Shown in pieces: positions 1 to 64,000 of a stretch of DNA of 64,000 nucleotides. The stretch covers positions 20,400-84,399 of the forward strand of contig NZ_AOIQ01000016.1 in the NCBI RefSeq assembly GCF_000337515.1, given 5' to 3'. Every line of letters begins with the position of its first letter. Position 1 is the first letter of the stretch. The notes below the pieces were generated by a model. The model made no database searches, was not told the origin of the DNA, and saw only the letters and a program-made list of their open reading frames with translations. The position numbers were made by a program, and so were the translations under genes. This DNA comes from Halovivax asiaticus JCM 14624. GTDB taxonomy: Archaea > Halobacteriota > Halobacteria > Halobacteriales > Natrialbaceae.

Positions 1-69
1 AAGCCCACCTGCGTATCGGCAAGTACTGGCGTGGGAGACCCGCTGGGACCCCCGATTCGCCGCCTCCAC
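1..69 (+). rRNA. rrf: 5S ribosomal RNA, 3' part (5' end outside window)
   Basis: The first bases match the second half of haloarchaeal 5S rRNA: the AAGCCCACCTGCGT segment, the AAGTACTGG segment, and the closing CGCCGCCTCC strand that would pair with the missing 5' end. The end near 67-69 is set by that closing helix. It implies that the rest of the rRNA operon (16S, tRNA-Ala, 23S) lies just outside the window on the same strand. The match is from memory of the family, not from an alignment. Confidence 0.88.
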
Positions 70-78
70 TCATACTTC

Positions 79-110
79 AAGCTTCACACAGCATCTGCTG
101 TGTGGGGCTT
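79..110 (+). terminator. Hairpin terminator after 5S rRNA
   Basis: There is a perfect 9-bp stem, CACACAGCA (85-93) with TGCTGTGTG (96-104), with a two-base loop. It is extended at the base by AAGC/GCTT pairing and followed by a T-rich tract at 109-119. It lies directly after the 5S rRNA and probably ends or processes the rRNA transcript. Confidence 0.65.
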
Positions 111-174
111 TCTTTCGTTATGCATGCCGGGCAGTCACCGAAACGTCAAAGAGCGGCTGCACTCTCCGCTGCGT

Positions 175-699
175 ATGCGCATTCGTCGACTCCGTCCAGA
201 GAGAGCGGCCGTCGAACGGTACGTCGAGGGCCTGTGGATTCCGTATCATCGCGACCTTAGTGAGACGATCGAGTCCCACGCCCTCGTCGAGGAGGACGGA
301 CTCACCGAGGCGGTAACCGATCACACCATGGACTTGTTGGACTCGTCGAGCACCTACCTCTGGGTGGCCGTCGAGGGGGCTGACGACGCGTTTGCGAATC
401 TCACAGCGGCCGATTGGACGTATTGTGGGTTCCTGCTGGGCGTCGTAGAGCCCTCGCCGTCCCATTTCGACAACCGCGATACGTTCGTCGTCGGGGACAT
501 TTACGTCCGTGACGCCTACCGAGGGTCTGGACTAGCCGATCGGCTCGTCGACCGGGCCACATCCCAAGCGCAGGAGGACGGGTGTGCGGAGTTGGCGCTC
601 AACGTCGATTTGGAGAACGAGCGTGCACTGGCGTTCTACGAGAGGCGGGGATTCGAACCGTCGAACCAGCGGATGAAATTGTCCGTTCAGGAACGATAG
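175..699 (+). CDS. GNAT family N-acetyltransferase
   Basis: This 174-residue protein has the GNAT fold signature. The acetyl-CoA-binding region is at about residues 104-135, with VGDIYVRDAYRGSGLADRLV giving the V-x-x-x-x-RGxGxA pattern. The closing motif is NERALAFYERRGFEP at about 148-162. The substrate cannot be read from sequence. I chose the ATG at 175 because the longer frame runs back through the terminator hairpin. The gene sits between the 5S rRNA and tRNA-Cys, two genes that are usually close neighbours in haloarchaeal rRNA operons, so it looks like an insertion into that junction. It is followed 88 nt later by tRNA-Cys on the same strand. Confidence 0.85.
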   Translation: MRIRRLRPERAAVERYVEGLWIPYHRDLSETIESHALVEEDGLTEAVTDHTMDLLDSSSTYLWVAVEGADDAFANLTAADWTYCGFLLGVVEPSPSHFDNRDTFVVGDIYVRDAYRGSGLADRLVDRATSQAQEDGCAELALNVDLENERALAFYERRGFEPSNQRMKLSVQER

Positions 700-787
700 G
701 CGCACGTACTCCAGTCGACGAACGGGATCGAACGCGGGGCGTACGGATCAGAATCCATAAATCAGTGGACGACGAAATGGTGAACGC

Positions 788-863
788 GCCAAGGTGGCAG
801 AGTCCGGCCGAACGCAGCGGCCTGCAGAGCCGCCCATCGCCGGTTCAAATCCGGCCCTTGGCT
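788..863 (+). tRNA. tRNA-Cys (anticodon GCA)
   Basis: The cloverleaf is complete. The acceptor stem is GCCAAGG/CCTTGGC, and the anticodon arm GCGGC-CTGCAGA-GCCGC carries anticodon GCA. The T arm is GCCGG-TTCAAAT-CCGGC and the discriminator base is T. No CCA is encoded, as usual in haloarchaea. The gene is 76 nt without an intron. Its 3' end is copied twice downstream (see the repeats at 864-1080). Confidence 0.95.
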
Positions 864-984
864 CTTCTGCGACGAACGGACGTGAGGAGCGAAAGCCATA
901 CGGACGGTTTGGACCCTGGAAGTCGCAACCGCGAGCGGAGCGAGCGGTCCGTCTTCCTCCGGTTCAAATCCGGCCGTGGCTTCT
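864..984 (+). repeat. tRNA-linked repeat unit 1 behind tRNA-Cys
   Basis: The unit runs from the tRNA-Cys 3' end to a second copy of that 3' end. It contains the 14-mer CGAACGGACGTGAG (873-886), an inverted T-loop-like GGTTTGGACC (906-915), AGTCGCA (921-927), and a GCGAGCGGAGCGAGCG tract. It ends with CCGGTTCAAATCCGG (959-973) plus CCGTGGCTTCT. The 14-mer and AGTCGCA occur at the same distances behind tRNA-Lys, so this is a defined unit and not chance. No coding sequence was recognised here. Confidence 0.7.
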
Positions 985-1080
985 TGCGCCGTGAGCAAAC
1001 TCGCGAGCGGCGCGAACCAGACGTGGATTTGAATCAGGGAGTGGAGCGGAATGACCGTGGTTCAAATCCGGCCGTGGCTG
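985..1080 (+). repeat. tRNA-linked repeat unit 2 behind tRNA-Cys
   Basis: This shorter, more decayed unit carries an inverted T-loop-like GTGGATTTGAATCA (1023-1036). It ends with a third copy of the tRNA-Cys 3' end, GGTTCAAATCCGGCCGTGGC (1059-1078). The AGTCGCA core is not recognisable. The following bases up to the convergent methyltransferase stop at 1129 hold nothing I can name. Confidence 0.6.
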
Positions 1081-1128
1081 TTCACGAACCACTGATTTAG
1101 GTGGGCTTGTACTCTCGCGTTGTCCGGG

Positions 1129-1830
1129 TCAGCTCGGCTCGGCCTCGATCGTGGTAATCACGCCGAGCATCGCGGTCGAGACGTTGGTGACCGACAGCTC
1201 CGCCCGAGAGACGTGCTCGAGTGGGTCCTGATTCCAGCGACAGCGGTGTTTTTCGAAGTGGGCGTTGGCCCGCCAGTCTTGCAGTCGTCCGAGCACCTCG
1301 ACGCTGCTGCGGCCGTGCTCTACGAGCAGCACTCGCCCGTCGGGGGCACAGACGCGATTCATCTCCCGGAGTGCAGCGACTGGATCGGGAACGGTACACG
1401 TCGAGAGCGAGGAGATGACCGTGTCGAAGCTGTCGTCTGGAAACGCGAGCGCCTCCGCGTCCATCTCCGCCACCTCGTGGTCATCATCGAACTGCTTCAC
1501 GCGTTCGCGAGCCCGTCGAACCATTGCGGGGCTGACGTCGATTCCGACGTACTCGACCGTCTCCGGGAGGTATCGGACGTTCGTCCCCGTCCCGCAGGCG
1601 ACGTCCAGCACGCGACCGCGGGCCGACTCGAAGTGACGGCGATACCGACCCAGGAGCAGCCGATCTGCCCACTCCATCCGGTCGAGCGCGTCGGCCTGCT
1701 CGTCGTAGGTCTCCCGGATCGCTGCGAGCGTCCCAGCGCGGTCCTGCCGGGCATCGGCCGCGTCTTCGTCGCCGGCCGTCGCCGCACCGGCGTCTGGCGT
1801 GGGCTCGGTGCCGGGGCTCGTTCCGTTCAT
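1129..1830 (-). CDS. Class I SAM-dependent methyltransferase
   Basis: This is a 233-residue Rossmann-fold methyltransferase. An acidic N-terminus of about 40 residues precedes motif I, VLDVACGTGTN (about 74-84). An acidic residue after strand 2 (VGIDVS, about 94-99) binds the SAM ribose, and motif post-II AFPDDSFDTVISS is at about 128-140. The layout resembles the UbiE/phospholipid methyltransferase group (Methyltransf_11), but the acceptor cannot be predicted. It is transcribed convergently with the tRNA-Cys repeat region and divergently from the YjiH gene, so it is probably a single-gene unit. Confidence 0.88.
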   Translation of the reverse strand: MNGTSPGTEPTPDAGAATAGDEDAADARQDRAGTLAAIRETYDEQADALDRMEWADRLLLGRYRRHFESARGRVLDVACGTGTNVRYLPETVEYVGIDVSPAMVRRARERVKQFDDDHEVAEMDAEALAFPDDSFDTVISSLSTCTVPDPVAALREMNRVCAPDGRVLLVEHGRSSVEVLGRLQDWRANAHFEKHRCRWNQDPLEHVSRAELSVTNVSTAMLGVITTIEAEPS

Positions 1831-2019
1831 AGGCGAAATTCGGGTCGCTCCTCCAAAGACTCACTGCTGGCTTCGGTGGCGGAGTCGTCCTCGCGGTGTT
1901 GCCGGGTCAACTCGGTTCTCTTCTAAACGGGCCGGTCGAGCGCTCACGATGCGCAATAATAAACCGGCCACCCCATGGCGGCGTTTCGTATAAGTTGTTT
2001 GGTACCACACCACTGCCGC

Positions 2020-3483
2020 ATGTTCGACGAACGTGTCTGGTCGAGTGAGGAGGAAACGGCGGAATCCGCCGAAGCGGCCCTGAAAACGAAAACGATCGGT
2101 GACGTCGACCTGTCAGTTATTCAGAGGAGGCCGGTTGCCAAGTTCCTTCTCGCGTTTCTGGTTGGGTTCGTCTTCTTCCTGGTTCCTGTCCCGTGGGACG
2201 GGCAGGTAACCGTCCCGTTCGATATCGTGGTCAGCTGGATCACGGAGTCGTTCCCGTCGGCAGCTGGCGTGTACGCCCTCGCGCTCATCATAGCGGGTGG
2301 GATCTTGACGACGCTCGCGGAGCTTGATAAACGCGGTCTCATACCCATGGGCGATGCGCTCGCCGACCGACTGGCACTCTCGTACTGGGAGACGTCGATC
2401 CCGTTTTGGTTCTTCCGCGTCGCTGGGGCCGCGCTCGCGCCGGTCCTGTTCCTCGATGTGGGGCCGGCCTGGCTCGTCGGACCGGCGACGGGCGGGCTCG
2501 TCTGGGGGACGCTCATTCTGAGTGTCGCCGTGATCATCCCGATCGGTGCGGTGTTCATCAACCTCTTCGTCGAACTCGGTGGGCTAGAATTCGTCGGCAC
2601 CCTCGCCCGCCTGATCATGCGCCCGCTGTTCAAGATTCCAGGCCGCGCGGCACTGGACAGCGTCGCGTCCTGGGTCGGTTCCTACAGTGTCGGGCTCTAC
2701 ATCACCCGAAACGTCTTCGATCGCGGTGAGTACTCGAAGCGGGACGTCTTCGTCATCTGCACGTGCTTCGCGACGGTGTCGATCGGCTTCGTCGGGGTCG
2801 TCGCTTCGACGCTCGACCTGCTCGATCTCTTTCCGGTCATCTTCCTCGCGTACCTCGTCTGCATCGCGATATCGGCGTTCATCCTCGTCCGAATCCCGCC
2901 GCTGAGTAACGTCCCCGACACGTACATCGCTACGCCGAACCCCGAGACGCCGTTCCATGGGTCGCCGGGGGACTACGTCCGATTTGGTCTGTCCGAGGCG
3001 GTCGAGAAGGCTGAGGAGGGCGGTTCTATCGTCGGCGCGCTGGTTCGCGGGTTCGTCGACGGGCTCAAACTGGCGGTGTTGATCCTCGGTACGATCCTCT
3101 CGATCGGGCTCGCCGCGGTCGTGATCGCCGAAAACACGCCCGTATTCGACGTTATCTCGACCCCTCTCGTGCCGATCATCGACCTCCTTGGAATTCCCGA
3201 CGCCGATCTCGTCGCCCCGGCGACGATCATCGGCATCACCGAGATGTTCATTCCCGCGTTGCTGGTGACCGAGGCCGCCGCGAAGGCGCGGTTCTTCATT
3301 GCGGTCCTCTCGATCTCGCAGCTCATCTTCTTCTCGGCGGTCGGGCCGATGATGATGGACATGTTCAGCGACATCCCGATTCGCTTTCGCGACCTCGTGG
3401 CGCTCTTCGTCATGCGAACGATCATTCTCGTCCCGCTCGTCGCGGCGATCACCCACCTCGTCGCAGCGCTCGGGTTGCTCTGA
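2020..3483 (+). CDS. YjiH family membrane protein (nucleoside-recognition/Gate domain)
   Basis: This 487-residue polytopic protein has about 10-11 hydrophobic segments. It resembles the YjiH family, whose Gate domains are shared with nucleoside transporters and spore-maturation proteins. The C-terminal half contains the conserved stretch APATIIGITEMFIPALLVTE (about 402-421), followed by a segment rich in Phe and Met. The first 40 residues are acidic and cytoplasmic. The ATG at 2020 was preferred over the upstream frame because a TATA-like CGTATAAG lies at about 1987-1994, giving a spacing of about 26 nt (leaderless). Substrate unknown. It stands alone, with no obvious operon partner. Confidence 0.8.
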   Translation: MFDERVWSSEEETAESAEAALKTKTIGDVDLSVIQRRPVAKFLLAFLVGFVFFLVPVPWDGQVTVPFDIVVSWITESFPSAAGVYALALIIAGGILTTLAELDKRGLIPMGDALADRLALSYWETSIPFWFFRVAGAALAPVLFLDVGPAWLVGPATGGLVWGTLILSVAVIIPIGAVFINLFVELGGLEFVGTLARLIMRPLFKIPGRAALDSVASWVGSYSVGLYITRNVFDRGEYSKRDVFVICTCFATVSIGFVGVVASTLDLLDLFPVIFLAYLVCIAISAFILVRIPPLSNVPDTYIATPNPETPFHGSPGDYVRFGLSEAVEKAEEGGSIVGALVRGFVDGLKLAVLILGTILSIGLAAVVIAENTPVFDVISTPLVPIIDLLGIPDADLVAPATIIGITEMFIPALLVTEAAAKARFFIAVLSISQLIFFSAVGPMMMDMFSDIPIRFRDLVALFVMRTIILVPLVAAITHLVAALGLL

Positions 3484-3630
3484 GTCGCTCCCCGATGTCG
3501 TGTGCGCATTGGACCGTTTGCCGGAGGGATTCGATTCTGGATCGATACCCAGCGGCCCATCCCCTTTGGAACGGCTACAAACCAGTTCACCCAGTCACCG
3601 CAGCCACAGCGACGAGCGTCGAGCCGTCGG

Positions 3631-4197
3631 TCAATCGAGCGAATCGTCGCGCCGTTCGGGCCTCCGGGCGATCACTCGCGTTCGGATCGCGTCGAGTCCT
3701 GGCTGTCCGTGCCCGTGCCAGAGTACAAGGGCGATGGCCGCGAGAACGAACTCGAGCAGGAAGTACGGGTCGCCGAGCGACCCCGCGAGGAGGTCGGCGA
3801 TCGTCGGGGCCCCTTCCTCGTACGGTTCGACGGCCGTCACCGGCCACAGGAGCATGCCGACCGACGTCTCTCGCCAGAGCGCGGGAACGATGTCCATGAC
3901 CGGGTGGGAGAGCATTCCGAGAACGAACGCGAATCCGACCTCCCGACGGCCGACGTGCCGGGCGAGTAGCAGGGCTCCGATAGCCAGGGGGACGAGAAAG
4001 AGAAACGAGTGGCCGAGCGACCGTCCCGTCGGTAACATCCCCAGATACCACGAGAGTGGTTTGTCGAGCAGGTCCGGCACCTGACTCCCGACGAGCACGG
4101 CGACCACCGGCGCTGCGGCTGGTGGCTCGAGCGCCCGCCCCCGACGGGACAGTGTATAGCAGAGGTACGCGACGGCGGCGTGTCCGAGTGGCCACAT
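3631..4197 (-). CDS. DUF457/YdjM-type membrane metal-dependent hydrolase family protein
   Basis: This 188-residue membrane protein begins MWPLGHAAVAYL. It has the family's histidine and aspartate positions: H6 near the N-terminus, SQVPDLLDKP (about 38-47), LGHSFLFL (about 61-68) and LSHPVMDI (about 95-102). These match the LexA-regulated YdjM/DUF457 group of putative membrane hydrolases. Four to five membrane helices are visible. The start at 4197 places the PLGH motif at the N-terminus as expected; the longer frame reads into the tRNA-Lys repeat units. Reaction unknown. Confidence 0.75.
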   Translation of the reverse strand: MWPLGHAAVAYLCYTLSRRGRALEPPAAAPVVAVLVGSQVPDLLDKPLSWYLGMLPTGRSLGHSFLFLVPLAIGALLLARHVGRREVGFAFVLGMLSHPVMDIVPALWRETSVGMLLWPVTAVEPYEEGAPTIADLLAGSLGDPYFLLEFVLAAIALVLWHGHGQPGLDAIRTRVIARRPERRDDSLD

Positions 4198-4313
4198 CCT
4201 GTCTGGGCCGACGGGCGACGCGTACTTAACCGACGTGACTCGGCTCACCAACCGCGGGCCAGCGACATCGGCTCCGATACCCGTCGCTCGTGAGATTACT
4301 CGCGACGTGAAAA

Positions 4314-4502
4314 CGGGCCGGGCGCGATTGTGAACAACGCCGAGACGGTCCTGCTCGCTTCGCTTCACTCACGGTTTCACCGTTCGTATCGCGGTTCTCA
4401 CTTCGTTCCGAACCGCGCTTCGCTCGGCTGTGCGGGCTGCGACTCGTCTACTTCAAATCGCTCATGGTCGCTTCGCTCCTCGCGTTTCGCTCGGAGCAGA
4501 AG
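4314..4502 (-). repeat. tRNA-linked repeat unit 2 behind tRNA-Lys
   Basis: On the minus strand this unit starts right after the second copy of the tRNA-Lys 3' end and closes with a third, slightly altered copy at 4314-4335 (GATTGTGAAC instead of GATTTGAAC on the plus strand). It contains an inverted T-loop-like GCGATTTGAAG (4461-4451), AGTCGCA (4444-4438, 59 nt after the previous copy) and tracts such as GAGCGAAGCG. No protein is recognised in it. The remaining 116 nt up to the DUF457 gene hold only its promoter region. Confidence 0.65.
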
Positions 4503-4628
4503 CGGGCCGGGCGCGATTTGAACCGAAACCAGACGTTCCTGCTCGGGCTATCGCCCTGCGCGGGCTGCGACTGGTAGGGCTCAAATCGCTCGTGGCGTTT
4601 TCACTGCTCACGTCCGTTCGCAGGAAAA
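4503..4628 (-). repeat. tRNA-linked repeat unit 1 behind tRNA-Lys
   Basis: On the minus strand this directly follows tRNA-Lys. It has CGAACGGACGTGAG at 4620-4607, identical to the 14-mer behind tRNA-Cys and the same 9-10 nt from the tRNA end. It then has an inverted T-loop-like GCGATTTGAGC, AGTCGCA at 4572-4566 (57 nt from the tRNA end, against 58 at tRNA-Cys), and a closing copy of the tRNA-Lys 3' end at 4523-4503. Confidence 0.72.
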
Positions 4629-4702
<74 letters not shown>

Positions 4703-4729
4703 TCGAATTGGTATTCCGGTGAGTCGCGG

Positions 4730-5467
4730 TTAAACGTTTCTGTCCGTCCGGAGGGCGTCGGCCACGAGTTGACCTGGGTCGATGCCTTCGAGCGCGGCCC
4801 GTCGGCGAAGCTCTCGGTAGGTTTCGGATGGTAAGTCGAGTTCGATCGTTCCGAACGGGATATCGCGCTCGGCGAGCGCCGTTTCGAGGGCTGTTCCGTC
4901 CGCGACGTCGCTCGTGATCCGTCGAACCTCACGGACCGACAGCTCGGCGTCGATCGTCGCCCACGCCAGGAGGAAGCGGTCCGGTCCCTGGATGCGGGCG
5001 ATGTGTTTGGCGGCGGACGGCGCGATCTCGCCGCGGGCGACCTGGGTGCGGACCGCCCGGGGAAGGTCGTGGACGCGGGCCCACTTGCGGACGAACGAGA
5101 CGGTTACGTCTCCACCGGCGCGGTCGGCAGCAGCGGTGTACGAGCCGACGCCGCGTACCAGTGCCGCACAGGCGGCTGCGCCGCGGAGCATCCGAAGGTG
5201 GTCGGCGCCGTCGGCCGTGGCGAACGCGCGGACGACGTCGGCGGCTTCGCCGACGCTCGCCGGGTCGTCGGGATCGAACTGGACGGCTTCGCTCGCGTGC
5301 TCGCCGGTGACCGTTTCGTCGCCCCTGATGACCGGCTCGCCGACTGGCGACTCGCGATCCGTCGGCACCGACGAGTTGGCCGCCGATACCGACCTTCTGG
5401 CGTCGTCGGTCGACTTTTCACCGGCTGTCCCATCGGAAACTGGCCCGCCGGAGTCGTGGTCGCTCAT
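4730..5467 (-). CDS. Haloarchaeal protein with a ParB-like helix-turn-helix (no ParB nuclease domain)
   Basis: This 245-residue protein has an acidic, low-complexity first 65 residues. Residues about 105-190 resemble the central DNA-binding part of ParB proteins: a helix-turn-helix around TVSFVRKWARVHDLPRAV, then RGEIAPSAAKHIARI and a closing AELSVREVRRI, which mirror the 'leu-pro, gly-glu-ile-x-ala-x-ala, sva-x-leu-ser-val-arg-glu' signature. The N-terminal ParB/sulfiredoxin (CTPase) domain is absent. The C-terminal 50 residues (LDLPSETYRELRRRA) resemble a ribbon or dimerisation helix. No ParA gene is adjacent. It probably binds DNA; its role is unknown. Confidence 0.7.
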   Translation of the reverse strand: MSDHDSGGPVSDGTAGEKSTDDARRSVSAANSSVPTDRESPVGEPVIRGDETVTGEHASEAVQFDPDDPASVGEAADVVRAFATADGADHLRMLRGAAACAALVRGVGSYTAAADRAGGDVTVSFVRKWARVHDLPRAVRTQVARGEIAPSAAKHIARIQGPDRFLLAWATIDAELSVREVRRITSDVADGTALETALAERDIPFGTIELDLPSETYRELRRRAALEGIDPGQLVADALRTDRNV

Positions 5468-5633
5468 GCACCAGTTACGGCCACGACGGTCAAAAGGTCA
5501 CGTACGGTGGCAGTCTCTTCCCGTATCGGTGGCCCCTGGCTACTCGTATTGATGCGAAAATTTCACATCTGCAGTGGGTGGAACTAGATTTCCACTTCCG
5601 AACGCGTTTCAGTGGCCGGCCACAACCAGCCCT

Positions 5634-6098
5634 ATGGATGACTTGCTCTCCCGACGCCGACTCGTTCAGGTCGGTGCGACTGGAACCGCCCTGACACTCG
5701 CCGGCTGTCAGTTCCAGGGAGACGGCGGCAACGCGAACGCTGACGATACGGACGATCCATCGTCTCTCGACGGCGAGACCACCGTGGCGATCAGACCGCA
5801 GATCAACCAGCAGGAATTCCTGGCGATTCAACAGGAAGTCCAGCAGGAGGTGCAGGAAGGGAATCTTTCCCAATCGGAGGCACAGGAGGAAATGCGGACA
5901 CGCCAAGAGAAACTCGTCTCCGACTATCTCGATGAACTCACGACGGATCTCGAGTCGGAGACCGACCTCGCCATCGGCGAAACCTCGACGCGGTCTGGGC
6001 TGGTTCTCGTCGGTGGCGACGCGAGCGAACTCATCGCTGCACTCGAAGTGGAGGCGGTCGCTGCTATCGTGCCCGAATCTGGATTCGAGAGCCAGTGA
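5634..6098 (+). CDS. Haloarchaeal secreted lipoprotein, function unknown
   Basis: This 154-residue protein has an N-terminal RRRLVQVGATGTALTLAGC segment. It combines a twin-arginine signal, a hydrophobic stretch and a lipobox Cys at about residue 20, so it is probably exported by Tat and lipid-anchored. A Gln/Glu-rich helical stretch (about 60-105, repeats of QQEVQ) may form a coiled coil. The rest gives no family I recognise. The ATG at 5634 begins directly before the signal. It is convergent with trpS. Confidence 0.72.
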   Translation: MDDLLSRRRLVQVGATGTALTLAGCQFQGDGGNANADDTDDPSSLDGETTVAIRPQINQQEFLAIQQEVQQEVQEGNLSQSEAQEEMRTRQEKLVSDYLDELTTDLESETDLAIGETSTRSGLVLVGGDASELIAALEVEAVAAIVPESGFESQ

Positions 6099-6117
6099 TA
6101 GCAGTTCGGTCCGCCCG

Positions 6118-7743
6118 TTAGCCGCGTCGGGGTGATTCGAGCTCGATATCGGCGGCATCTAGCAACTCTTCGACTTCGGCGCGCTTCTCCTGGTGCTCGG
6201 CCAGGAACTCCTTCATCAGTTCGGCGGCCTGTTCCTTGCAGCCGCCACAGAGCCGTTCGCCGCCGACGCACTCCTCGTAGACACGCGTCGCGAACTCGTC
6301 GTCGTCACCGGCGAGCAGGTAGGCGTAGAGTTCGTAGACGGGGCACTCGTCGGCCTCGCCGCCGAGTTCTCGCTGGAGCTCGGCCGTCTCGCGCCCGCCG
6401 GTCGTCGCGGCTTTGACCTTGTCGTAGCCGTCTTCGGGGTCGTCGAGCAGCGAGATGTGGCTCGCGGGGATCGAGGAGGACATTTTCCCGCCGGTGAGGC
6501 CGGTCATGAAGCGGTGGTAGATCGACGACGGGGCGAGGAAGCCGTAGCCGCCCTGGTCGACCTCGACCTGTCGGGCGAGTTCCTCGGCGGTCTCGTGGTC
6601 CAGATCGAACGCGTCGACGTGTTCCTCGAAGACGCGCTTTTCGCCCTCCACGGCGTCGATCAGCGCCTCGAAGGCCTCGTCGTCGCCGCGTCGGTTGACG
6701 ATCCGGGTTCGCGGCCGCAGCGGTTCCATACCGGCGTTTTCGAGCGAATCGGCCGCGCGTTCGAGCCCTCCCTCGGCCTCGGGGACGTCGAGCCGGGCGT
6801 CCCCCTCGCCGCGGAGCCACTCGGCTGCCTCGGTACATCGTGGCTGGTCGGGATCTTCGGCGTACTCCTCGCGGGCGTCGTAGGTCTGGGCGAGAACCGC
6901 GAGTTCCGCGTCGTTGGCCTCGAAGCTCGCGTACGCTTCCGTGACGCCGAAGTAGCGCATCCGGGAGGCGAGGTCTCGTGCGAGACGGACGTGTGGATCC
7001 TGGTCGGGGCCGACGGGGATGACGGTCGGCTTCGGCTCGTCGAGTTGCGGATAGAGGATGTCGGCCATCTGCGTGACGACGCTCTGCATGTGCGAGACGT
7101 CGGTCTCGCCGTCGAAGCCGTAGATCGACCCCAGCTCGGAGAAGTTGGCCTCGATGCCGAGTTCGAAGGCTAGGTCTTGGACCGCGCGGTTGGTCGACTG
7201 CCGGTAGAGTTCGCCCTCCTCGGGGTCGAACCCGAGTGCGAGCAGCGAGAGGAGGTAGTCGCGGGCGTGTTCGTCGATCTCGTCCCAGGAGAGGTCCCGG
7301 GCCGCGTGGGCCTCGAGGTCGGCGATCAGCCCGAACGCGTCGGCACCCTGCTCCTGGTGCCAGATGATCTCGTCGAAGACGAGTTTGTGGCCGATGTGCG
7401 GGTCGCCGGTCGGCATGAATCCCGAGAGGACGGCCGCCTCCTCGCCCTCACGGAGGGCGTCCATCACGGGACGGTACTCGCGCTGGCCGAAGATGACGCC
7501 CCGGCGCATCAGGTAGTGCGGGTTCGGCACGTCCGCGAGGACGTCGTCGAACTCCTCGATACCGAACTCCTCGAAGAGTTTGCGGTAGTCGGAGACGCTC
7601 GCCGCACCCCAGGGATCGAGGACGACATCGTCGACGTCGTCGGTCTCGACGCCGCCGTCCGCGGCCAGTTCGACATCGTCACTCGGCGCCCCACCGTCGG
7701 TGAGACCGCCCCCACCGCGTCTCGACCGTTCGTCCTCGCTCAT
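6118..7743 (-). CDS. trpS: Tryptophan--tRNA ligase
   Basis: This 541-residue class I aminoacyl-tRNA synthetase attaches tryptophan to tRNA-Trp. The HIGH-type motif is in SGFMPTGDPHIGHK (about 107-120). The KMSKS loop is GGKMSSS (about 413-419), within GLTGGKMSSSIPASH as in archaeal/eukaryal TrpRS. An acidic N-terminal extension of about 45 residues is present. A roughly 80-residue acidic insertion (about 275-360) between the Rossmann fold and the KMSKS loop makes it longer than the usual 380-430 residues; haloarchaea often carry two TrpRS paralogues and the longer form has such an insertion. The C-terminus has a CGGCKEQ segment. Confidence 0.95.
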   Translation of the reverse strand: MSEDERSRRGGGGLTDGGAPSDDVELAADGGVETDDVDDVVLDPWGAASVSDYRKLFEEFGIEEFDDVLADVPNPHYLMRRGVIFGQREYRPVMDALREGEEAAVLSGFMPTGDPHIGHKLVFDEIIWHQEQGADAFGLIADLEAHAARDLSWDEIDEHARDYLLSLLALGFDPEEGELYRQSTNRAVQDLAFELGIEANFSELGSIYGFDGETDVSHMQSVVTQMADILYPQLDEPKPTVIPVGPDQDPHVRLARDLASRMRYFGVTEAYASFEANDAELAVLAQTYDAREEYAEDPDQPRCTEAAEWLRGEGDARLDVPEAEGGLERAADSLENAGMEPLRPRTRIVNRRGDDEAFEALIDAVEGEKRVFEEHVDAFDLDHETAEELARQVEVDQGGYGFLAPSSIYHRFMTGLTGGKMSSSIPASHISLLDDPEDGYDKVKAATTGGRETAELQRELGGEADECPVYELYAYLLAGDDDEFATRVYEECVGGERLCGGCKEQAAELMKEFLAEHQEKRAEVEELLDAADIELESPRRG

Positions 7744-7902
7744 TAGCTTTGTCCGCGTCCCGGCGGACGAAAAACCCTTCGTGTCGGGGGCTCCCCGGCG
7801 CCGCCATCGCCCACATCAACCTCCCCATCAGTCGACAACCGGTAAGTGATCGCCTGTCTCCGACCGGAACGCCTTACTGGCGAGCGTCCCTACCTTCGAG
7901 CA

Positions 7903-8319
7903 ATGACGACGGAGGTTCCGGACGGCGCACCGGTCGTCCTCTTCGACGGCGTCTGCAACCTCTGTAACGGCTTCGTCCAGTTCATCGCGCCGCGGGACGA
8001 CGAGGGGGAGTTTTACTTCGCCTCGCTGCAGTCAGACGTCGGTCGCGAACTCCTCTCCAAACACGACCTCCCGACCGACGAACTCGAATCGATCGTGCTG
8101 GTCGAGGGCGAGGCGGCCTACGTCAAGTCCGGTGCCGTGCTCCGGATCGCCAGCCGACTCGGCGGTCTCTATCGCCTGCTCTCGCCGTTTCGGTACGTCC
8201 CCCGAGTGCTTCGGGACACCGTCTACGACCTCGTCGCGAACAACCGCTATCGCCTCTTCGGGAAGAAAGACCGCTGTGAGATCCCCGAGGGCGACGTCGG
8301 TGCCCGATTTCTGGAGTGA
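7903..8319 (+). CDS. Thiol-disulfide oxidoreductase, DCC family (DUF393)
   Basis: This 138-residue protein has the family-naming motif in VVLFDGVCNLCNGFVQFI (about 10-27), a D-x-V-C-x-x-C arrangement with a thioredoxin-like fold. The downstream RLLSPFRYVPRVLRDTVYDLVANNRY block matches the DCC C-terminal consensus (given here by its key residues R, P, D and NRY). It is a predicted cytoplasmic thiol-disulfide oxidoreductase with unknown partner. The ATG at 7903 was chosen because the family begins about ten residues before the FDG motif. Confidence 0.9.
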   Translation: MTTEVPDGAPVVLFDGVCNLCNGFVQFIAPRDDEGEFYFASLQSDVGRELLSKHDLPTDELESIVLVEGEAAYVKSGAVLRIASRLGGLYRLLSPFRYVPRVLRDTVYDLVANNRYRLFGKKDRCEIPEGDVGARFLE

Positions 8320-8439
8320 CCGAGCAATTTTCTCGAGACGAACGTGGATCCGTTGTTCGTCACTGGCGATCCTACTTGCGAACTGTACGTACGGATGACA
8401 TCGCGGACGTGTCTGAGATACCGGGTGCCGCTTGTGTCG

Positions 8440-8808
8440 TTAGCAGCGGGAATAGCTAGTAATCGAACGCCCGGGTTCTAACTCGAATACGATCAGTGGT
8501 GCATGACAGACGAACGGATCGATCTCGTGGACGTGTTCTCGGTCGTCAACTCGTATTGTGGCCCTGTACTCGTCAACATCCGCAACGTTGTAGCGGGGTA
8601 TCGACCCGCCGGCACCGATATCGAACGTTTCGTTATACACCAGTTCTTCTGTGGGCGTCGAAACGGTCAAAGACGCTTGCACGCGCTCGTCTGTGAGATT
8701 TATCACTTCAACGGCGACGTTTCGTTGCGTTTGGCGCCAAATGAGGCCACTTGCGGTGAGGGCTGTAGCGGCCACGCCTCCGCTGACGAGAAGCTCTCGG
8801 CGTTCCAT
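8440..8808 (-). CDS. Small membrane-anchored or exported protein, unknown function
   Basis: This 122-residue protein has one N-terminal hydrophobic segment (about 5-22) after MERRELL, which suits a signal anchor. The rest, with alternating polar and hydrophobic residues (VAVEVINLTDERVQASLTVS), looks like an immunoglobulin-like beta sandwich of the kind in many haloarchaeal surface proteins. I chose the ATG at 8808 because a TATA box (TATATTGA) lies about 22-30 nt upstream on this strand, as expected for a leaderless gene; an upstream TTG start would overlap the promoter. Confidence 0.65.
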   Translation of the reverse strand: MERRELLVSGGVAATALTASGLIWRQTQRNVAVEVINLTDERVQASLTVSTPTEELVYNETFDIGAGGSIPRYNVADVDEYRATIRVDDREHVHEIDPFVCHAPLIVFELEPGRSITSYSRC

Positions 8809-9114
8809 CAGGGAATCCAACGCATCCTTTATCAATATACTCTTTGACTTCAAATAATGTGGCTGCGAGGCTATTCGCGGTGTTCTTTCCCTTCTGTAAC
8901 TCGGGCCACCACGAACTCGGGAGCACGTTCGCCAACTGCTCTCTGCCCTGCCTCGGCTGACGGTCTTTGCCCGACCGTCGTTGTCGCGTCCTCGAAACGT
9001 TACGCTGGTGGCGCGCTCGGTACAGGGACGATGGCTCGGATCACCAGGACGAGCGAGTATGCGTGCCGGTCCGTTGGTATCGGAACTCGATCGACCCTGT
9101 GACCGACGCGACGC
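8809..9114. other. Intergenic region with only the 8808 gene's promoter
   Basis: These 306 bases hold the TATA box of the preceding minus-strand gene at about 8831-8838. The open frames crossing the rest have no start-site support and no recognisable protein features. I see no repeat, RNA or operator in it. Confidence 0.5.
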
Positions 9115-9912
9115 TTATCGGTTCCAGACAGCGGCATCCGGGTCGACCAGCCGTTCCTCGTGGTCGATGTCGTCGATGCGTGCCACTTCCTCGTCGGAAA
9201 GGTCGATCTCGCTTGCTCCGAGGTTCGCTTCGACGTGGTCGCCGCTCCCTTTCGGGATGGCGACGACGCCGTCGCGCTGGTGGTGCCAGGCCAGGGCGAT
9301 CTGGTGGGGCGTGGCGTCGTGGGCTTCGGCGATCTCGGTAAGCGTCTCGTCCTCGTCGGCGCGACCCTGCATGATCGGACAGTACGCGATCGTCGTGATA
9401 TCGTTTTCGCGTCCGTACCCGACCAGTTCGTCCTGCTGGAGCCACGGGTGACACTCAACCTGATGGGCGACGACCGGTGAGTCGAGGATCTCTCGCGCTT
9501 CATCCAGGTGTTCGACGTCGAAGTTACTGAGCCCGACGTGGCGTGTGAACCCTCGTTCACGAACCTCGTCCATCGCGGGGAGGGTGTCCTCGGGCTCGTA
9601 GGCGTCGAGCGGCCAGTGGACGTACAGGAGGTCGACGGCGTTGACGCCGAGCCGGTCGAGGCTCTCCTGGGTCGACTCGACGACGTCCTCGGCCCCGAGG
9701 TTCTCCGGTTTGACCTTCGTCGCGAGGAAGACGTCCTCGCGGTCGACGTTGGCCTGCGCGAGCGCGTCGCCGACGGCGTCCTCGTTGTCGTACATCTGCG
9801 CGGTGTCGATGTGGCGGTAGCCCGCTTCGAGTGCGCGAACGACGTTCTCGGTGCATTCGGCGCCCTCGTGGCCCGACGTGCCGAAGCCCGGCTGTGGAAT
9901 TCGTGCGGTCAT
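9115..9912 (-). CDS. Aldo/keto reductase
   Basis: This 265-residue (alpha/beta)8-barrel NADPH oxidoreductase shows the catalytic tetrad in order: Asp in HIDTAQMYDNE, Tyr in the same motif, Lys in LATKVKPENLG, and His in YVHWPLD. The C-terminal cofactor motif is AIPKGSGDHVEANL. It most resembles the family reducing methylglyoxal or 2,5-diketo-gluconate-type carbonyls, but the substrate is not determined. The start at 9912 matches the usual family N-terminus (IPQPGFGTSG). Divergent from the VOC protein; the 92-nt gap holds both promoters. Confidence 0.92.
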   Translation of the reverse strand: MTARIPQPGFGTSGHEGAECTENVVRALEAGYRHIDTAQMYDNEDAVGDALAQANVDREDVFLATKVKPENLGAEDVVESTQESLDRLGVNAVDLLYVHWPLDAYEPEDTLPAMDEVRERGFTRHVGLSNFDVEHLDEAREILDSPVVAHQVECHPWLQQDELVGYGRENDITTIAYCPIMQGRADEDETLTEIAEAHDATPHQIALAWHHQRDGVVAIPKGSGDHVEANLGASEIDLSDEEVARIDDIDHEERLVDPDAAVWNR

Positions 9913-10004
9913 ACGCGGATGGACGCGGTCCCGACACTCCCGTCTCGGGAAAGCGGCAATCGAGGCCGCGACAGGTTTTTGCGACAACCGGCAGCATCGT
10001 TCGT

Positions 10005-12781
<2,777 letters not shown>

Positions 12782-12843
12782 GTCGAGCTCGCGGGAGTCG
12801 ACGGCGCGGCGTCGAAGGTGGGGCGCACGTTCACCCCTGCTCG

Positions 12844-13485
12844 TCAGCCCGACATGTGTTCCTCGGCGAACCAGTGGATGACGTGATCCTCCGCGCGGTG
12901 GAGCACGTCGCTGGCCGTCGAGCTGGCGACCCCGAGTCGGTCGGCGACGTCGCCGAGCGTCGCCTCGCGTGGCGTCCGGTAGTAGCCCGCTTCGACTGCC
13001 TCCCGGAGCACCGCCCGCTGGCGATCGGTGAGCAACCGGTCGGCCTGGCTCGCGTCGATCTCGCGGACGTGCTCGATGGTGAACTCGATGCCGAGGTTCT
13101 CCAGTTGGGTTCGGAGGGCCGAAAGCCGGCTCCGTGAGGTCGTCACCTCCCACGTCGCCTGTCCATCCTGAATATCGAACGGCATCTCGAGCGGCACGCC
13201 GGCGCGCCAGACGGGCAAGAGGGGCAGTGGATTGGTCGTTTCGACCTGGAGGAGCGCCTCGTCGTCGTGCTTCCAGAGGAGTTCGAGCCGTTCGACGTTC
13301 TCGCGGTCCTGTATGTCGGTGATGATCGGAAGCGGGTCGTTCGCGACGAGGCGGACGAGGCCGATCCCGACGTCGTCTCCCGGAATGCCGGTGACGACCC
13401 GGAAGACGACTGCCGGGTGCTGTCTCGAGAGTTCACCGATCCAGGTGTGCGCGGGGAGGTCGATCGTCAGTTTCGCGTGAGGCAT
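12844..13485 (-). CDS. Bacterio-opsin activator-type (HTH_10) transcriptional regulator
   Basis: This 213-residue protein has an N-terminal ligand or sensor region and a C-terminal HTH_10 domain. The signature is LTDRQRAVLREAVEAGYY (about 152-169), followed by a helix-turn-helix around TLGDVADRLGVASSTASDVL. Such regulators are abundant in haloarchaea and usually lack a known ligand. It is divergent from the MMPL exporter gene. An inverted repeat CGAATAT/ATATTCG lies at 13529-13559 in the shared upstream region and could be its operator; this is inference. Confidence 0.88.
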   Translation of the reverse strand: MPHAKLTIDLPAHTWIGELSRQHPAVVFRVVTGIPGDDVGIGLVRLVANDPLPIITDIQDRENVERLELLWKHDDEALLQVETTNPLPLLPVWRAGVPLEMPFDIQDGQATWEVTTSRSRLSALRTQLENLGIEFTIEHVREIDASQADRLLTDRQRAVLREAVEAGYYRTPREATLGDVADRLGVASSTASDVLHRAEDHVIHWFAEEHMSG

Positions 13486-13528
13486 CGAGTGTCTGGGCGT
13501 ACGATACGCCGAAGAATAACGCCACTTT

Positions 13529-13559
13529 CGAATATGTTAGTAACACTCTCTGATATTCG
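13529..13559. promoter_or_regulatory. Inverted repeat CGAATAT-N17-ATATTCG between HTH_10 gene and MMPL exporter
   Basis: A perfect 7-bp inverted repeat (13529-13535 and 13553-13559) lies 44 nt upstream of the regulator's start, in its promoter region. The AT-rich arms could also be TATA elements, so operator status is a guess. Confidence 0.35.
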
Positions 13560-13717
13560 CCCGTTCGACTACCCGGGCGCCAGCCCTCTCCGATCGTAAT
13601 GAGCGCATTCGTTTCGCGTCCAACCGGGACGGCACTGGGGCTGTGGCCCGAGAATGGGTTCGACCGTCCGAACCTATTGCGGCGGGGCCGTCTCATCGCT
13701 CGTCGGGTGGTCTGCAG

Positions 13718-16273
13718 ATGATGGTGGGGATGCCCCGTTTCGTCGCCGAGAACGCGCGCCTCGTCGTCGTGGGTATGCTGGTTGCATCGGCCGTGATCGG
13801 CGCCGGGGTGCCGATGGTCGAGCGCTCGCTGTCACTCGATCAGTTCCAGACGGACGACGAGGCCGCCGACGCCCTCGAGTACGTCGCGGCGAACTTCTCC
13901 ACCGACGGGTCGGAAACCACCACCGCACAGGTCGTCGTCCGGGACGAGAACGTCCTCGATCGAGAGACACTCGTCGCCGTGCTCGAGTACGAACGCGCCC
14001 TCTGGGACGACGAAACGGTCGACGAGACACTCGTCGACACCCACAGCGTGGCCGAACTCGTCGCAACCGCGGCGATCACCGAGGAGCGAGATTGGACGAA
14101 CGCGACGCGGACCAAGATCGCATCGTCAGACACGGGCGCGGGCCCGCCGGACCCCGAGCGAGCGTCCGACATCGACGCTCAACTCGATGCGCTCCGGTCG
14201 CTCTCCGACGACGAGGTCGAACGGCTCGTGGGGGACGTCCTCGCCGGTGACGGGAATCGATCGTCGCAGGCGCTCACACTCCTGCCCGACTACTACGAAC
14301 CGGGAACGACCGAGACGAACGCGACGCTACTGGTGGTCACGCAGGAGACGCCTGGCGGTTCGTTCGCCCCGGGTGCTGCACCGGACGAGCTCGAAGCGTC
14401 CCAGACGGCCATGCAGGACCTGGCTCCGACCGACGGCTCATTGACGGTTCTCGTCTACGGTGACGGGATCGTCTCCACGGAGATCACCGATTCGATGGTC
14501 GACAGTGTGCTCCTCGTTGGGCCGCTGGCCGTCGCGTTCGTCCTGATCGTCCTCGTGGTCGTCTACCGCGACCTCCTCGACATCTTGCTCGGGCTCGCCG
14601 GGATCGGCCTCGTTCTCGTGTGGACGTTCGGCACGATGGGCTGGGTCGGGATCCCGTTCAGCCAGCCGTTTGTCGTCGTCCTCGTCCTGCTGATCGGGCT
14701 TTCGATCGACTACAGCCTCCACGTCGTCATGCGCTACCGTGAGGCCCGCCCGTCCGGTGAGGTCGCTCCCAGTCGCGCGATGGCCGTGGCGCTCGGCAGT
14801 GTCGGCGTCGCACTCGTCTACGTGACGGCCACGACCGTCATCGGCTTCCTCTCGAACCTCGCGAGCCCGCTCGAAATCTTCCGAAACCTCGGGCTCGTCA
14901 GCGCGATCGGCATCGTGGCCACGCTGGCCGTCTTCGGCCTCTTCGTTCCGGCCCTGAAGGTCGAACTCGACGGCCTGCTCGAACGCCACGGCGTCGATCG
15001 AGTGAAACCGGCAGTCGGAACCGGTGGCGGGTCGATCAGTCGCCTTCTCGGCGTGGGTGCGACGCTCGCGACGCGGGCGCCCGCGGCCGTCATCGTCGTC
15101 TCGCTCGTCGTCAGCGGCATCGGGGCCTACGGCGCGACGACGGTCGACGCCAGTTTCGAACAATCCGACTTCCTGGCGGAGGATCCCGACGACTGGGTGA
15201 AAGACCTTCCCGGGCCGATCGCACCGGGGACCTACACGACCGAGCGGGCGATCCACACGCTCGAAGCGGATTTCGTCAGGCGGGATACGACGGCGTCGAT
15301 TCTGCTCACCGGTGACGTCACCAATCCAGCGACGCTAGAGCGCCTCGATGCGGCGCGCGCTACCGCTCGCGACGGGCCGGTGACCGCGACCTACGCCGAC
15401 GGCGAACCCGCAGTCACCGATCCGATTACGCTGATGGACCGCGTCGCCGCCGCGAACGAATCGTTTGCCGCGACGCGTTCGGCCGCCGACGTGGACGGAG
15501 ATGGCATCCCGGACCGGAACGTCACTGCCGTCTACGACGCTCTCTACCGGGTCGCTCCCGACGATGCGTCGAACGTCGTCCACCGCGACGACGGGGACTA
15601 CGAGGCACTCCGGATGGTGGTGACCGTCGACGGAGGTGCCGCCGACGTGGCCGTTCAGGACCAGCTGGACTCGATCACCGCCGATGCCGACCGGGACGGC
15701 GTCGACGCGATCGCGACGGGTGATGGCGTCGTCAACCGGCTCACGGCTGATCAACTCGCGGAGACGGCGCTCACGAGCCTGTTCGTCGCCCTCGCGTCGG
15801 TACTCGTCGTCCTCGCAGTTGCCTACCGCGTTACCGAGGGGAGCGCATCGCTCGGTGTCGTGACCATCGCCCCCGTCGCTGCCACGCTGACGTGGGTGCT
15901 CGGGACGATGGCGTTGCTCGACATTCCGTTCAACATCGTCACTGGCATGATCACCGGCCTCACGATCGGTCTCGGCGTGGACTACAGCCTGCACGTCACC
16001 GAACGATTCGTTCAGGAACTCGCGAGTGCGGACGCGACCGCGTTGGCGCTGCGAGAAACCGTCACCGGGACCGGCGGCGCCTTGCTGTCGAGTGCCGCGA
16101 CGACCGCGAGCGGGTTCGCGGTCTTGCTCGTCGCGATCTTGCCGTTCCTCCAGTCGTTCGGGCTCATCACGGCACTGACGATCGGGTACGCGTTTCTGGC
16201 GAGCGTCTTCGTGCTCCCGAGTCTGCTGGTTGGCTGGGTGCGGATCGTCGGGAGAGGGGCGGACCCGAGTTAG
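13718..16273 (+). CDS. RND superfamily transporter, MMPL type
   Basis: This 851-residue membrane protein is built from two similar halves, each with one N-terminal helix, a large extracytoplasmic loop and five clustered helices. The family's conserved motif occurs twice, as IGLSIDYSLHVVMRYRE (first half) and LGVDYSLHVTERF (second half). It is predicted to export lipids or hydrophobic compounds using the ion gradient; the substrate cannot be read. I chose the ATG at 13718 because it directly precedes the first helix. It overlaps the stop of the convergent ABC permease by 4 nt at 16270-16273. Confidence 0.9.
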   Translation: MMVGMPRFVAENARLVVVGMLVASAVIGAGVPMVERSLSLDQFQTDDEAADALEYVAANFSTDGSETTTAQVVVRDENVLDRETLVAVLEYERALWDDETVDETLVDTHSVAELVATAAITEERDWTNATRTKIASSDTGAGPPDPERASDIDAQLDALRSLSDDEVERLVGDVLAGDGNRSSQALTLLPDYYEPGTTETNATLLVVTQETPGGSFAPGAAPDELEASQTAMQDLAPTDGSLTVLVYGDGIVSTEITDSMVDSVLLVGPLAVAFVLIVLVVVYRDLLDILLGLAGIGLVLVWTFGTMGWVGIPFSQPFVVVLVLLIGLSIDYSLHVVMRYREARPSGEVAPSRAMAVALGSVGVALVYVTATTVIGFLSNLASPLEIFRNLGLVSAIGIVATLAVFGLFVPALKVELDGLLERHGVDRVKPAVGTGGGSISRLLGVGATLATRAPAAVIVVSLVVSGIGAYGATTVDASFEQSDFLAEDPDDWVKDLPGPIAPGTYTTERAIHTLEADFVRRDTTASILLTGDVTNPATLERLDAARATARDGPVTATYADGEPAVTDPITLMDRVAAANESFAATRSAADVDGDGIPDRNVTAVYDALYRVAPDDASNVVHRDDGDYEALRMVVTVDGGAADVAVQDQLDSITADADRDGVDAIATGDGVVNRLTADQLAETALTSLFVALASVLVVLAVAYRVTEGSASLGVVTIAPVAATLTWVLGTMALLDIPFNIVTGMITGLTIGLGVDYSLHVTERFVQELASADATALALRETVTGTGGALLSSAATTASGFAVLLVAILPFLQSFGLITALTIGYAFLASVFVLPSLLVGWVRIVGRGADPS

Positions 16274-17109
16274 AGGTCGGCGCGCTCGAAGCGCCAGTAG
16301 CCGATGGCGAGCGGGACGACGATCCAGAGTGCGAGAATGACGAACGCGAACCAGTGCTGGAGGTAGAACGGCTGGGAAGTCGTGCTATTGAAGACTACGA
16401 CGGAGGCGCTATCGGTGTCGGTCCAGAGCGAGGCGATGGCAGTCGACATGTCCGCATACAGGTTGAACATCCAGAACCGCTCGACGAAAGACAGCGCATT
16501 ACCGCTGAGCAAGTCGAGGGTGCTGTTCACTCGACCAAACACCAAGTTCCAGGTGTACATGGCGATGAAGACGACGAAGCCGGCGACCGTTGCCTGCGTT
16601 TCGGTCTTCGTCAGTGCCGATGCACCGATCCCGACGGCGACGAACATGATGCCGAAGAGCACCGTGACGACGGTGAACCCCACAAAATCCAGCATTTTGA
16701 AATTGTCGACGCCGAATCCGAACAGGAGGGCGGCCGGGAGGTAGCCAGCGAGGATCGCGGTCGTGAGCAGGCCAGTTCGACCCAGGAACTTGCCGGCGAT
16801 CACCTCTCCGCGGGTGTGCGGGAGCGAGAGGAGAATCTTGAGGCTCCCCAGTTCGCGTTCACGGACGATCGACTTGATACTCACTACGAGCCCGGTCACC
16901 GGGACCAGAAACAGGATGGACAGCACGTACGCGAACCCGAAGGCGAGTCCGGCTTCCCCGTCTCCGCTACCGCCAACGTCCGTGTTCTGGAGGACGGCCC
17001 AGAGCGCGAACCCGGCGATCGAGACGATGAAAAGCGCCATTAGCATCCACAGCAACTTCGACCGGATCCCGTCCTGGAAGTCCTTCTTGGCGACGGCGGC
17101 GTAACTCAT
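16270..17109 (-). CDS. ABC-2 type exporter permease
   Basis: This 279-residue protein has six membrane helices with a typical ABC-2 N-terminus (KKDFQDGIRSKLLW) and the conserved cytoplasmic SIVRERELGSLKILLSLPHTR segment (about 81-101; key residues R, E, G and P). It should form the membrane channel for the ATPase encoded just upstream; the ATPase stop and this start overlap in an ATGA. Substrate unknown. It is the paralogue of the permease at 21260. Confidence 0.9.
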   Translation of the reverse strand: MSYAAVAKKDFQDGIRSKLLWMLMALFIVSIAGFALWAVLQNTDVGGSGDGEAGLAFGFAYVLSILFLVPVTGLVVSIKSIVRERELGSLKILLSLPHTRGEVIAGKFLGRTGLLTTAILAGYLPAALLFGFGVDNFKMLDFVGFTVVTVLFGIMFVAVGIGASALTKTETQATVAGFVVFIAMYTWNLVFGRVNSTLDLLSGNALSFVERFWMFNLYADMSTAIASLWTDTDSASVVVFNSTTSQPFYLQHWFAFVILALWIVVPLAIGYWRFERADL

Positions 17110-18038
17110 GCCGTCACCTCCGCTCGCTCGGTGGTGTACGATCTGAAGACCTCCTCCAGAGACGCTTCCTCGGTCGAGAAGTCCTCGACGGTTCGGCCAG
17201 CCCCTTCGAGCGCCGAGAGGACGTCCGTCTTCGATCCCGTCGTCGACACGACGAGCGTCTGCGTCGTCGACGCGGCGTCGCGTTCGGCGTTCGTGACGCC
17301 GTCGACCGCCTGTGCGGCTGCGACGGCGTCGTCCGTGACGCGGTCGAGTTCGATCCGGAGCGTCTCGCCGCCGGAGACGGAGTCACGGAGCCCCTCGATG
17401 GTGTCTTCGGCGACCAGGTGCCCGTCGCGGACGATGCCGACGCGGTCACAGACCGCCTCGACCTGCCCGAGGATGTGACTCGAGAAGAAGACGGTCGCGC
17501 CGCGGTCGGCTTCCTCACGGACGAGTTCGCGCATTTCGCGAGCGCCGTTCGGGTCCAGGCCGGTCGTGGGCTCGTCGAGGATCAACAGATCGGGTTCGCC
17601 GACCAGCGCCATCGCGAGGAGGAGTCGCTGGGCCATCCCCTTCGAGTACCCGCCGGCCTTCCGGTCGGCATCTTCAGGGTCGAGGCCGACGCGGTCGAGG
17701 AGGGCATCAGGGTCGTCGTTCGCGCCCTTCGATTCGAGGGCGAATTCGAGGTGCTGGCGGCCGGTCAGGCGGTCGTACGTGTGGTAGCCTTCGGGGAGGA
17801 CGCCGATACGCTTTCGAACCGCCTTGCTCTCGGTCTGGGCGTCCATCCCGAGGACCGATATCTCGCCAGCGGTCGGTGTGATAAAGTCGAGGACCATGTT
17901 GATCGTCGTCGACTTTCCGGCGCCGTTCGGCCCCAGAAAGCCAAAGACCTCGCCAGATTCGACTGTCAGGGAGAGGTCGTCGACGGCGACGACGTCGCCG
18001 AATCGCTTCGAGACGCCGTCGATTGCTATCGATTCCAT
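17106..18038 (-). CDS. ABC-2 exporter ATP-binding protein
   Basis: This 310-residue protein has Walker A GPNGAGKST (about 37-45), the signature YSKGMAQRL, Walker B LLILDEPTTGLDP and the switch His in FFSSH. The last 85 residues form the accessory domain common to archaeal ABC-2 ATPases. It is the first gene of a two-gene operon. A TATA-like AATATTTT sits about 27-34 nt upstream of the ATG, preceded by GTGACAA, a half-site also present before the paralogous operon at 23214. Confidence 0.93.
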   Translation of the reverse strand: MESIAIDGVSKRFGDVVAVDDLSLTVESGEVFGFLGPNGAGKSTTINMVLDFITPTAGEISVLGMDAQTESKAVRKRIGVLPEGYHTYDRLTGRQHLEFALESKGANDDPDALLDRVGLDPEDADRKAGGYSKGMAQRLLLAMALVGEPDLLILDEPTTGLDPNGAREMRELVREEADRGATVFFSSHILGQVEAVCDRVGIVRDGHLVAEDTIEGLRDSVSGGETLRIELDRVTDDAVAAAQAVDGVTNAERDAASTTQTLVVSTTGSKTDVLSALEGAGRTVEDFSTEEASLEEVFRSYTTERAEVTA

Positions 18039-18135
18039 ATCTCACAGATAAGTCCCACCGAACAAAAATATTGTCACTCGTGTGTAATTCTCACGGGGTA
18101 CCGACAGGATGACTTCGGCCGTGCCACGTACCGCC

Positions 18136-18414
18136 CTAGATCAGTTCGTCCGGGTCCGTCGAGTCGGCGACGCGACTCGCCTCCGTCGCGTATCGCTCTC
18201 GCGTCTCGGCGTCGGGGACGGGTTCGAGATCGGTCACCTCGATATCGACCGCTGCCGTCGCCGCACTGTCGCCCTGCAAACTGGTTGCACTGCGCTCCTT
18301 GCGCTGGTAGCGCTCGCCGTCGAGCGTTGCGTAGACGAGTGTCACGAGGTTCCGATCGTCGAACGTTCGTTCGACCAGCCAGCAGCGGACGGTTTCGTCG
18401 TCGGCTTCGGTCAT
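18136..18414 (-). CDS. Small conserved haloarchaeal protein, unknown function
   Basis: This 92-residue soluble acidic protein has a predicted alpha-beta fold. Its first 70 residues (CWLVERTFDDRNLVTLVYAT) alternate strand-like segments and the end is helical. I do not recognise a family. It is divergently oriented from the PH-domain-like membrane protein gene at 18538 (123 nt apart), and 98 nt upstream of the ABC operon on the same strand. Confidence 0.6.
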   Translation of the reverse strand: MTEADDETVRCWLVERTFDDRNLVTLVYATLDGERYQRKERSATSLQGDSAATAAVDIEVTDLEPVPDAETRERYATEASRVADSTDPDELI

Positions 18415-18537
18415 GACCCCCAGTTTGCCAGCCGCCGTGGTGAGTCTGTCGGCGAGCAGTCGCAGGGCGCGCAGTAGTCCGCCCCTAGCCGGTGTACGGC
18501 CGGGACGTTATTCCCCCGGGGTGTCGAATCCACCCGC

Positions 18538-19293
18538 ATGGTGAGACGCGATCGAGCACCGGTCGACCCTGATTCCGACGGGCATCCCTCACAGCGCGGT
18601 GCCTGGCGCGATCGCGTCACGGAACTCCTGCTGGCAGGCGAGCGCGTTCGAGAGCGCGTCGACGCCGGCGACCACGCGCTCGTCGTGACGAGTCACCGCG
18701 TGCTCGCGTTCCACCCGAAATCGGCCGACGGGCCGCGATTCCGTGATGTCGACCGACCCAACGCCGTCGACGTCCGTACGGAGACGCGGGAGTCGCTTCG
18801 CCTGCTCGGCTGGGCGCTGCTGCTGAGCACCGTCGGGACGCTCGTCGCGCTCGTCGGGGTCTCGGTGGACTTTGCGGGCCTCGTTCCGACCGTCGAGAGT
18901 CGCGGACCGATGGCGGGGACCGTCCAGGGGACACTCGACACGCTCGCGACCGTTCTCGATACACTCGGTCACCTCCTCGTTCTGCTCGGTCTCATCGGCC
19001 TCCTCGGCGGCCTCGCCGCGTTCGCCCGGTACCTCAAGAGCCGTCAGGAACGCCTCGTCGTCGCCGTGTCGGGAGCGCCCGATCTCTCGATCCCACCGCC
19101 AAATACTCCGGACCAGTCCGTTGCCGTTCTCACGCGGGCGATCGAGGCCGGGCCGGATTCGGGGCCGGTTGAGGCCAAGCCGGAGTCAGGGGCGGTCGAG
19201 TCGGAATCGCCCGGCGGCGAACACGGCGCCGGCCCGTCCGTCACCGCGTCGGAGAGCGGTGCCAATACTGACGCGGGGCCAGATCGAGGCTGA
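18538..19293 (+). CDS. Membrane protein with a PH-like N-terminal segment
   Basis: This 251-residue protein. Residues about 28-75 (LLLAGERVRERVDAGDHALVVTSHRVLAF by key residues G-E, L-V-V-T, R-V-L) resemble the bacterial PH-like fold of the bPH_2 type. Two hydrophobic segments (about 85-105 and 137-160) follow. The last 70 residues are a Pro/Glu/Ser-rich acidic tail with near-repeats of GPDSGPVEAKPESG. It is probably anchored in the cytoplasmic membrane. uvrC follows 68 nt later on the same strand and may be co-transcribed. Confidence 0.65.
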   Translation: MVRRDRAPVDPDSDGHPSQRGAWRDRVTELLLAGERVRERVDAGDHALVVTSHRVLAFHPKSADGPRFRDVDRPNAVDVRTETRESLRLLGWALLLSTVGTLVALVGVSVDFAGLVPTVESRGPMAGTVQGTLDTLATVLDTLGHLLVLLGLIGLLGGLAAFARYLKSRQERLVVAVSGAPDLSIPPPNTPDQSVAVLTRAIEAGPDSGPVEAKPESGAVESESPGGEHGAGPSVTASESGANTDAGPDRG

Positions 19294-19361
19294 CTCGCCT
19301 CGGTCACGACGCTCGGTCGAACGCGTCACGCTGATACCGCTCGACGCCCTATCCGGGTTCG

Positions 19362-21098
19362 ATGCAGCCGCAGTCGGTTCGTGAGCGAGCCGGCGACCTC
19401 CCGACCGAGCCCGGCGTCTACCAGTTTCTCGACGGGGAGACGACGCTGTACGTCGGGAAGGCCGTCGACGTCCGGTCGCGGGTGCGTTCCTATGCCGATC
19501 CCCGGAGCGCACGGATCGCGCGGATGGTTCGCGAGGCCGGCGCGATCGACGTCGCCGTCACGGACACGGAGACGCAGGCGCTGTTGCTCGAAGCGAACCT
19601 CATCAAGCGCCACCAGCCGCGGTACAACGTCCGACTCAAGGACGACAAGTCCTACCCGATGGTCCAGCTGACGGCTCACGACGTGCCGCGGATCGAGATT
19701 ACGCGAGATCCCGACGAATCGGCGACCGTGTTCGGCCCGTACACCAAGAAGACGCGGGTCGAGACGGTCGTGAAGGCCTTGCGCGAGACCTACGGGATTC
19801 GCGGCTGTTCCGATCACAAGTACAGCGGCCGTGACCGGCCCTGCCTGGACTACGAGATGGGCCTGTGCACGGCGCCGTGTACCGGCGAGATCAGTGCGGA
19901 CGCATACAACGAGGACGTCGACCCGGTCCGCCGATTTCTGGAAGGTGAGACGGGCATCCTCGCCGATCCGCTCGAGTCGGGGATGCAGGAGGCGGCCGCG
20001 GCGAAGGACTTCGAGCGTGCAGCCAACCTGCGCGACCGCCTGGCCGCCGTCGAGCGCTTTCACGGCGAGGGCGGCGAGGCCGTCCAGGCCTACGACGACG
20101 CGAACACCGTCGACGTCCTCGGCGTCGCCATCGAGGGCGAGGAGGCGACCGTTGCCAGACTGCGTTCGGAGGGCGGCAAGCTCGTCGATCGGGACCGCTT
20201 CACTCTCGCAGCTCCCTACGGTGCGGACGAAGGTGTGCCGACCGTGATCGCCGCGTTCGTCGTCCAGCACTACGCCGAACGCGACCTGCCCGACGCCCTC
20301 CTGCTCCCCGAGCGCCACGACGACGAGGAGGTCGCCGCCTGGCTCGACGCTGAGGGCGTCGCCGTCCGGGTGCCCGGTGCCGGTCGCGAGGCGAAGCTGA
20401 TCGACCTCGCGCTCAAGAACGCCCGTCGAAACGTCGGCGGCCGAGACGAGTGCGGCATGCTCGCCGACGCGCTCGAGATCGACGCCGCGCGCCGGATCGA
20501 GGGCTTCGACGTGAGCCACGCACAGGGGAAATCGGCCGTCGGGAGCGACGTCACGTTCGTCGGCGGCAGCGCCGAGAAGGCCGACTACCGTCGCAAGAAG
20601 TTAGACGACGAGAACGACGACTACGCGAACATGCGCCGGTTGATCACCTGGCGGGCCACTCGCGCCGTCGAGGGTCGGGACGACCGCCCCGATCCTGACC
20701 TCCTCCTGATCGACGGCGGGAAGGGCCAGCTGGAGGCGGCCCGCGAGGCCCTGGAGGCGGAAGGCTGGGACGTCCCTGCGGTCGGTCTCGCGAAATCTGA
20801 AGAGCGCGTGATCACGCCGGACCGCGAGCACGCCTGGCCCAGCGACGCGCCGCACCTCCATCTCCTCCAGCGGGTGCGCGACGAGGCCCACCGCTTCGCC
20901 GTCCAGTATCACCAGACGATCCGCGACGACGTGCGGACGGTGCTGGACGACGTCCCCGGGATCGGCCCCGAGACGCGAAAACGCCTGCTCGGTCGGTTCG
21001 GCAGCGTCGAGAACGTGCGCGAGGCGAGTCTGGCTGACCTGACGAGCGTCGACGGCGTCGGCCAGAAGACCGCGGAGACGGTCAAGTCGCGGCTCTAA
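19362..21098 (+). CDS. uvrC: UvrABC nucleotide excision repair subunit C
   Basis: This 578-residue nuclease makes both incisions in bacterial-type nucleotide excision repair. In order: GIY-YIG domain ([17 protein letters not shown], about 18-34), a Cys-containing segment [21 protein letters not shown] (key Cys residues), UVR domain binding UvrB (about 205-240, [17 protein letters not shown]), RNase H-like endonuclease ([15 protein letters not shown] and later [12 protein letters not shown]), and tandem helix-hairpin-helix at the end ([17 protein letters not shown]). UvrB is about 8.5 kb away at 29622; uvrA is not in the window. Haloarchaeal uvr genes are considered bacterial in origin. Confidence 0.97.
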
Positions 21099-21259
21099 CG
21101 GGCCCTGTCGTCTCTGTCCTTGTCGTGTCGTCTGTCCCTGTCGCGTCTGCCCTTCCACCTCTCTCCTGGATGGGCCCTGCTCCGGAGGGCTACTGACACT
21201 CGTTCACTCTCCCCGTCTCGTGACGGTTCGCTCATCCGCCTGGCCCGATCCTCGCTGTT

Positions 21260-22117
21260 TCAGATGTCCGTTGCCCGGAATCGCCACGCGGCGATCCCGG
21301 TCGACGCGACGATCCAGCCCACGAGGATCGCGCCTGCGACGGCCGGCTCCTCCCAGAGCTCGGGGTTCTCGGCTGCGCTCGCGATCGACGCGTCGGTGAG
21401 CGATGGGGAGATGCCAGCGAGCATGTTTGCAAAGGCCGTTATTGGGCTCGTCGCCGCCACGACTTCGACCCACGTCGCCGTCGTCTCGGGCCGCTCGAAC
21501 CCGTGGATGACGTACCGGATGACAGCCGGAAGCTGCGACCAACCGTCGAAGACGAAGACGACGTAGGCGCCGAAGGCCGTCACCGTCGCCAGCATCGTCG
21601 AGCGCGCGAGGGTGGAGATCGCGACCGCGATCGCGACGAAGGTGGTCGCGAGCAGCGAGAGGGCGACTGCGGCGGCGATCAGTCGTCCGGGGTCGACGGC
21701 GACGTCCGTCGCGAGCGCGACCGGGAGCGCCGCCAGCAGCGCGATCAGTGGAGCCGAGGCGATCACCGCACTCCGGCCGAGGAGCGTCCCCAGAACGACC
21801 GTTCGACGGGCGAACGGGAGGCCGAGCAGGACGGTCAGTGCCCCGGAACGACGCTTCTCCACGATGGTCGTGGCGACGAATCCGAGCGCGACGAGCGGTA
21901 CGAGCAGCACGAGTGGTGCGAACAGCGATGCAACCATCCCGACCGGCTCGCTGCGGACGCCCGCGCCCGTACCCTGACTCGCAGTATAGGTAATCACCAG
22001 TCCGACGAGTCCGAACAGTCCCCAGAGGGTGTGTACCTGGTGCTCCCGTCGTGCGTCGAGAGCGTCCTCGCGCGCGTACAGGAGCAATCGTCGCGGCGTC
22101 CCGACGAGTCGATTCAT
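21260..22117 (-). CDS. ABC-2 type exporter permease
   Basis: This 285-residue protein has six hydrophobic helices and the conserved ABC-2 loop IVEKRRSGALTVLLGLPFAR (about 85-104), with the same layout as the permease at 16270. Its start lies within the end of the ATPase gene (ATGA overlap at 22114-22117), so the two are co-translated. The transported compound is unknown. It is convergent with uvrC. Confidence 0.9.
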   Translation of the reverse strand: MNRLVGTPRRLLLYAREDALDARREHQVHTLWGLFGLVGLVITYTASQGTGAGVRSEPVGMVASLFAPLVLLVPLVALGFVATTIVEKRRSGALTVLLGLPFARRTVVLGTLLGRSAVIASAPLIALLAALPVALATDVAVDPGRLIAAAVALSLLATTFVAIAVAISTLARSTMLATVTAFGAYVVFVFDGWSQLPAVIRYVIHGFERPETTATWVEVVAATSPITAFANMLAGISPSLTDASIASAAENPELWEEPAVAGAILVGWIVASTGIAAWRFRATDI

Positions 22118-23214
22118 GCGACCCCCTCCGTGAACGCGGCGAACAGGTCTTCGAGGGGTGTTTCCTCGATTGCGACGTCCGTGACGGGAACGCAATCGTG
22201 TATCGTCGCGATCGCCGCGGCCTTGGCTCGCGCCTCGCAGGTGACGACGACTCTCGCAGGTTTCCCCGCGTCGCCGTCGGATCGTTCTGCACCATCGCCC
22301 CGTCCCGCGCCGTCGGTGGGTTCTGCCGAGTCGGTGCGCTGGGAACTGCTCGGCCGCTGCTCGTTTTCACCACCTGCCCGCTTACCCGCCGCGGCCGCGA
22401 CCCGTCCGGCCGACACGGTGTTGGCGGGGGATTCTACACGGACCGAAACGACGCCATCGACGGCCCGAACGCGCTCGACAGCCGTCTCGTCGTGATTCGC
22501 GACCTCGAGCGTCACCGTGGCGGTGCCGCCGGCGCGCTCGCGGAGGTTCTCGATGCTGTCGACCGTGACGATCTCGCCGCGATCGAGGATGGCGACGCGG
22601 TCGCAGACGGCCTCGACCTGCTCCAAAATGTGACTCGAGAAGAAGACGGTCGCGCCGCGGGCGTTCTCCTCGCGGATGATCTCGCGCATCTCGCGGGCGC
22701 CGTTGGGATCGAGCCCGGTCGTGGGTTCGTCGAGAATGAGCAGGTCCGGTTCGCCCGCCAGCGCCATCGCGAGGAGGAGCCGCTGGGTCATCCCTTTCGA
22801 GTACTGCGCGACCGGGTATTCCTCCGGACCCAGCATCCCGACGCGGCCCAGCAACTCGTCCGGATCGTCGTCGGCGCCTTTGGCTTCGATGGCGAACTCG
22901 ACGTGCTCGCGACCGGTACGCTCGCCGATGGGTCCGTGACCGTCCGGCAGGACCCCCGTCCGTTCTCTGACTCGCACGCTCTCCTCGGGGACGTCGTGAC
23001 CGAGGACGCGGACCGACCCGGCGGTCGGCGCGAGGTAATCGAGCAAAACATCGATCGTCGTCGACTTGCCGGCGCCGTTCGGGCCCAGAAAGCCGAAGAT
23101 TTCCCCGTCTTCGACGCGCAGGTCGACGTCGCGGAGGGCGGTCACACCGTTCGATTTGCGGAGTCCGCTGGCGCCGTACCGTTTCGTGACGCCGCGGAGT
23201 TCGATGGCGGCCAT
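22114..23214 (-). CDS. ABC-2 exporter ATP-binding protein with acidic insertion
   Basis: This 366-residue protein has Walker A GPNGAGKST, the signature YSKGMTQRL, Walker B LLILDEPTTGLDP and the switch His. It is closely similar to the ATPase at 17106 over the nucleotide-binding domain. It differs by a low-complexity insertion of about 45 residues (about 278-322, rich in Gly, Ser, Asp and Arg) inside the C-terminal accessory domain. The ATG at 23214 has a TATA box (TTTTATT) about 23-29 nt upstream, lying inside the palindrome at 23233-23254. Confidence 0.93.
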   Translation of the reverse strand: MAAIELRGVTKRYGASGLRKSNGVTALRDVDLRVEDGEIFGFLGPNGAGKSTTIDVLLDYLAPTAGSVRVLGHDVPEESVRVRERTGVLPDGHGPIGERTGREHVEFAIEAKGADDDPDELLGRVGMLGPEEYPVAQYSKGMTQRLLLAMALAGEPDLLILDEPTTGLDPNGAREMREIIREENARGATVFFSSHILEQVEAVCDRVAILDRGEIVTVDSIENLRERAGGTATVTLEVANHDETAVERVRAVDGVVSVRVESPANTVSAGRVAAAAGKRAGGENEQRPSSSQRTDSAEPTDGAGRGDGAERSDGDAGKPARVVVTCEARAKAAAIATIHDCVPVTDVAIEETPLEDLFAAFTEGVA

Positions 23215-23232
23215 ACTTCGGACGTTTCTTGA

Positions 23233-23254
23233 TGACAATAAAACCTTTTTGTCA
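23233..23254 (-). promoter_or_regulatory. Palindrome TGACAA-N10-TTGTCA over the ABC operon TATA box
   Basis: A perfect 6-bp inverted repeat with a 10-bp AT-rich spacer holds the TATA box of the 23214 gene. A repressor bound here would block TBP/TFB. The left half-site GTGACAA recurs before the paralogous operon (18071-18077). The regulator is unknown. Confidence 0.5.
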
Positions 23255-23455
23255 CAAGGGCTGCGCGTGCGACTAAGACGCAGGTCTCGAAGCACGAACG
23301 AGCCTGTCTGAACGGCGTTCGATCGAGAAGGAATTGCGAGACGGTGTGGGACGGCGGTGTGTCTCCGTTTTGTGGCCTGGTCGCGATTCGCCGACGTCGA
23401 GTCGCGGATCCGACGAGTGCATACCTCTTTGCCGATTCGGAACCTACGATCACAC

Positions 23456-23752
23456 GTGGCAAACGACGAGGACATCGACGACCTGTTAGACGAGCTCGAT
23501 ACGCACGGCGACCTGGATGCGGCGGAGCAAGTGCTGCGGCTCCGCACGGAGAGTCGACGGTACGACAAGCCGGTGACGATCGTCGAGGGATTCGACCTTC
23601 CCAAGGCGGAAATCGAGTCGCTCGCCTCCGACCTGAAGAGCGCGATGGGGACCGGCGGGACCGTGGACGAGGGCCGTATCGAACTTCAGGGCGACCATCG
23701 CGACCGGGTGCCGGACCTCCTTCGCGATCGGGGCTTTCAGGTCCAGGCGTAG
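23456..23752 (+). CDS. Translation initiation factor of the eIF1/SUI1 family
   Basis: This 98-residue protein. The SUI1 domain covers about residues 38-97: KPVTIVEGFDLPKAEIESL, then the diagnostic GTGGTVDEGRIELQGDHRDR (about 66-85) and a short C-terminal helix-strand. Archaeal aIF1 binds the 30S subunit near the P site and guards start-codon choice; bacterial relatives are YciH. The 35-residue N-terminus is acidic and helical. The start is the GTG at 23456; no ATG is available in a sensible position. It stands alone between two promoters. Confidence 0.9.
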   Translation: MANDEDIDDLLDELDTHGDLDAAEQVLRLRTESRRYDKPVTIVEGFDLPKAEIESLASDLKSAMGTGGTVDEGRIELQGDHRDRVPDLLRDRGFQVQA

Positions 23753-23854
23753 CGCCCCGTCGCTTTCTCCGGCGCCGTCTCGTCCAACTCCAGCTGAACC
23801 CGTGCAAATACGCTTGAGAGAACCATTTTATCCCTCGTCGGTGGAGCCGTTCCT

Positions 23855-24352
23855 ATGGGACAACGTACCATGGCCATCAGGCCGGCGGCGACGGCCGACC
23901 GCGAGGCGATTCGCGAGGTCGCCAGAGACACCTGGCACGACACCTACGACGAGCTCGATTCGGCGACGATCGACGAGACGATCGCGGACTGGTACGACGA
24001 CGAATCGTTTTCGGCGGCGCTCGAGAAGCCGGGAACCGCGGTTCTAGTGGCCGAATCCGGCGGCGAGCTCGTCGGCTTCACCCACGGTGTCGTCTCCGAG
24101 GACGAGGGCGACGTCCTCCGGATGTACGTCCACCCGGACCACCAGCGGGAGGGCATCGGGACGGCGCTACACGAGCGGCTTCGGTCGTCCCTCGAGGACT
24201 TCCACATGAATCGCATGCGGGCGATCGATCTCGCGTCGAACGAGGGTGGCCGGCGGTTCTACGAGCGCCTCGGCTTCGAGAAGAGCGGCGAGGGCGAGGT
24301 CGAGATGGGCGGCGAGATCCGAACAGAGGTCGTCTACACGCTAGAATTGTAG
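23855..24352 (+). CDS. GNAT family N-acetyltransferase
   Basis: This 165-residue protein has the acetyl-CoA site motif VHPDHQREGIGTALHERL (about 91-108) and the C-terminal GGRRFYERLGFEKSGEGEV. The substrate is unknown. A TATA box, TTTTATC at 23824-23831, lies about 24 nt before the ATG, supporting a leaderless start at 23855; an ATG five codons later is also possible. It is unrelated in detail to the GNAT at 175. Confidence 0.9.
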   Translation: MGQRTMAIRPAATADREAIREVARDTWHDTYDELDSATIDETIADWYDDESFSAALEKPGTAVLVAESGGELVGFTHGVVSEDEGDVLRMYVHPDHQREGIGTALHERLRSSLEDFHMNRMRAIDLASNEGGRRFYERLGFEKSGEGEVEMGGEIRTEVVYTLEL

Positions 24353-24390
24353 GGTCCGGTGGTGGGGCCTGTGGCGCCCCGTTTCTCCGC

Positions 24391-25527
24391 TCACTCGAAC
24401 GCGTACAGGGCCCCGTCGCTCGTCCCGACGAAGAGCGCGTCGTCGGCGACGGCTGGTCGCGTGCCGAACTCGCCGTCGAGCGGCCGTCGCCACAGCACTT
24501 CTCCCTGCTGGTAGTCGATGCTGACGAGGACAGCCTCGTCGCCGGCGAGATACACGCGGTCGTCGGCGACGACCGGACCCGAGTGCGGTCGCCCCTCGAG
24601 TTCGAGGATCCAGTCGGGCCCGTCGTCGTGGGATTTCGTGGCGAGGATGCCGCCCGTTCCGATCACGACGGACGTCCCGTCTGTCACGGCCGGCGTCCAG
24701 AGGATGTGTCCGGAGACGGACATTTCGCCGGCATAGACGCCCGAAGGCCGATACATCGACATCGTGAGCGACGGGGCGTAGATGGTCTGGTCTGCGACAA
24801 CCGGCGACTGCATTCGCGTTCCGTCCCGTCGCCAGACGGTGTCGCCAGATTCTCGGTCGAGGCGATGAATCCAGCCCTGCAGCATCGCGGTGTTCTCCAG
24901 GCCGACGTGGACGGCGTCGTCCGTCACGGCGGGGTAGTCGACGACCGGCGCGTCGACGGGAACGTCCCACTCGATTTCGCCGTCTGTCGCCTCGAGCGCG
25001 TAAACTCGGGGCGATTCCGTCGTCCCGACGTAAAGTTCGCCCCCGGCTGGCGTGGGTCCGGCGACGGGCCCCGATAGTTCGGTCGTCCACGCCTCACTCC
25101 CGTCCGTCCGGTCGAGCGCGACGATGTCACCTGTTTCCGTTCCGAAGACGAGGTTGCCGTCGACCACACACGGGCAGTGTGCCCGCGCGCCGTAGTCGTG
25201 CTCCGCCCACTCCTCGTCGCCAGACTTTGCGTCGAGCGCGTGGACGGAGCCCGACTCGGTGCAGACGTAGACGGTTCCGTCGACGACTGCGACCTGCTCG
25301 CCGACGCCACCGGGAAGGTCGACGCGCCACCGTTCGGTCGGCTCGTCGCTCGGGCCGCCCGCCTCGGTGTACCCGTGGTTCCGGGCCGTCCGCTGGAAGC
25401 TCGGCCAGTCCGTTGGGCCGATCGCCGGCCCCGTCTCCTCGGCTGCGAGGAAGTCGACGCACCCGGCCGTCGAGACGAGTGTCGACCCGGCGAGCAGCGC
25501 CGAAACCTCACGTCGCGATACGTTCAT
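24391..25527 (-). CDS. PQQ-type beta-propeller lipoprotein
   Basis: This 378-residue protein has a twin-arginine signal SRREVSALLAGSTLVSTAGC and a lipobox Cys at about residue 23, so it is probably Tat-exported and membrane-anchored outside the cell. The rest consists of about seven propeller blades with the PQQ/BamB-like pattern 'VVDGTVYVCTESGSVHALDA', repeated as VVDGNLVFGTETGDIVALD and VADDALFVGTSDGALYAFE. PQQ-like propellers in haloarchaea are usually structural or protein-binding, not dehydrogenases. No partner gene is adjacent. Confidence 0.9.
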   Translation of the reverse strand: MNVSRREVSALLAGSTLVSTAGCVDFLAAEETGPAIGPTDWPSFQRTARNHGYTEAGGPSDEPTERWRVDLPGGVGEQVAVVDGTVYVCTESGSVHALDAKSGDEEWAEHDYGARAHCPCVVDGNLVFGTETGDIVALDRTDGSEAWTTELSGPVAGPTPAGGELYVGTTESPRVYALEATDGEIEWDVPVDAPVVDYPAVTDDAVHVGLENTAMLQGWIHRLDRESGDTVWRRDGTRMQSPVVADQTIYAPSLTMSMYRPSGVYAGEMSVSGHILWTPAVTDGTSVVIGTGGILATKSHDDGPDWILELEGRPHSGPVVADDRVYLAGDEAVLVSIDYQQGEVLWRRPLDGEFGTRPAVADDALFVGTSDGALYAFE

Positions 25528-25695
25528 ACACTCTCTGCTACACTACAGTGAGTTATCGGTTCCGTTGCAGGTGCTAGTGGACAGAAACCGGTGCTGATGG
25601 ATAGAACGTGTCGCTCGCTCGATGTCTCGTCGGGGGTGACTCCGGCCGTTTTCCTAATTGTGGTGGTGTCCCGCTCGGTGTTCGACGCCGGCGAA

Positions 25696-25751
25696 AATCT
25701 GGCGAGTACCGCCTTGGATAACTGAAGTTAATATAACACTCACGCCAGATT
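25696..25751. promoter_or_regulatory. Inverted repeat flanking an AT-rich promoter before the cystathionine gamma-synthase-type gene
   Basis: AATCTGGCG (25696-25704) and CGCCAGATT (25743-25751) form a perfect 9-bp inverted repeat around a 38-bp segment. The segment contains the small palindrome GTTAATATAAC (about 25727-25737), a likely TATA box. It lies 49 nt upstream of the ATG at 25800, which fits an operator pair or a looping site. Confidence 0.45.
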
Positions 25752-25799
25752 ACTGAAATATGCACACGATTCATATCCGTGTGGCTGTGAGGCTATCGC

Positions 25800-27041
25800 A
25801 TGCACGAACCCGAGCGGTCGACCGCGTTCGACACTCGCGCCGTGACGGCGGGGGAGAAGGCGCTCGCCCACGAGGGTGGGTACGGCGATGCGGTGTCGCC
25901 AATCCACCTCGCCTCGACGTACGGTCTGGAGGCGCTGGATCCGTCGATGGGGCTCGACGACGTCGATCCCGACGCAGGACAGTACCTCTACGGACGCCTC
26001 TCGAATCCGACGCGGCGAGCATTGGAGAACCGACTCGCCTCGCTCGAAGGCGGCGAGCACGCGATGGCGTTCGCCTCCGGCACGGCCGCGATCGCGGCGG
26101 TGGGACTGTCGATTCTGGAGCCCGGCGACCGACTCGTCGCGTTCGAGGATCTCTACGCGGGCACGAAGCGGATGTTCACGGAACTGTTCGCCCGCCGATT
26201 CGATGTCGAGGTGACGTTCGTCGACGCGACGGACATAGACGCGGTCGACACGGCCGTCGACGAACGCACGAAACTCGTCTGGTTGGAGACGCCGACGAAC
26301 CCCCTGCTTCGTCTCTGTGATATCGAGGCAATTGCCGAGCTGGCACACGATCGCGATGCGCTGGTCGGCGTGGACAACACCTTCCTCAGCCCCTACTTCC
26401 AGCAACCGCTCGACCTCGGAGCCGACCTCGTCGCCCACAGCACGACGAAGTACATCAATGGTCACAGCGACTCGATCGGCGGCGCCGTGATCACGGACGA
26501 CGCGGCCCTCGCGGAGGAACTCGAACTCACCCAGCAGATCACCGCCGGCGGCGTACTCTCGCCGTTCGACAGCTACCTCACCCTCCGCGGTGTGAAGACC
26601 CTCCCGCTGCGTATGCGCCAGCACGAGTCGAACACGATGGCACTCGCCGAGTTTCTGGACGACCACCCCGCCGTCCGGGCTGTTCACTATCCCGGCCTCG
26701 AGTCCCATCCCCAGCACGAACTGGCGACCCGTCAGCAGTCGGGCTACGGCGGCGTCCTCTCGTTCGAACTGGCGGGCACGCAGGACGACGCGATCGCCTT
26801 CCTCGACGAACTGTCCGAGATCACCCTCGCGGTGAGCCTCGGCGGCGTGGAGTCGTTGATCGAACTCCCCGCGGCGATGACCCACGAACCACTCGACCCC
26901 GCACAGCGGGACGCCATCGGTATCACGGACACGCTCTGTCGCCTCTCCGTCGGCGTCGAGGATGTCGACGATCTTCGGGCCGACCTGGAGCGCGGACTGG
27001 AACGGATATCCGCGGTGGAGTCTGTTGCGGGCGGGGAGTGA
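25800..27041 (+). CDS. Cystathionine gamma-synthase/lyase-type PLP enzyme
   Basis: This 413-residue Cys/Met-metabolism PLP enzyme. The cofactor-binding Lys is in AHSTTKYINGHSDSIGG (about 214-230), with the preceding VDNTFLSPYFQQPLDLGAD. The PLP-contact motif YGRLSNPTRRALE and ASGTAAI are both present. It probably acts in transsulfuration or related methionine/cysteine metabolism; the exact reaction (gamma-synthase, gamma-lyase or O-acylhomoserine sulfhydrylase) cannot be told. It is a single gene, with a possible operator upstream at 25696-25751. Confidence 0.93.
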   Translation: MHEPERSTAFDTRAVTAGEKALAHEGGYGDAVSPIHLASTYGLEALDPSMGLDDVDPDAGQYLYGRLSNPTRRALENRLASLEGGEHAMAFASGTAAIAAVGLSILEPGDRLVAFEDLYAGTKRMFTELFARRFDVEVTFVDATDIDAVDTAVDERTKLVWLETPTNPLLRLCDIEAIAELAHDRDALVGVDNTFLSPYFQQPLDLGADLVAHSTTKYINGHSDSIGGAVITDDAALAEELELTQQITAGGVLSPFDSYLTLRGVKTLPLRMRQHESNTMALAEFLDDHPAVRAVHYPGLESHPQHELATRQQSGYGGVLSFELAGTQDDAIAFLDELSEITLAVSLGGVESLIELPAAMTHEPLDPAQRDAIGITDTLCRLSVGVEDVDDLRADLERGLERISAVESVAGGE

Positions 27042-27229
27042 CGGCCATCGCCCCACCTGAGACCCGGGGCGGCCGAGATCGGGACTCGTCGTTCTGAAGC
27101 GAATTCTGAACGAACTCGTCGTCCCATGGGGCTACGGTTGTGCGAATCCGTTTTCAGCGTCCTCGTCGCCGAGCACCGCGGCCGAAACTTCCTCGCCGAA
27201 AGCTATTTACCACCATCTACTAAAGATAG

Positions 27230-27247
27230 GATTAGATGCGTCTAATC
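27230..27247 (+). promoter_or_regulatory. Palindromic operator GATTAGATGCGTCTAATC
   Basis: A perfect 7-bp inverted repeat with a 4-bp spacer lies between a TATA-like TATTTAC (27204-27210) and the GTG at 27267. The TTAG-N6-CTAA core resembles sites of DtxR/MntR-type metalloregulators. This suits control of a metal transporter, but the regulator is not identified. Confidence 0.6.
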
Positions 27248-27266
27248 TATCCGCGCCACTCGCGAG

Positions 27267-28505
27267 GTGACCGGCGTGGCTGATCCGCTCTCGATTCTGC
27301 TCGCGTCGCTGCGGGACGGCTACGTCCAGGTGAGCGTCTTCGTCGCGGTGACGGTGCTCGCGTTCGGACTCGTCCAGTATCGAACCGACGGCGCACTGCT
27401 CCGCGCCATCGAGGACAACGAGCGCCTCCAGCCGCTCATCGGCGGCCTCCTTGGCCTCACGCCCGGTTGCGGTGGAGCGATCGTCGTCATGCCGCTGTAC
27501 GTCCGTGGGTCGGTCAGCTTCGGCACCGTCGTGGCCACGCTGGGTGCGACGGCCGGCGACTCCGCGTTCGTCATCCTCGCGCTAGCTCCAGAGGCTGCCC
27601 TCTACGCCTACGCCATCGCGCTCGTCGCCTCGGTGGCGACGGGATATCTCGTCGACACCGCGGGCCTCGGTGTCACACGCGTCGACGCGGCAGTCTCGCG
27701 CCTCTCCCCCGGGACGACCGCCACCGACGGCGGCACCGTCGTGAACAATCGGATCGGGCCGAACCCAACCCACGACTATCCGTCCGGATCGCCGACGCAC
27801 TCCCACGAGGCCGGCCCCGACCGAACGTCGCGGATTCTTACGCCGCTGTCGCACGCCGCGCACGTCGCCTGGTGGGTCGCGGCCGTCGGCGGCCTCGTCC
27901 TCGGCACGATCTACCTCCTGCGCGGCGGCCCCGAAATTGCGCTGTCGGTCGGCGTCGACTTCGCCGGCGCGTTCACCGTCTTCGGTCTCACCGGTGGCGT
28001 CCTCTCGCTGTACCTCTACGCGATCGGACGTCACTACGTCGGTGAGGGCGAGATCGCCCGCGCACGCGACTCGTTCGGCTCCGTCTACGACACGCTGACC
28101 CACGCGGCGATGGAGACGAGCTTCGTCACTGTCTGGGTGATCGTCGCGCTGGCCGGGTACGAGTACGTGGTGGTCCTCTCCGGGCTGGACGTGGCTGCGG
28201 TCGCCGCGACGGCGGGTGTGCTCGCCCCGATCGGCGGCGTCGCGGTCGGGTTGATCCCCGGCTGCGGCCCGCAGATCCTGCTCGCCAGCGTCTACGCCGA
28301 AGGTGCGCTGCCCTTCTCCGCTCTCGCGGCCAACGCCATCGCCCAGGACGGCGATGCGCTGTTCCCGCTGCTGGCGATCGACCCGAAGGCCGCCGTCGTG
28401 GCGACGATCTACAACGCGCTTCCGGCGCTCGTCGTCGGCGTGGCGCTGTTCTTCCTCTGGGAACCCGTCTTCGGCATGCCCGAGTTCGGCTTCGGCGTTG
28501 CGTGA
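27267..28505 (+). CDS. Putative manganese/heavy-metal exporter (ArsP_2/DUF2899 family)
   Basis: This 412-residue membrane protein has about ten helices in two related halves. Each half carries the family's metal-site motif: GLTPGCGGAIVVMPLYVRG (about 64-82) and GLIPGCGPQILLASVYAEG (about 328-346). Both are followed by an Asp/Ser-rich helix (GATAGDSAFVIL; NAIAQDGDALFPL). A His-rich cytoplasmic loop (about 150-190, HDYPSGSPTHSHE) may bind metal. The start is GTG at 27267. The upstream palindrome suggests control by a metalloregulator. Confidence 0.85.
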   Translation: MTGVADPLSILLASLRDGYVQVSVFVAVTVLAFGLVQYRTDGALLRAIEDNERLQPLIGGLLGLTPGCGGAIVVMPLYVRGSVSFGTVVATLGATAGDSAFVILALAPEAALYAYAIALVASVATGYLVDTAGLGVTRVDAAVSRLSPGTTATDGGTVVNNRIGPNPTHDYPSGSPTHSHEAGPDRTSRILTPLSHAAHVAWWVAAVGGLVLGTIYLLRGGPEIALSVGVDFAGAFTVFGLTGGVLSLYLYAIGRHYVGEGEIARARDSFGSVYDTLTHAAMETSFVTVWVIVALAGYEYVVVLSGLDVAAVAATAGVLAPIGGVAVGLIPGCGPQILLASVYAEGALPFSALAANAIAQDGDALFPLLAIDPKAAVVATIYNALPALVVGVALFFLWEPVFGMPEFGFGVA

Positions 28506-28530
28506 CGGTTTTCCTCGAACTGAACCGACG

Positions 28531-28965
28531 TCAGTTTGGATCGTAGGGATTCGTCGCCATGTCGAGTCGGTACACGTCCTCGGCGACATCGAAGTCGTCG
28601 TCGAACGCGTAGAGGTAGCCGAGCCCTTCGGTTTGCATGTACGCGACGAGACAGGCATCGACGAAGGAGAGGGGTTCGTGTCGTCGGAACAGTGCTTTAC
28701 CCGTCGCGAGGGCGTCGGTGCTGAGCGAGCCGATGTGGAAGCGGGCGTTTTCTTCGATGCGATCGAGGAGATCGACGGCGGCCTCGTGACCGACGTGTGT
28801 CACGAGACCGGTGAGCGTCTCTGCAAGCACGTAGTCGATAACGACCGCCTCCGGCAGCGAGCCATCGTCGATGCCCGCGAGTATCGGGAGTCCAGCTTCG
28901 TGGGCGCCGTCCTGCCGATAGGCCGCTGCGAAGAGAACCGACGTATCGACGAGTGCACGGGGCAT
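28531..28965 (-). CDS. vapC: PIN domain toxin (VapC family)
   Basis: This 144-residue PIN ribonuclease. The acidic active-site residues are Asp7 (ALVDTSVLF), a Glu in YVLAETLTGL (about 49), and Asp in SFVDACLVA and FDDDFDV near the end. VapC toxins cut RNA, often tRNA, when freed from VapB. The gene abuts vapB with no gap (vapB stop 28966-28968, ATG 28965). Confidence 0.92.
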   Translation of the reverse strand: MPRALVDTSVLFAAAYRQDGAHEAGLPILAGIDDGSLPEAVVIDYVLAETLTGLVTHVGHEAAVDLLDRIEENARFHIGSLSTDALATGKALFRRHEPLSFVDACLVAYMQTEGLGYLYAFDDDFDVAEDVYRLDMATNPYDPN

Positions 28966-29217
28966 TTACTCGCGGTCGACGCCCCAGGCGTCGTGGTCGT
29001 TTGTCACGTCAGTCGCCTCTTCGCCGGTGTAACCGTCAAATTCGGCGAACGTACCCGCTCGCTGCTGGACGACTTCGACCCGGACGCTCCCGTCGGTTTC
29101 GAGGTGCCATCGGAGGTGGTCGCCGTCGTCGATGTCGAGTTCACGGCGAATTCGGGCGGGGATGTTCGCCTGGTTTCCCGATACCTTACTTTCGGCATCT
29201 ACTCCCTCGCTGCTCAT
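28966..29217 (-). CDS. vapB: AbrB/MazE-type antitoxin (VapB family)
   Basis: This 83-residue protein. The swapped-hairpin AbrB DNA-binding domain covers about residues 9-45 (ESKVSGNQANIPARIRREL, then DIDDGDHLRWHLE). The acidic C-terminal half is the probable VapC-neutralising arm. It precedes vapC in the same operon. A perfect palindrome at 29250-29267, upstream of the start, is the probable autoregulatory operator. Confidence 0.9.
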   Translation of the reverse strand: MSSEGVDAESKVSGNQANIPARIRRELDIDDGDHLRWHLETDGSVRVEVVQQRAGTFAEFDGYTGEEATDVTNDHDAWGVDRE

Positions 29218-29249
29218 ACGTCACGGTAAGGCCCCGGCCATGAAAAGCT

Positions 29250-29267
29250 TAGTGTGGTGCCACACTA
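29250..29267 (-). promoter_or_regulatory. vapBC operator TAGTGTGGTGCCACACTA
   Basis: A perfect 8-bp inverted repeat with a 2-bp spacer is centred 41 nt upstream of the vapB start, next to the likely TATA element (GCTTTTC on the minus strand at about 29240-29247). This is the usual position and form of toxin-antitoxin autoregulation. Confidence 0.65.
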
Positions 29268-29379
29268 GCGATCGGGTGACCGCCTTCGATTCGGCCGTAG
29301 CGGTGTTTCGTCTGTGACTTCGGGACGCAGAATCCTGCAGCAAGAGCGGGCACGCTCCGGTACTCGGGATGCGAGGTCG

Positions 29380-29430
29380 CAATTCGCGCCGAATCCGAGC
29401 GGGGATACTCGCCTGCTCGTCGAGTGGAAC
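29380..29430 (-). pseudogene. Relic of a second AbrB/VapB-type antitoxin gene
   Basis: In one minus-strand frame this segment encodes EQASIPARIRREL, identical at all but one of the positions QA-x-IPARIRREL of the intact vapB 160 nt away. About half of the codons differ, mostly at the third base. A stop lies six codons upstream of the homologous stretch and no start is visible, so it is a fragment. The surrounding 29268-29621 region holds no intact gene, only this relic, a GCGAGCGAAGCGAGCGG tract near 29500 and the hairpins after uvrB. Confidence 0.45.
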
Positions 29431-29581
29431 GCTCGCCGGTCATCGACGTGAATTGTCGCTGGGGCAGTTATTCGTTGGGTCGCGTTACGCGCCTGCATCC
29501 GCGAGCGAAGCGAGCGGTTCTCCGTCGGTGAGGCCGAAGGCCGAACCGTCGGCCTTTTTCATCGAAGTTTTTGCGGTGAGC

Positions 29582-29600
29582 GGGTCGCCTTTGGCGACCC
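29582..29600 (-). terminator. Hairpin downstream of uvrB
   Basis: GGGTCGCC-TTT-GGCGACCC forms a perfect 8-bp stem 21 nt after the uvrB stop on the minus strand, followed at 29570-29576 by an A/T-rich stretch. It could end or stabilise the uvrB mRNA. A second hairpin, GGCCGA-ACCG-TCGGCC at 29539-29554, is followed by TTTTT on the plus strand. Confidence 0.5.
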
Positions 29601-29621
29601 CGAACCGGAAAAAGTTCGTTG

Positions 29622-31688
29622 TTAGAATTCCTCTGCCGGCGGTGCGATCCCCGCTTCGTCGTCGCCGTGGCCTGCCAGGCCGAACTCCTCGCGGACCTCG
29701 AGGATGCGGTCGCGGATGTCCGCGGCCAGCTCGAACTCCAGATTGCTGGCGGCCTCGTCCATCCGGTCTTCGAGTTCTTCGACGTAGCGGGCGGCCTCCT
29801 CGTCGTCCGAGAGCTCGCGGCCGGAGACCGTCGTCGTGTCCGTCTTGCTGCCGGGGAGGTTCGTTTCGCCGACCTCCTTCTCGATCGTGGTAGGCTCGAA
29901 GCCGTGTTTCTCGTTGTACGCCTGCTGGATCTCCCGACGGCGCTGGGTCTCCTCGATCGCCGACTCCATGGCGTTCGAGGGTTCGTCGGCGTAGAGGACG
30001 ACCTCGCCGTTGACGTTCCGAGCGGCCCGCCCCATCGTCTGGACGAGCGTCGTCTCGCTGCGGAGGAAGCCCTCTTGATCGGCGTCCAGAATCGCCACGA
30101 GGGAGACTTCCGGGATGTCCAGCCCTTCCCGGAGGAGGTTGATGCCGACGAGGACGTCGATCTCGCCCAGGCGGAGCGAGCGGATGATCTCGTGGCGCTC
30201 TAAGGTGTCCGTCTCGTCGTGCATGTAGGCGACGTCGACGCCGGCTTCCTCCAGGTACTCCGTGAGGTCCTCCGCCATGCGCTTGGTGAGCGTCGTGACG
30301 AGGGTGCGCTCGCCCCTGTCGATGCGCTCGTCGATGCGGTCCATCAAATCGTCGACCTGGCCGGTGGCGTCGGCGACCTCTACCAGCGGGTCGACGAGGT
30401 GGGTCGGGCGAACGATCTGTTCGACGATCTGATCGGAGTGTTCGCGCTCGTAATCGCTCGGCGTCGCGGAGACGTACAGCGTGCGGTCGGTCTTTTCCTC
30501 GAACTCCTCGAAGGTGAGCGGGCGATTGTCGTAGGCCGTGGGGAGGCGGAAGCCGTTCTCCACCAGCGAGTCCTTGCGGGACTTGTCGCCGGCGTACTGG
30601 CCCTTGATCTGCGGGATCGTCTGGTGTGACTCGTCGATGACGGTGAGGAAGTCGTCGGGGAAGTAGTCGAGCAGGGTGTGGGGCGCGTCGCCGGATTCGC
30701 GCTCGGAGAGGTGGACGGAGTAGTTCTCGATGCCCGAACAGTAGCCCGTCTCTTCCATCATCTCAAGATCGAACGTGGTACGTTCTTCGATGCGCTGGGC
30801 AGCGACGAGGTCGCCCTGGCGCTCGAAGTACGAAATGCGCGAGTCCAGATCGTCTCGGATCTCGTCCATCGCCCGCTCCAGGCGGGTCTCGGGGATGGAG
30901 TAGTGCTCTGCCGGGTGGACGAGGACGGCCTCCTGTTCGCCTTTGGCCTCGCCTTCCAGTGGGTCGACCTTGATCATGCGGTCGATCTCGTCGCCCCAGA
31001 GCTCGACCCGGACGGCGTAGCGCCCGTACATCGGGAAGATTTCGAGGGTGTCGCCGCGGACGCGGAACGTGCCCTGCGTGAAGTCGACATCGTTGCGCTC
31101 GTAGTTCAGGTCGACCAGCCCCTTCAGGAGGTCGTCCCGGCCCATCTCGTCGCCGACCTCGAGGCGCATCGCCATGTTCTCGTAGTTCTGCGGATCACCG
31201 AGGCCGTAGATGGCAGACACGCTCGCGATCACGATGACGTCGTCGCGGGTCAGCAGCGAGCGCGTCGCGGAGTGGCGCAGCCGGTCGATCTCGTCGTTGA
31301 TCGAGGCGTCCTTGTCGATGTAGGTGTCGGTCTGCTCGACGTAGGCCTCGGGCTGGTAGTAGTCGTAGTAGGAGACGAAGTACTCGACGGCGTTGTTCGG
31401 GAAGAGGTTCCGGAACTCCTCGTAGAGCTGGGCGGCGAGGGTCTTGTTGTGGGCGATGATCAGGGTGGGCTGTTCTAACTGTTCGACCGCCCAGGAGACC
31501 GTGTTGGTCTTGCCAGACCCGGTCACGCCCAGCAGGGTCTGTTTCTCCGCGCCCGACTCGAACCCCTCGACCAGTTGGTCGATGGCTTCCGGCTGGTCCC
31601 CCGCGGGGTCGAAGGGAGCGTCGACCCGGAACGGCGCGTCGGCGTCCGGTCGGTCGGGCTGGAGGGGGCCCGAGTGCGTCTCGCTCAT
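29622..31688 (-). CDS. uvrB: UvrABC nucleotide excision repair helicase subunit B
   Basis: This 688-residue damage-verification helicase. Walker A is GVTGSGKT (about 53-60). The DNA-clamping beta-hairpin is in [20 protein letters not shown] (about 106-125). Walker B is [12 protein letters not shown] and helicase motif [18 protein letters not shown]. The UVR domain at the C-terminus (about 632-668, [18 protein letters not shown]) contacts UvrC. I chose the ATG at 31688; another lies four codons upstream. It is transcribed away from the membrane-protein gene at 31870. Confidence 0.97.
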
Positions 31689-31869
31689 GGTAGGGTCCAT
31701 TCGAACTGGACGACCTTGACCCGTGCGGTCTGCTGCTCGAACGGATCGGGCCCGTACCGCGACCGAATCGCGCTTCGTGGTCGAACGGATTGTGCCCGGC
31801 ACCGATACCGACGGCAGTGACGGAGTTCGGCCAGTACACTTTAGCAACCTCCCCGGACAGAGACAGTCG

Positions 31870-32355
31870 ATGGCAACAGGTAACACATCCGACGGAATCG
31901 ATATGGCGACGAAACTCGTCCTGCTCGGCGGCGCCGTGACGATCGTCGCGGCGTTTCTCCCCTGGATCTCGGTCGAACTGGGGCCGTTCTCCGAGTCGGT
32001 AACCGGGATCGACGGCGACGACGGGATGATCACGCTCGTCCTCGCAGCCGGGGCGATGGCAGTGGCCTACCTCCGCGAGTGGAGTCCGTTCACGGCCGGC
32101 GGCGTCGTGGTACTCGGCGGGCTCGCCGCACTGCTCGGACTGCTGTACATCTCCGACCCGCTGATGGGGGCGGACGTCTCCGAGGCCGAGCGCGAAATGG
32201 CCGAAGCGATGGCAAGTCCGGAGATCGGGCTCTACCTGACGGTACTCGGCGGCCTGGTGGTCGCCGCCGGCGGGTTCAAAGGCTACCAGGATCGCTCGAG
32301 TGGCGAATCGACTGGCGCAGCCGTTGAGGCAACGAGCCCGGAAGCCGAGCCCTGA
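31870..32355 (+). CDS. Four-helix membrane protein, unknown function
   Basis: This 161-residue protein has four hydrophobic segments (about 14-32, 51-66, 72-92, 118-136) and an acidic C-terminal tail. The first helix ends in [12 protein letters not shown], a pattern common in small haloarchaeal membrane proteins. I do not recognise a named family. The ATG at 31870 was preferred to the upstream start because the first helix begins 13 residues later and a TATA-like ACACTTTAGC lies at about 31834-31843. Confidence 0.7.
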
Positions 32356-32521
32356 ACGCGCTCGATGGGGCACCGCGCTTCGACACTCGCCGCTCGACCG
32401 ACTCGATCCTGCCCGGAACGTCGTCGTCCACGATTCGGTATCGGGGCAGTGATCCGGCGAACCCCGATCGGGGAGTCGGGTCGCCCCTAGTCTCTTCCAT
32501 GTACTCGTCGTAGCAAGGGGT

Positions 32522-32794
32522 ATGCCCGACGACACACACCTCCACCAGGCCCGGCGCGAACTCGAGGAAGCCGTCAATCGAGCCGACGACGCCGTTCGCG
32601 ACGATCTGCGCGAGGTGGCCGGCGAACTCGCCGCGATCGAGCAGGACGACCAACAGGCCGATCACGCCGTCGTCGACGGCTATCTGAACCAGCTTCGCCA
32701 AGCGAAACAGGAGACCGAGACCGACGTCGAGGACGACATCGATGATGTGATCGAGGCACTTTCGGTGTATCGGGACGGGCTCGACGGAGCGTAA
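32522..32794 (+). CDS. Small acidic coiled-coil protein of haloarchaea
   Basis: This 90-residue, highly acidic and almost entirely helical protein has heptad-like spacing of Leu, Val and Ala (HQARRELEEAVNRADDAVR; DVIEALSVYRDGLDGA). Such small proteins recur in haloarchaea without a known function. It is convergent with the putative sensor-domain protein at 32857. Confidence 0.65.
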   Translation: MPDDTHLHQARRELEEAVNRADDAVRDDLREVAGELAAIEQDDQQADHAVVDGYLNQLRQAKQETETDVEDDIDDVIEALSVYRDGLDGA

Positions 32795-32856
32795 TTAGCA
32801 GGTGCACCACGGGCAGGGTGGCGGTTGTGGCCGTCGCCGGAGCGAATGCGCGCTGG

Positions 32857-33495
32857 TCACTCCGAACCGTCCAGTAACGACTCGGCGGCCGTCCCGTAGA
32901 TGCCGGCAGTCGCGTTGAGCAGGTGGATCCCGAGCACGCCGACGACGGCCCCGATCGGCACGACGAGGATGGCTTCGAGGAGCGTATCGATCTCCCAGCC
33001 GACGAGCTGGATCGCCGAGTACTGGTAGTGGGCGGGTGCCGTCAGGAACGCGGCCGGGACGACGATGAAGACGACCAGCAACGTGAACGCGACCGTCCCG
33101 AGCGCCAGTTTCAGGTAGCAAAACGCCAGCCCGTGCCAGGTGGAGTCGGCGTGGAGAGACGCGCCGACCGTCTCCGTCAGGGTTCGATTCTGCGCCGTGG
33201 AGAGATCCGTCGGGGCGGTGATCTCGACGGCGAGCAACTCGTTTGCGAGCGTTCGTTCGAACGCGGCGAGCCACCGAGCGGCGAACAGGACGCCCACGAG
33301 CAGCGGGATGCCGATCACCAGTATCGCCAGCCCGACCCCGAGGGAGAGGCCGACCGTGAGACCGACGAAATACGCGAGCCCGAGCGGGAACGCGAGCGCG
33401 AGGTAGGCGAGATTTTTGTACGTCTGCCGGTCGGTGAGGCTGGCGAGACCGCTGGTCGACCGGCTGGAACCGAGACTGTGATGCGCGTCTGACAT
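32857..33495 (-). CDS. Putative sensor-domain membrane protein
   Basis: This 212-residue protein matches the layout of the putative sensor family (PF13796 type). It has a cytoplasmic start, YKNLAYLALAFPLGLAYFVG (first helix), a second helix rich in Val and Ile, a central ARWLAAFERTLANELL amphipathic region, and two further helices. In bacteria the domain is often fused to histidine kinases; here it stands alone. Ligand unknown. Confidence 0.75.
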   Translation of the reverse strand: MSDAHHSLGSSRSTSGLASLTDRQTYKNLAYLALAFPLGLAYFVGLTVGLSLGVGLAILVIGIPLLVGVLFAARWLAAFERTLANELLAVEITAPTDLSTAQNRTLTETVGASLHADSTWHGLAFCYLKLALGTVAFTLLVVFIVVPAAFLTAPAHYQYSAIQLVGWEIDTLLEAILVVPIGAVVGVLGIHLLNATAGIYGTAAESLLDGSE

Positions 33496-33607
33496 ACGTT
33501 CTATGCGCTAGCTTCTGTCGAGGTGGATTAAATGTTACCCGACAGCAACGACGTACCCGATCGAACGCATCGACCCTGCTGACTCGCGGTCGAGACGGGT
33601 CGGGGCC

Positions 33608-34717
33608 TCACTCACCCCCTGCCCACGTCGTCTGTCGCGTCTCAGCGTCGCGTCCTCGCTGCCGGTTTCCGTAGATCCCCATCGAGAGCGCTCCGAGCCC
33701 CAACAGCAGGACGAGGAACGTGAGGAGTGCGCCGACGACGGGTATCTGTGAGAGCAAGGCGCCGCCGACGAGGCCGGCGACGAGCGCCAGCCAGGCGCTC
33801 TCGACACCGGCAGCCGAGAGCACCCACGCGCCGATGGTGAACCAGCCGTAGACGATCGCGATCCAGCATATCAGGGCGAAGACGAAGAAGCCGAGTATCG
33901 TGATCGGGATGCCGACGACCGTGATCGCGATCGCGACGAGCAGGATCGGCACTAGGATCAGGACGACGAGCCCGGCGAGGCCGGCCCTGAGCGGCGACGA
34001 ACCACCCTTGGCGGCGACCCGTCGGGAGAAGTACGGGAAGAGTGCGAGCAGGATCGCGCCGAGGATGAGGTTCAGGACGAGCCCGTAGAGTGCGAAGAGC
34101 CACGAGGTGAGCGGCCCCAGGTCCGGTCCGACGTCTGGACCGACGTTCGCGTCTTCGGTGATCGTCCCCGAGACGGCGTCCTGATTGCCCTGCAGATCGC
34201 CCGAGTACGCGAGGTTGCCGCCGATGCTCGCGCCCTCGCCGAGCACGATGGTGTCGGCGCCGATTTCGGCATCGCCACCGATTTCGCCCTCGATCGTCGC
34301 CGTCCCGGCGCCGGCTTCGAGGGTGCCCGCGATCGAACCGGATTCGGCGATCAGGAGGTTACCGCCGGCCGCCATGACGTCGCCCTCGACGGTCCCCGCG
34401 ATCTCGACGTTCCCGGCGAACGCACTCACGTCGCCCTCGACGGATCCGCCCTCGGCGATCCGGACGTTCCCCGCCATCGCGTTGACGTCGCCGTCGACGG
34501 TTCCGCGGACGACGACGTGGCCGGCGAACGCGTTCACGGTGTCGACCGTCTCGCCCTCCTCGACGACGACCGATCCGCCGGCGTCACCGTCCGCCTGGGC
34601 TGTCACCGCCAGCGGCACGAAGCCGACAAGCAGGAGGGTGACGAGTACGACTGCGCCGAGCCGACGTCGTCGGTGCCGATTCGTCTGCTGTCTGGATCCG
34701 CTCGATTTCGCGCCCAT
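33608..34717 (-). CDS. Bactofilin-like polymer-forming protein with C-terminal membrane domain
   Basis: This 369-residue protein has a basic N-terminus and signal segment (about 20-40). A right-handed beta-helix follows at about 48-175, built from short repeats of the kind GTVDGDVNAMAGNVRIAEG, GSVEGDVSAFAGNVEIAG and GTVEGDVMAAGGNLLIAES, as in bactofilins. Then come four to five membrane helices (about 205-350). The repeats are predicted to lie outside the membrane, because a signal precedes them, which differs from cytoplasmic bactofilins. It may scaffold the cell surface or envelope. Confidence 0.8.
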   Translation of the reverse strand: MGAKSSGSRQQTNRHRRRRLGAVVLVTLLLVGFVPLAVTAQADGDAGGSVVVEEGETVDTVNAFAGHVVVRGTVDGDVNAMAGNVRIAEGGSVEGDVSAFAGNVEIAGTVEGDVMAAGGNLLIAESGSIAGTLEAGAGTATIEGEIGGDAEIGADTIVLGEGASIGGNLAYSGDLQGNQDAVSGTITEDANVGPDVGPDLGPLTSWLFALYGLVLNLILGAILLALFPYFSRRVAAKGGSSPLRAGLAGLVVLILVPILLVAIAITVVGIPITILGFFVFALICWIAIVYGWFTIGAWVLSAAGVESAWLALVAGLVGGALLSQIPVVGALLTFLVLLLGLGALSMGIYGNRQRGRDAETRQTTWAGGE

Positions 34718-35028
34718 ACCCCACGTACGGCACGCATCGTGGTATAGGTGTATGTAGAATGAAAGGAATTGTGACGGTCATCAGGTCCGATCCGATCTCG
34801 GCGTCTTCACGGATCATCACCGCGACGGCTTACGGGCCGAGGTTGTGACTGGCACCCACCACCATCTCCTCGTCGCCACCCGGCGACGGCGGCCCCTGTA
34901 ACGTAGCGACTGGAAAGGACGGTGTACAACCGATCGAACGCAGATTTTGACAGATCACGTTCGGTGGCCTACCGATCGCATGGACGGCTTACAACCCGAT
35001 TCACGAGGCGTATATGACAGTCGACGGG
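34718..35028. other. Intergenic region, promoter of the bactofilin-like gene only
   Basis: These 311 bases contain a TATA-like element for the minus-strand gene (CTATACC near 34741-34747). I found no Orc1-binding repeats, tRNA or convincing small gene in the rest. Confidence 0.45.
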
Positions 35029-36159
35029 TCACTCTAGCCGATCGAGTACGGCGTCCGTCTCGTAGGACAGCGAGAGCGAACGCGAGCGGCCGCGACCCTC
35101 GATCTCGGCGTAGTCGGCGTCGATGAGGTCGAGTTGATCTAACTTGTTGACGATCTCCGAGTACCGCGTGTAGCCGAGGTCGGTCTCCTCGTGGAAGGCC
35201 TCGTAAACGTCGCCGGCCTGGTCGCCGTCGTGTTCGGCGATGACCCGGACGAGCGTGGCTTCGGAGTCCGACAGTCCCTGCAGACTGCGCGAGAGGCTGA
35301 TGTACTTCGAGGTCTCGAAGGCCGATTCGACGTCCTCGATGGAGATCGTCTTGGATCCGCGCATCTCGGCGTTTAACCCCGCGCGCTTGAAGAGGTCGAT
35401 CCCGACCCGGAGGTCGCCGCTCTGGGCGGTGAGTTCCGCGACGCGATCCAGGATGGGCGCCGTGACGACGCCCTCGTTGAACCCGCGATCGACGCGCTCG
35501 CGGAGGATGTCGACGACCTCGCGCTCGTCGTAGACGGGGAAGTAGACGTCCTCCGGCCGGAAGACGCTCTGGACGCGCGGATCGAGTTCGTCGACGACGT
35601 CGAGCGTCGGATCGGAGGAGACGAGGATCACGCCGATCTTCGCGCCGGCGTGTTCCTCGTGGGCGCGAAGCAGCGAGTACAGCGTGTCGGAGGCTTCGTT
35701 CTCGTAGAAGAGGTAGTTGACGTCGTCCAGCGCGACGACGAGCACGCGGTCGTCCTCGACGAGCTGTTCGGCGATCTGCCCGAAGAGTTTCTTAAAGGAG
35801 ATGCCCGAGGAGGGCGGCTCGTAGTCGAACGTGCCCTCGAACAGCCGCGAGAAGACGGAGTAGCGCGTCGAGTTGACCTGGCAGTTGACCCGGATCGTCC
35901 GCACGTCCCGGGTCTCGGCGCCGATCTCGTCGTAGAGGCGCTGGATCGCCGTCGTCTTCCCTGTTCCCGGCGGGCCCCGGACGAGGACGTTCAGCGGGCG
36001 GGACCCGCGGACCGCGGGACGCAGGGCGTAGGTGAGACTCTGCATCTGCGAGTCCCGGTGCCTGAAGGTCTCCGGGACGAAGTCGATCTCGAAGACGGAT
36101 TCGTTACGAAACACCGTCTCGTCCCAGCCCAGCATCCCCTCGTCGGGGTCCCGTTCCAT
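35029..36159 (-). CDS. Orc1/Cdc6-type replication initiator
   Basis: This 376-residue AAA+ protein. Walker A is RGPPGTGKTT (about 60-69) and Walker B VVALDDVNYL (about 128-137). Sensor 1 is LVSSDP, and sensor 2 lies near the AAA+ lid with GDLRVGIDLFKRA. A C-terminal winged helix (about 300-370, TRYSEIVNKLDQLDLID) would bind origin DNA. The ATG at 36159 has an upstream GGTGA ribosome site 5 nt away. No origin-recognition-box repeats are apparent on either side, so this may be one of the orphan paralogues common in haloarchaea. Confidence 0.93.
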   Translation of the reverse strand: MERDPDEGMLGWDETVFRNESVFEIDFVPETFRHRDSQMQSLTYALRPAVRGSRPLNVLVRGPPGTGKTTAIQRLYDEIGAETRDVRTIRVNCQVNSTRYSVFSRLFEGTFDYEPPSSGISFKKLFGQIAEQLVEDDRVLVVALDDVNYLFYENEASDTLYSLLRAHEEHAGAKIGVILVSSDPTLDVVDELDPRVQSVFRPEDVYFPVYDEREVVDILRERVDRGFNEGVVTAPILDRVAELTAQSGDLRVGIDLFKRAGLNAEMRGSKTISIEDVESAFETSKYISLSRSLQGLSDSEATLVRVIAEHDGDQAGDVYEAFHEETDLGYTRYSEIVNKLDQLDLIDADYAEIEGRGRSRSLSLSYETDAVLDRLE

Positions 36160-36300
36160 CACTTTCACCTCGCTCTCGTAGGTACGTATGTGTTTCGGCG
36201 AATGGCGAATCCGGGCCGCTATTACGTTTTCTCGTGACCTTCGGCGAACTCCGGGTAATTTTATCCAATGCAACCGCGAATATACGAGCAGTTGAACTAT

Positions 36301-36513
36301 ATGGCAGACGAAACCCGGCTCGAGTCGGCCAGGGCGGATACCCGCTCTTGTCCCGGCATCGGCCTGCTTGTCGCGGGATCTCTCCTCATCCTCGTCTCGA
36401 TCGTGTTTTTCGACGAGACGTCGGGCACCAGCTGGGTCTGGGCTGGGACGGTGACCGTCGTCATACTGTCGCTGGTAGCGCTTGCGTTCGTGTGCCGTTC
36501 ATCTTCTCGATGA
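36301..36513 (+). CDS. Small two-helix membrane protein
   Basis: This 70-residue protein has two hydrophobic helices (about 19-35 and 45-65) separated by FFDETSGTSW. I chose the ATG at 36301 because a TATA box TAATTTTATC lies at 36256-36265, leaving a short leader; the ATG at 36268 is too close to it. No family recognised. Divergent from the orc1/cdc6-type gene. Confidence 0.55.
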   Translation: MADETRLESARADTRSCPGIGLLVAGSLLILVSIVFFDETSGTSWVWAGTVTVVILSLVALAFVCRSSSR

Positions 36514-36550
36514 TGGTCCCGTCGAGCGCTAACCGAGCACGTCGACTACT

Positions 36551-36569
36551 GTTGGTCTTGTATACCAAC
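36551..36569 (+). promoter_or_regulatory. Operator 1 of the TumE/TumA operon
   Basis: GTTGGTCTTGTATACCAAC has GTTGGT/ACCAAC arms. It lies immediately upstream of the TATA-like ACTTATCTTA (36575-36584). It is paired with operator 2, whose centre is 35 bp downstream. Confidence 0.7.
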
Positions 36570-36585
36570 AAAAGACTTATCTTAC

Positions 36586-36604
36586 GTTGGCCTGTAATAC
36601 CAAC
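36586..36604 (+). promoter_or_regulatory. Operator 2 of the TumE/TumA operon
   Basis: GTTGGCCTGTAATACCAAC has GTTGG/CCAAC arms and matches operator 1 at most positions. It covers the expected transcription start. Together the two sites bracket the TATA box, a typical arrangement for antitoxin autoregulation. Confidence 0.7.
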
Positions 36605-36617
36605 ATAGGTTGATCGA

Positions 36618-36917
36618 ATGGGATCGTCGGTCATCTACGAAGAGTCGGAGACGTTCGACGATGGCTCGCGATACGAAATGATTGCGACCGCTGTCCCAAA
36701 AAGCGAGGACTACCCGGAAGGGGTAAAGTACAGGTTCCAGTACATGACTGAAGACGGTCGAACGTTACTCCGATTTGATAACTTCCCCCACCATCCAGCT
36801 GTCGGTCGTCATCACTACCATACACCCGATGGCGTGTTTGACGACATCGAATACACCAGTCTGACAGACCATGCAAAACAGTTCTACGCGGAAATGGACG
36901 TCCGCAGACAACGGTGA
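36618..36917 (+). CDS. TumE/DUF6516-type toxin
   Basis: This 99-residue protein resembles the TumE (DUF6516) toxin family. Its beta-rich N-terminus (RYEMIATAVPKSEDYPEGVKY by key residues) is followed by the family-typical RFDNFPHHPAVGRHHYH (about 53-68) and a helical end. The conserved HH and N-x-P-H-H cluster may form the active site. It precedes and overlaps or abuts the HTH antitoxin gene, the usual order for this system. The two upstream palindromes support autoregulation. Confidence 0.82.
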   Translation: MGSSVIYEESETFDDGSRYEMIATAVPKSEDYPEGVKYRFQYMTEDGRTLLRFDNFPHHPAVGRHHYHTPDGVFDDIEYTSLTDHAKQFYAEMDVRRQR

Positions 36918-36922
36918 TACCC

Positions 36923-37432
36923 ATGTCAGAAACTCCCCCAACCGGCGAACCCGACGATGCCAGCACAGAGAGCGAATCACGAGAGCATAACCTGTTAGAT
37001 GCCGAATCGGCGTTCCTCGAAGACCGTGATCCCGAGGCGTACCCACCAGTGCTCCGAATCACGTCCGACTCCGACGAGCGCCACCGGCGGGAGGCACTCG
37101 ACCGACTCGAACGGTGGGAATCCGGAGAGTCGGTTCCCCACGTGATCAACTTCGAGAAGCCGAGTGATCTCCGCTCGTTGCTCACCGACCGTCGACTTGA
37201 CCTCCTCCGGAGCGTAATGGGCGACCGCCCGGCGAGTATCAGACGGCTGGCCGAGCGCGTCGACCGCGACGTCAAATCCGTTCACGACGACCTGCAGATC
37301 CTCGCCGAGTACGACATCGTCCACTTCGAGCAGGACGGGCGGGCTAAACGTCCCTTCGTCCCGTACGAAACCATCGAGGTCAGTCTCGAAATCTCGGCTG
37401 CGTCGTCTGCGGATGGCGCGGCACCGGCCTGA
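36923..37432 (+). CDS. HTH antitoxin of the TumA/HVO_A0114 type
   Basis: This 169-residue protein has an acidic N-terminus and a winged helix-turn-helix at about 90-160. The family hallmark FEKPSDLRSLLTDRRLDLLR (about 79-98) is followed by the recognition segment ERVDRDVKSVHDDLQILAEY and a beta wing FEQDGRAKRPFVPYETIEV. It probably binds the two palindromes upstream of the operon and neutralises the TumE-like toxin. A GTG at 36914 overlapping the toxin stop is an alternative start. Confidence 0.82.
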   Translation: MSETPPTGEPDDASTESESREHNLLDAESAFLEDRDPEAYPPVLRITSDSDERHRREALDRLERWESGESVPHVINFEKPSDLRSLLTDRRLDLLRSVMGDRPASIRRLAERVDRDVKSVHDDLQILAEYDIVHFEQDGRAKRPFVPYETIEVSLEISAASSADGAAPA

Positions 37433-37542
37433 ACGCTCGCTCGCCGCTTCATCCACTCACGCTGTCTTCTCCCTCTCCCTCCGGTAATTATATAGTAACC
37501 CACACTAATTATCGGAACGGAAGTCACGTCCAAATGAAGGTG

Positions 37543-37580
37543 CGGGGCGCGCGAAGTGCCCCGGGTGCTGGAGACACCCG
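37543..37580 (+). other. Two tandem hairpins in the leader of a small-gene pair
   Basis: CGGGGC (37543-37548) pairs with GCCCCG (37558-37563), and CGGGTG (37562-37567) with CACCCG (37575-37580). A strong TATA box AATTATATAGTAA (37486-37498) places transcription start at about 37519, so both hairpins would be in the mRNA leader or in a small RNA. No riboswitch class is recognised. Confidence 0.45.
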
Positions 37581-37762
37581 AGACGTGGCTTCCAAACCCA
37601 CTTTCGGATTTGTCCACCATGATACGCAATTCACCATCGAGACAAAAAGGTCTCGCACAGCAGTGGCATCGTCAGCCGAAGCAGTACCTCGAATTCGTCT
37701 GGGATTCGAAAGCCCGACTCGATGATCTCGTCCTGCGACTCGGCTCCCTGAAGGTGAACTGA
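37556..37762 (+). CDS. Small basic protein, unknown
   Basis: This 68-residue frame starts with GTG inside the first leader hairpin; an internal ATG at 37619 would give a 47-residue protein without the hairpin overlap. The C-terminal half (QYLEFVWDSKARLDDLVLRL) is helix-like. The stop is one nucleotide before the ATG of the zinc-ribbon gene, which argues for a real operon. No homologue is recognised, and the start is uncertain. An overlapping ATG frame at 37534-37725 is a rival. Confidence 0.4.
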   Translation: MPRVLETPETWLPNPLSDLSTMIRNSPSRQKGLAQQWHRQPKQYLEFVWDSKARLDDLVLRLGSLKVN

Positions 37763-37763
37763 G

Positions 37764-37970
37764 ATGGGTCGCTACGATTTCGACGGGCCGGAGCCGGACG
37801 ACCCGTGCGAGCGCTGTGGGGCGAATCTGGAACAGACGCACTGGGCGCGATTGCGGGCGGTCCACGACGGTCCATCGGCCGGTCACTACCGGAATGCGGA
37901 GAAACGAATCTGCGTCGACTGCGTCGCGGCGCTGGGCTTGCTGGCGTTCGACTCGGCAGCGTCCCCGTGA
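37764..37970 (+). CDS. Small zinc-ribbon protein
   Basis: This 68-residue protein has two CxxC pairs: CERCGANL (about 13-20) and ICVDCVAALG (about 50-59). They would chelate one zinc ion in a zinc-ribbon fold. The linker WARLRAVHDGPSAGHYRN is rich in Arg and His. Small CxxC proteins are plentiful in haloarchaea and a few are linked to regulation. It probably shares an operon with the 37556 frame. Confidence 0.75.
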   Translation: MGRYDFDGPEPDDPCERCGANLEQTHWARLRAVHDGPSAGHYRNAEKRICVDCVAALGLLAFDSAASP

Positions 37971-38037
37971 CGGCCGGCCGCTGTCACACGTCGCAGGTCG
38001 GTTTCGACGGCGGGTCGTGACGTTCGCTCCGACGCGC

Positions 38038-39240
38038 TCAGTTCGGTGTCGGTTCCGTCGACTCCGGGCCAGTCTGTGCCGGCCCAGGCGACTCCGTCCT
38101 CGTCTGGTCGTCGGGTGCCGGAACCGTTGGCAGTTCCACGGTGAACCGGCTCCCGTCGGGGCCTGTCTCGGCGAGGCGAACCTCTCCGCCGTAGGCCGAC
38201 ACCAACTTTTCGACGAGGTAGAGCCCGAGTCCGTGCGTGTTCGTGTGCCCTCGTTCCCGGTCGAAGATCTCGCCGCGTTTGTCGGACGAGACGCCTGGCC
38301 CGTTGTCTTCGATATCGACACGAACCGTTTCGCCATCGACGGTTGCGGAGAGCCCAACCCACGGCTCCGGATCGTCGTTGTGTTCGACCGCGTTTCCGAG
38401 GATGTTCCCGAATACGCGGGCCACCAGACTGTCACCACGGACGTACGCCGACGGCGGCAGGTCTGTCTCGACGGTGGCGTCCGTCGCCCGTTCGAGCGAG
38501 GCCACTTCGTCCCGCAGGATCGACGTGAGTTCGACCGGGTGGAGTTCGTGGTCGCCCGAGGCCGTCCGCAGGAGCACGCGAACGTCGTCGATCACGGTCG
38601 TGAGGTCGTCCGCCTCCTCGTGGATCACTCGCGCCCACTCTTGTTCGTCCGCGTCGAGCGTCTCCCCGTCGTCCAACAGCCGCGTCGCGTAGCCGTCGAC
38701 GATCGCCGCCGTGTTCAGCACCTCGTGTCTGAGGATGCTGTTCAGGTAATCGAGCAAGTCGCGTTGCTTCTCCAGCTGTTCGGCGCGGACCGCGTGCCGC
38801 TCGGCCCGTCTCGCCCGTTCGATCGCACGCGCCTCGATGGTCCCGATCAACAGGCCGACGCTCGCGCCGATGACGACCGCCCAGCGGAGCCACCCGACGA
38901 CGATCGGCCACGGCTCCGCCGGCGTCGCCTGGATCAAGATCGCGTTGACGAGGGTGAACGCGACGAGGCCACCGAGCCACCAGGACGCGATTCGCGGGTA
39001 TCGAGTAGACGAGACGTCTGACCGTTCGAGCCAGTACGGAGCGTACAGCAGCCCGGCGAGAAACGGCAGCATGGCGAGCATGCCGGAGACGTAGAGCCCG
39101 TCCGAGAGTGTCTGCGGATCGACGAGGGCGAATGTGAGTATTTCGAGGAGCACCGCGGCTGCCAGCACGATGCCGAGCCATCGCGTGGCTGTTCTCGCCA
39201 CGGATCGAGAGGGGCTCCATCGTTGCGCGGCAGCGTTCAC
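38038..39240 (-). CDS. Membrane sensor histidine kinase
   Basis: This 400-residue protein has four N-terminal helices (about 20-150) as the sensing part. The phosphorylation His is in NSILRHEVLNTAAIVDGYA (about 165-183). The ATPase domain has N-box GNILGNAVEHND (about 282-293), G1 DNGPGVS (about 313-319) and G2 GHTNTHGLGLYLVEKLV. A Pro/Glu/Thr-rich tail follows. No response regulator is adjacent, which is common for haloarchaeal kinases. Confidence 0.92.
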   Translation of the reverse strand: MNAAAQRWSPSRSVARTATRWLGIVLAAAVLLEILTFALVDPQTLSDGLYVSGMLAMLPFLAGLLYAPYWLERSDVSSTRYPRIASWWLGGLVAFTLVNAILIQATPAEPWPIVVGWLRWAVVIGASVGLLIGTIEARAIERARRAERHAVRAEQLEKQRDLLDYLNSILRHEVLNTAAIVDGYATRLLDDGETLDADEQEWARVIHEEADDLTTVIDDVRVLLRTASGDHELHPVELTSILRDEVASLERATDATVETDLPPSAYVRGDSLVARVFGNILGNAVEHNDDPEPWVGLSATVDGETVRVDIEDNGPGVSSDKRGEIFDRERGHTNTHGLGLYLVEKLVSAYGGEVRLAETGPDGSRFTVELPTVPAPDDQTRTESPGPAQTGPESTEPTPN

Positions 39241-39302
39241 ACGTATGGATGACTCTTGGTGGCTTTATCGTTTCTGGCCTCTAACCTGCTGGAACTGGTC
39301 CG

Positions 39303-41399
39303 CTACTCGAACTTTGCCAGCAGTCGTTCGTAGAAGTCCGTGGCGCCGACACCGCCGTCGGCGCTCGCCCCGCTCGTTCTGTCGTTCGCTGCGCTCGCAT
39401 CTGGCTCCCGCTCGCCACCGGCTGCCTCGTCGGCCAGCTTTTCGACGATCAACTCCGGTGTCGAGCGAGCGAGGTGGTCCGGGACGGGCGAGCGCTCGAC
39501 TTGCAGTTCGCCGTCGACGAGGCCCGTCGCCTCGATGCCGTCGACGGGGACGTCGTAGCCCGCGGTTTCGCGGATCTCGTCGGCGAGGTGGGAGACGAAG
39601 ACGCCCGTCGCATCGCGTTCGGCGAGCGCCTCCAGGATGCCCGCGATGATCTTCGCGCTGGCGCCGGGTTCGGTGATGCTCTCTAACTCGTCGACGAGAA
39701 CCAGCCCGCCGTCGGCGCCCGTCGCGAGGTCGGCGAAGCCGCGGACGGTGGATTCGAACGCGCCCGCGTCGAGGGTCCCCTGGGTCTTGGCGTGGTAGTG
39801 CACCCCGTCGAACCGGCGCAGACGGACCGCGTCGGCGGGGACGGGCAGCCCCATGTGTGCGAGGACGACCACCGCAGCCACGAGGTCGAGCGTCGAGGTC
39901 TTCCCGCCGCTGTTGACGCCCGAGAGCAGGCGGACGCCCGCGATCTCGTAGTCGACGGGATCGATTCGCTCGGGGGGCTCGTCCAGCAACGGTGAGCGCC
40001 CGCCCGTGATGGCGACGTCTGGGGTGTATTCGCTCGACACCCGGTCCGTCCCCCGCTCCTCGTCGTCCCAGAGGAAGTCGGCCACCGTGCAGTCGTAGTC
40101 GGCGGCGAAGCGGGCGATCGCGAGTTCGACGTCGAGTTCGAGCGCCCGGCGGACGAGCGTCTCGGCATCCTCGCGCATGTCCGCGAGGTCGTTCGCCAGT
40201 TCGCGTTTGCGCTCGCCCGCGCGGCGGTCCATCGCACTCTGGAGGTCCTCACGCAGTCGTGCGACCACGTCCGTCTCGTGGGAGACCGGGAAGGTAGGCT
40301 CGTCGGGGAATGCCCGGGCGGCCACCTCAGCTTCTGCGTCGTCCAGGTTCAGCGTCTCGACGAGGTGTTCGCGCGCCGCAGTGACGGCGTCGTCGTACTC
40401 GTCTGCCAGTTCGCGCGAGAGCAGTGAGTCGGCGCCGGCACCGCGTTCGACCAGCGAGAGCAGGTCCGATCCCTCGATGGTGACGTCCTGCTCGGCGATG
40501 GCGTCTTTCAACTGCGCGCTCGCCAGGTCCTCGGCGGCAGCGACTGCGTCGTCGAGCTCGTCAAGGGCGTCCTCCAGCCGGTCGAGTTCGTCGTCGCCGG
40601 CGACCGCGCCGTCCGCGTCGAGTCGGTCCAGTCCCGACGCCAGCGCGTCGAGGTCGCAGGGCGCGTCGAGGTCGCTCTCGCGGTGGACGGCGACGGCCGC
40701 GCGGAGCCGGTCGCGGTTGTGCGAGAAGAACGCAAGCGGCCGCTCGGGAACGATCTCGACCGGTTCGTCGAACGCGTCGGGACGGACGCGGACGTCGCCC
40801 TCGACGTCGACGCCCGCGAATTGCTCGTCGAGCGCGATCACGGTCGCGTAGCCGCGAGCGAGTTCGGCCAGTCCGCGGGCGTCCTCGACGATCTCGACCG
40901 ACAGCTCCGGGAACGCCTCGCGCGCCGCCGAGTACCGCTCGGCGTTCGTCGTCGCGAGACAGCGCTCGCGCACGCGGACGTCGCCCGGTTCGGTCACGGG
41001 TTCGACGTCCGAGAGCGCCGCCAGCACCGCCTCGGTCGGCTCGCGTTCGAGCGCATCGGTGGCTATCTCTCGGGCCTCTTCGATTCGAGAGCGGCGCGCA
41101 CTCGGATAGAACGTCTCCAGCCGCCTGGCCGCGTAGTCGGTGACCGCCCGTGCCTGTAGCAGGGCCAGCAAATCACGGTAGATCTCTCGCGCCCGATCCG
41201 TCCCAAGAAATCCGCCGGGGTCGCCGTGCGTGTCGCGGATCGCCGCGCGGGCGATGCGGGCGGCTCGTCCCGGCGTGACGCCCGGCGCGCTCGCGAGTGC
41301 GGCCACGTCACCCTCCCGAAGTGCCCGCTCGGGATCCTCGAGTTCGGCCAGCGACGCGGCCGTCTTCGTGCCGACGCCCGGGATCGCCTCCAGTTCCAT
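39303..41399 (-). CDS. MutS-like ATPase with N-terminal helix-hairpin-helix
   Basis: This 698-residue protein. An N-terminal helix-hairpin-helix (about 4-52, IPGVGTKTAASLAEL and SAPGVTPGRAARIARAA) precedes a large acidic coiled-coil-rich middle. The C-terminal MutS-type ATPase has Walker A LLSGVNSGGKTSTLDLVAAV (about 498-517), Walker B GLVLVDELESITEPG, and a motif near VFVSHLADEIRE. It lacks the N-terminal mismatch-binding domain of MutS1, so it belongs to the MutS2/MutS-related group of archaea with a probable role at recombination or branched DNA. No endonuclease (Smr) domain is visible. Confidence 0.85.
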   Translation of the reverse strand: MELEAIPGVGTKTAASLAELEDPERALREGDVAALASAPGVTPGRAARIARAAIRDTHGDPGGFLGTDRAREIYRDLLALLQARAVTDYAARRLETFYPSARRSRIEEAREIATDALEREPTEAVLAALSDVEPVTEPGDVRVRERCLATTNAERYSAAREAFPELSVEIVEDARGLAELARGYATVIALDEQFAGVDVEGDVRVRPDAFDEPVEIVPERPLAFFSHNRDRLRAAVAVHRESDLDAPCDLDALASGLDRLDADGAVAGDDELDRLEDALDELDDAVAAAEDLASAQLKDAIAEQDVTIEGSDLLSLVERGAGADSLLSRELADEYDDAVTAAREHLVETLNLDDAEAEVAARAFPDEPTFPVSHETDVVARLREDLQSAMDRRAGERKRELANDLADMREDAETLVRRALELDVELAIARFAADYDCTVADFLWDDEERGTDRVSSEYTPDVAITGGRSPLLDEPPERIDPVDYEIAGVRLLSGVNSGGKTSTLDLVAAVVVLAHMGLPVPADAVRLRRFDGVHYHAKTQGTLDAGAFESTVRGFADLATGADGGLVLVDELESITEPGASAKIIAGILEALAERDATGVFVSHLADEIRETAGYDVPVDGIEATGLVDGELQVERSPVPDHLARSTPELIVEKLADEAAGGEREPDASAANDRTSGASADGGVGATDFYERLLAKFE

Positions 41400-41541
41400 T
41401 GGACGGCCATACGCACGGGTCCGGAAAAACGTATAGGGTCGTGACTGTCCCGGCGACCTGGTCGTCCGCCGTTCTGTTCACCGGTGCGGCCCTTGCACCT
41501 CCCGGGTGACACGGTATGCCGTTCCCGCCACTCCGTCGGGT

Positions 41542-41760
41542 ATGGTACTCACGAAACTCCTCGGCTCGAAGACGGCGCGCTCGCTGACGGTCCTCTCGGT
41601 TCTCAACGAGGCCCGGCGGGCACACTCGCGCGGTAACCGATTGCGAACGGTCGCCTTCCTGGGCCTGGCCGTCCTCGCCTACCAGTGGACGATCGCCGGA
41701 CTCGCCGCACAGGGTGCCCTGCGACTGTTCCGCGGTGGGTCAGACCCGACACCCGCCTGA
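41542..41760 (+). CDS. Small membrane protein, unknown function
   Basis: This 72-residue protein has a basic N-terminus (KLLGSKTARSL) and one helix at about 40-58 (TVAFLGLAVLAYQWTIAGLA). No family is recognised. The ATG at 41542 was chosen because the longer frame adds only a poorly conserved stretch. It is convergent with the LVIVD lipoprotein. Confidence 0.55.
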   Translation: MVLTKLLGSKTARSLTVLSVLNEARRAHSRGNRLRTVAFLGLAVLAYQWTIAGLAAQGALRLFRGGSDPTPA

Positions 41761-41796
41761 GGGCGTGCGGACGACGGAGTCGTGCGATCCGGCAGG

Positions 41797-43218
41797 TTAC
41801 GCTCCCCTCTCATGGTCACCGTGCGCCACGACGGAGCGATCGTCTTGCCGAATGGCGTCGGCGTCGTAGTGACCGTCAGGGCCGCGTCCGTGTGGTCCAC
41901 GGGCGTCTGCTGCGGATACGTCGAACGTATAGGCGCCGGTAAGGCTGTCGCTCACGAAGACGAACTCGCGATCGGCGGCGTAGGTCGCCTCCCAGGCGAA
42001 CGGGGGTGAGTCGAGCCCGACCCGGTTGGGATCTGGGTCGAGCGAGTCGGCGCCCGCGACGGTGGCGAACCGCTCCGTCGGCGTCGGTTCGCGCGGGTCG
42101 GTGAGGTTGCAGACCCAGGCGCCCTGCCGGTAGCCACCGTCGGCGAGCAGCGTCTCGTCGCCGATCGTGACGACGTCGTGGAAGTGCGTCGTCCACCAGT
42201 ATCGTTCGCCCTCGCCCATCCGTCTGGCGTCGGGTGCGTGCGTGAAGCCGATAGGCTCAGGCTCTTCGAACGATCCCTGGTCCCAGCCGACGTCGAAGAC
42301 GTGCTTGCCGCCCGGAACGCCCGTCTGGCACTCGTCGCCGACGACGACGAGGTCGCGGCTCGGATCGTAGTCCACCTGGTGACAGGTCTCGAAGCCGGGC
42401 TCGCCGAGCGCGGTGTAGTCCGGCCGCGACGCGTACGCGAATCGGCCGTACTCGACGGGCGCGGACGGATCGGCCGCGTCGTAGACGACGATCCCCTCGT
42501 CGGGCCCCATCGCGTACGCTGCGTAGAGCAGCTCCCGACCCGGATCGTACGTGAGGTCGTGCGTCCCGCCGCTGGTGCCGGCTCCACCGACGAGTTCTGG
42601 CGACGCGGGTGCACTCACGTCCACGACCAGCACGCCGGCGTCGGCCACCGGGTGGTGATCGACGAGGTAGAGCACTGGTTCGTTGGGATGGCTGACGAAC
42701 CGGTGAACGCCCACGTTCGGCGTCTCGAACGCCGTGACGACCCGCGGGTCGGCCGGGCCGCCGTCTCGCCACCCGCAGTCGACGACTTCGATCCCCTGGC
42801 GCTCGCCCTCCAGCGATCGGTAGTACAGTCCTGCACGGTGGGCGTCGAAGCCGACCGCGTTCGTCCGGGTCCCGGCCGCGGTGGCGTCCAATTCGTGCGC
42901 GACGGTCGGCGAGCGCGGCTCCGTGAGATCGACGAGTGTACTCGCGACGGCGCTCGTCTCCGTCGGAAAGCTCCCCAGAAGGCCCCACTCGGCGTCGGGC
43001 GAGAGCGCGGCTGCGGTGTAGAACGACGGGCTGTCGCCGATCGCGTGACCGAGCGGGTCGATCCGGCCGGGGATGCCCGCCCCGGATCTGGCATGTGACG
43101 CGTGGCGGGGCGACCGCTCGTCAGTTGCAGGATCGTTGGAGCCGCTGTCACCGGTACAGCCGGCGACCGACAGCGAGAACAGGACGCCACCGGTGGCGAG
43201 CAACTGGCGGCGATCCAT
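41797..43218 (-). CDS. LVIVD-repeat beta-propeller lipoprotein
   Basis: This 473-residue protein has signal MDRRQLLATGGVLFSLSVAGC with a twin Arg and lipobox Cys at about residue 21. LVIVD-type blades follow, each carrying 'V-x-D-x-(T/A)-x-P-x-x-P' (ASTLVDLTEPRSP, VLVVDVSAPASPELV, GIVVYDAADPSAP, AWVCNLTDPREPTP). The protein is probably a secreted, membrane-anchored propeller; ligand unknown. It is divergent from the thiolase gene with only 96 nt between starts. Confidence 0.88.
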   Translation of the reverse strand: MDRRQLLATGGVLFSLSVAGCTGDSGSNDPATDERSPRHASHARSGAGIPGRIDPLGHAIGDSPSFYTAAALSPDAEWGLLGSFPTETSAVASTLVDLTEPRSPTVAHELDATAAGTRTNAVGFDAHRAGLYYRSLEGERQGIEVVDCGWRDGGPADPRVVTAFETPNVGVHRFVSHPNEPVLYLVDHHPVADAGVLVVDVSAPASPELVGGAGTSGGTHDLTYDPGRELLYAAYAMGPDEGIVVYDAADPSAPVEYGRFAYASRPDYTALGEPGFETCHQVDYDPSRDLVVVGDECQTGVPGGKHVFDVGWDQGSFEEPEPIGFTHAPDARRMGEGERYWWTTHFHDVVTIGDETLLADGGYRQGAWVCNLTDPREPTPTERFATVAGADSLDPDPNRVGLDSPPFAWEATYAADREFVFVSDSLTGAYTFDVSAADARGPHGRGPDGHYDADAIRQDDRSVVAHGDHERGA

Positions 43219-43314
43219 GCCGGCCGTTCGGCGGCGTCGCGGATAAACGTACGCGCCGCACCTCCGCGTGCGCCGAGCGGTGTACTTATCTCGATTTGGC
43301 GTGCAGGAGACGGT

Positions 43315-44544
43315 GTGCGAGACGCGTATCTCATCGGCGCGGGCCAGTCGGCGTACGGGTCGTTCCCCGGGGAGAGCTACCGGTCGCTGTTCGAGACGGC
43401 CTTCGAGCGGGCCGTCGACAGCGTCCCCGAGGGAGTCGAACCGGGCGACGTCGACGAGGCGGTCGTCGGCACGCTCGGCGTCGGCGGTCGCCAGCTCGGC
43501 CTTTCCGGGCCGGCGGTGACCGAACACGTCGGCCTCGGCGGCGTCCCGACGACGCGCGTGGAGAACGCCTGTGCCGCGAGCGGCTACGCGGTCAGACAGG
43601 CCATCCAGGCGGTCAAATCCGGGATGGCGGACGTCGTCCTCGCGGGCGGGTTCGAGATCATGACCGACACGAGCTCGGACGCGACGAAGTACTGGCTCGG
43701 CGTCTCCGGCGAAACGGAGTGGGAGCGCCTGTCGGGCACCACATTCTCCGGCGTCTACGCCCAGATGGCGTCGGCCCACATGGACGCTCACGGCACGACG
43801 CGCGAACAGCTCTCGCGGGTCGCCGTGAAGAATCACGCGAACGGGGCGAAGAACCCGCACGCCCAGCTCGCGTTCGAGTGCTCGCTCGAAGACGCCCAGT
43901 CGGCGCCCGTCGTTGCCGACCCCCTGAACCTCTATCACTGCTGTCCGACCTCCGACGGGGCGGCCTGCGCCCTGATCGCCAGCGAGGACGTGGTGGGCAA
44001 GTACACGGACGATCCGATCCGCGTCGCCGGCGTCGGCGCCGGCAGCGACAGCGTCGGGCTCTTCCAGCGCGACACCTACACGGGGATCCCTGCGAGCCGG
44101 CGGGCGGCCGAGACGGCCTACGAGATGGCCGGCGTCGGTCCCGAGGACCTCGACTTCGCGGAGGTCCACGACTGCTTCGCCATCGCCGAACTGCTGGCCT
44201 ACGAGGACCTCGGTTTCTGCGATCCGGGCGAGGCTGGCGACCTGATCGAGTCCGGTCGGACCGAGATCGACGGCGATCTTCCCGTCAACACCTCCGGCGG
44301 CCTGAAATCGAAGGGGCACCCGATCGGCGCGACGGGTGCGGGACAGGTCGTCGAGGCGTTCAAGCAACTTTCGGGAAAAGCGGGCGATCGCCAGCTCGAC
44401 GACCCCGTTCGCGGGCTCACTCACAACGTCGGCGGGAGCGGCGGGGCTGCGGTGGTTCACGTATTCGAGCGCGAGGAACGCAGTTCCTCGGAACGGTCGA
44501 GCGGACGCAGTCCGCGAGAATCGGAATCGGGGGTGGCACGATGA
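43315..44544 (+). CDS. Thiolase (acetyl-CoA acetyltransferase family)
   Basis: This 409-residue protein. The nucleophile Cys is in RVENACAASGYAVRQA (about 81-96). The catalytic His pair is in VHDCFAIAE and KGHPIGATGAGQVVEA, and a C-terminal HNVGGSGGAAVVHVFER follows, as in archaeal and SCP-x-like thiolases. It should join or cleave acyl-CoAs. It overlaps the next gene by 4 nt (ATGA at 44541). The GTG at 43315 follows a TATA-like CTTATC at about 43284-43289. The last 25 residues are encoded by two GCA-loop hairpins (see findings). Confidence 0.9.
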   Translation: MRDAYLIGAGQSAYGSFPGESYRSLFETAFERAVDSVPEGVEPGDVDEAVVGTLGVGGRQLGLSGPAVTEHVGLGGVPTTRVENACAASGYAVRQAIQAVKSGMADVVLAGGFEIMTDTSSDATKYWLGVSGETEWERLSGTTFSGVYAQMASAHMDAHGTTREQLSRVAVKNHANGAKNPHAQLAFECSLEDAQSAPVVADPLNLYHCCPTSDGAACALIASEDVVGKYTDDPIRVAGVGAGSDSVGLFQRDTYTGIPASRRAAETAYEMAGVGPEDLDFAEVHDCFAIAELLAYEDLGFCDPGEAGDLIESGRTEIDGDLPVNTSGGLKSKGHPIGATGAGQVVEAFKQLSGKAGDRQLDDPVRGLTHNVGGSGGAAVVHVFEREERSSSERSSGRSPRESESGVAR

Positions 44545-46070
44545 CGGCGCCCGGCACGGCCGACACGTCCATCGGAATCGAAGCCGCCGGCGCCTACGCG
44601 CCGCGATTCCGGATCACGGCCGAGGAATTCCACGAGGCCTGGGGGCAGTTCCAGGCCGCCGGCGTCTCCGAGAAGGCGGTCCCCGCAGCCGACGAGGACG
44701 CCCTGACGATGGGGTACGAGGCCGCCATCCACGCGCTCGTCGCCGGGGACCTCGACGGAGCCGACGTCTCCTGGCTCGCTTTCGCGACGACGACCCCGCC
44801 GATCGAGGAGGGCGATCTGACCGCCAGACTGGGTGCGATGGTCGGCCTCCCGGACGACGCTACTCGGCAAAACTTCGGCGGGAGCACCCGGGCAGGTACC
44901 CGCGCCTTCTGGGCCGCGATGGACGCCGTCGCGGCGGGCGGCGGGCGCGCACTGGTCGTCGTAGCCGACGCACCGATGGGTGCGCCGGACGACGCGATGG
45001 ATCACGCCGCCGGCGCGGGCGCCGCGGCGTTCGTCGTCTCGGCCGACGGACCTGCGGCGATCGTCGACCGTGCGGAGTACGCTGCCCCCTACCCGGGGAC
45101 GCGATTCCGCGAACGCGGTGCGGAGACGACCGACGGTCTCGGCGTCACGACGTACGACCGGCAGGCGTTTCGCGAGACCATCGGCGGCGCGGTCGACGGA
45201 CTCGAAGTCGAGTCGAACCCTGACGCGGCCGCGACGACGTACGACGCCGCCGCGATCCAGGCGCCCGACGGCAAGCTCCCCTACCGCGTCGCCGACGCGG
45301 CGGGCGTGGAGACGGACACGATTCAGACGGCCGCGACGGTCCACGATCTCGGTGATCTCGGCGCCGCGAGCGTCCCGGTCTCGCTGGCGAACGCGCTCGC
45401 CGACGGTCACGAGTCGATCCTCGCGGTCTCCCACGGGAGCGGCGCCGGCGCGGACGCCCTCGCGATCGATGTCGACGGGGACGTTCCAACGCGACTCGCG
45501 CTCGACGGCGACGATCCGCTCTCCTACGCCGAATACCTCCGCCAGCGCGGCGTCGTCACCTCGGGGCCGCCGTCGGGCGGTGGCGCCTACGTCAGCGTCC
45601 CGTCCTGGCAGCGCTCGATCCCGCAACGCTACCGCCTCGAAGCCGGCCGCTGTGGCGAGTGCGGTGCCGTCGCGTTCCCGCCATCGGGTGCCTGTCGCGA
45701 CTGCGGCGCCCGCGCCGAGTACGACCGATTCGACCTCCCGGGAACGGGCACCGTCGAGGCCGTGACGACGATCTCGCAGGGCGGCGCCCCGCCCGAGTTC
45801 GCCGCTCAGCAGGCCCAGTCGGGCGACTACGCGGCCGCGATCGTGGCGTTCGACGCGACTGGTAGGCGCTCCTCGTCCGGAGGGGACGACGAGGACTCGG
45901 CCGGCGCTGCCGGTGAGGACGCCGTCAGCGCGCCGGCGATGGGCACCGACGCGGAGCCGGACGCCTTCGCCGTCGGCGATCGCGTCGAGGCGACGATCCG
46001 CCGAATCTACACGCAGGAGGGCGTCACCCGTTACGGGTTCAAGGTCCGGCCTTCGATGCGCCGTGAGTGA
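44541..46070 (+). CDS. HMG-CoA-synthase-like protein fused to a DUF35 (zinc-ribbon/OB-fold) domain
   Basis: This 509-residue protein. Residues about 10-340 have the thiolase-superfamily fold of HMG-CoA synthases (IGIEAAGAYAPRFRI at the start). The expected nucleophile position reads GGSTRAGTRAF, with Thr or Ser instead of Cys. A DUF35 segment from about residue 355 has a four-Cys zinc ribbon (CGECGAVAFPPSGACRDCG, about 375-393) and an OB fold ending KVRPSMRRE. Between them is an acidic linker. In known archaeal complexes, thiolase, DUF35 and HMG-CoA synthase are separate subunits; here two are one chain. It probably forms a complex with the preceding thiolase; catalysis is doubtful. Confidence 0.8.
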   Translation: MTAPGTADTSIGIEAAGAYAPRFRITAEEFHEAWGQFQAAGVSEKAVPAADEDALTMGYEAAIHALVAGDLDGADVSWLAFATTTPPIEEGDLTARLGAMVGLPDDATRQNFGGSTRAGTRAFWAAMDAVAAGGGRALVVVADAPMGAPDDAMDHAAGAGAAAFVVSADGPAAIVDRAEYAAPYPGTRFRERGAETTDGLGVTTYDRQAFRETIGGAVDGLEVESNPDAAATTYDAAAIQAPDGKLPYRVADAAGVETDTIQTAATVHDLGDLGAASVPVSLANALADGHESILAVSHGSGAGADALAIDVDGDVPTRLALDGDDPLSYAEYLRQRGVVTSGPPSGGGAYVSVPSWQRSIPQRYRLEAGRCGECGAVAFPPSGACRDCGARAEYDRFDLPGTGTVEAVTTISQGGAPPEFAAQQAQSGDYAAAIVAFDATGRRSSSGGDDEDSAGAAGEDAVSAPAMGTDAEPDAFAVGDRVEATIRRIYTQEGVTRYGFKVRPSMRRE

Positions 46071-46131
46071 GGCGACTGAGGAGTGGCTTCACCCGTGCGA
46101 GAGTCACTCCGGTGACCCTCGGTGAGTGCCC

Positions 46132-46527
46132 TCACTCGGCACTCGCGTCGACGAACACGGCCCCTTTCATGCCGAGGCCAGCGTGCGGCCAGCACTGGTA
46201 CCGGTGCGTTCCGGGCTCTGTGAACGATCGTTCGTACGTGTGCTCGCCGGAGTCGACAACGCCCTCAGGATTTTCCCCAGTCGCCGTCGGCGTGTTCGAC
46301 GTTGTGCCCGCCGCCCTTCTCCGTCCACGCGAAGGTGATCGTCGTGTCCGGCGCGACGGTGACCGCTGGCGGATCGAACCGATAGCCGGTCGTCCCCCGG
46401 CGCCGATCTGGACCGTCACCTCGGCCGCATCGGCGTGATCGTCGAACCCGTCGTAGTTCGGGACGCCGGTGAACCAGCCGTCCGGCTCCGGTTCGTCGGG
46501 CGGTCGTCGACGCCTCGTCAACACCAT
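46132..46527 (-). pseudogene. Frameshifted halocyanin-like copper protein
   Basis: Three successive minus-strand segments join into one halocyanin only after two shifts. EPDGWFTGVPNYDGFDDHAD is in frame 1, then GTTGYRFDPPAVTVAPDTTI in frame 2 ends with the copper ligand region GGGHNVEH. The C-terminus returns to frame 1 with YQCWPHAGLGMKGAVFV, which holds the Cys, His and Met ligands. The shifts fall in a run of five Gs (near 46397-46401) and a run of four As (near 46274-46277). No signal peptide or lipobox precedes the domain. It is either a real pseudogene or two homopolymer sequencing errors. Confidence 0.75.
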
Positions 46528-46555
46528 TATTACTTCGCCACCCACCACGAGAGAT

Positions 46556-47374
46556 ATGCACAGTGAATCGAATCCGCCGTCGGGGACGCCACTCGTCGAT
46601 GCCCAGGGCGTCAGCAGGACGTACACACGAGGGCGACGGTCGCTCGCGTCGACGATCCTCCCGTGGCGTGACTCTCCGGCCCGACCAACCGTTCGCGCGC
46701 TGGACGCGGTCTCCCTCTCACTCGACGCGGGCGACGTGGTCGGCGTCGCCGGGCCGAGCGGCAGCGGCAAGTCGACGCTGCTCGAGATCCTTGCGGGGCT
46801 TTCGCTCCCCGACGAAGGCTCGATCGTCGTCGACGGGGTCGATCTTCGGACCCTCTCTCCCGGTGAGCGGGCCCGTCACCGATTGCAACGCGTCGGATTC
46901 GTCTTTCAGGACTTCCGCCTCCTGGAGTCGTACTCGGCGCGGACGAACGTCGCGCTGCCACTCGTCGAACTCGGCGTCACCCGCCGGGAGCGACGCGAAC
47001 GCGCGACGTCCCTGCTGACGGACGTCGGACTCGGGGACCGACTCGACCACCGTCCCGGCGCGCTCTCGGGCGGCGAGCGACAACGCGTCGCTATCGCTCG
47101 TGCGCTCGCCGCCAAACCGGCGGTGGTCGTCGCCGACGAGCCGACCGGAGAACTCGACAGCGACGCTGGCCAGCGGGTTCGCGACCTCCTGCGGTCGATC
47201 GCCGCGGAGCGGGCCGTTGTGATCGCGTCGCACGACCACGAGACGTTAGCCGACTGCGATCGCGTCGTCCAACTCCGCGACGGCCGGCGGGTCGACGAGT
47301 CGGTGTCGTCCGATGCGAGCGGGCACTCGACGACCTCGTCGGCCGCGCCGACCGATGATTCGGAGGACGGCTGA
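46556..47374 (+). CDS. ABC transporter ATP-binding protein (MacB/LolD type)
   Basis: This 272-residue protein has Walker A GPSGSGKST (about 61-69), Q-loop FQDFRLLESYSARTNV, signature LSGGERQRVAIARAL and Walker B VVVADEPTGELD. This is the short class that pairs with FtsX-like permeases; a 40-residue tail is acidic. The TATA-like ATTATTA at 46527-46533 lies about 23 nt before the ATG. The stop overlaps the start of the first permease by one base. Confidence 0.93.
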   Translation: MHSESNPPSGTPLVDAQGVSRTYTRGRRSLASTILPWRDSPARPTVRALDAVSLSLDAGDVVGVAGPSGSGKSTLLEILAGLSLPDEGSIVVDGVDLRTLSPGERARHRLQRVGFVFQDFRLLESYSARTNVALPLVELGVTRRERRERATSLLTDVGLGDRLDHRPGALSGGERQRVAIARALAAKPAVVVADEPTGELDSDAGQRVRDLLRSIAAERAVVIASHDHETLADCDRVVQLRDGRRVDESVSSDASGHSTTSSAAPTDDSEDG

Positions 47375-48558
47375 TGTCGCAGCCGGATCGACGCGCCCGG
47401 TGGCGACGACTCGTCGGGTGGCTCGCGCTCACGGGCGAGCGATTCACGACCCGAGCGACGGCGACGGCCCCGGGACGGATCGGTGCGAGCGTCGCGGGCG
47501 TGGCGATCGCGGTCGGGCTCTTGCTCATCGTGACCGGCCTCACGCTCGGCATGGTCGCCCCGGCGTCCGGGTACGGCGGTGACGAGTACTGGGTCTCGCC
47601 CGAGACCGAGGCGAGTTCGCCGCTCGTTAGCGCCGGCGAACCGCAGTTCGGCGCCGCAGATGAGGCGGCCGCTCGCATGCGAGGGATGGACGGCGTCGAC
47701 GCCGTCTCGCCTGTCCTGATCGAGCACCAACTGGTCAAGTCGGCCGACGGCGAGACGGAGCCGGTGATCGTCGTCGGCGTCGATCCGGCTGCGGCGATCG
47801 ACGTCTACGGGCTCTCCCCGGCGGCGATAGCGGCGCCAGACGACGCCGTCGTCACGGCCGGGACGGCGTCGGCCCTCGGCGTCGAGGACGGCGAGTCGAT
47901 CACGTTCGCCGGCTTCGACCGGACCACGACCGTCGCCGCCATCGACGAAGGATCCGGTACAGCGGCTGCCGCGCCGACGATCCTCGTCGAGCTGGAGACG
48001 TTGCAGTCGCTCACCGGGGCCGACGAACACGACGCCGCCGATCGGTTCGTCGTCGAGGGGGCGAGCGGCCTCGAGGACGAGCTGGCGTCGGTCTACGATC
48101 GCTCGACTGTCTCCACTGGAACCGGCCTGGCGGCCGACCGGCTGTTCACCGCGGACCTTCCACTCGCCCTGTCGCTGGCGGCGTTGCTGGTCAGTATCGT
48201 CGTCGGGACGCTCTTCGTGTCCGTCGTGACCGCGATGGAGGTGGCCGCCGATCGCGACGTCCTCGCGACGCTCGCGGCCATCGGCGTCCCGGCCCATCGG
48301 CGGGTGGCTCTCTACGCGGGGCAGTCGATGCTGGTGGCACTCTCAGGCGGCGTCGTCGGGATCGCCCTCGGATTCGGCGGGATCTCCCTCGCGAACCGTG
48401 TCGCAGCTGGACTCGTCGAGGTGGTGGCCCCGGTCGTCGCGCACCCGTTGTTGATTCCGTACGGACTCGGCGCCGCCCTCGTCGTGGGGGTCGTCACGAT
48501 CCCCGTCGTCTGGCTGACCGTCCGCCGGGTCGAGGCGGAGGTGAATCACGGTGGATAA
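47374..48558 (+). CDS. ABC transporter permease (FtsX/MacB type)
   Basis: This 394-residue protein has one N-terminal helix (about 45-62), a large extracytoplasmic MacB-like domain (about 65-250) and three C-terminal helices with the FtsX signature VVTAMEVAADRDVLATLAAIGVPAHRRV (key residues E, A, G and R). It works with the 46556 ATPase and the second permease. The family moves peptides, lipids or signals across the envelope; the substrate here is unknown. Confidence 0.88.
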   Translation: MSQPDRRARWRRLVGWLALTGERFTTRATATAPGRIGASVAGVAIAVGLLLIVTGLTLGMVAPASGYGGDEYWVSPETEASSPLVSAGEPQFGAADEAAARMRGMDGVDAVSPVLIEHQLVKSADGETEPVIVVGVDPAAAIDVYGLSPAAIAAPDDAVVTAGTASALGVEDGESITFAGFDRTTTVAAIDEGSGTAAAAPTILVELETLQSLTGADEHDAADRFVVEGASGLEDELASVYDRSTVSTGTGLAADRLFTADLPLALSLAALLVSIVVGTLFVSVVTAMEVAADRDVLATLAAIGVPAHRRVALYAGQSMLVALSGGVVGIALGFGGISLANRVAAGLVEVVAPVVAHPLLIPYGLGAALVVGVVTIPVVWLTVRRVEAEVNHGG

Positions 48559-49852
48559 ACCTCCCACAGACGGCTCCGACGAGCGCGATCGGAACTCTGA
48601 CGAGCCCGAACGGAACTCCGCCCGCGACGCGGCCCTGAACGTACGAACGGGTGCACGCCCCGTCGCGATCGTCGGCCTGGCCCTCGGCGCGCTCCGGTAC
48701 GAGCGCCTGCGGAGCACGGCGGCGATCGTCGGCGTCGCGCTCGCCGTCGTGTCAATCATCCTGCTCGGCGGCGCGGGCGTGGGCGTCCTCGAGACGGGCC
48801 AGTCCCAGTTCGACGCGGCGGAGCGCGACCTCTGGGTTACCGGGGAGTCGGTTGGGTTGACGGCCGCGGGTGGCGGCGGACTCGAACCGACGATCCAGGA
48901 TGCCCACTCCGTCTCGGCCTCGCTTGAAGAACGCGATACCGTTCGGACGGCGGTCCCGATGGGGTTTCAGACCCTCTACGTCGGGACCGACCCGGGTGAG
49001 CTCGATACCGTCGTGGGCTCGGGCGTTCCCGGCTCCGGCTCGTCGGTCTCGATCGAGGCGGGCTCGGGTTTCACCGGCCCGGACACGCACTACGCCAACG
49101 GGACCTACGAGGGACCGCGGACCGAGCAGGCGATCGTGGACAGCCGGCTGGCCGACCGGTTGAACCTGTCCGTCGGCGATACTATCTACCTCGGCGGGTC
49201 ACTCGCGACGGCGCGCGAGACGACGTACGATGTCGTCGGCGTCTCTGATACGTTCGCCTCGTTCCTCGCCACGTCGACGGTCACTATCCGGTTGAGCGAA
49301 CTCCAGTCGCTCACCGGCGGCGCGGGGACGGACGACGCGACGCTGCTGACGGTGACCACCGCCGACGGCGCGGATCCGGAGGCGGTCGAACGCGCGATCG
49401 AGGCCGACTACCCCGCGTACGAGGTCCGCACGAACGAGGAACAGCTACGGGCCATCGTCGGCGATCAGGCGGCCCTCCTCGTCGGGGCCGGCGTCCTCGT
49501 CGCGCTCGCGGTGGTGTCCGGGGCGGCCCTCTCGATCGCCCTGTTCACGCTCTCGGTCTACCAGCACCGCCGTGCCTACCGTACCCTCTCGGCGATCGGC
49601 GTCTCTCGCGGGACGATCGTCGGGATCGTCGCCGTCCGTGGCCTGATACTCGGGCTGCTGGGCTGGCTCGTCGGCGCCACCCTGTCGCTGCCGGCGATTC
49701 GCGCGGTGAACGCGGTCGTCTCCCGGGTCGTGGGCTACGACGGGCTCGTCGCGACGTCGCCACCAGCCATCGGTATCGCCGCAGTCGTCGCCATCGGCAT
49801 CGGCACGCTCGCGGCGACCGTGGCGGCCTGGCGACTGCCGACCGCAGCATAG
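48551..49852 (+). CDS. ABC transporter permease (FtsX/MacB type), second subunit
   Basis: This 433-residue protein. An acidic N-terminus of about 30 residues, one helix (about 55-75), an extracytoplasmic domain and three C-terminal helices follow the same plan as the first permease. The loop YQHRRAYRTLSAIGVSRGTI matches FtsX. The GTG start at 48551 lies inside the end of the previous gene (8-nt overlap), supporting coupled expression of the three-gene operon. Confidence 0.88.
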   Translation: MDKPPTDGSDERDRNSDEPERNSARDAALNVRTGARPVAIVGLALGALRYERLRSTAAIVGVALAVVSIILLGGAGVGVLETGQSQFDAAERDLWVTGESVGLTAAGGGGLEPTIQDAHSVSASLEERDTVRTAVPMGFQTLYVGTDPGELDTVVGSGVPGSGSSVSIEAGSGFTGPDTHYANGTYEGPRTEQAIVDSRLADRLNLSVGDTIYLGGSLATARETTYDVVGVSDTFASFLATSTVTIRLSELQSLTGGAGTDDATLLTVTTADGADPEAVERAIEADYPAYEVRTNEEQLRAIVGDQAALLVGAGVLVALAVVSGAALSIALFTLSVYQHRRAYRTLSAIGVSRGTIVGIVAVRGLILGLLGWLVGATLSLPAIRAVNAVVSRVVGYDGLVATSPPAIGIAAVVAIGIGTLAATVAAWRLPTAA

Positions 49853-49952
49853 CGGCCTCAGCAGACGGTGTCGTCGAAGCGCTCCAGGAGCCCGCGACGC
49901 GACGGTAGCGCGTGGCGACACGTTTACGGTCACGCCTGACCGACAGCAACCG

Positions 49953-50234
49953 ATGGCAACGCAGCGGCGAATGCGCTTCGTCACCGGGACCCTCGCCTGG
50001 TTGCTCGGGACCACGCTCGTCCTCGTCCTCCTCGACGCACTCTCCTACGAGCTCGTGTTCGTCTGCGGGCTGATCGGGCTCCTCGTCGTCACCGAACTGA
50101 CGGCGCCGGTGTCGGTCTCGCCGGCGTGGCGCCGTCGGCTCCGCTGGCTCATCGGGCTGGGTCTGTTCGGGTTCGCCGTAATGGTGGCGAAGCGAATCGT
50201 CGAGATACTCCCGCCGGAGGTGCTTCCCTGGTGA
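49953..50234 (+). CDS. Small membrane protein, unknown function
   Basis: This 93-residue protein has two to three hydrophobic segments (about 8-28, 33-50, 62-80) with a basic break PAWRRRLRWL. No family is recognised. Its stop (TGA at 50232-50234) overlaps the GTG start of the following frameshifted gene, which suggests translational coupling of the original pair. Confidence 0.6.
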   Translation: MATQRRMRFVTGTLAWLLGTTLVLVLLDALSYELVFVCGLIGLLVVTELTAPVSVSPAWRRRLRWLIGLGLFGFAVMVAKRIVEILPPEVLPW

Positions 50235-50721
50235 GTTCGAACGACGGCGATTCGCCCGCCTCGGGCGTCGTCGGCCGGTTCGTCTGCGGCGAGGTGCCTG
50301 GCCGTACGCGCTACTGGGGGCGCTGTTCGTCGCGCTCGTCACGGCCCTGTTCGTCCTCGGCGCGACATCGGCGTCGGCGTTCGGGATCTACAACCCCACC
50401 TGGGACGGCAACTCGGACGTTCGGGAGTCGATCGATTCGGATCCCGGAACCGAACTGACGATCGTCCGCGACGCCGCGGCGTACGAGTCCAGCGATCCGG
50501 ACGAGACGGTGGCGTTCGTCGTGGCGCCCGACGAACCGTACGGCAGCGACGACGCCGACGAGCTCCGCTCGCTTACGGCGGCATACGAACAGGCGGCGTT
50601 CGGTCCGGACGCGGTGGACCGCTCGGTCGCAGAACGGACGCTCTCGACGGCACAGGCGCTGTGCGACACCGACCGGTCAACCTCGGCACCGACCGAGGGG
50701 AACCCAACCAGTGACGACTGA
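50231..50721 (+). pseudogene. Frameshifted, shortened DUF4350-like gene
   Basis: From the GTG at 50231 the frame encodes SSNDGDSPASGVVGRFVCG and then loses sense. The next frame continues at once with a membrane helix WPYALLGALFVALVTALFVL, the hallmark FGIYNPTWDGNSDVRE and FVVAPDEPYGSDDADELRS. This beginning matches DUF4350 proteins. A single missing base at about 50297-50301 explains the shift. The usual GGTLVVA-containing core that should follow is absent, and the chain ends instead with a helical tail AYEQAAFGPDAVDRSVAERT. So it is probably shifted and internally deleted. Confidence 0.6.
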
Positions 50722-50837
50722 GAGGGAACCCGCCTGGCGACGACTGAGTGCGTCATCTCTCCCCCCTCGATCGACAGGGTTGCGATCGAGCGGCGTACCG
50801 ACCGACTTTTACCGCCGACCGGGATAGCCAGTGGCAA

Positions 50838-52019
50838 ATGGACGTCCGAACGCTCCGGCTCATGGTCCCCCGGCCGATCCGGGAGCTGCCGGCGGATCTG
50901 GCGGCGGTGGTCGTCCTGGTCCTCGCTGCCGACGTCGCCGCCCTCGCCCCGCTGATCCGCGAGACGCCGCTACGAATCCCCCTCGGACTCGCCCTCGTGC
51001 TCTTCTTGCCCGGCTACACGTTCGTTGCCGCGTTGTTTCCGGAGGCGGGCGAGTCGCCGACCGGCGATGGGGTGGCTCCTGACGCCGATTCGACGGCGGC
51101 CGATACGGACCGGGATGCGGAGAACGCGGGCTCGGATGGGACGGCAGAGGAATCGGACGCCGGTCGGTCCCTCCTGAGCACCCCGCCCACGGTACGAGGC
51201 ATCGACGGCATCGAGCGCGTCGCCCTCTCGTTCGGGTTGAGTATCGCCATCGTCCCGTTGCTCGGACTGGTGCTCAACTTTACGCCGTGGGGCATCCGGC
51301 TGGTGCCGATCGTCCTCACCGTGACGGGCTTTACGATCGGAGCGACGGTCGTCGCCGCGGTGCGCCGGTGGGACCTGCCGCCCGAGGAGCGGTTTCGAGT
51401 ACCCTACCGTCAGTGGGTGGACGCGGCGGCTACCGAACTGTTCGAGCCGGAGACGCGGGTCGACACGGCGCTGAACGTCGCGCTGGCCCTCTCGGTTGTC
51501 CTCGCGGTCGGTGCCGTCGGCTTCGCCATCCTCGTACCGCCCCAGGGTGAGCAGTTCTCGGCGATCTACTACCTCACCGAGGACGAGGACGGCGAGCTCG
51601 TCGCCGACGGCTATCCGTCGGAGCTCGTCCGCGGCGAGTCCGCAACGCTCGTCGTCGGCGTCGACAATCACGAGCACGAACGCACCGAGTACACCGTCGT
51701 GCTCGTCGAACAGCGAGTCGAGTTCGTCAACGGTTCGACGGGAGAGCCAGTGACACGGTCGACGGGCAACAGCTCGGCGAATGCCACGGCCGTCGTGGCA
51801 GACCAGCGCGAGCTAAACCGCTTCCAGACGACACTCTCGCACAACGAGAGCTGGCACCACGAACACGAGGTGACGCCGACGTTCACCGGCGAGAACGTTC
51901 GTATCGTCTGGCTGCTGTTCCCCGGCGGCGACGCGCCAGCGGAACCCTCGATGGCCGACACCGAGTACGCGGTGCATCTGTGGCTCGACGTGGCCGAAGC
52001 GAACGAGAGCGGGGAGTGA
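50838..52019 (+). CDS. DUF1616 family membrane protein
   Basis: This 393-residue protein. The N-terminal half has about five helices with the family start RELPADLAAVVVLVLAADVA and GLALVLFLPGYTFVAALFP. An acidic loop of about 45 residues (about 78-122) follows. The C-terminal extracytoplasmic domain (about 245-390) has a beta-sandwich look, with several N-x-S/T glycosylation sequons (NGS, NSS, NAT, NES). In haloarchaea DUF1616 genes lie beside surface-polymer and DUF4350-type genes, as here. The ATG at 50838 precedes the helical region directly. Confidence 0.82.
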   Translation: MDVRTLRLMVPRPIRELPADLAAVVVLVLAADVAALAPLIRETPLRIPLGLALVLFLPGYTFVAALFPEAGESPTGDGVAPDADSTAADTDRDAENAGSDGTAEESDAGRSLLSTPPTVRGIDGIERVALSFGLSIAIVPLLGLVLNFTPWGIRLVPIVLTVTGFTIGATVVAAVRRWDLPPEERFRVPYRQWVDAAATELFEPETRVDTALNVALALSVVLAVGAVGFAILVPPQGEQFSAIYYLTEDEDGELVADGYPSELVRGESATLVVGVDNHEHERTEYTVVLVEQRVEFVNGSTGEPVTRSTGNSSANATAVVADQRELNRFQTTLSHNESWHHEHEVTPTFTGENVRIVWLLFPGGDAPAEPSMADTEYAVHLWLDVAEANESGE

Positions 52020-52229
52020 GCTGTCGTTCGCGGGTGGCGGTCCATCGTCGCTTGACTCGAGGCTGCGGGGTGGTTGACCCGGAACGCGTGAGCGGTAGTT
52101 GCCGGAAAAGAGCCGTTACTTCTGGATGCCGACCACTTTCTCTCGAGACTGTCTCGTCGGCGCGATAGGGGCGGCGAAATGGGCGCGTAGTCTGTCCGTA
52201 CTCAAATCGGGGCGCGTCGAGTCGCCGCT

Positions 52230-53264
52230 ATGGACGAGTGTTCGTCGTCCCGCCACCCAGCTGGCCCAGGCGCCGAATCGCCGCGCTCGAGTGCCCACGA
52301 TCTCGTCACGTATCCCGCCCACGAGCTGGACGGCACTCGCGTGCTCGTCACCGGCGGGGCCGGCTTCATCGGTTCGCACATCGCCCACGCGCTCACACCG
52401 GACGCCGACGTCACCGTCTACGATTCGCTCGCATCCGGCGACCGGTCGAACGTGCCGGCCGAGGCGATGTTCGTCGAGGCCGACGTACGGGACGGGGACG
52501 TCCTCGAACGCGCCGTCGAAGCGGCGGACGTCGTCTTCCACGAGGCGGCGATGGTGAGCGTCGCCCGATCGGTCGAGGAACCGCTGGCGAGTCACGAGGT
52601 CACCGCGGCGTCGACGCTCGCCGTCCTCGAGGCGGCGCGTCGGAACGACGCTCGGGTGGTACTCGCCTCGAGTGCGGCGCTGTACGGCCAACCCGAGACG
52701 ACGCCGATCGCCGAGCCGGCGTCGAAGCGACCGACCTCACCGTACGGTCTCGACAAACTCGCTGCGGACTACTACGCGCGACTGTATCACGACCTGTACG
52801 GACTGGAGACGGTCGCGTTGCGCTACTTCAACGTCTACGGCCCCGGCCAGCCACCCGGCGAGTATGCGGGCGTGATCAGCGTCTTCGCGGAGCAGGCGCT
52901 CGCAGACGAGCCGATCACGGTCGAGGGCGACGGTGCGCAGACGCGCGACTTCGTCCACGTCTCGGACGTCGTCCGCGCGAATCTGCTGGCGGCGACGACC
53001 GACGCCGTCGGCGAGGCCTACAACGTCGCGACCGGGGATCCCATCTCGATTCGTCGGCTGGCCGAGCGCCTTCGGGCGCTCTCTGCGTCCGAGTCGTCGA
53101 TCGTCCACGACGACGCGCGCCCCGGCGACATTCGCCACTCGGCGGGGTCGATCGACCGCGCCCGCGAGCGGCTCGACTTCGAACCGACCGTCTCCATCTC
53201 CGACGGGCTGGCACAAACGATCGAGTGGTTCCGCGCCCGGTACCCGCGATCAGAAAACCGGTAG
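52230..53264 (+). CDS. NAD-dependent epimerase/dehydratase (GalE-like)
   Basis: This 344-residue extended short-chain dehydrogenase has the NAD-binding GGAGFIGSHIAHAL (about 42-55), the catalytic Ser in LASSAALYGQPE, and the Tyr-Lys pair in SPYGLDKLAADYY (about 169-181). The sugar-site NVYGPGQ and RDFVHVSDVVRANLLAA follow. It is probably a nucleotide-sugar 4-epimerase used for surface glycans. The first 30 residues are a poorly conserved extension, and later starts are possible. Confidence 0.9.
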   Translation: MDECSSSRHPAGPGAESPRSSAHDLVTYPAHELDGTRVLVTGGAGFIGSHIAHALTPDADVTVYDSLASGDRSNVPAEAMFVEADVRDGDVLERAVEAADVVFHEAAMVSVARSVEEPLASHEVTAASTLAVLEAARRNDARVVLASSAALYGQPETTPIAEPASKRPTSPYGLDKLAADYYARLYHDLYGLETVALRYFNVYGPGQPPGEYAGVISVFAEQALADEPITVEGDGAQTRDFVHVSDVVRANLLAATTDAVGEAYNVATGDPISIRRLAERLRALSASESSIVHDDARPGDIRHSAGSIDRARERLDFEPTVSISDGLAQTIEWFRARYPRSENR

Positions 53265-53337
53265 TCCCGTCCTGCACGTGGTCTGAGCCCGTCGCCGCGT
53301 CGCTCCTGTGTCGCCATCTTCTGTACACTCGCCGTCG

Positions 53338-53886
53338 TTAGGCCTCGTCGTATCCGTAGGCGTCGGGATCGTCGACGCCCTCCGTCCGGGAGCCGACCCA
53401 GGCGCCGAGGGAGATACCGTAGACGAGGTGGGCGGCGTGGAACAGGGCGAGTTCGTCGGCCTCGAGTTCGAGCCCGAGTATCTCTTTTAGCATCACCTGT
53501 GTCCCGAACGCGGAGAGGCCGAGCCCGTAGACTGATCCCCAGAGGAGGCCGCGCTGTTCGGCCTCGATCGCCTCCTCGGCGTCCTGTAACGCGAACAGGC
53601 CGCCGAAGATCGCTCCGGCGACCGTTCCGTAGCCGAGGTGCAAGACGAGGCCGGGGACGGAGTGGTCTTCGGGGTCGCCGCCGGCGACGTACGCCGCCCA
53701 GAAGTGCGCGGAGGGCGGGAGCGACCGCAGGATCGGGAGGCGAAACGCGGTCATGATGAGCGTGGCGACGAAGCCGGCCTGCAAGCCACGGGCGCTCGCC
53801 GCGAGGGCGTGTTCGGTCCGCGACGACGCGTGCTCGTCGGGGTGCGTTCGTGACGCCGATCGGTCGAGCGCGGCTTTCACGTCCAT
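53338..53886 (-). CDS. Haloarchaeal membrane protein, unknown function
   Basis: This 182-residue protein has four hydrophobic helices beginning with LQAGFVATLIMTAFRLPIL (about 33-51), then GLVLHLGYGTVAGAIFGGLF, LLWGSVYGLGLSAFGTQVML and FHAAHLVYGISLGAWVG. Gly-rich helix packing is evident, and two conserved His lie in helices 2 and 4. The GFxATxxMTxxR start resembles DUF1440/YagU-like membrane proteins, but I cannot assign it. The ATG at 53886 is preferred to 53925. Confidence 0.65.
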   Translation of the reverse strand: MDVKAALDRSASRTHPDEHASSRTEHALAASARGLQAGFVATLIMTAFRLPILRSLPPSAHFWAAYVAGGDPEDHSVPGLVLHLGYGTVAGAIFGGLFALQDAEEAIEAEQRGLLWGSVYGLGLSAFGTQVMLKEILGLELEADELALFHAAHLVYGISLGAWVGSRTEGVDDPDAYGYDEA

Positions 53887-53983
53887 GACCGGCATCCATC
53901 GAGGATTCCCGTAAGTGTGCGCCATGGTTCTGCCGCTGGCAGTTGGGCTATTCAGAGACGAGTCGACGGTGGCGCCGAACCGA

Positions 53984-55129
53984 TCAGTCGACGCCGACCC
54001 ACTTCAGCACCAGCAGCGTCCCCTCGTACAGGACGATCATCGTGATTGCGACGAGGCCGGCGGCCATCCCACTCGGGTCAATCGTGAAGGTAAAGGCGAG
54101 GCCGGCGAACGCTGCCCAGAAGTACAGGCGCTTGTCGGCGAGCCACCGCCGGGTCGTCACGCCCATCATCACCGCGAGCATGATGAAAAGCGGGATCTGG
54201 AAGACGACGGCCAGGAAGGCGGTGAGCGTGATGATCAGGTCGAAGGTTGGCCCGAGCCCGTACTTGATCGCGGCGCTCTCTCGCGAGTAGTACGAGAAGT
54301 ACTCGAAGAGGACCGGCAGGACGAGCAGGTAGGAAAACAGCATTCCGATCGCGGCCAGCACGACGCTTGTCGGCACCGCCGCGAGGTAGTACTTGCGCTC
54401 GTGCGGATAGAGACCGGGGCGCATGAAGAGATAGGTCTCGTAGACGAACACGGGGAGCGCGACCATGACTCCGAGCAGGCTGGCGACCTTGATCCGGGTT
54501 AGCCAGAGTTCCAGGGGGCCGTAGAGGTGCGGCCGCCACGCCTCGGCTTGCGGGATCGCCTCGGCCCAGATGATCCCGATGGCGCCGGTCGCCCAGAGGA
54601 GGCCGACGGCGGTCGCCGCCGCCCCGACGAGGACGACGATCGCGAGACGAGAGATCATCTCCTCGACGTGATCCGCGAGCGGCATCTCCTCGTCGTCCGG
54701 CGGCGTCGAGATCCCGCCGACCTCCTCGGTCCGTTCAGAGCCGCCGGTCACGGGCTCGGCCTGGGCGCTCGGTACCGGGGCGGTTGCGCCGCCCGAACTG
54801 CCGGTTGATCCCGTCGGCTCGGGCTCATCACCGGTTGGTTCCGTGTCGCCGTCGGCGGTTTCTCCGTCCTCGCTGGAGTCCTTGTCTGGTTTCTCGGGCT
54901 TGGGCGGTGCGTCGCTTCGGTCTTGCGAGGGGCTCCCCTCGAACGTGAGTCCGCCCTCCCCCGGCACGCGTTCGGACTCGTCGCTCGACCCGCCCTCGTC
55001 GGACGACTGGGAATCGCCGGTCGATTCGTTCGTGTCGACGGAGCCGTCGTCGGCCTCCGGGGCCTCGGCGTCGCGGTCCCGCGGCTCGTCGGGGTCGGCC
55101 GTCGTCGACTCCTCCCGCTCGTCCGGCAT
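53984..55129 (-). CDS. tatC: Sec-independent translocase subunit TatC (single domain)
   Basis: This 381-residue protein has a 150-residue, very acidic and Ser/Thr/Gly-rich cytoplasmic N-terminus. The six-helix TatC core then starts with PLADHVEEMISRLA. Conserved features are LYGPLELWLTRIKVASLLG and LPVFVYETYLFMRPGLYPHERKY, whose Phe-Arg-Pro-Gly-Leu block forms the signal-recognition surface. It recruits twin-arginine precursors such as the lipoproteins in this window. Divergent from tatC2, with a 145-nt shared promoter region. TatA is not in the window. Confidence 0.94.
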   Translation of the reverse strand: MPDEREESTTADPDEPRDRDAEAPEADDGSVDTNESTGDSQSSDEGGSSDESERVPGEGGLTFEGSPSQDRSDAPPKPEKPDKDSSEDGETADGDTEPTGDEPEPTGSTGSSGGATAPVPSAQAEPVTGGSERTEEVGGISTPPDDEEMPLADHVEEMISRLAIVVLVGAAATAVGLLWATGAIGIIWAEAIPQAEAWRPHLYGPLELWLTRIKVASLLGVMVALPVFVYETYLFMRPGLYPHERKYYLAAVPTSVVLAAIGMLFSYLLVLPVLFEYFSYYSRESAAIKYGLGPTFDLIITLTAFLAVVFQIPLFIMLAVMMGVTTRRWLADKRLYFWAAFAGLAFTFTIDPSGMAAGLVAITMIVLYEGTLLVLKWVGVD

Positions 55130-55274
55130 CTACGTGTGATTGTCTCGGGGTCGGTTATAGGCCTTTTTCTTACGGCGGACCCATCGAGGTGAGAATCGCA
55201 CGCCGGCCATCGAGCCCCCGTGTCGGTTGACTCGAAAGGTTGATAACTGGAAGAAAGGTAGTGTCCGCCACTTC

Positions 55275-57638
55275 ATGAGTGGTGTCGTCGACGAAGATAC
55301 GGCGCAGGCGATCAACACTGGCCGCGCGACCGTCGGGGCGATGGTCTCGACCGCCAGACGTCACCTGCAGAAGGTCTTTATCTTCTTCGTCATCGGCTTC
55401 ATCGGCACGTTCTACGCGATGCGGATCTGGGTCTGGGATTTCTTAGAACAGACGGCCAAGACCAATATGGAGGGCGACGTGGCCGTCGCGACCGAACTCA
55501 TCACCCGGACGCCGTTCGAGGTCATCCTCTTGCAGGCCAAGATCGGCCTGCTCGTCGGGATCGTCTTCGCGGTCCCGGCGCTGGTGTACTACGCACGGGG
55601 TTCCCTCCAGGACCGCGGCTTTACGAGCGTCGTCCCGATCTCCCGGCTGTGGCTGGTGGCGTTCGGGCTGGTCTCGATGGTCCTCTTCCTGATCGGGATC
55701 GTCTACGCGTTCACCGTCTTCTTTCCGTTTACGTTCCTCTTCCTCGGCGAGATTGCGTACAACGCCGGCGTCAAGCCGAGCTGGGGGATCACGGAGTTCA
55801 CCGAGTTCGTCTCGTTGCTGACGATCTCGTTCGGCCTCGCCGCCCAGCTCCCGCTGCTCATGGCGACGCTTTCGTACACCGAGATCGTCTCCTACGAGAC
55901 GTTTCGGGACAAGTGGCGCCACGCGATCGTCGGCATCACCGTCTTTGGCGCCTTCTTCTCCCCGCCGGATCCGATCACGCAACTCATGTGGGCGCTGCCG
56001 CTGGTTGCCCTCTACGTGTTCAGCCTCGGACTGGCGAAACTCGTCGCGAACACCCGCCGTCGTGGGGCCGCGGAGATCGGGAGCGGCGTCGGACACGTCA
56101 AGCGCCGACTCGGCCAGTCGCTCGCGATCGTGATCGGGGTCTTTCTGGCCGTTGCCGCCGCGCTCGCCGCTGGTGCGCGGACGTGGGTCGCAGAAACTAT
56201 CGTTCCGGCACTCCCGCCGGCGGTGCAACCGGCGGAGCCGACGATACTCGGCGAACTCGTCGTCGAGCACGGCACCGCCGGGCTGCTGGGAGCCGCGGCG
56301 ATTGTGACCCTCGGCGTCGCCGTCGTCGCACTCGTGGTCGTGACCGCCCAGGTCCTTCGGACGCCGGTGTACCCGCGAGAAAGCGCCCTCGCGACGGCCC
56401 AGACCGCAGACGACGTGGACTTCACCGTCCTGGACCCGAGCGACATCGAGCGCGTTCCGGCTCCGGTCTTTTCGTCGATGTCCGAAGACGAGATGATGAA
56501 CGTCGCCCGCGAGGCGATGCACGCCGACGATCGCGAGAAAGCCCAGGCGATCATCGATCGGTTCGACTCGATCGCAGCCATCGAGGCGGACACGCCGTCG
56601 GCGGAGGCGCCACCGGGCGTGGCTGGGACGCAACCGGCCGAGGGGGCCCCAGTCGACGGAAGCGAGGGCGAGGACGACTCCTCACCGCTGGCCAGTACCG
56701 CTGCCGGCATGCTCGATCCGTTCACCGAATCGGAGACGACCGAGGAGGATCTCGGCGGGTTCGCGTACGACCTCGCGTTCATCGTCGACAGCCTCACGTC
56801 GAAGCTCATCTACGTCGTCGGGCTGTTCATGGCCGTGCTGGCTGGCTCGTTCCTCTGGCTGTACGCCGGCGGTATCAAGCGCAGCCTCCGGCAGTTCGTC
56901 GACAGCGTCCCCCGGGAGCTACTGGTGGAGGTCGCCGAGAGCAACGGCGCGACGATCGACGAGTCGGCTGGGCTCACCCAGCTCCTCCAGGACTCGGGCT
57001 TCGTGGTCGCGCTCCACCCCGTCGAGGTGCTGATCTTCATCGTCAAGGTCAGTACGATCCTGGCGGCCGTCTCGATCCTCCCGTTCGTCTGTTACTGGGC
57101 CTGGCCGGCCATCAGAGAGCGCGGCTTGGCTCGCGGCGACCGGCGGACGTTCGCAGTCTGGGGCGTGTCCCTGTTCCTCGGATTCGCCGCCGGCACCTAC
57201 CTGGGCTTTTTCTACATCGCCCCGTCGATCATCTCTTATCTCATCACCGACGCGCTGTCGAACGAGATGGTCGTCTCCTACCGGATGAAGAGCTTCTTCT
57301 GGCTCGTGATCTACACCACGCTCGGCGTTGGCTTCCTGTTCAACGTCCTGGTCACGATGGTGCTCTTCCACGTCGGGAACATCGTCTCCTATCGGACGAT
57401 GCGCCGTCGCTGGCGCCCGGCCGTCGTCGGCATCTTCGTCGTGGCGATGTTCGCGAGCCCCAGCGGCATCCTGAAGATGTTCGCCGTCGCGATCCCGCTC
57501 TCGCTGACGTACCTGCTCGGTCTCGCCGTGTTGTACGTGCTGACGGCCGGCGGTCGCCTGTTCGGTGGCGGCGGCGCGACGACTGCCACGGAGTCGGGTC
57601 CCGACCCGGCTGCGGACGCCGCTGGCGCAGGCGAATAG
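55275..57638 (+). CDS. tatC2: Double TatC-domain translocase protein (haloarchaeal TatCt type)
   Basis: This 787-residue protein has two TatC domains of about six helices each. The first (about 25-270) includes FGAFFSPPDPITQLMWALPL and the second (about 515-770) includes FASPSGILKMFAVAIPL, both the TatC motif before the last helices. The roughly 200-residue linker has two additional helices and an acidic disordered stretch. This 14-helix arrangement is known only from haloarchaea, where it is essential for Tat export. The ATG at 55275 follows a cytoplasmic start with no earlier helix. Confidence 0.93.
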   Translation: MSGVVDEDTAQAINTGRATVGAMVSTARRHLQKVFIFFVIGFIGTFYAMRIWVWDFLEQTAKTNMEGDVAVATELITRTPFEVILLQAKIGLLVGIVFAVPALVYYARGSLQDRGFTSVVPISRLWLVAFGLVSMVLFLIGIVYAFTVFFPFTFLFLGEIAYNAGVKPSWGITEFTEFVSLLTISFGLAAQLPLLMATLSYTEIVSYETFRDKWRHAIVGITVFGAFFSPPDPITQLMWALPLVALYVFSLGLAKLVANTRRRGAAEIGSGVGHVKRRLGQSLAIVIGVFLAVAAALAAGARTWVAETIVPALPPAVQPAEPTILGELVVEHGTAGLLGAAAIVTLGVAVVALVVVTAQVLRTPVYPRESALATAQTADDVDFTVLDPSDIERVPAPVFSSMSEDEMMNVAREAMHADDREKAQAIIDRFDSIAAIEADTPSAEAPPGVAGTQPAEGAPVDGSEGEDDSSPLASTAAGMLDPFTESETTEEDLGGFAYDLAFIVDSLTSKLIYVVGLFMAVLAGSFLWLYAGGIKRSLRQFVDSVPRELLVEVAESNGATIDESAGLTQLLQDSGFVVALHPVEVLIFIVKVSTILAAVSILPFVCYWAWPAIRERGLARGDRRTFAVWGVSLFLGFAAGTYLGFFYIAPSIISYLITDALSNEMVVSYRMKSFFWLVIYTTLGVGFLFNVLVTMVLFHVGNIVSYRTMRRRWRPAVVGIFVVAMFASPSGILKMFAVAIPLSLTYLLGLAVLYVLTAGGRLFGGGGATTATESGPDPAADAAGAGE

Positions 57639-57689
57639 GGCTGCGCCCGAGGTGGCTACACTTACAACCGGCCGGTTCGAACGCCCGGT

Positions 57690-57866
57690 ATGCCGAAGAT
57701 CAGCGTCGAGATTCCGGGCGAGCTACTCGCGGATCTGGACGACCACGTCGGTGACGAGGGTAAGTACGTCAACCGAAGCGACGCGATCCGGGCGTCGATC
57801 CGGAAGAATCTGGATATTCTGGACGAGATCGATCAGCGCCACGGCCGACTCGCAGACGAGGAGTAG
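57690..57866 (+). CDS. Ribbon-helix-helix (CopG-type) DNA-binding protein
   Basis: This 58-residue protein. The start MPKISVEIPGELLADLDDHV gives the N-terminal strand that inserts in the major groove. The helix-turn-helix EGKYVNRSDAIRASIRKNLD is the dimer core of the RHH fold. The C-terminal 15 residues are acidic. It has 59 codons with an ATG at 57690, behind a TATA-like ACTTACAAC about 22-30 nt upstream. It is a probable repressor; target and partner are unknown, and no toxin gene is adjacent. Confidence 0.85.
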   Translation: MPKISVEIPGELLADLDDHVGDEGKYVNRSDAIRASIRKNLDILDEIDQRHGRLADEE

Positions 57867-57884
57867 GCGGTCGGACCGACTCTC

Positions 57885-58697
57885 TCAGTCGTCGACCCGT
57901 TCTGCGAAGCCGAAGTGCGGTTTGACGTCGTCGACGCGGACGCGGACGGTCTCACCGGGTTCGGCGTCCGGAACGAACAGTCTGAACCCCTCGACCGTCG
58001 CGATCCCGTCACCTTCTGAGCCCGTGTCGACGATCTCGACTTCGTGTTCGTCGCCGGCGGCGACGGGTGCGGTCAGGCGACCGATACCGAGCAAGTACAG
58101 TTCGGATGACTCGTCTCTGGTCGCGTTCGGCACGGTCGCGCGGACGTACTGGAACTCGTCTTCGAGGTCAGCCCGGAAGTCGTCGACGTCGGGTCCCTCG
58201 AAGACCTTGGCGGCGAAGGTGCCGCCCGTCTCGAGGAGTTCGAGGGCGACCTCGGAAGCGGTGCGGGCGAGGTGCAGCGAACGAGCCTGATCCAGCGAGT
58301 ACTCACCGGTGACGTTCGGCGCCATGTCCGAGAGGACGACGTCGACGGCGCCGCCGCGTTCGCCGTTCGACTCGCCATCGGACGCGCCGGCAGCGCGCCG
58401 AATCCGATCGAGCGTCTTCGTTTCGGTGACGTCGCCCCGAAGCGTCTCGATCCGGTCGTCGATCTCGTCGTCGAACCCGTCGATCCGCTGGAAGTCGACG
58501 CCGATGACGGTCCCCTCGGGGCCGACGCGCTCGGCGGCGACCTGCAGCCAGCCGCCCGGCGCCGCGCCGAGGTCGAGGACGGTGTCGCCGCGGTCGATGA
58601 GTCCCTCGAGGTCGTCTAGCTGCTGGAGCTTGTAGGCCGAGCGGGCCCGATAGCCCTCCTGTTTCGCCTTGTTGTAGTAGTGGTCTTTTCCTGTCAT
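57885..58697 (-). CDS. rlmE: 23S rRNA 2'-O-uridine methyltransferase (RlmE/FtsJ) with TRAM domain
   Basis: This 270-residue protein. The Rossmann methyltransferase begins GYRARSAYKLQQLDDLEGLI. The SAM site is VLDLGAAPGGWLQVA (about 40-54), and the catalytic K-D-K-E residues lie in SAYKLQQ, LSDMAPNVTGEYSLD, FAAKVFEGPD and SSELYLLG. A TRAM RNA-binding domain covers about 215-270 (VEIVDTGSEGDGIATVEGF). It methylates the A-loop uridine of 23S rRNA. The acidic insert SDGESNGERGG is a halophilic decoration. Confidence 0.93.
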   Translation of the reverse strand: MTGKDHYYNKAKQEGYRARSAYKLQQLDDLEGLIDRGDTVLDLGAAPGGWLQVAAERVGPEGTVIGVDFQRIDGFDDEIDDRIETLRGDVTETKTLDRIRRAAGASDGESNGERGGAVDVVLSDMAPNVTGEYSLDQARSLHLARTASEVALELLETGGTFAAKVFEGPDVDDFRADLEDEFQYVRATVPNATRDESSELYLLGIGRLTAPVAAGDEHEVEIVDTGSEGDGIATVEGFRLFVPDAEPGETVRVRVDDVKPHFGFAERVDD

Positions 58698-58893
58698 CGC
58701 AATCTCCCGTCGGCGGTGCCGAGATTGGTGGCATCGCCGACGATTTCGCGTTCGTACACGACCGAGGCCGTCGATCCGGAAAGGCTCGTCGGAAGTGGCG
58801 TCGGTTACTGTGGGCCGTCCCGAGCGTCCGCCCGACCAGGGTCAGGTGAGCGCGACGGCGGTTCGTCCGGGCTCGTTCGGCGTCCACGCCTGT

Positions 58894-59400
58894 TCAGCGC
58901 CCGGTGCCCGCAGCCTGGTCGGCTTCGAGCAACTGCCGCGTTCGCCGGTGTCGATACCACAAAAGCGCTGCAAGGGCGGGCGTCGCGAGCGCCAGATCGC
59001 CTGCGCGCGGGAGTCGGTAGTCGATCCGATCGACCAGCAGCGTCTCGCCGCCGAGGTTGACGAAGCGGTGGGTGTGGCGCCAGGATCGGAACGGCCCGCG
59101 ACCGATGACCTGTTCGTCGACGAAGCGGGCGCGGTCGTCGTCGACCTCTCGCTCGACGATCTCGACGACCCACTCGGAACCGGGGAGCCCGGACAGGCCG
59201 AGCGGCTTCAATTCGAGTCGTATCTTGGTTCCCGGCCGAAAGGCGTCCGGCTCCGGCTCGCCGTCGGGCCCGACGATGGTTGGACGGGCAAGCCCGAGCC
59301 AGTCCGGCGTGAGGACTTCGAGCCCCTCGGCGTCGTCGTAGAACGCCCACACCCTGTCGAACGGCGCGTCGATCACGGATGACGTCTGGTAGGTGGGCAT
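58894..59400 (-). CDS. SRPBCC family (START-like) protein
   Basis: This 168-residue protein has an N-terminal strand-helix TSSVIDAPFDRVWAFYDD, typical of the polyketide-cyclase/START fold. Antiparallel strands rich in hydrophobic residues surround a cavity (GTKIRLELKPLGL, SEWVVEIVEREV), and the long C-terminal helix contains LALATPALAALLWYRHRRTR. It probably binds a lipid or hydrophobic ligand. Its promoter region is shared with the pair starting at 59677. Confidence 0.88.
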   Translation of the reverse strand: MPTYQTSSVIDAPFDRVWAFYDDAEGLEVLTPDWLGLARPTIVGPDGEPEPDAFRPGTKIRLELKPLGLSGLPGSEWVVEIVEREVDDDRARFVDEQVIGRGPFRSWRHTHRFVNLGGETLLVDRIDYRLPRAGDLALATPALAALLWYRHRRTRQLLEADQAAGTGR

Positions 59401-59676
59401 GCTTCCTCATTTGACCGCCGCGTACTCGACTGTTTCTCTCGAACTCGATCAGCGACCCAGTGTGCAGTCAGCGCTGACCGTGTCGCGTTCGGATCAACGT
59501 CGCTCGCCACACCACAATCTATACTTTCACCGGATCGGATACGTTAGAGCCGTGAACGCACGCAGGACGGTCACGTGCTCGGGGAGGACGATTGGGTCTC
59601 ACCCGGTCGGAGCGGACGCGATCCGTCGACCCGCGATGGCGACCGCGCTGGGGGGCGGGAACCGCGGGGGCCGCTC

Positions 59677-60735
59677 GTGACCCGGCTCGTCCACACGGCC
59701 GACGTCCACCTTCGGGTTGATGCGCCGGAGCGGTTGGATGCACTTGAGGCCGTCCTCTCGGTCGCCGAGGCCCGTGATGCGGATGTCTTGACGATCGGTG
59801 GCGACCTCTTCGATCGTCCCGAGGACGTCGACGAGTTCCGCAGCGAGCTCCGGAACCAGTTCTTCAGCGATCGTGCCTTCGAGATCGTCTGCATCCCCGG
59901 GAACCACGACGTCGAGGCGTTTCGCGGGGACCTCTTCTTCGGCGATTCGTGTACCGTGATTGCGGACGAAGATCACTATGGCACCTGGATCAGCCCCGAC
60001 GGCGAGTTTCGGATCGTTGCGATTCCCTACCGCGAGTCGGTGACCGACGAGTTGGTGCTGGCACTCGAGGATCGGCCGTCGTTCGGCGGCACGGACGTCC
60101 TCCTCTTCCACGGCAGTCTCGACGCCCCGATCGACGCGGAGGCCGGCGACGAAGGGGTCTATCGTTACTTCCCCGTGACCGAGGCCCTGCTCGCGGACCT
60201 CGGATTTGACTATTATCTGGCCGGCCACTACCACGGTCCCCACCACCTGCAGTTCGAGACGGGCGCCGAGTTCGCCTATCCGGGGACGCCGGCGTCGACG
60301 CGGACGTCTGAAACCGGCCGGCGACGGGTCGTCCGCCTCGAGGCGGCTGTGGGGCTGGCGTTCGAACCGATCGAAACCTATCACCACCTGGCGAAACGCG
60401 TGACCGTCACGCCGGGAACCGAGGACGCCGTGCTGGCGGAACTCGCCGAGTGGGTCGAGACGACCGTCACGCCGACTGCGGAGCCGTCGATCGTCGTCGA
60501 CGGCGTCGTCGAGGTGGGCGAATCCGACTTCGCCGACCGACTGCACGACGTGGCCGATCCCGGCTGGATTCGAAACGAGACGATCGACGCGTCCCACGTC
60601 ACCGCCCACCCGGTAATGCGTGACTTCGAGGACCGCCTGGCGGAAACCGACTGGGACGACGAGACGAAAGCCTCGGTCCGGACGCGGACCCTCCGGGTCG
60701 CGAGTCGAGCCCTCGCCGGTCGGCGGAGGGAGTGA
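59677..60735 (+). CDS. Mre11/SbcD-like metallophosphoesterase
   Basis: This 352-residue calcineurin-like nuclease has the five metal-site blocks: HTADVHL (about 6-12), GGDLFDRPED, PGNHDVEAFRG, FHGSLDAPI and GHYHGPHHLQ. The C-terminal 130 residues form a capping domain. It pairs with the Rad50-like ATPase encoded next (overlap of stop and start). In SbcCD- and Mre11-Rad50-like systems this subunit cuts DNA. The GTG at 59677 is the best start. A 42-codon frame from the GTG at 59552 ends in an overlapping TGA at the same position and may be a coupling leader. Confidence 0.88.
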   Translation: MTRLVHTADVHLRVDAPERLDALEAVLSVAEARDADVLTIGGDLFDRPEDVDEFRSELRNQFFSDRAFEIVCIPGNHDVEAFRGDLFFGDSCTVIADEDHYGTWISPDGEFRIVAIPYRESVTDELVLALEDRPSFGGTDVLLFHGSLDAPIDAEAGDEGVYRYFPVTEALLADLGFDYYLAGHYHGPHHLQFETGAEFAYPGTPASTRTSETGRRRVVRLEAAVGLAFEPIETYHHLAKRVTVTPGTEDAVLAELAEWVETTVTPTAEPSIVVDGVVEVGESDFADRLHDVADPGWIRNETIDASHVTAHPVMRDFEDRLAETDWDDETKASVRTRTLRVASRALAGRRRE

Positions 60736-60737
60736 CG

Positions 60738-63095
60738 ATGCGGTTGACGCGCACGGCCGTCGATCGGTACGGCCCACTGGCCGGCTGCGAGCCGCCCTGC
60801 GACGACGGGCTCACGATCGTGGCTGGCTCGAACGAATCCGGCAAGACGCTCTTTCTCGAGGCGCTGCTCCAGTTGCTGGACCCGGCCGTCGCCGACCAGC
60901 TGGAGCCGGGGCCGCGAGTCGCCAGCGAGCCGGTCGGTCGCGTCGTTCTGGACGACGGCACCGAGCGCCACGAACTCGGTAACGGGACGGCGCTCGGTGA
61001 CGTCTCGCGGATCGATCCAGCCCACCTCTCCTCGTTGTTCGTCATCCGTGACAGCGATCTCGCCCTTCCCGAGACGTCCGACTACTACACCTCGCTGGTC
61101 GAGCACCTCGGCGACGTCCACACCACGGAACTCGAGACGATTCGGGATGGACTGGTCGAGGAGGGCCGGCTGACCGAGGCCCGATTGAATCTGGCGAATC
61201 GCGAGTACGACACGAAGGACGCGAAGGCGGCCGTCGACGCGCTCGCCGCCGACGTCGAAGACTACGTGGCGGCCGCGACGAGAGAGGGGATCGACGAACT
61301 GGCTCGGCAGCGCCGGTCGCTCCTGAGCGAGCGCCGAGCGGTCGCGGCCGCCCTCGCGACGCAGGAAACGGCGCGGGACCTCGTCGAACTCGCGGAGGCC
61401 GAAGCGAATCTGACGGCCTACCGGACGGCGTCGGAGACGCTCCAATCGGCTACCGTGGATCGCGAAACGCTGCAACGGCTCCGCGAACTGGACGTGGATC
61501 TCGATCACGCTCGCGAACGGATCGACGAGCTCGACGACGCACTCGACCGAAAGCGGACGGCACTGGAACGACATCGGTCGGCCCTGGAGACAAAACGCGA
61601 ACGCTACGCCGAACTCGCCCAGCGCGACGACGCGGTTTCCCGCCTCGAACGGGCCATGGAATCGTACCGGGAGCGGACGCGGGAACCGGCGACGGATGGC
61701 GACGCGATGCTGGAATCGCGACTCACCCACCGCCGACAGTTGACGGTGGCGGGGCTCGTCGGGGCCGGTGTCGCCGGTGGGGCGGGTGCGCTCGTGGCGC
61801 GGGGTAGCGTCGCCCTCCCCGCGCTTCTGGCCTGGGCGATCGCTCTCGTGGCGTTCGCTGTCGCCGTGCTGGCGTGGTTGTCCCACCACCGGCTGGCGAA
61901 CCGTGCTGTCGCGGCCGACCAGCGCGAGCGTGAGCTTCTGGAGACGGCGCGCGACGCCGGGTTCGACGTCGACTCGGTCGAGGAGATACCGGTTCGTAGC
62001 CGGGCCTACCGGGATCGACTCGATGGACTCCAGGCGCGCGTTCGCGAACTCGACGAACGCGTCACCCAGACGGCCGACCGCGTCGACGAACTCGAAGCCG
62101 ATCGCCGCGCCGCCGTCGATGAACGTGAGCGCCGACGCGAGGCGGTACGGACGACGCTGGCCGACGCCGGCGTCGACTCGATCGACGCCTACGAGACGTG
62201 CCTCGAACAGCTGGAAACGGCAAAAACCGGCCGATCGAAAGCGGCAACGGTCTTATCGCGTGACCTCGGCGAGCCGGACGCGACGGACCCCGACGGAAAG
62301 ATCACACGCTGGGAATCGGCACTCGCGGAGCGGCGAGCCGCGGTGGACGCCGACGGTGTCGACGCCGCTCGGTACGACGAGGCCGAACTGGAGCGCCTGA
62401 AAACGCAGTTGGCCGACCTCGACGCCGACCTCGAAGCCGTCGAGGCGGACCTCGCCGACCACCGCGACCGGCTCGACGCGTTCGAGCACCGGGTTGCCGA
62501 CCTCTCGATCCCGCCGTTCGTCGAGACGACGCCGTCGCTGCGGGCTCGAACGCTCGGCGGTCTTCGTGACCTCGAAGCCGAGTTACGGGACGCGTCCGAG
62601 ACGATCGCGGAGAACGCCGAGATCTCTCGGAAAGCGATTCGAATCGTCGACGAAATCCGCGACGCCGAGGAACGAAAGGCTGCGACGCTCTTCTCTCCCG
62701 ACGGGCCGGCGTCTGCGACCTTCGCCCACCTGACGGACGGGCGCTACACCGCCGTCGAGTACGACCCGGACGCCGGCTCGCTGGCGGTCCATCGATCTGA
62801 TGGCGGGACACTCGCGCCCGCCCAGTTGAGCCAGGGCACCCGCGATCAGTTGTACTTCGCTGCTCGTCTCTCGCTCGCGGGGCAGGTGCTCGGCGGTCAG
62901 TCTGGCTTTCTGCTGCTCGACGATCCGTTCCTCGCCGCGGATCGAACCCGACTACGGAACGGATTCGAGACGCTCCAGGATCTGGTTGCGGACGGCTGGC
63001 AGATCATCTACCTCACCGCGAAGCCGGAGGTCCACGAAACGATGGCCGAGGAGTTCGGCTGTGCGGTCCACGAGATGGAACCACTCGAGTTCTGA
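60738..63095 (+). CDS. Membrane-anchored Rad50/SbcC-like ATPase (YhaN-like)
   Basis: This 785-residue protein. N-terminal ATPase half: Walker [17 protein letters not shown] (about 32-47). Then come long coiled coils (about 150-335, repeats such as [20 protein letters not shown]), two hydrophobic helices in tandem at about 340-388 ([39 protein letters not shown]) and a second coiled-coil region (about 430-610). The C-terminal signature [20 protein letters not shown] (about 695-714) and Walker [21 protein letters not shown] follow. No zinc-hook CxxC is seen at the coil apex; the two helices sit there instead. It resembles B. subtilis YhaN, which pairs with the SbcD-like YhaO. Confidence 0.82.
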
Positions 63096-63181
63096 TCGCG
63101 GCTGCGTCGCGCTGACTCGTGGGGTGCTCACGACGTGGAATTTCATCACTACTTTAGTCCGTCCGTTACTACTGGTCGGCG

Positions 63182-64000
63182 ATGGAATCGATCGAGATCA
63201 CCGCGCGCATTCTCGCCGGTGTCGGACTCATCCTGATCAACGCCTACTTCGTCGCGGTCGAGTTCGCGCTGACGCGGACGCGACAGTTCTCGAAGGCGGA
63301 GTTCGACGCCGATCCGAAGTTGCGACGGGCGTGGAAGATGACCGACGATCTGGAACTGTACCTGACGACCTGCCAGATCTGGATCTCCGGGACGTCGATC
63401 GCGCTGGGGATCGTCGCCGAGCCGGGACTCGCGGCCGTCTTCGAGCCGATATTCCAGAACACGGCGCTGGCGTCGGCCGGCGCCGGGTCGCTGCTCGCGT
63501 TCTTCCTGATCAATATGGTCCACCTGACCCACGGCGAGCAGACGCCCACGTACCTCGGCGTCGAACGCTCGAAACAGGTCGCCCGGTACGCGGGTCCGCT
63601 CTACTGGTTCGCCGTCGCCATCAAGCCGTTTATCGTCTTCGGCGACTGGGTGGCCAAGTCGACGCTGCGACTCTTCGGCGTCGAGATGACGGGCGCGTGG
63701 ACCGAGACCGAAGCGGATGTGATCGAATCTCGAGCCGACCTCAGAAACCGGCTCGGTGACGTCCTCGAACAGGGGGAGCTTCCCGACGACCGTCGTGAGG
63801 AGGTGATGAACGCACTGGCGGTCGGCGAGCAGCCGGTCCGTGACGTGATGGTCCCGCCCGACGAGATCGTCGCGCTCTCGACGGAGGCCGACTTCGCTGA
63901 CAACGCGAAGCGGATGGAAGACCGGCCCCAGACCCGATACCCGCTGGTCGGCGAGGACCTGACGGACTTCCGGGGCATCGTCTACTTCCCGATCTTTACC
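63182..64000 (+). CDS. CNNM/CorC-type transporter with CBS domains (3' end outside window)
   Basis: The first 273 residues are visible; the gene runs off the end. The CNNM transmembrane domain (DUF21) has a family start ILINAYFVAVEFALTRTRQ and the conserved Ser/Asn/Gly core YLTTCQIWISGTSIALGIVAEP (key residues), followed by two more helices. From about residue 180 the acidic cytoplasmic segment EADVIESRADLRNRLGDVLE leads to a first CBS domain (VRDVMVPPDEIVALSTEADF). CNNM proteins handle Mg2+ or related cations, or act as their regulators. Confidence 0.85.
   Translation, partial: MESIEITARILAGVGLILINAYFVAVEFALTRTRQFSKAEFDADPKLRRAWKMTDDLELYLTTCQIWISGTSIALGIVAEPGLAAVFEPIFQNTALASAGAGSLLAFFLINMVHLTHGEQTPTYLGVERSKQVARYAGPLYWFAVAIKPFIVFGDWVAKSTLRLFGVEMTGAWTETEADVIESRADLRNRLGDVLEQGELPDDRREEVMNALAVGEQPVRDVMVPPDEIVALSTEADFADNAKRMEDRPQTRYPLVGEDLTDFRGIVYFPIFT

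Follow-up and report, generated by a model that had tools for sequence, protein, structure and literature searches.

Tandem fold-back units bearing copies of the host tRNA 3' end behind haloarchaeal tRNA genes

Many tRNA genes of Halovivax asiaticus JCM 14624 are followed by short tandem units that fold back on themselves and close with a copy of the preceding tRNA's own 3' end; at least one such unit stands behind 23 of the 41 tRNA genes parsed in this genome, and the feature is near-universal, and apparently undescribed, behind tRNA genes across one archaeal order. We read the units as possible gene-less, integron-like fold-back cassettes that are added at the tRNA 3' end and reshuffled through the copied sequence, an interpretation to which we give close to, but slightly under, even credence.

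The window, a stretch of 64 kb from a genome of 3.24 Mb in 24 contigs, contains one array behind tRNA-Cys and one behind tRNA-Lys. The layout is X-[I-X'-II-X], the bracketed part being the unit behind tRNA X, where X stands for the last 21 nt of the host tRNA (G53 through the discriminator base) and I for a hairpin, while X' denotes an inverted, imperfect counterpart of X that tracks the host tRNA, and II a variable structured tip. The features are as follows.

788-863, plus strand: tRNA-Cys(GCA), anchor gene (ARAGORN and Rfam RF00005)
843-863, plus strand: X of tRNA-Cys (G53 to discriminator)
864-981, plus strand: Cys unit 1, with module I hairpin 864-894 (14-mer inside at 873-886), X' 895-915, module II 916-961 (AGTCGCA 921-927) and X copy 962-981
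982-1079, plus strand: Cys unit 2, with module I hairpin 982-1016, X' 1017-1033, module II 1034-1060 and X copy 1061-1079
4629-4702, minus strand: tRNA-Lys(TTT), anchor gene (ARAGORN and Rfam RF00005)
4629-4649, minus strand: X of tRNA-Lys
4503-4628, minus strand: Lys unit 1, with module I hairpin 4597-4628 (14-mer 4607-4620), X' 4578-4596, module II 4523-4577 (AGTCGCA 4566-4572) and X copy 4503-4522
4314-4502, minus strand: Lys unit 2, with module I hairpin 4469-4502, X' about 4451-4468, an enlarged module II about 4335-4450 (AGTCGCA 4438-4444) and a decayed X copy 4314-4334
4282-4313, minus strand: what is left of an additional module I beyond the final Lys X copy, with hairpin CGTCGCGAGTAATCTCACGAGCGACG at 4282-4307

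All four window units end in the T-loop, the T-stem 3' strand and the acceptor 3' strand of their own tRNA, with one base missing from the Cys copies and one base inserted in the distal Lys copy. The initial annotation had described two units behind each of these tRNA genes, each closed by a copy of the host's own 3' end; this is seen in all four units, and its coordinates are right to 1-2 bases. Its distances call for small corrections, since the 14-mer CGAACGGACGTGAG lies 9 and 8 nt past the two tRNAs (9-10 had been given) and AGTCGCA, present at three sites as reported, lies 57, 56 and 58 nt past the preceding tRNA end or copy (57-59 had been given). The inverted T-loop motif attributed to the AGTCGCA-bearing units is indeed there, and is present in Cys unit 2 as well, which lacks AGTCGCA, and hence in four of four window units. 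With lengths of 98-189 nt, these units are too short for an integrase gene between the tRNA-end copies. On the tRNA strand they fold with z-scores of only -1.2 down to -2.4, which are not consistently stronger than those of the opposite strand.

Identity of the first copy to its tRNA is 0.99 at G53, the base before the T-loop, and at least 0.94 through the discriminator, compared with 0.34 two bases upstream of G53 and 0.51 just past the discriminator; the plateau is partly set by how the copies were selected, whereas the edges are not. In this genome, 27 copies are closest to their host tRNA and 1 to a foreign tRNA. X' also follows the host: it pairs with the T-loop, the T-stem strand and the acceptor strand of the same tRNA around a mismatched stretch, copy positions 13-14 pairing in only 0.27 and 0.20 of units and the acceptor pairing being often weak. 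When duplex energy was computed for the arm only, it went from -10.2 kcal/mol with the own tRNA to -8.4 kcal/mol with swapped tRNAs (permutation z -7.7); an earlier test over the whole arm had given only a weak signal of host tracking (p 0.05). Covariation is strong at position 57 (144 A-T and 89 G-C pairs versus 42 A-C or G-T) and in the inner pair of the GARC..GYGA motif (GA-RC-loop-GY-GA), which occurs in hairpin I and in many tips II (107 A-T plus 94 G-C versus 12 others, or 201 of 213), these counts being raw, with related units counted separately.

What defines the units is the GARC-loop-GYGA hairpin motif together with the inverted X' and an X of 21 nt, and not the 14-mer and AGTCGCA that the initial annotation had included in the common framework, each of which is one variant among hairpin-I loops or tips. 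Of the four exact copies of the 14-mer in the genome, the window has two; a third lies near the Arg-GCG array and the fourth at a non-tRNA hairpin. The 14-mer is one variant of the hairpin-I loop with no standing as a universal signature, and AGTCGCA marks one family of tips, TCGC being found in 99 of 278 units. At many loci the module I loop is of another common type, 5-6 nt long, AAN(N)TC(C), for example GAACAAATCCGTGA; it resembles a part of the T-arm (CAAATCC) and does not appear to track the host tRNA. The non-tRNA copy of the 14-mer forms the loop of a free-standing hairpin, GAGGTTC-GAACGGACGTGA-GAACCTC, at about 1493-1523 of locus L328 (contig C17 of this genome, 169174), with no tRNA ahead and a putative seryl-tRNA synthetase gene, judged by eye, adjoining it; the hairpin motif thus occurs outside tRNA arrays too.

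The short fold-back unit whose closing part is host tRNA 3' sequence, and which has no integrase, recurs behind many tRNAs, as had been proposed, with a median length of 123 nt, a narrow size range and a span of about 70-250 nt. A looser pattern (two T-arms 80-150 nt apart) matched 58 of 61 relatives, with up to 28 matches per genome, and a stricter one that also requires an inverted T-loop between the two T-arms matched 77 of the 81 haloarchaeal genomes searched within the order and none of 312 genomes from the rest of the phylum; the reversed-pattern control gave 0 in both cases. Named relatives with the pattern are haloarchaea (Halobacteriales), and 17 of the 19 strict matches in H. asiaticus lie at tRNA genes. 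Restriction to the two window loci, or equal frequency away from tRNA genes, which would have refuted the earlier reading, is therefore contradicted for the architecture, which is widespread and mostly at tRNA genes; the 14-mer and AGTCGCA are not universal. An origin by chance was rejected, the reversed-pattern controls being zero or nearly so, as was the misreading of neighbouring tRNA genes as units, which is ruled out by the inverted-motif requirement and by reading of the sequences.

Copies are freshest next to the tRNA: the nearer copy is better than the next in 43 adjacent pairs versus 8, and in three-unit arrays mean mismatches are 0.18, 0.91 and 2.0 with distance from the tRNA. Comparison with a sister genome (G003), whose flanks are about 95% identical, reveals precise gain or loss of units. 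At tRNA-Cys, the sister genome has one complete extra unit directly behind the tRNA while the remainder is 95% identical, a difference that is unpolarised as to gain or loss, and at tRNA-Glu(TTC) it is H. asiaticus that has one unit more. Unit order is swapped between the two genomes at Val-CAC, Ser-TGA and Ser-CGA; at Gly-CCC H. asiaticus has a recombinant unit; and at Ile-GAT and Lys-CTT the tip is kept and hairpin I differs. The tRNA-Cys units also differ in the three other species of the genus, duplicated two-unit blocks exist (L311), and the H. asiaticus Glu-TTC unit has an 86% match behind Glu-CTC in a further genome (G001), where X and X' are both fitted to the new host. Because hairpin covariation, near-perfect proximal copies and array turnover between sister species coincide, the system is live or recently live, and the earlier suggestion of a decayed attachment system is not supported. 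In the sister genome, an rRNA operon (23S, 5S, tRNA-Cys; L035) ends with tRNA-Cys and the three units behind it.

These patterns are consistent with cassettes in which a module I hairpin precedes a long, imperfect fold-back, X'-II-X. A new cassette would enter directly behind the tRNA and take over the old tRNA end as its X; subsequent recombination between copies of X (or X') would delete, duplicate and reorder cassettes and exchange their modules. The cassette would most likely act as a folded single DNA strand, with the tRNA end in the place of attI and X'-II-X in the place of attC, and a putative recombinase would carry out the reaction. We caution that homologous or repeat-mediated recombination could by itself produce the swaps and duplications (A-B-A' and A-B-A-B), and that gene conversion by the tRNA gene could account for part of the freshness of proximal copies. 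More broadly, and only tentatively, archaea, above all haloarchaea, might possess an integron-like system with tRNA anchors, in which a host recombinase working on folded single-stranded DNA would keep adding, excising and reordering gene-less hairpin cassettes whose ends would be rewritten for each tRNA; we judge this general form rather doubtful.

The attC sites of integrons combine two base-paired boxes with an unpaired spacer between them and a tip that varies, and are lax in sequence but conserved in structure (PMC2727003). The arrays described here resemble integrons in having an anchor followed by cassettes, each closed by an imperfect fold-back that appears to contain two pairing boxes separated by a mostly unpaired stretch, as well as a variable tip, and further in lax sequence with conserved structure, in copies that are freshest beside the anchor and in changes of order. 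They differ in that the anchors are tRNA genes, many per genome and archaeal, in the absence of cassette genes and of an IntI-type integrase by the window arrays, and in X itself, which begins GTTCRAA and so departs from the integron R-box consensus, GTTRRRY. A search of the genome with the PF00589 profile gave four hits, none of them in or near the window arrays. Since no integrase lies by the window arrays and the R-box sequence differs, the comparison is offered as an analogy and membership among integrons is not claimed.

An alternative interpretation is that the units act as RNA, being transcribed behind the tRNA as structured trailers or small RNAs, with X'-X pairing shielding the tRNA and the copies serving as extra tRNase Z sites. 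The strand-specific position behind tRNAs, the strong covariation and the exact stop of the copy at the discriminator, which is the tRNase Z site, would all fit, and there is a slight excess of G.T mismatches; however, isolated mismatches within unit helices number 114 G.T and 77 A.C, a far smaller excess than in the acceptor and T stems of real tRNAs at the same loci, which have 149 G.T versus 24 A.C (difference p 1e-8). The loops are GNA in 51 of 69 triloops and GNAB or GNNA in 33 of 36 tetraloops, with GNRA in none, and the predicted fold buries the T-loop inside a helix. Tetraloops known to be stable in DNA include GNNA and GNAB (Nakano 2002, cited in PMC8373063). Loop types and the low G.T excess point to folding of a DNA strand more than of RNA, although neither is proof: GNNA loops with a purine at the third place are absent, for no evident reason, and the fold z-scores of the window units are modest. 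A kink-turn or GNRA reading of the loops was discarded because the bulge and GNRA are both absent. An RNA role also sits poorly with arrays that are replaced, swapped and lost between sister species, and no family matched the units when the window arrays and ten loci were searched with the Rfam 15 covariance models; overall, we consider it unlikely. A near parallel is rtT RNA of the Escherichia coli tyrT operon (RF00391), in which tandem units behind a tRNA gene each carry a copy of the tRNA 3' end and for which a function as structured trailer or small RNA has been proposed; it is not known from more than one locus or to have an X'-X fold-back, whereas the units described here are genome-wide, occur across a whole order and have no Rfam match.

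In a second alternative, the segment I-X'-II would be inserted under the guidance of X', pairing with an exposed tRNA 3' end, and the 21-nt X would be a target-site duplication. Guided insertion would account for the tracking of the host by both X and X' and for copies that are almost never foreign, but X' contains a conserved mismatched stretch and often pairs weakly with the acceptor, and we know of no enzyme that works in this way; we give it a small chance.

We think it improbable that the units are serial scars, each left together with an att copy by an element that had integrated, and that the arrays then evolved passively by repeat-mediated deletion and unequal crossing-over. Scars predict neither X', whose host tracking already weakens such a reading, nor paired modules and covariation; no integrase remnants are seen in the window units, and unit sizes fall in a narrow range. 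In favour of scars, haloarchaeal integrative elements usually target tRNA 3' ends, repeat-mediated deletion has been described in haloarchaea (PMC3119063), and in Haloferax gibbonsii partial tRNAs lie immediately next to complete ones, apparently without being recognised there as repeated hairpin units (PMC7921747). Those partial tRNAs are probably haloarchaeal hairpin units seen singly. An integrative element of about 17.7 kb does sit at tRNA-Pro(TGG) (C17:182846-182918), between the tRNA and its unit array, with a 340-codon tyrosine recombinase gene (L341:3528-4625; C17:199527-200624) that ends 75 bp before attR, a 13-nt att core (CCGCGCGGTCCCA) and the array behind attR. Its position argues that the arrays are host features displaced by such elements and not their remains, and upholds the view of the initial annotation that the repeat is unlike an ordinary att site. 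Tyrosine-integrase elements resemble the units in targeting a tRNA 3' end that is restored or duplicated on insertion; the units differ in being about 70-250 nt long, tandem, without integrase and with an inverted target copy. A viral or mobile-element attP was rejected as their source, since most of the 15 viral-contig matches are tRNA clusters and only one (L277) holds a convincing unit. That IMG/VR contig, with tRNA-Glu, is probably a provirus edge together with host tRNA.

Bacterial REPs and haloarchaeal PATEs are likewise short non-coding palindromic repeats with hairpin ends; they are dispersed, and are not known to be tied to tRNA ends or to carry an inverted target copy. The openly searchable literature yielded no description of the units, only remarks on partial tRNAs and repeat-mediated deletion; older subscription papers fall outside this scope and may hold a prior account. 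The arrays are relevant to how mobile DNA came to land mainly at tRNA 3' ends, to recombination of single-stranded DNA in archaea and to the evolution of tRNA genes, and because the order includes genetically tractable organisms such as Haloferax, the gene-less cassette interpretation is directly testable.

In a scan across 84,980 species genomes, the matches listed were mostly haloarchaea; also among the matches listed were convincing units in a Methanomassiliicoccales genome (L186) and a Woesearchaeota contig (L188), and possible units at two further loci (L164 and L177). The Methanomassiliicoccales units (L186, at tRNA-Ser) and those of loci L295, L299 and L300 in genome G429 are AT-rich, belong to a different archaeal class and follow the same plan as in haloarchaea, tRNA, hairpin, X', II and X, with the loop GAGCGAAGCGA. 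Single units with host-matching X and X' stand behind tRNA genes in Woesearchaeota (L188 and, less certainly, L177) and possibly in a MAG labelled bacterium (L164), for all of which transfer or deep ancestry is possible.
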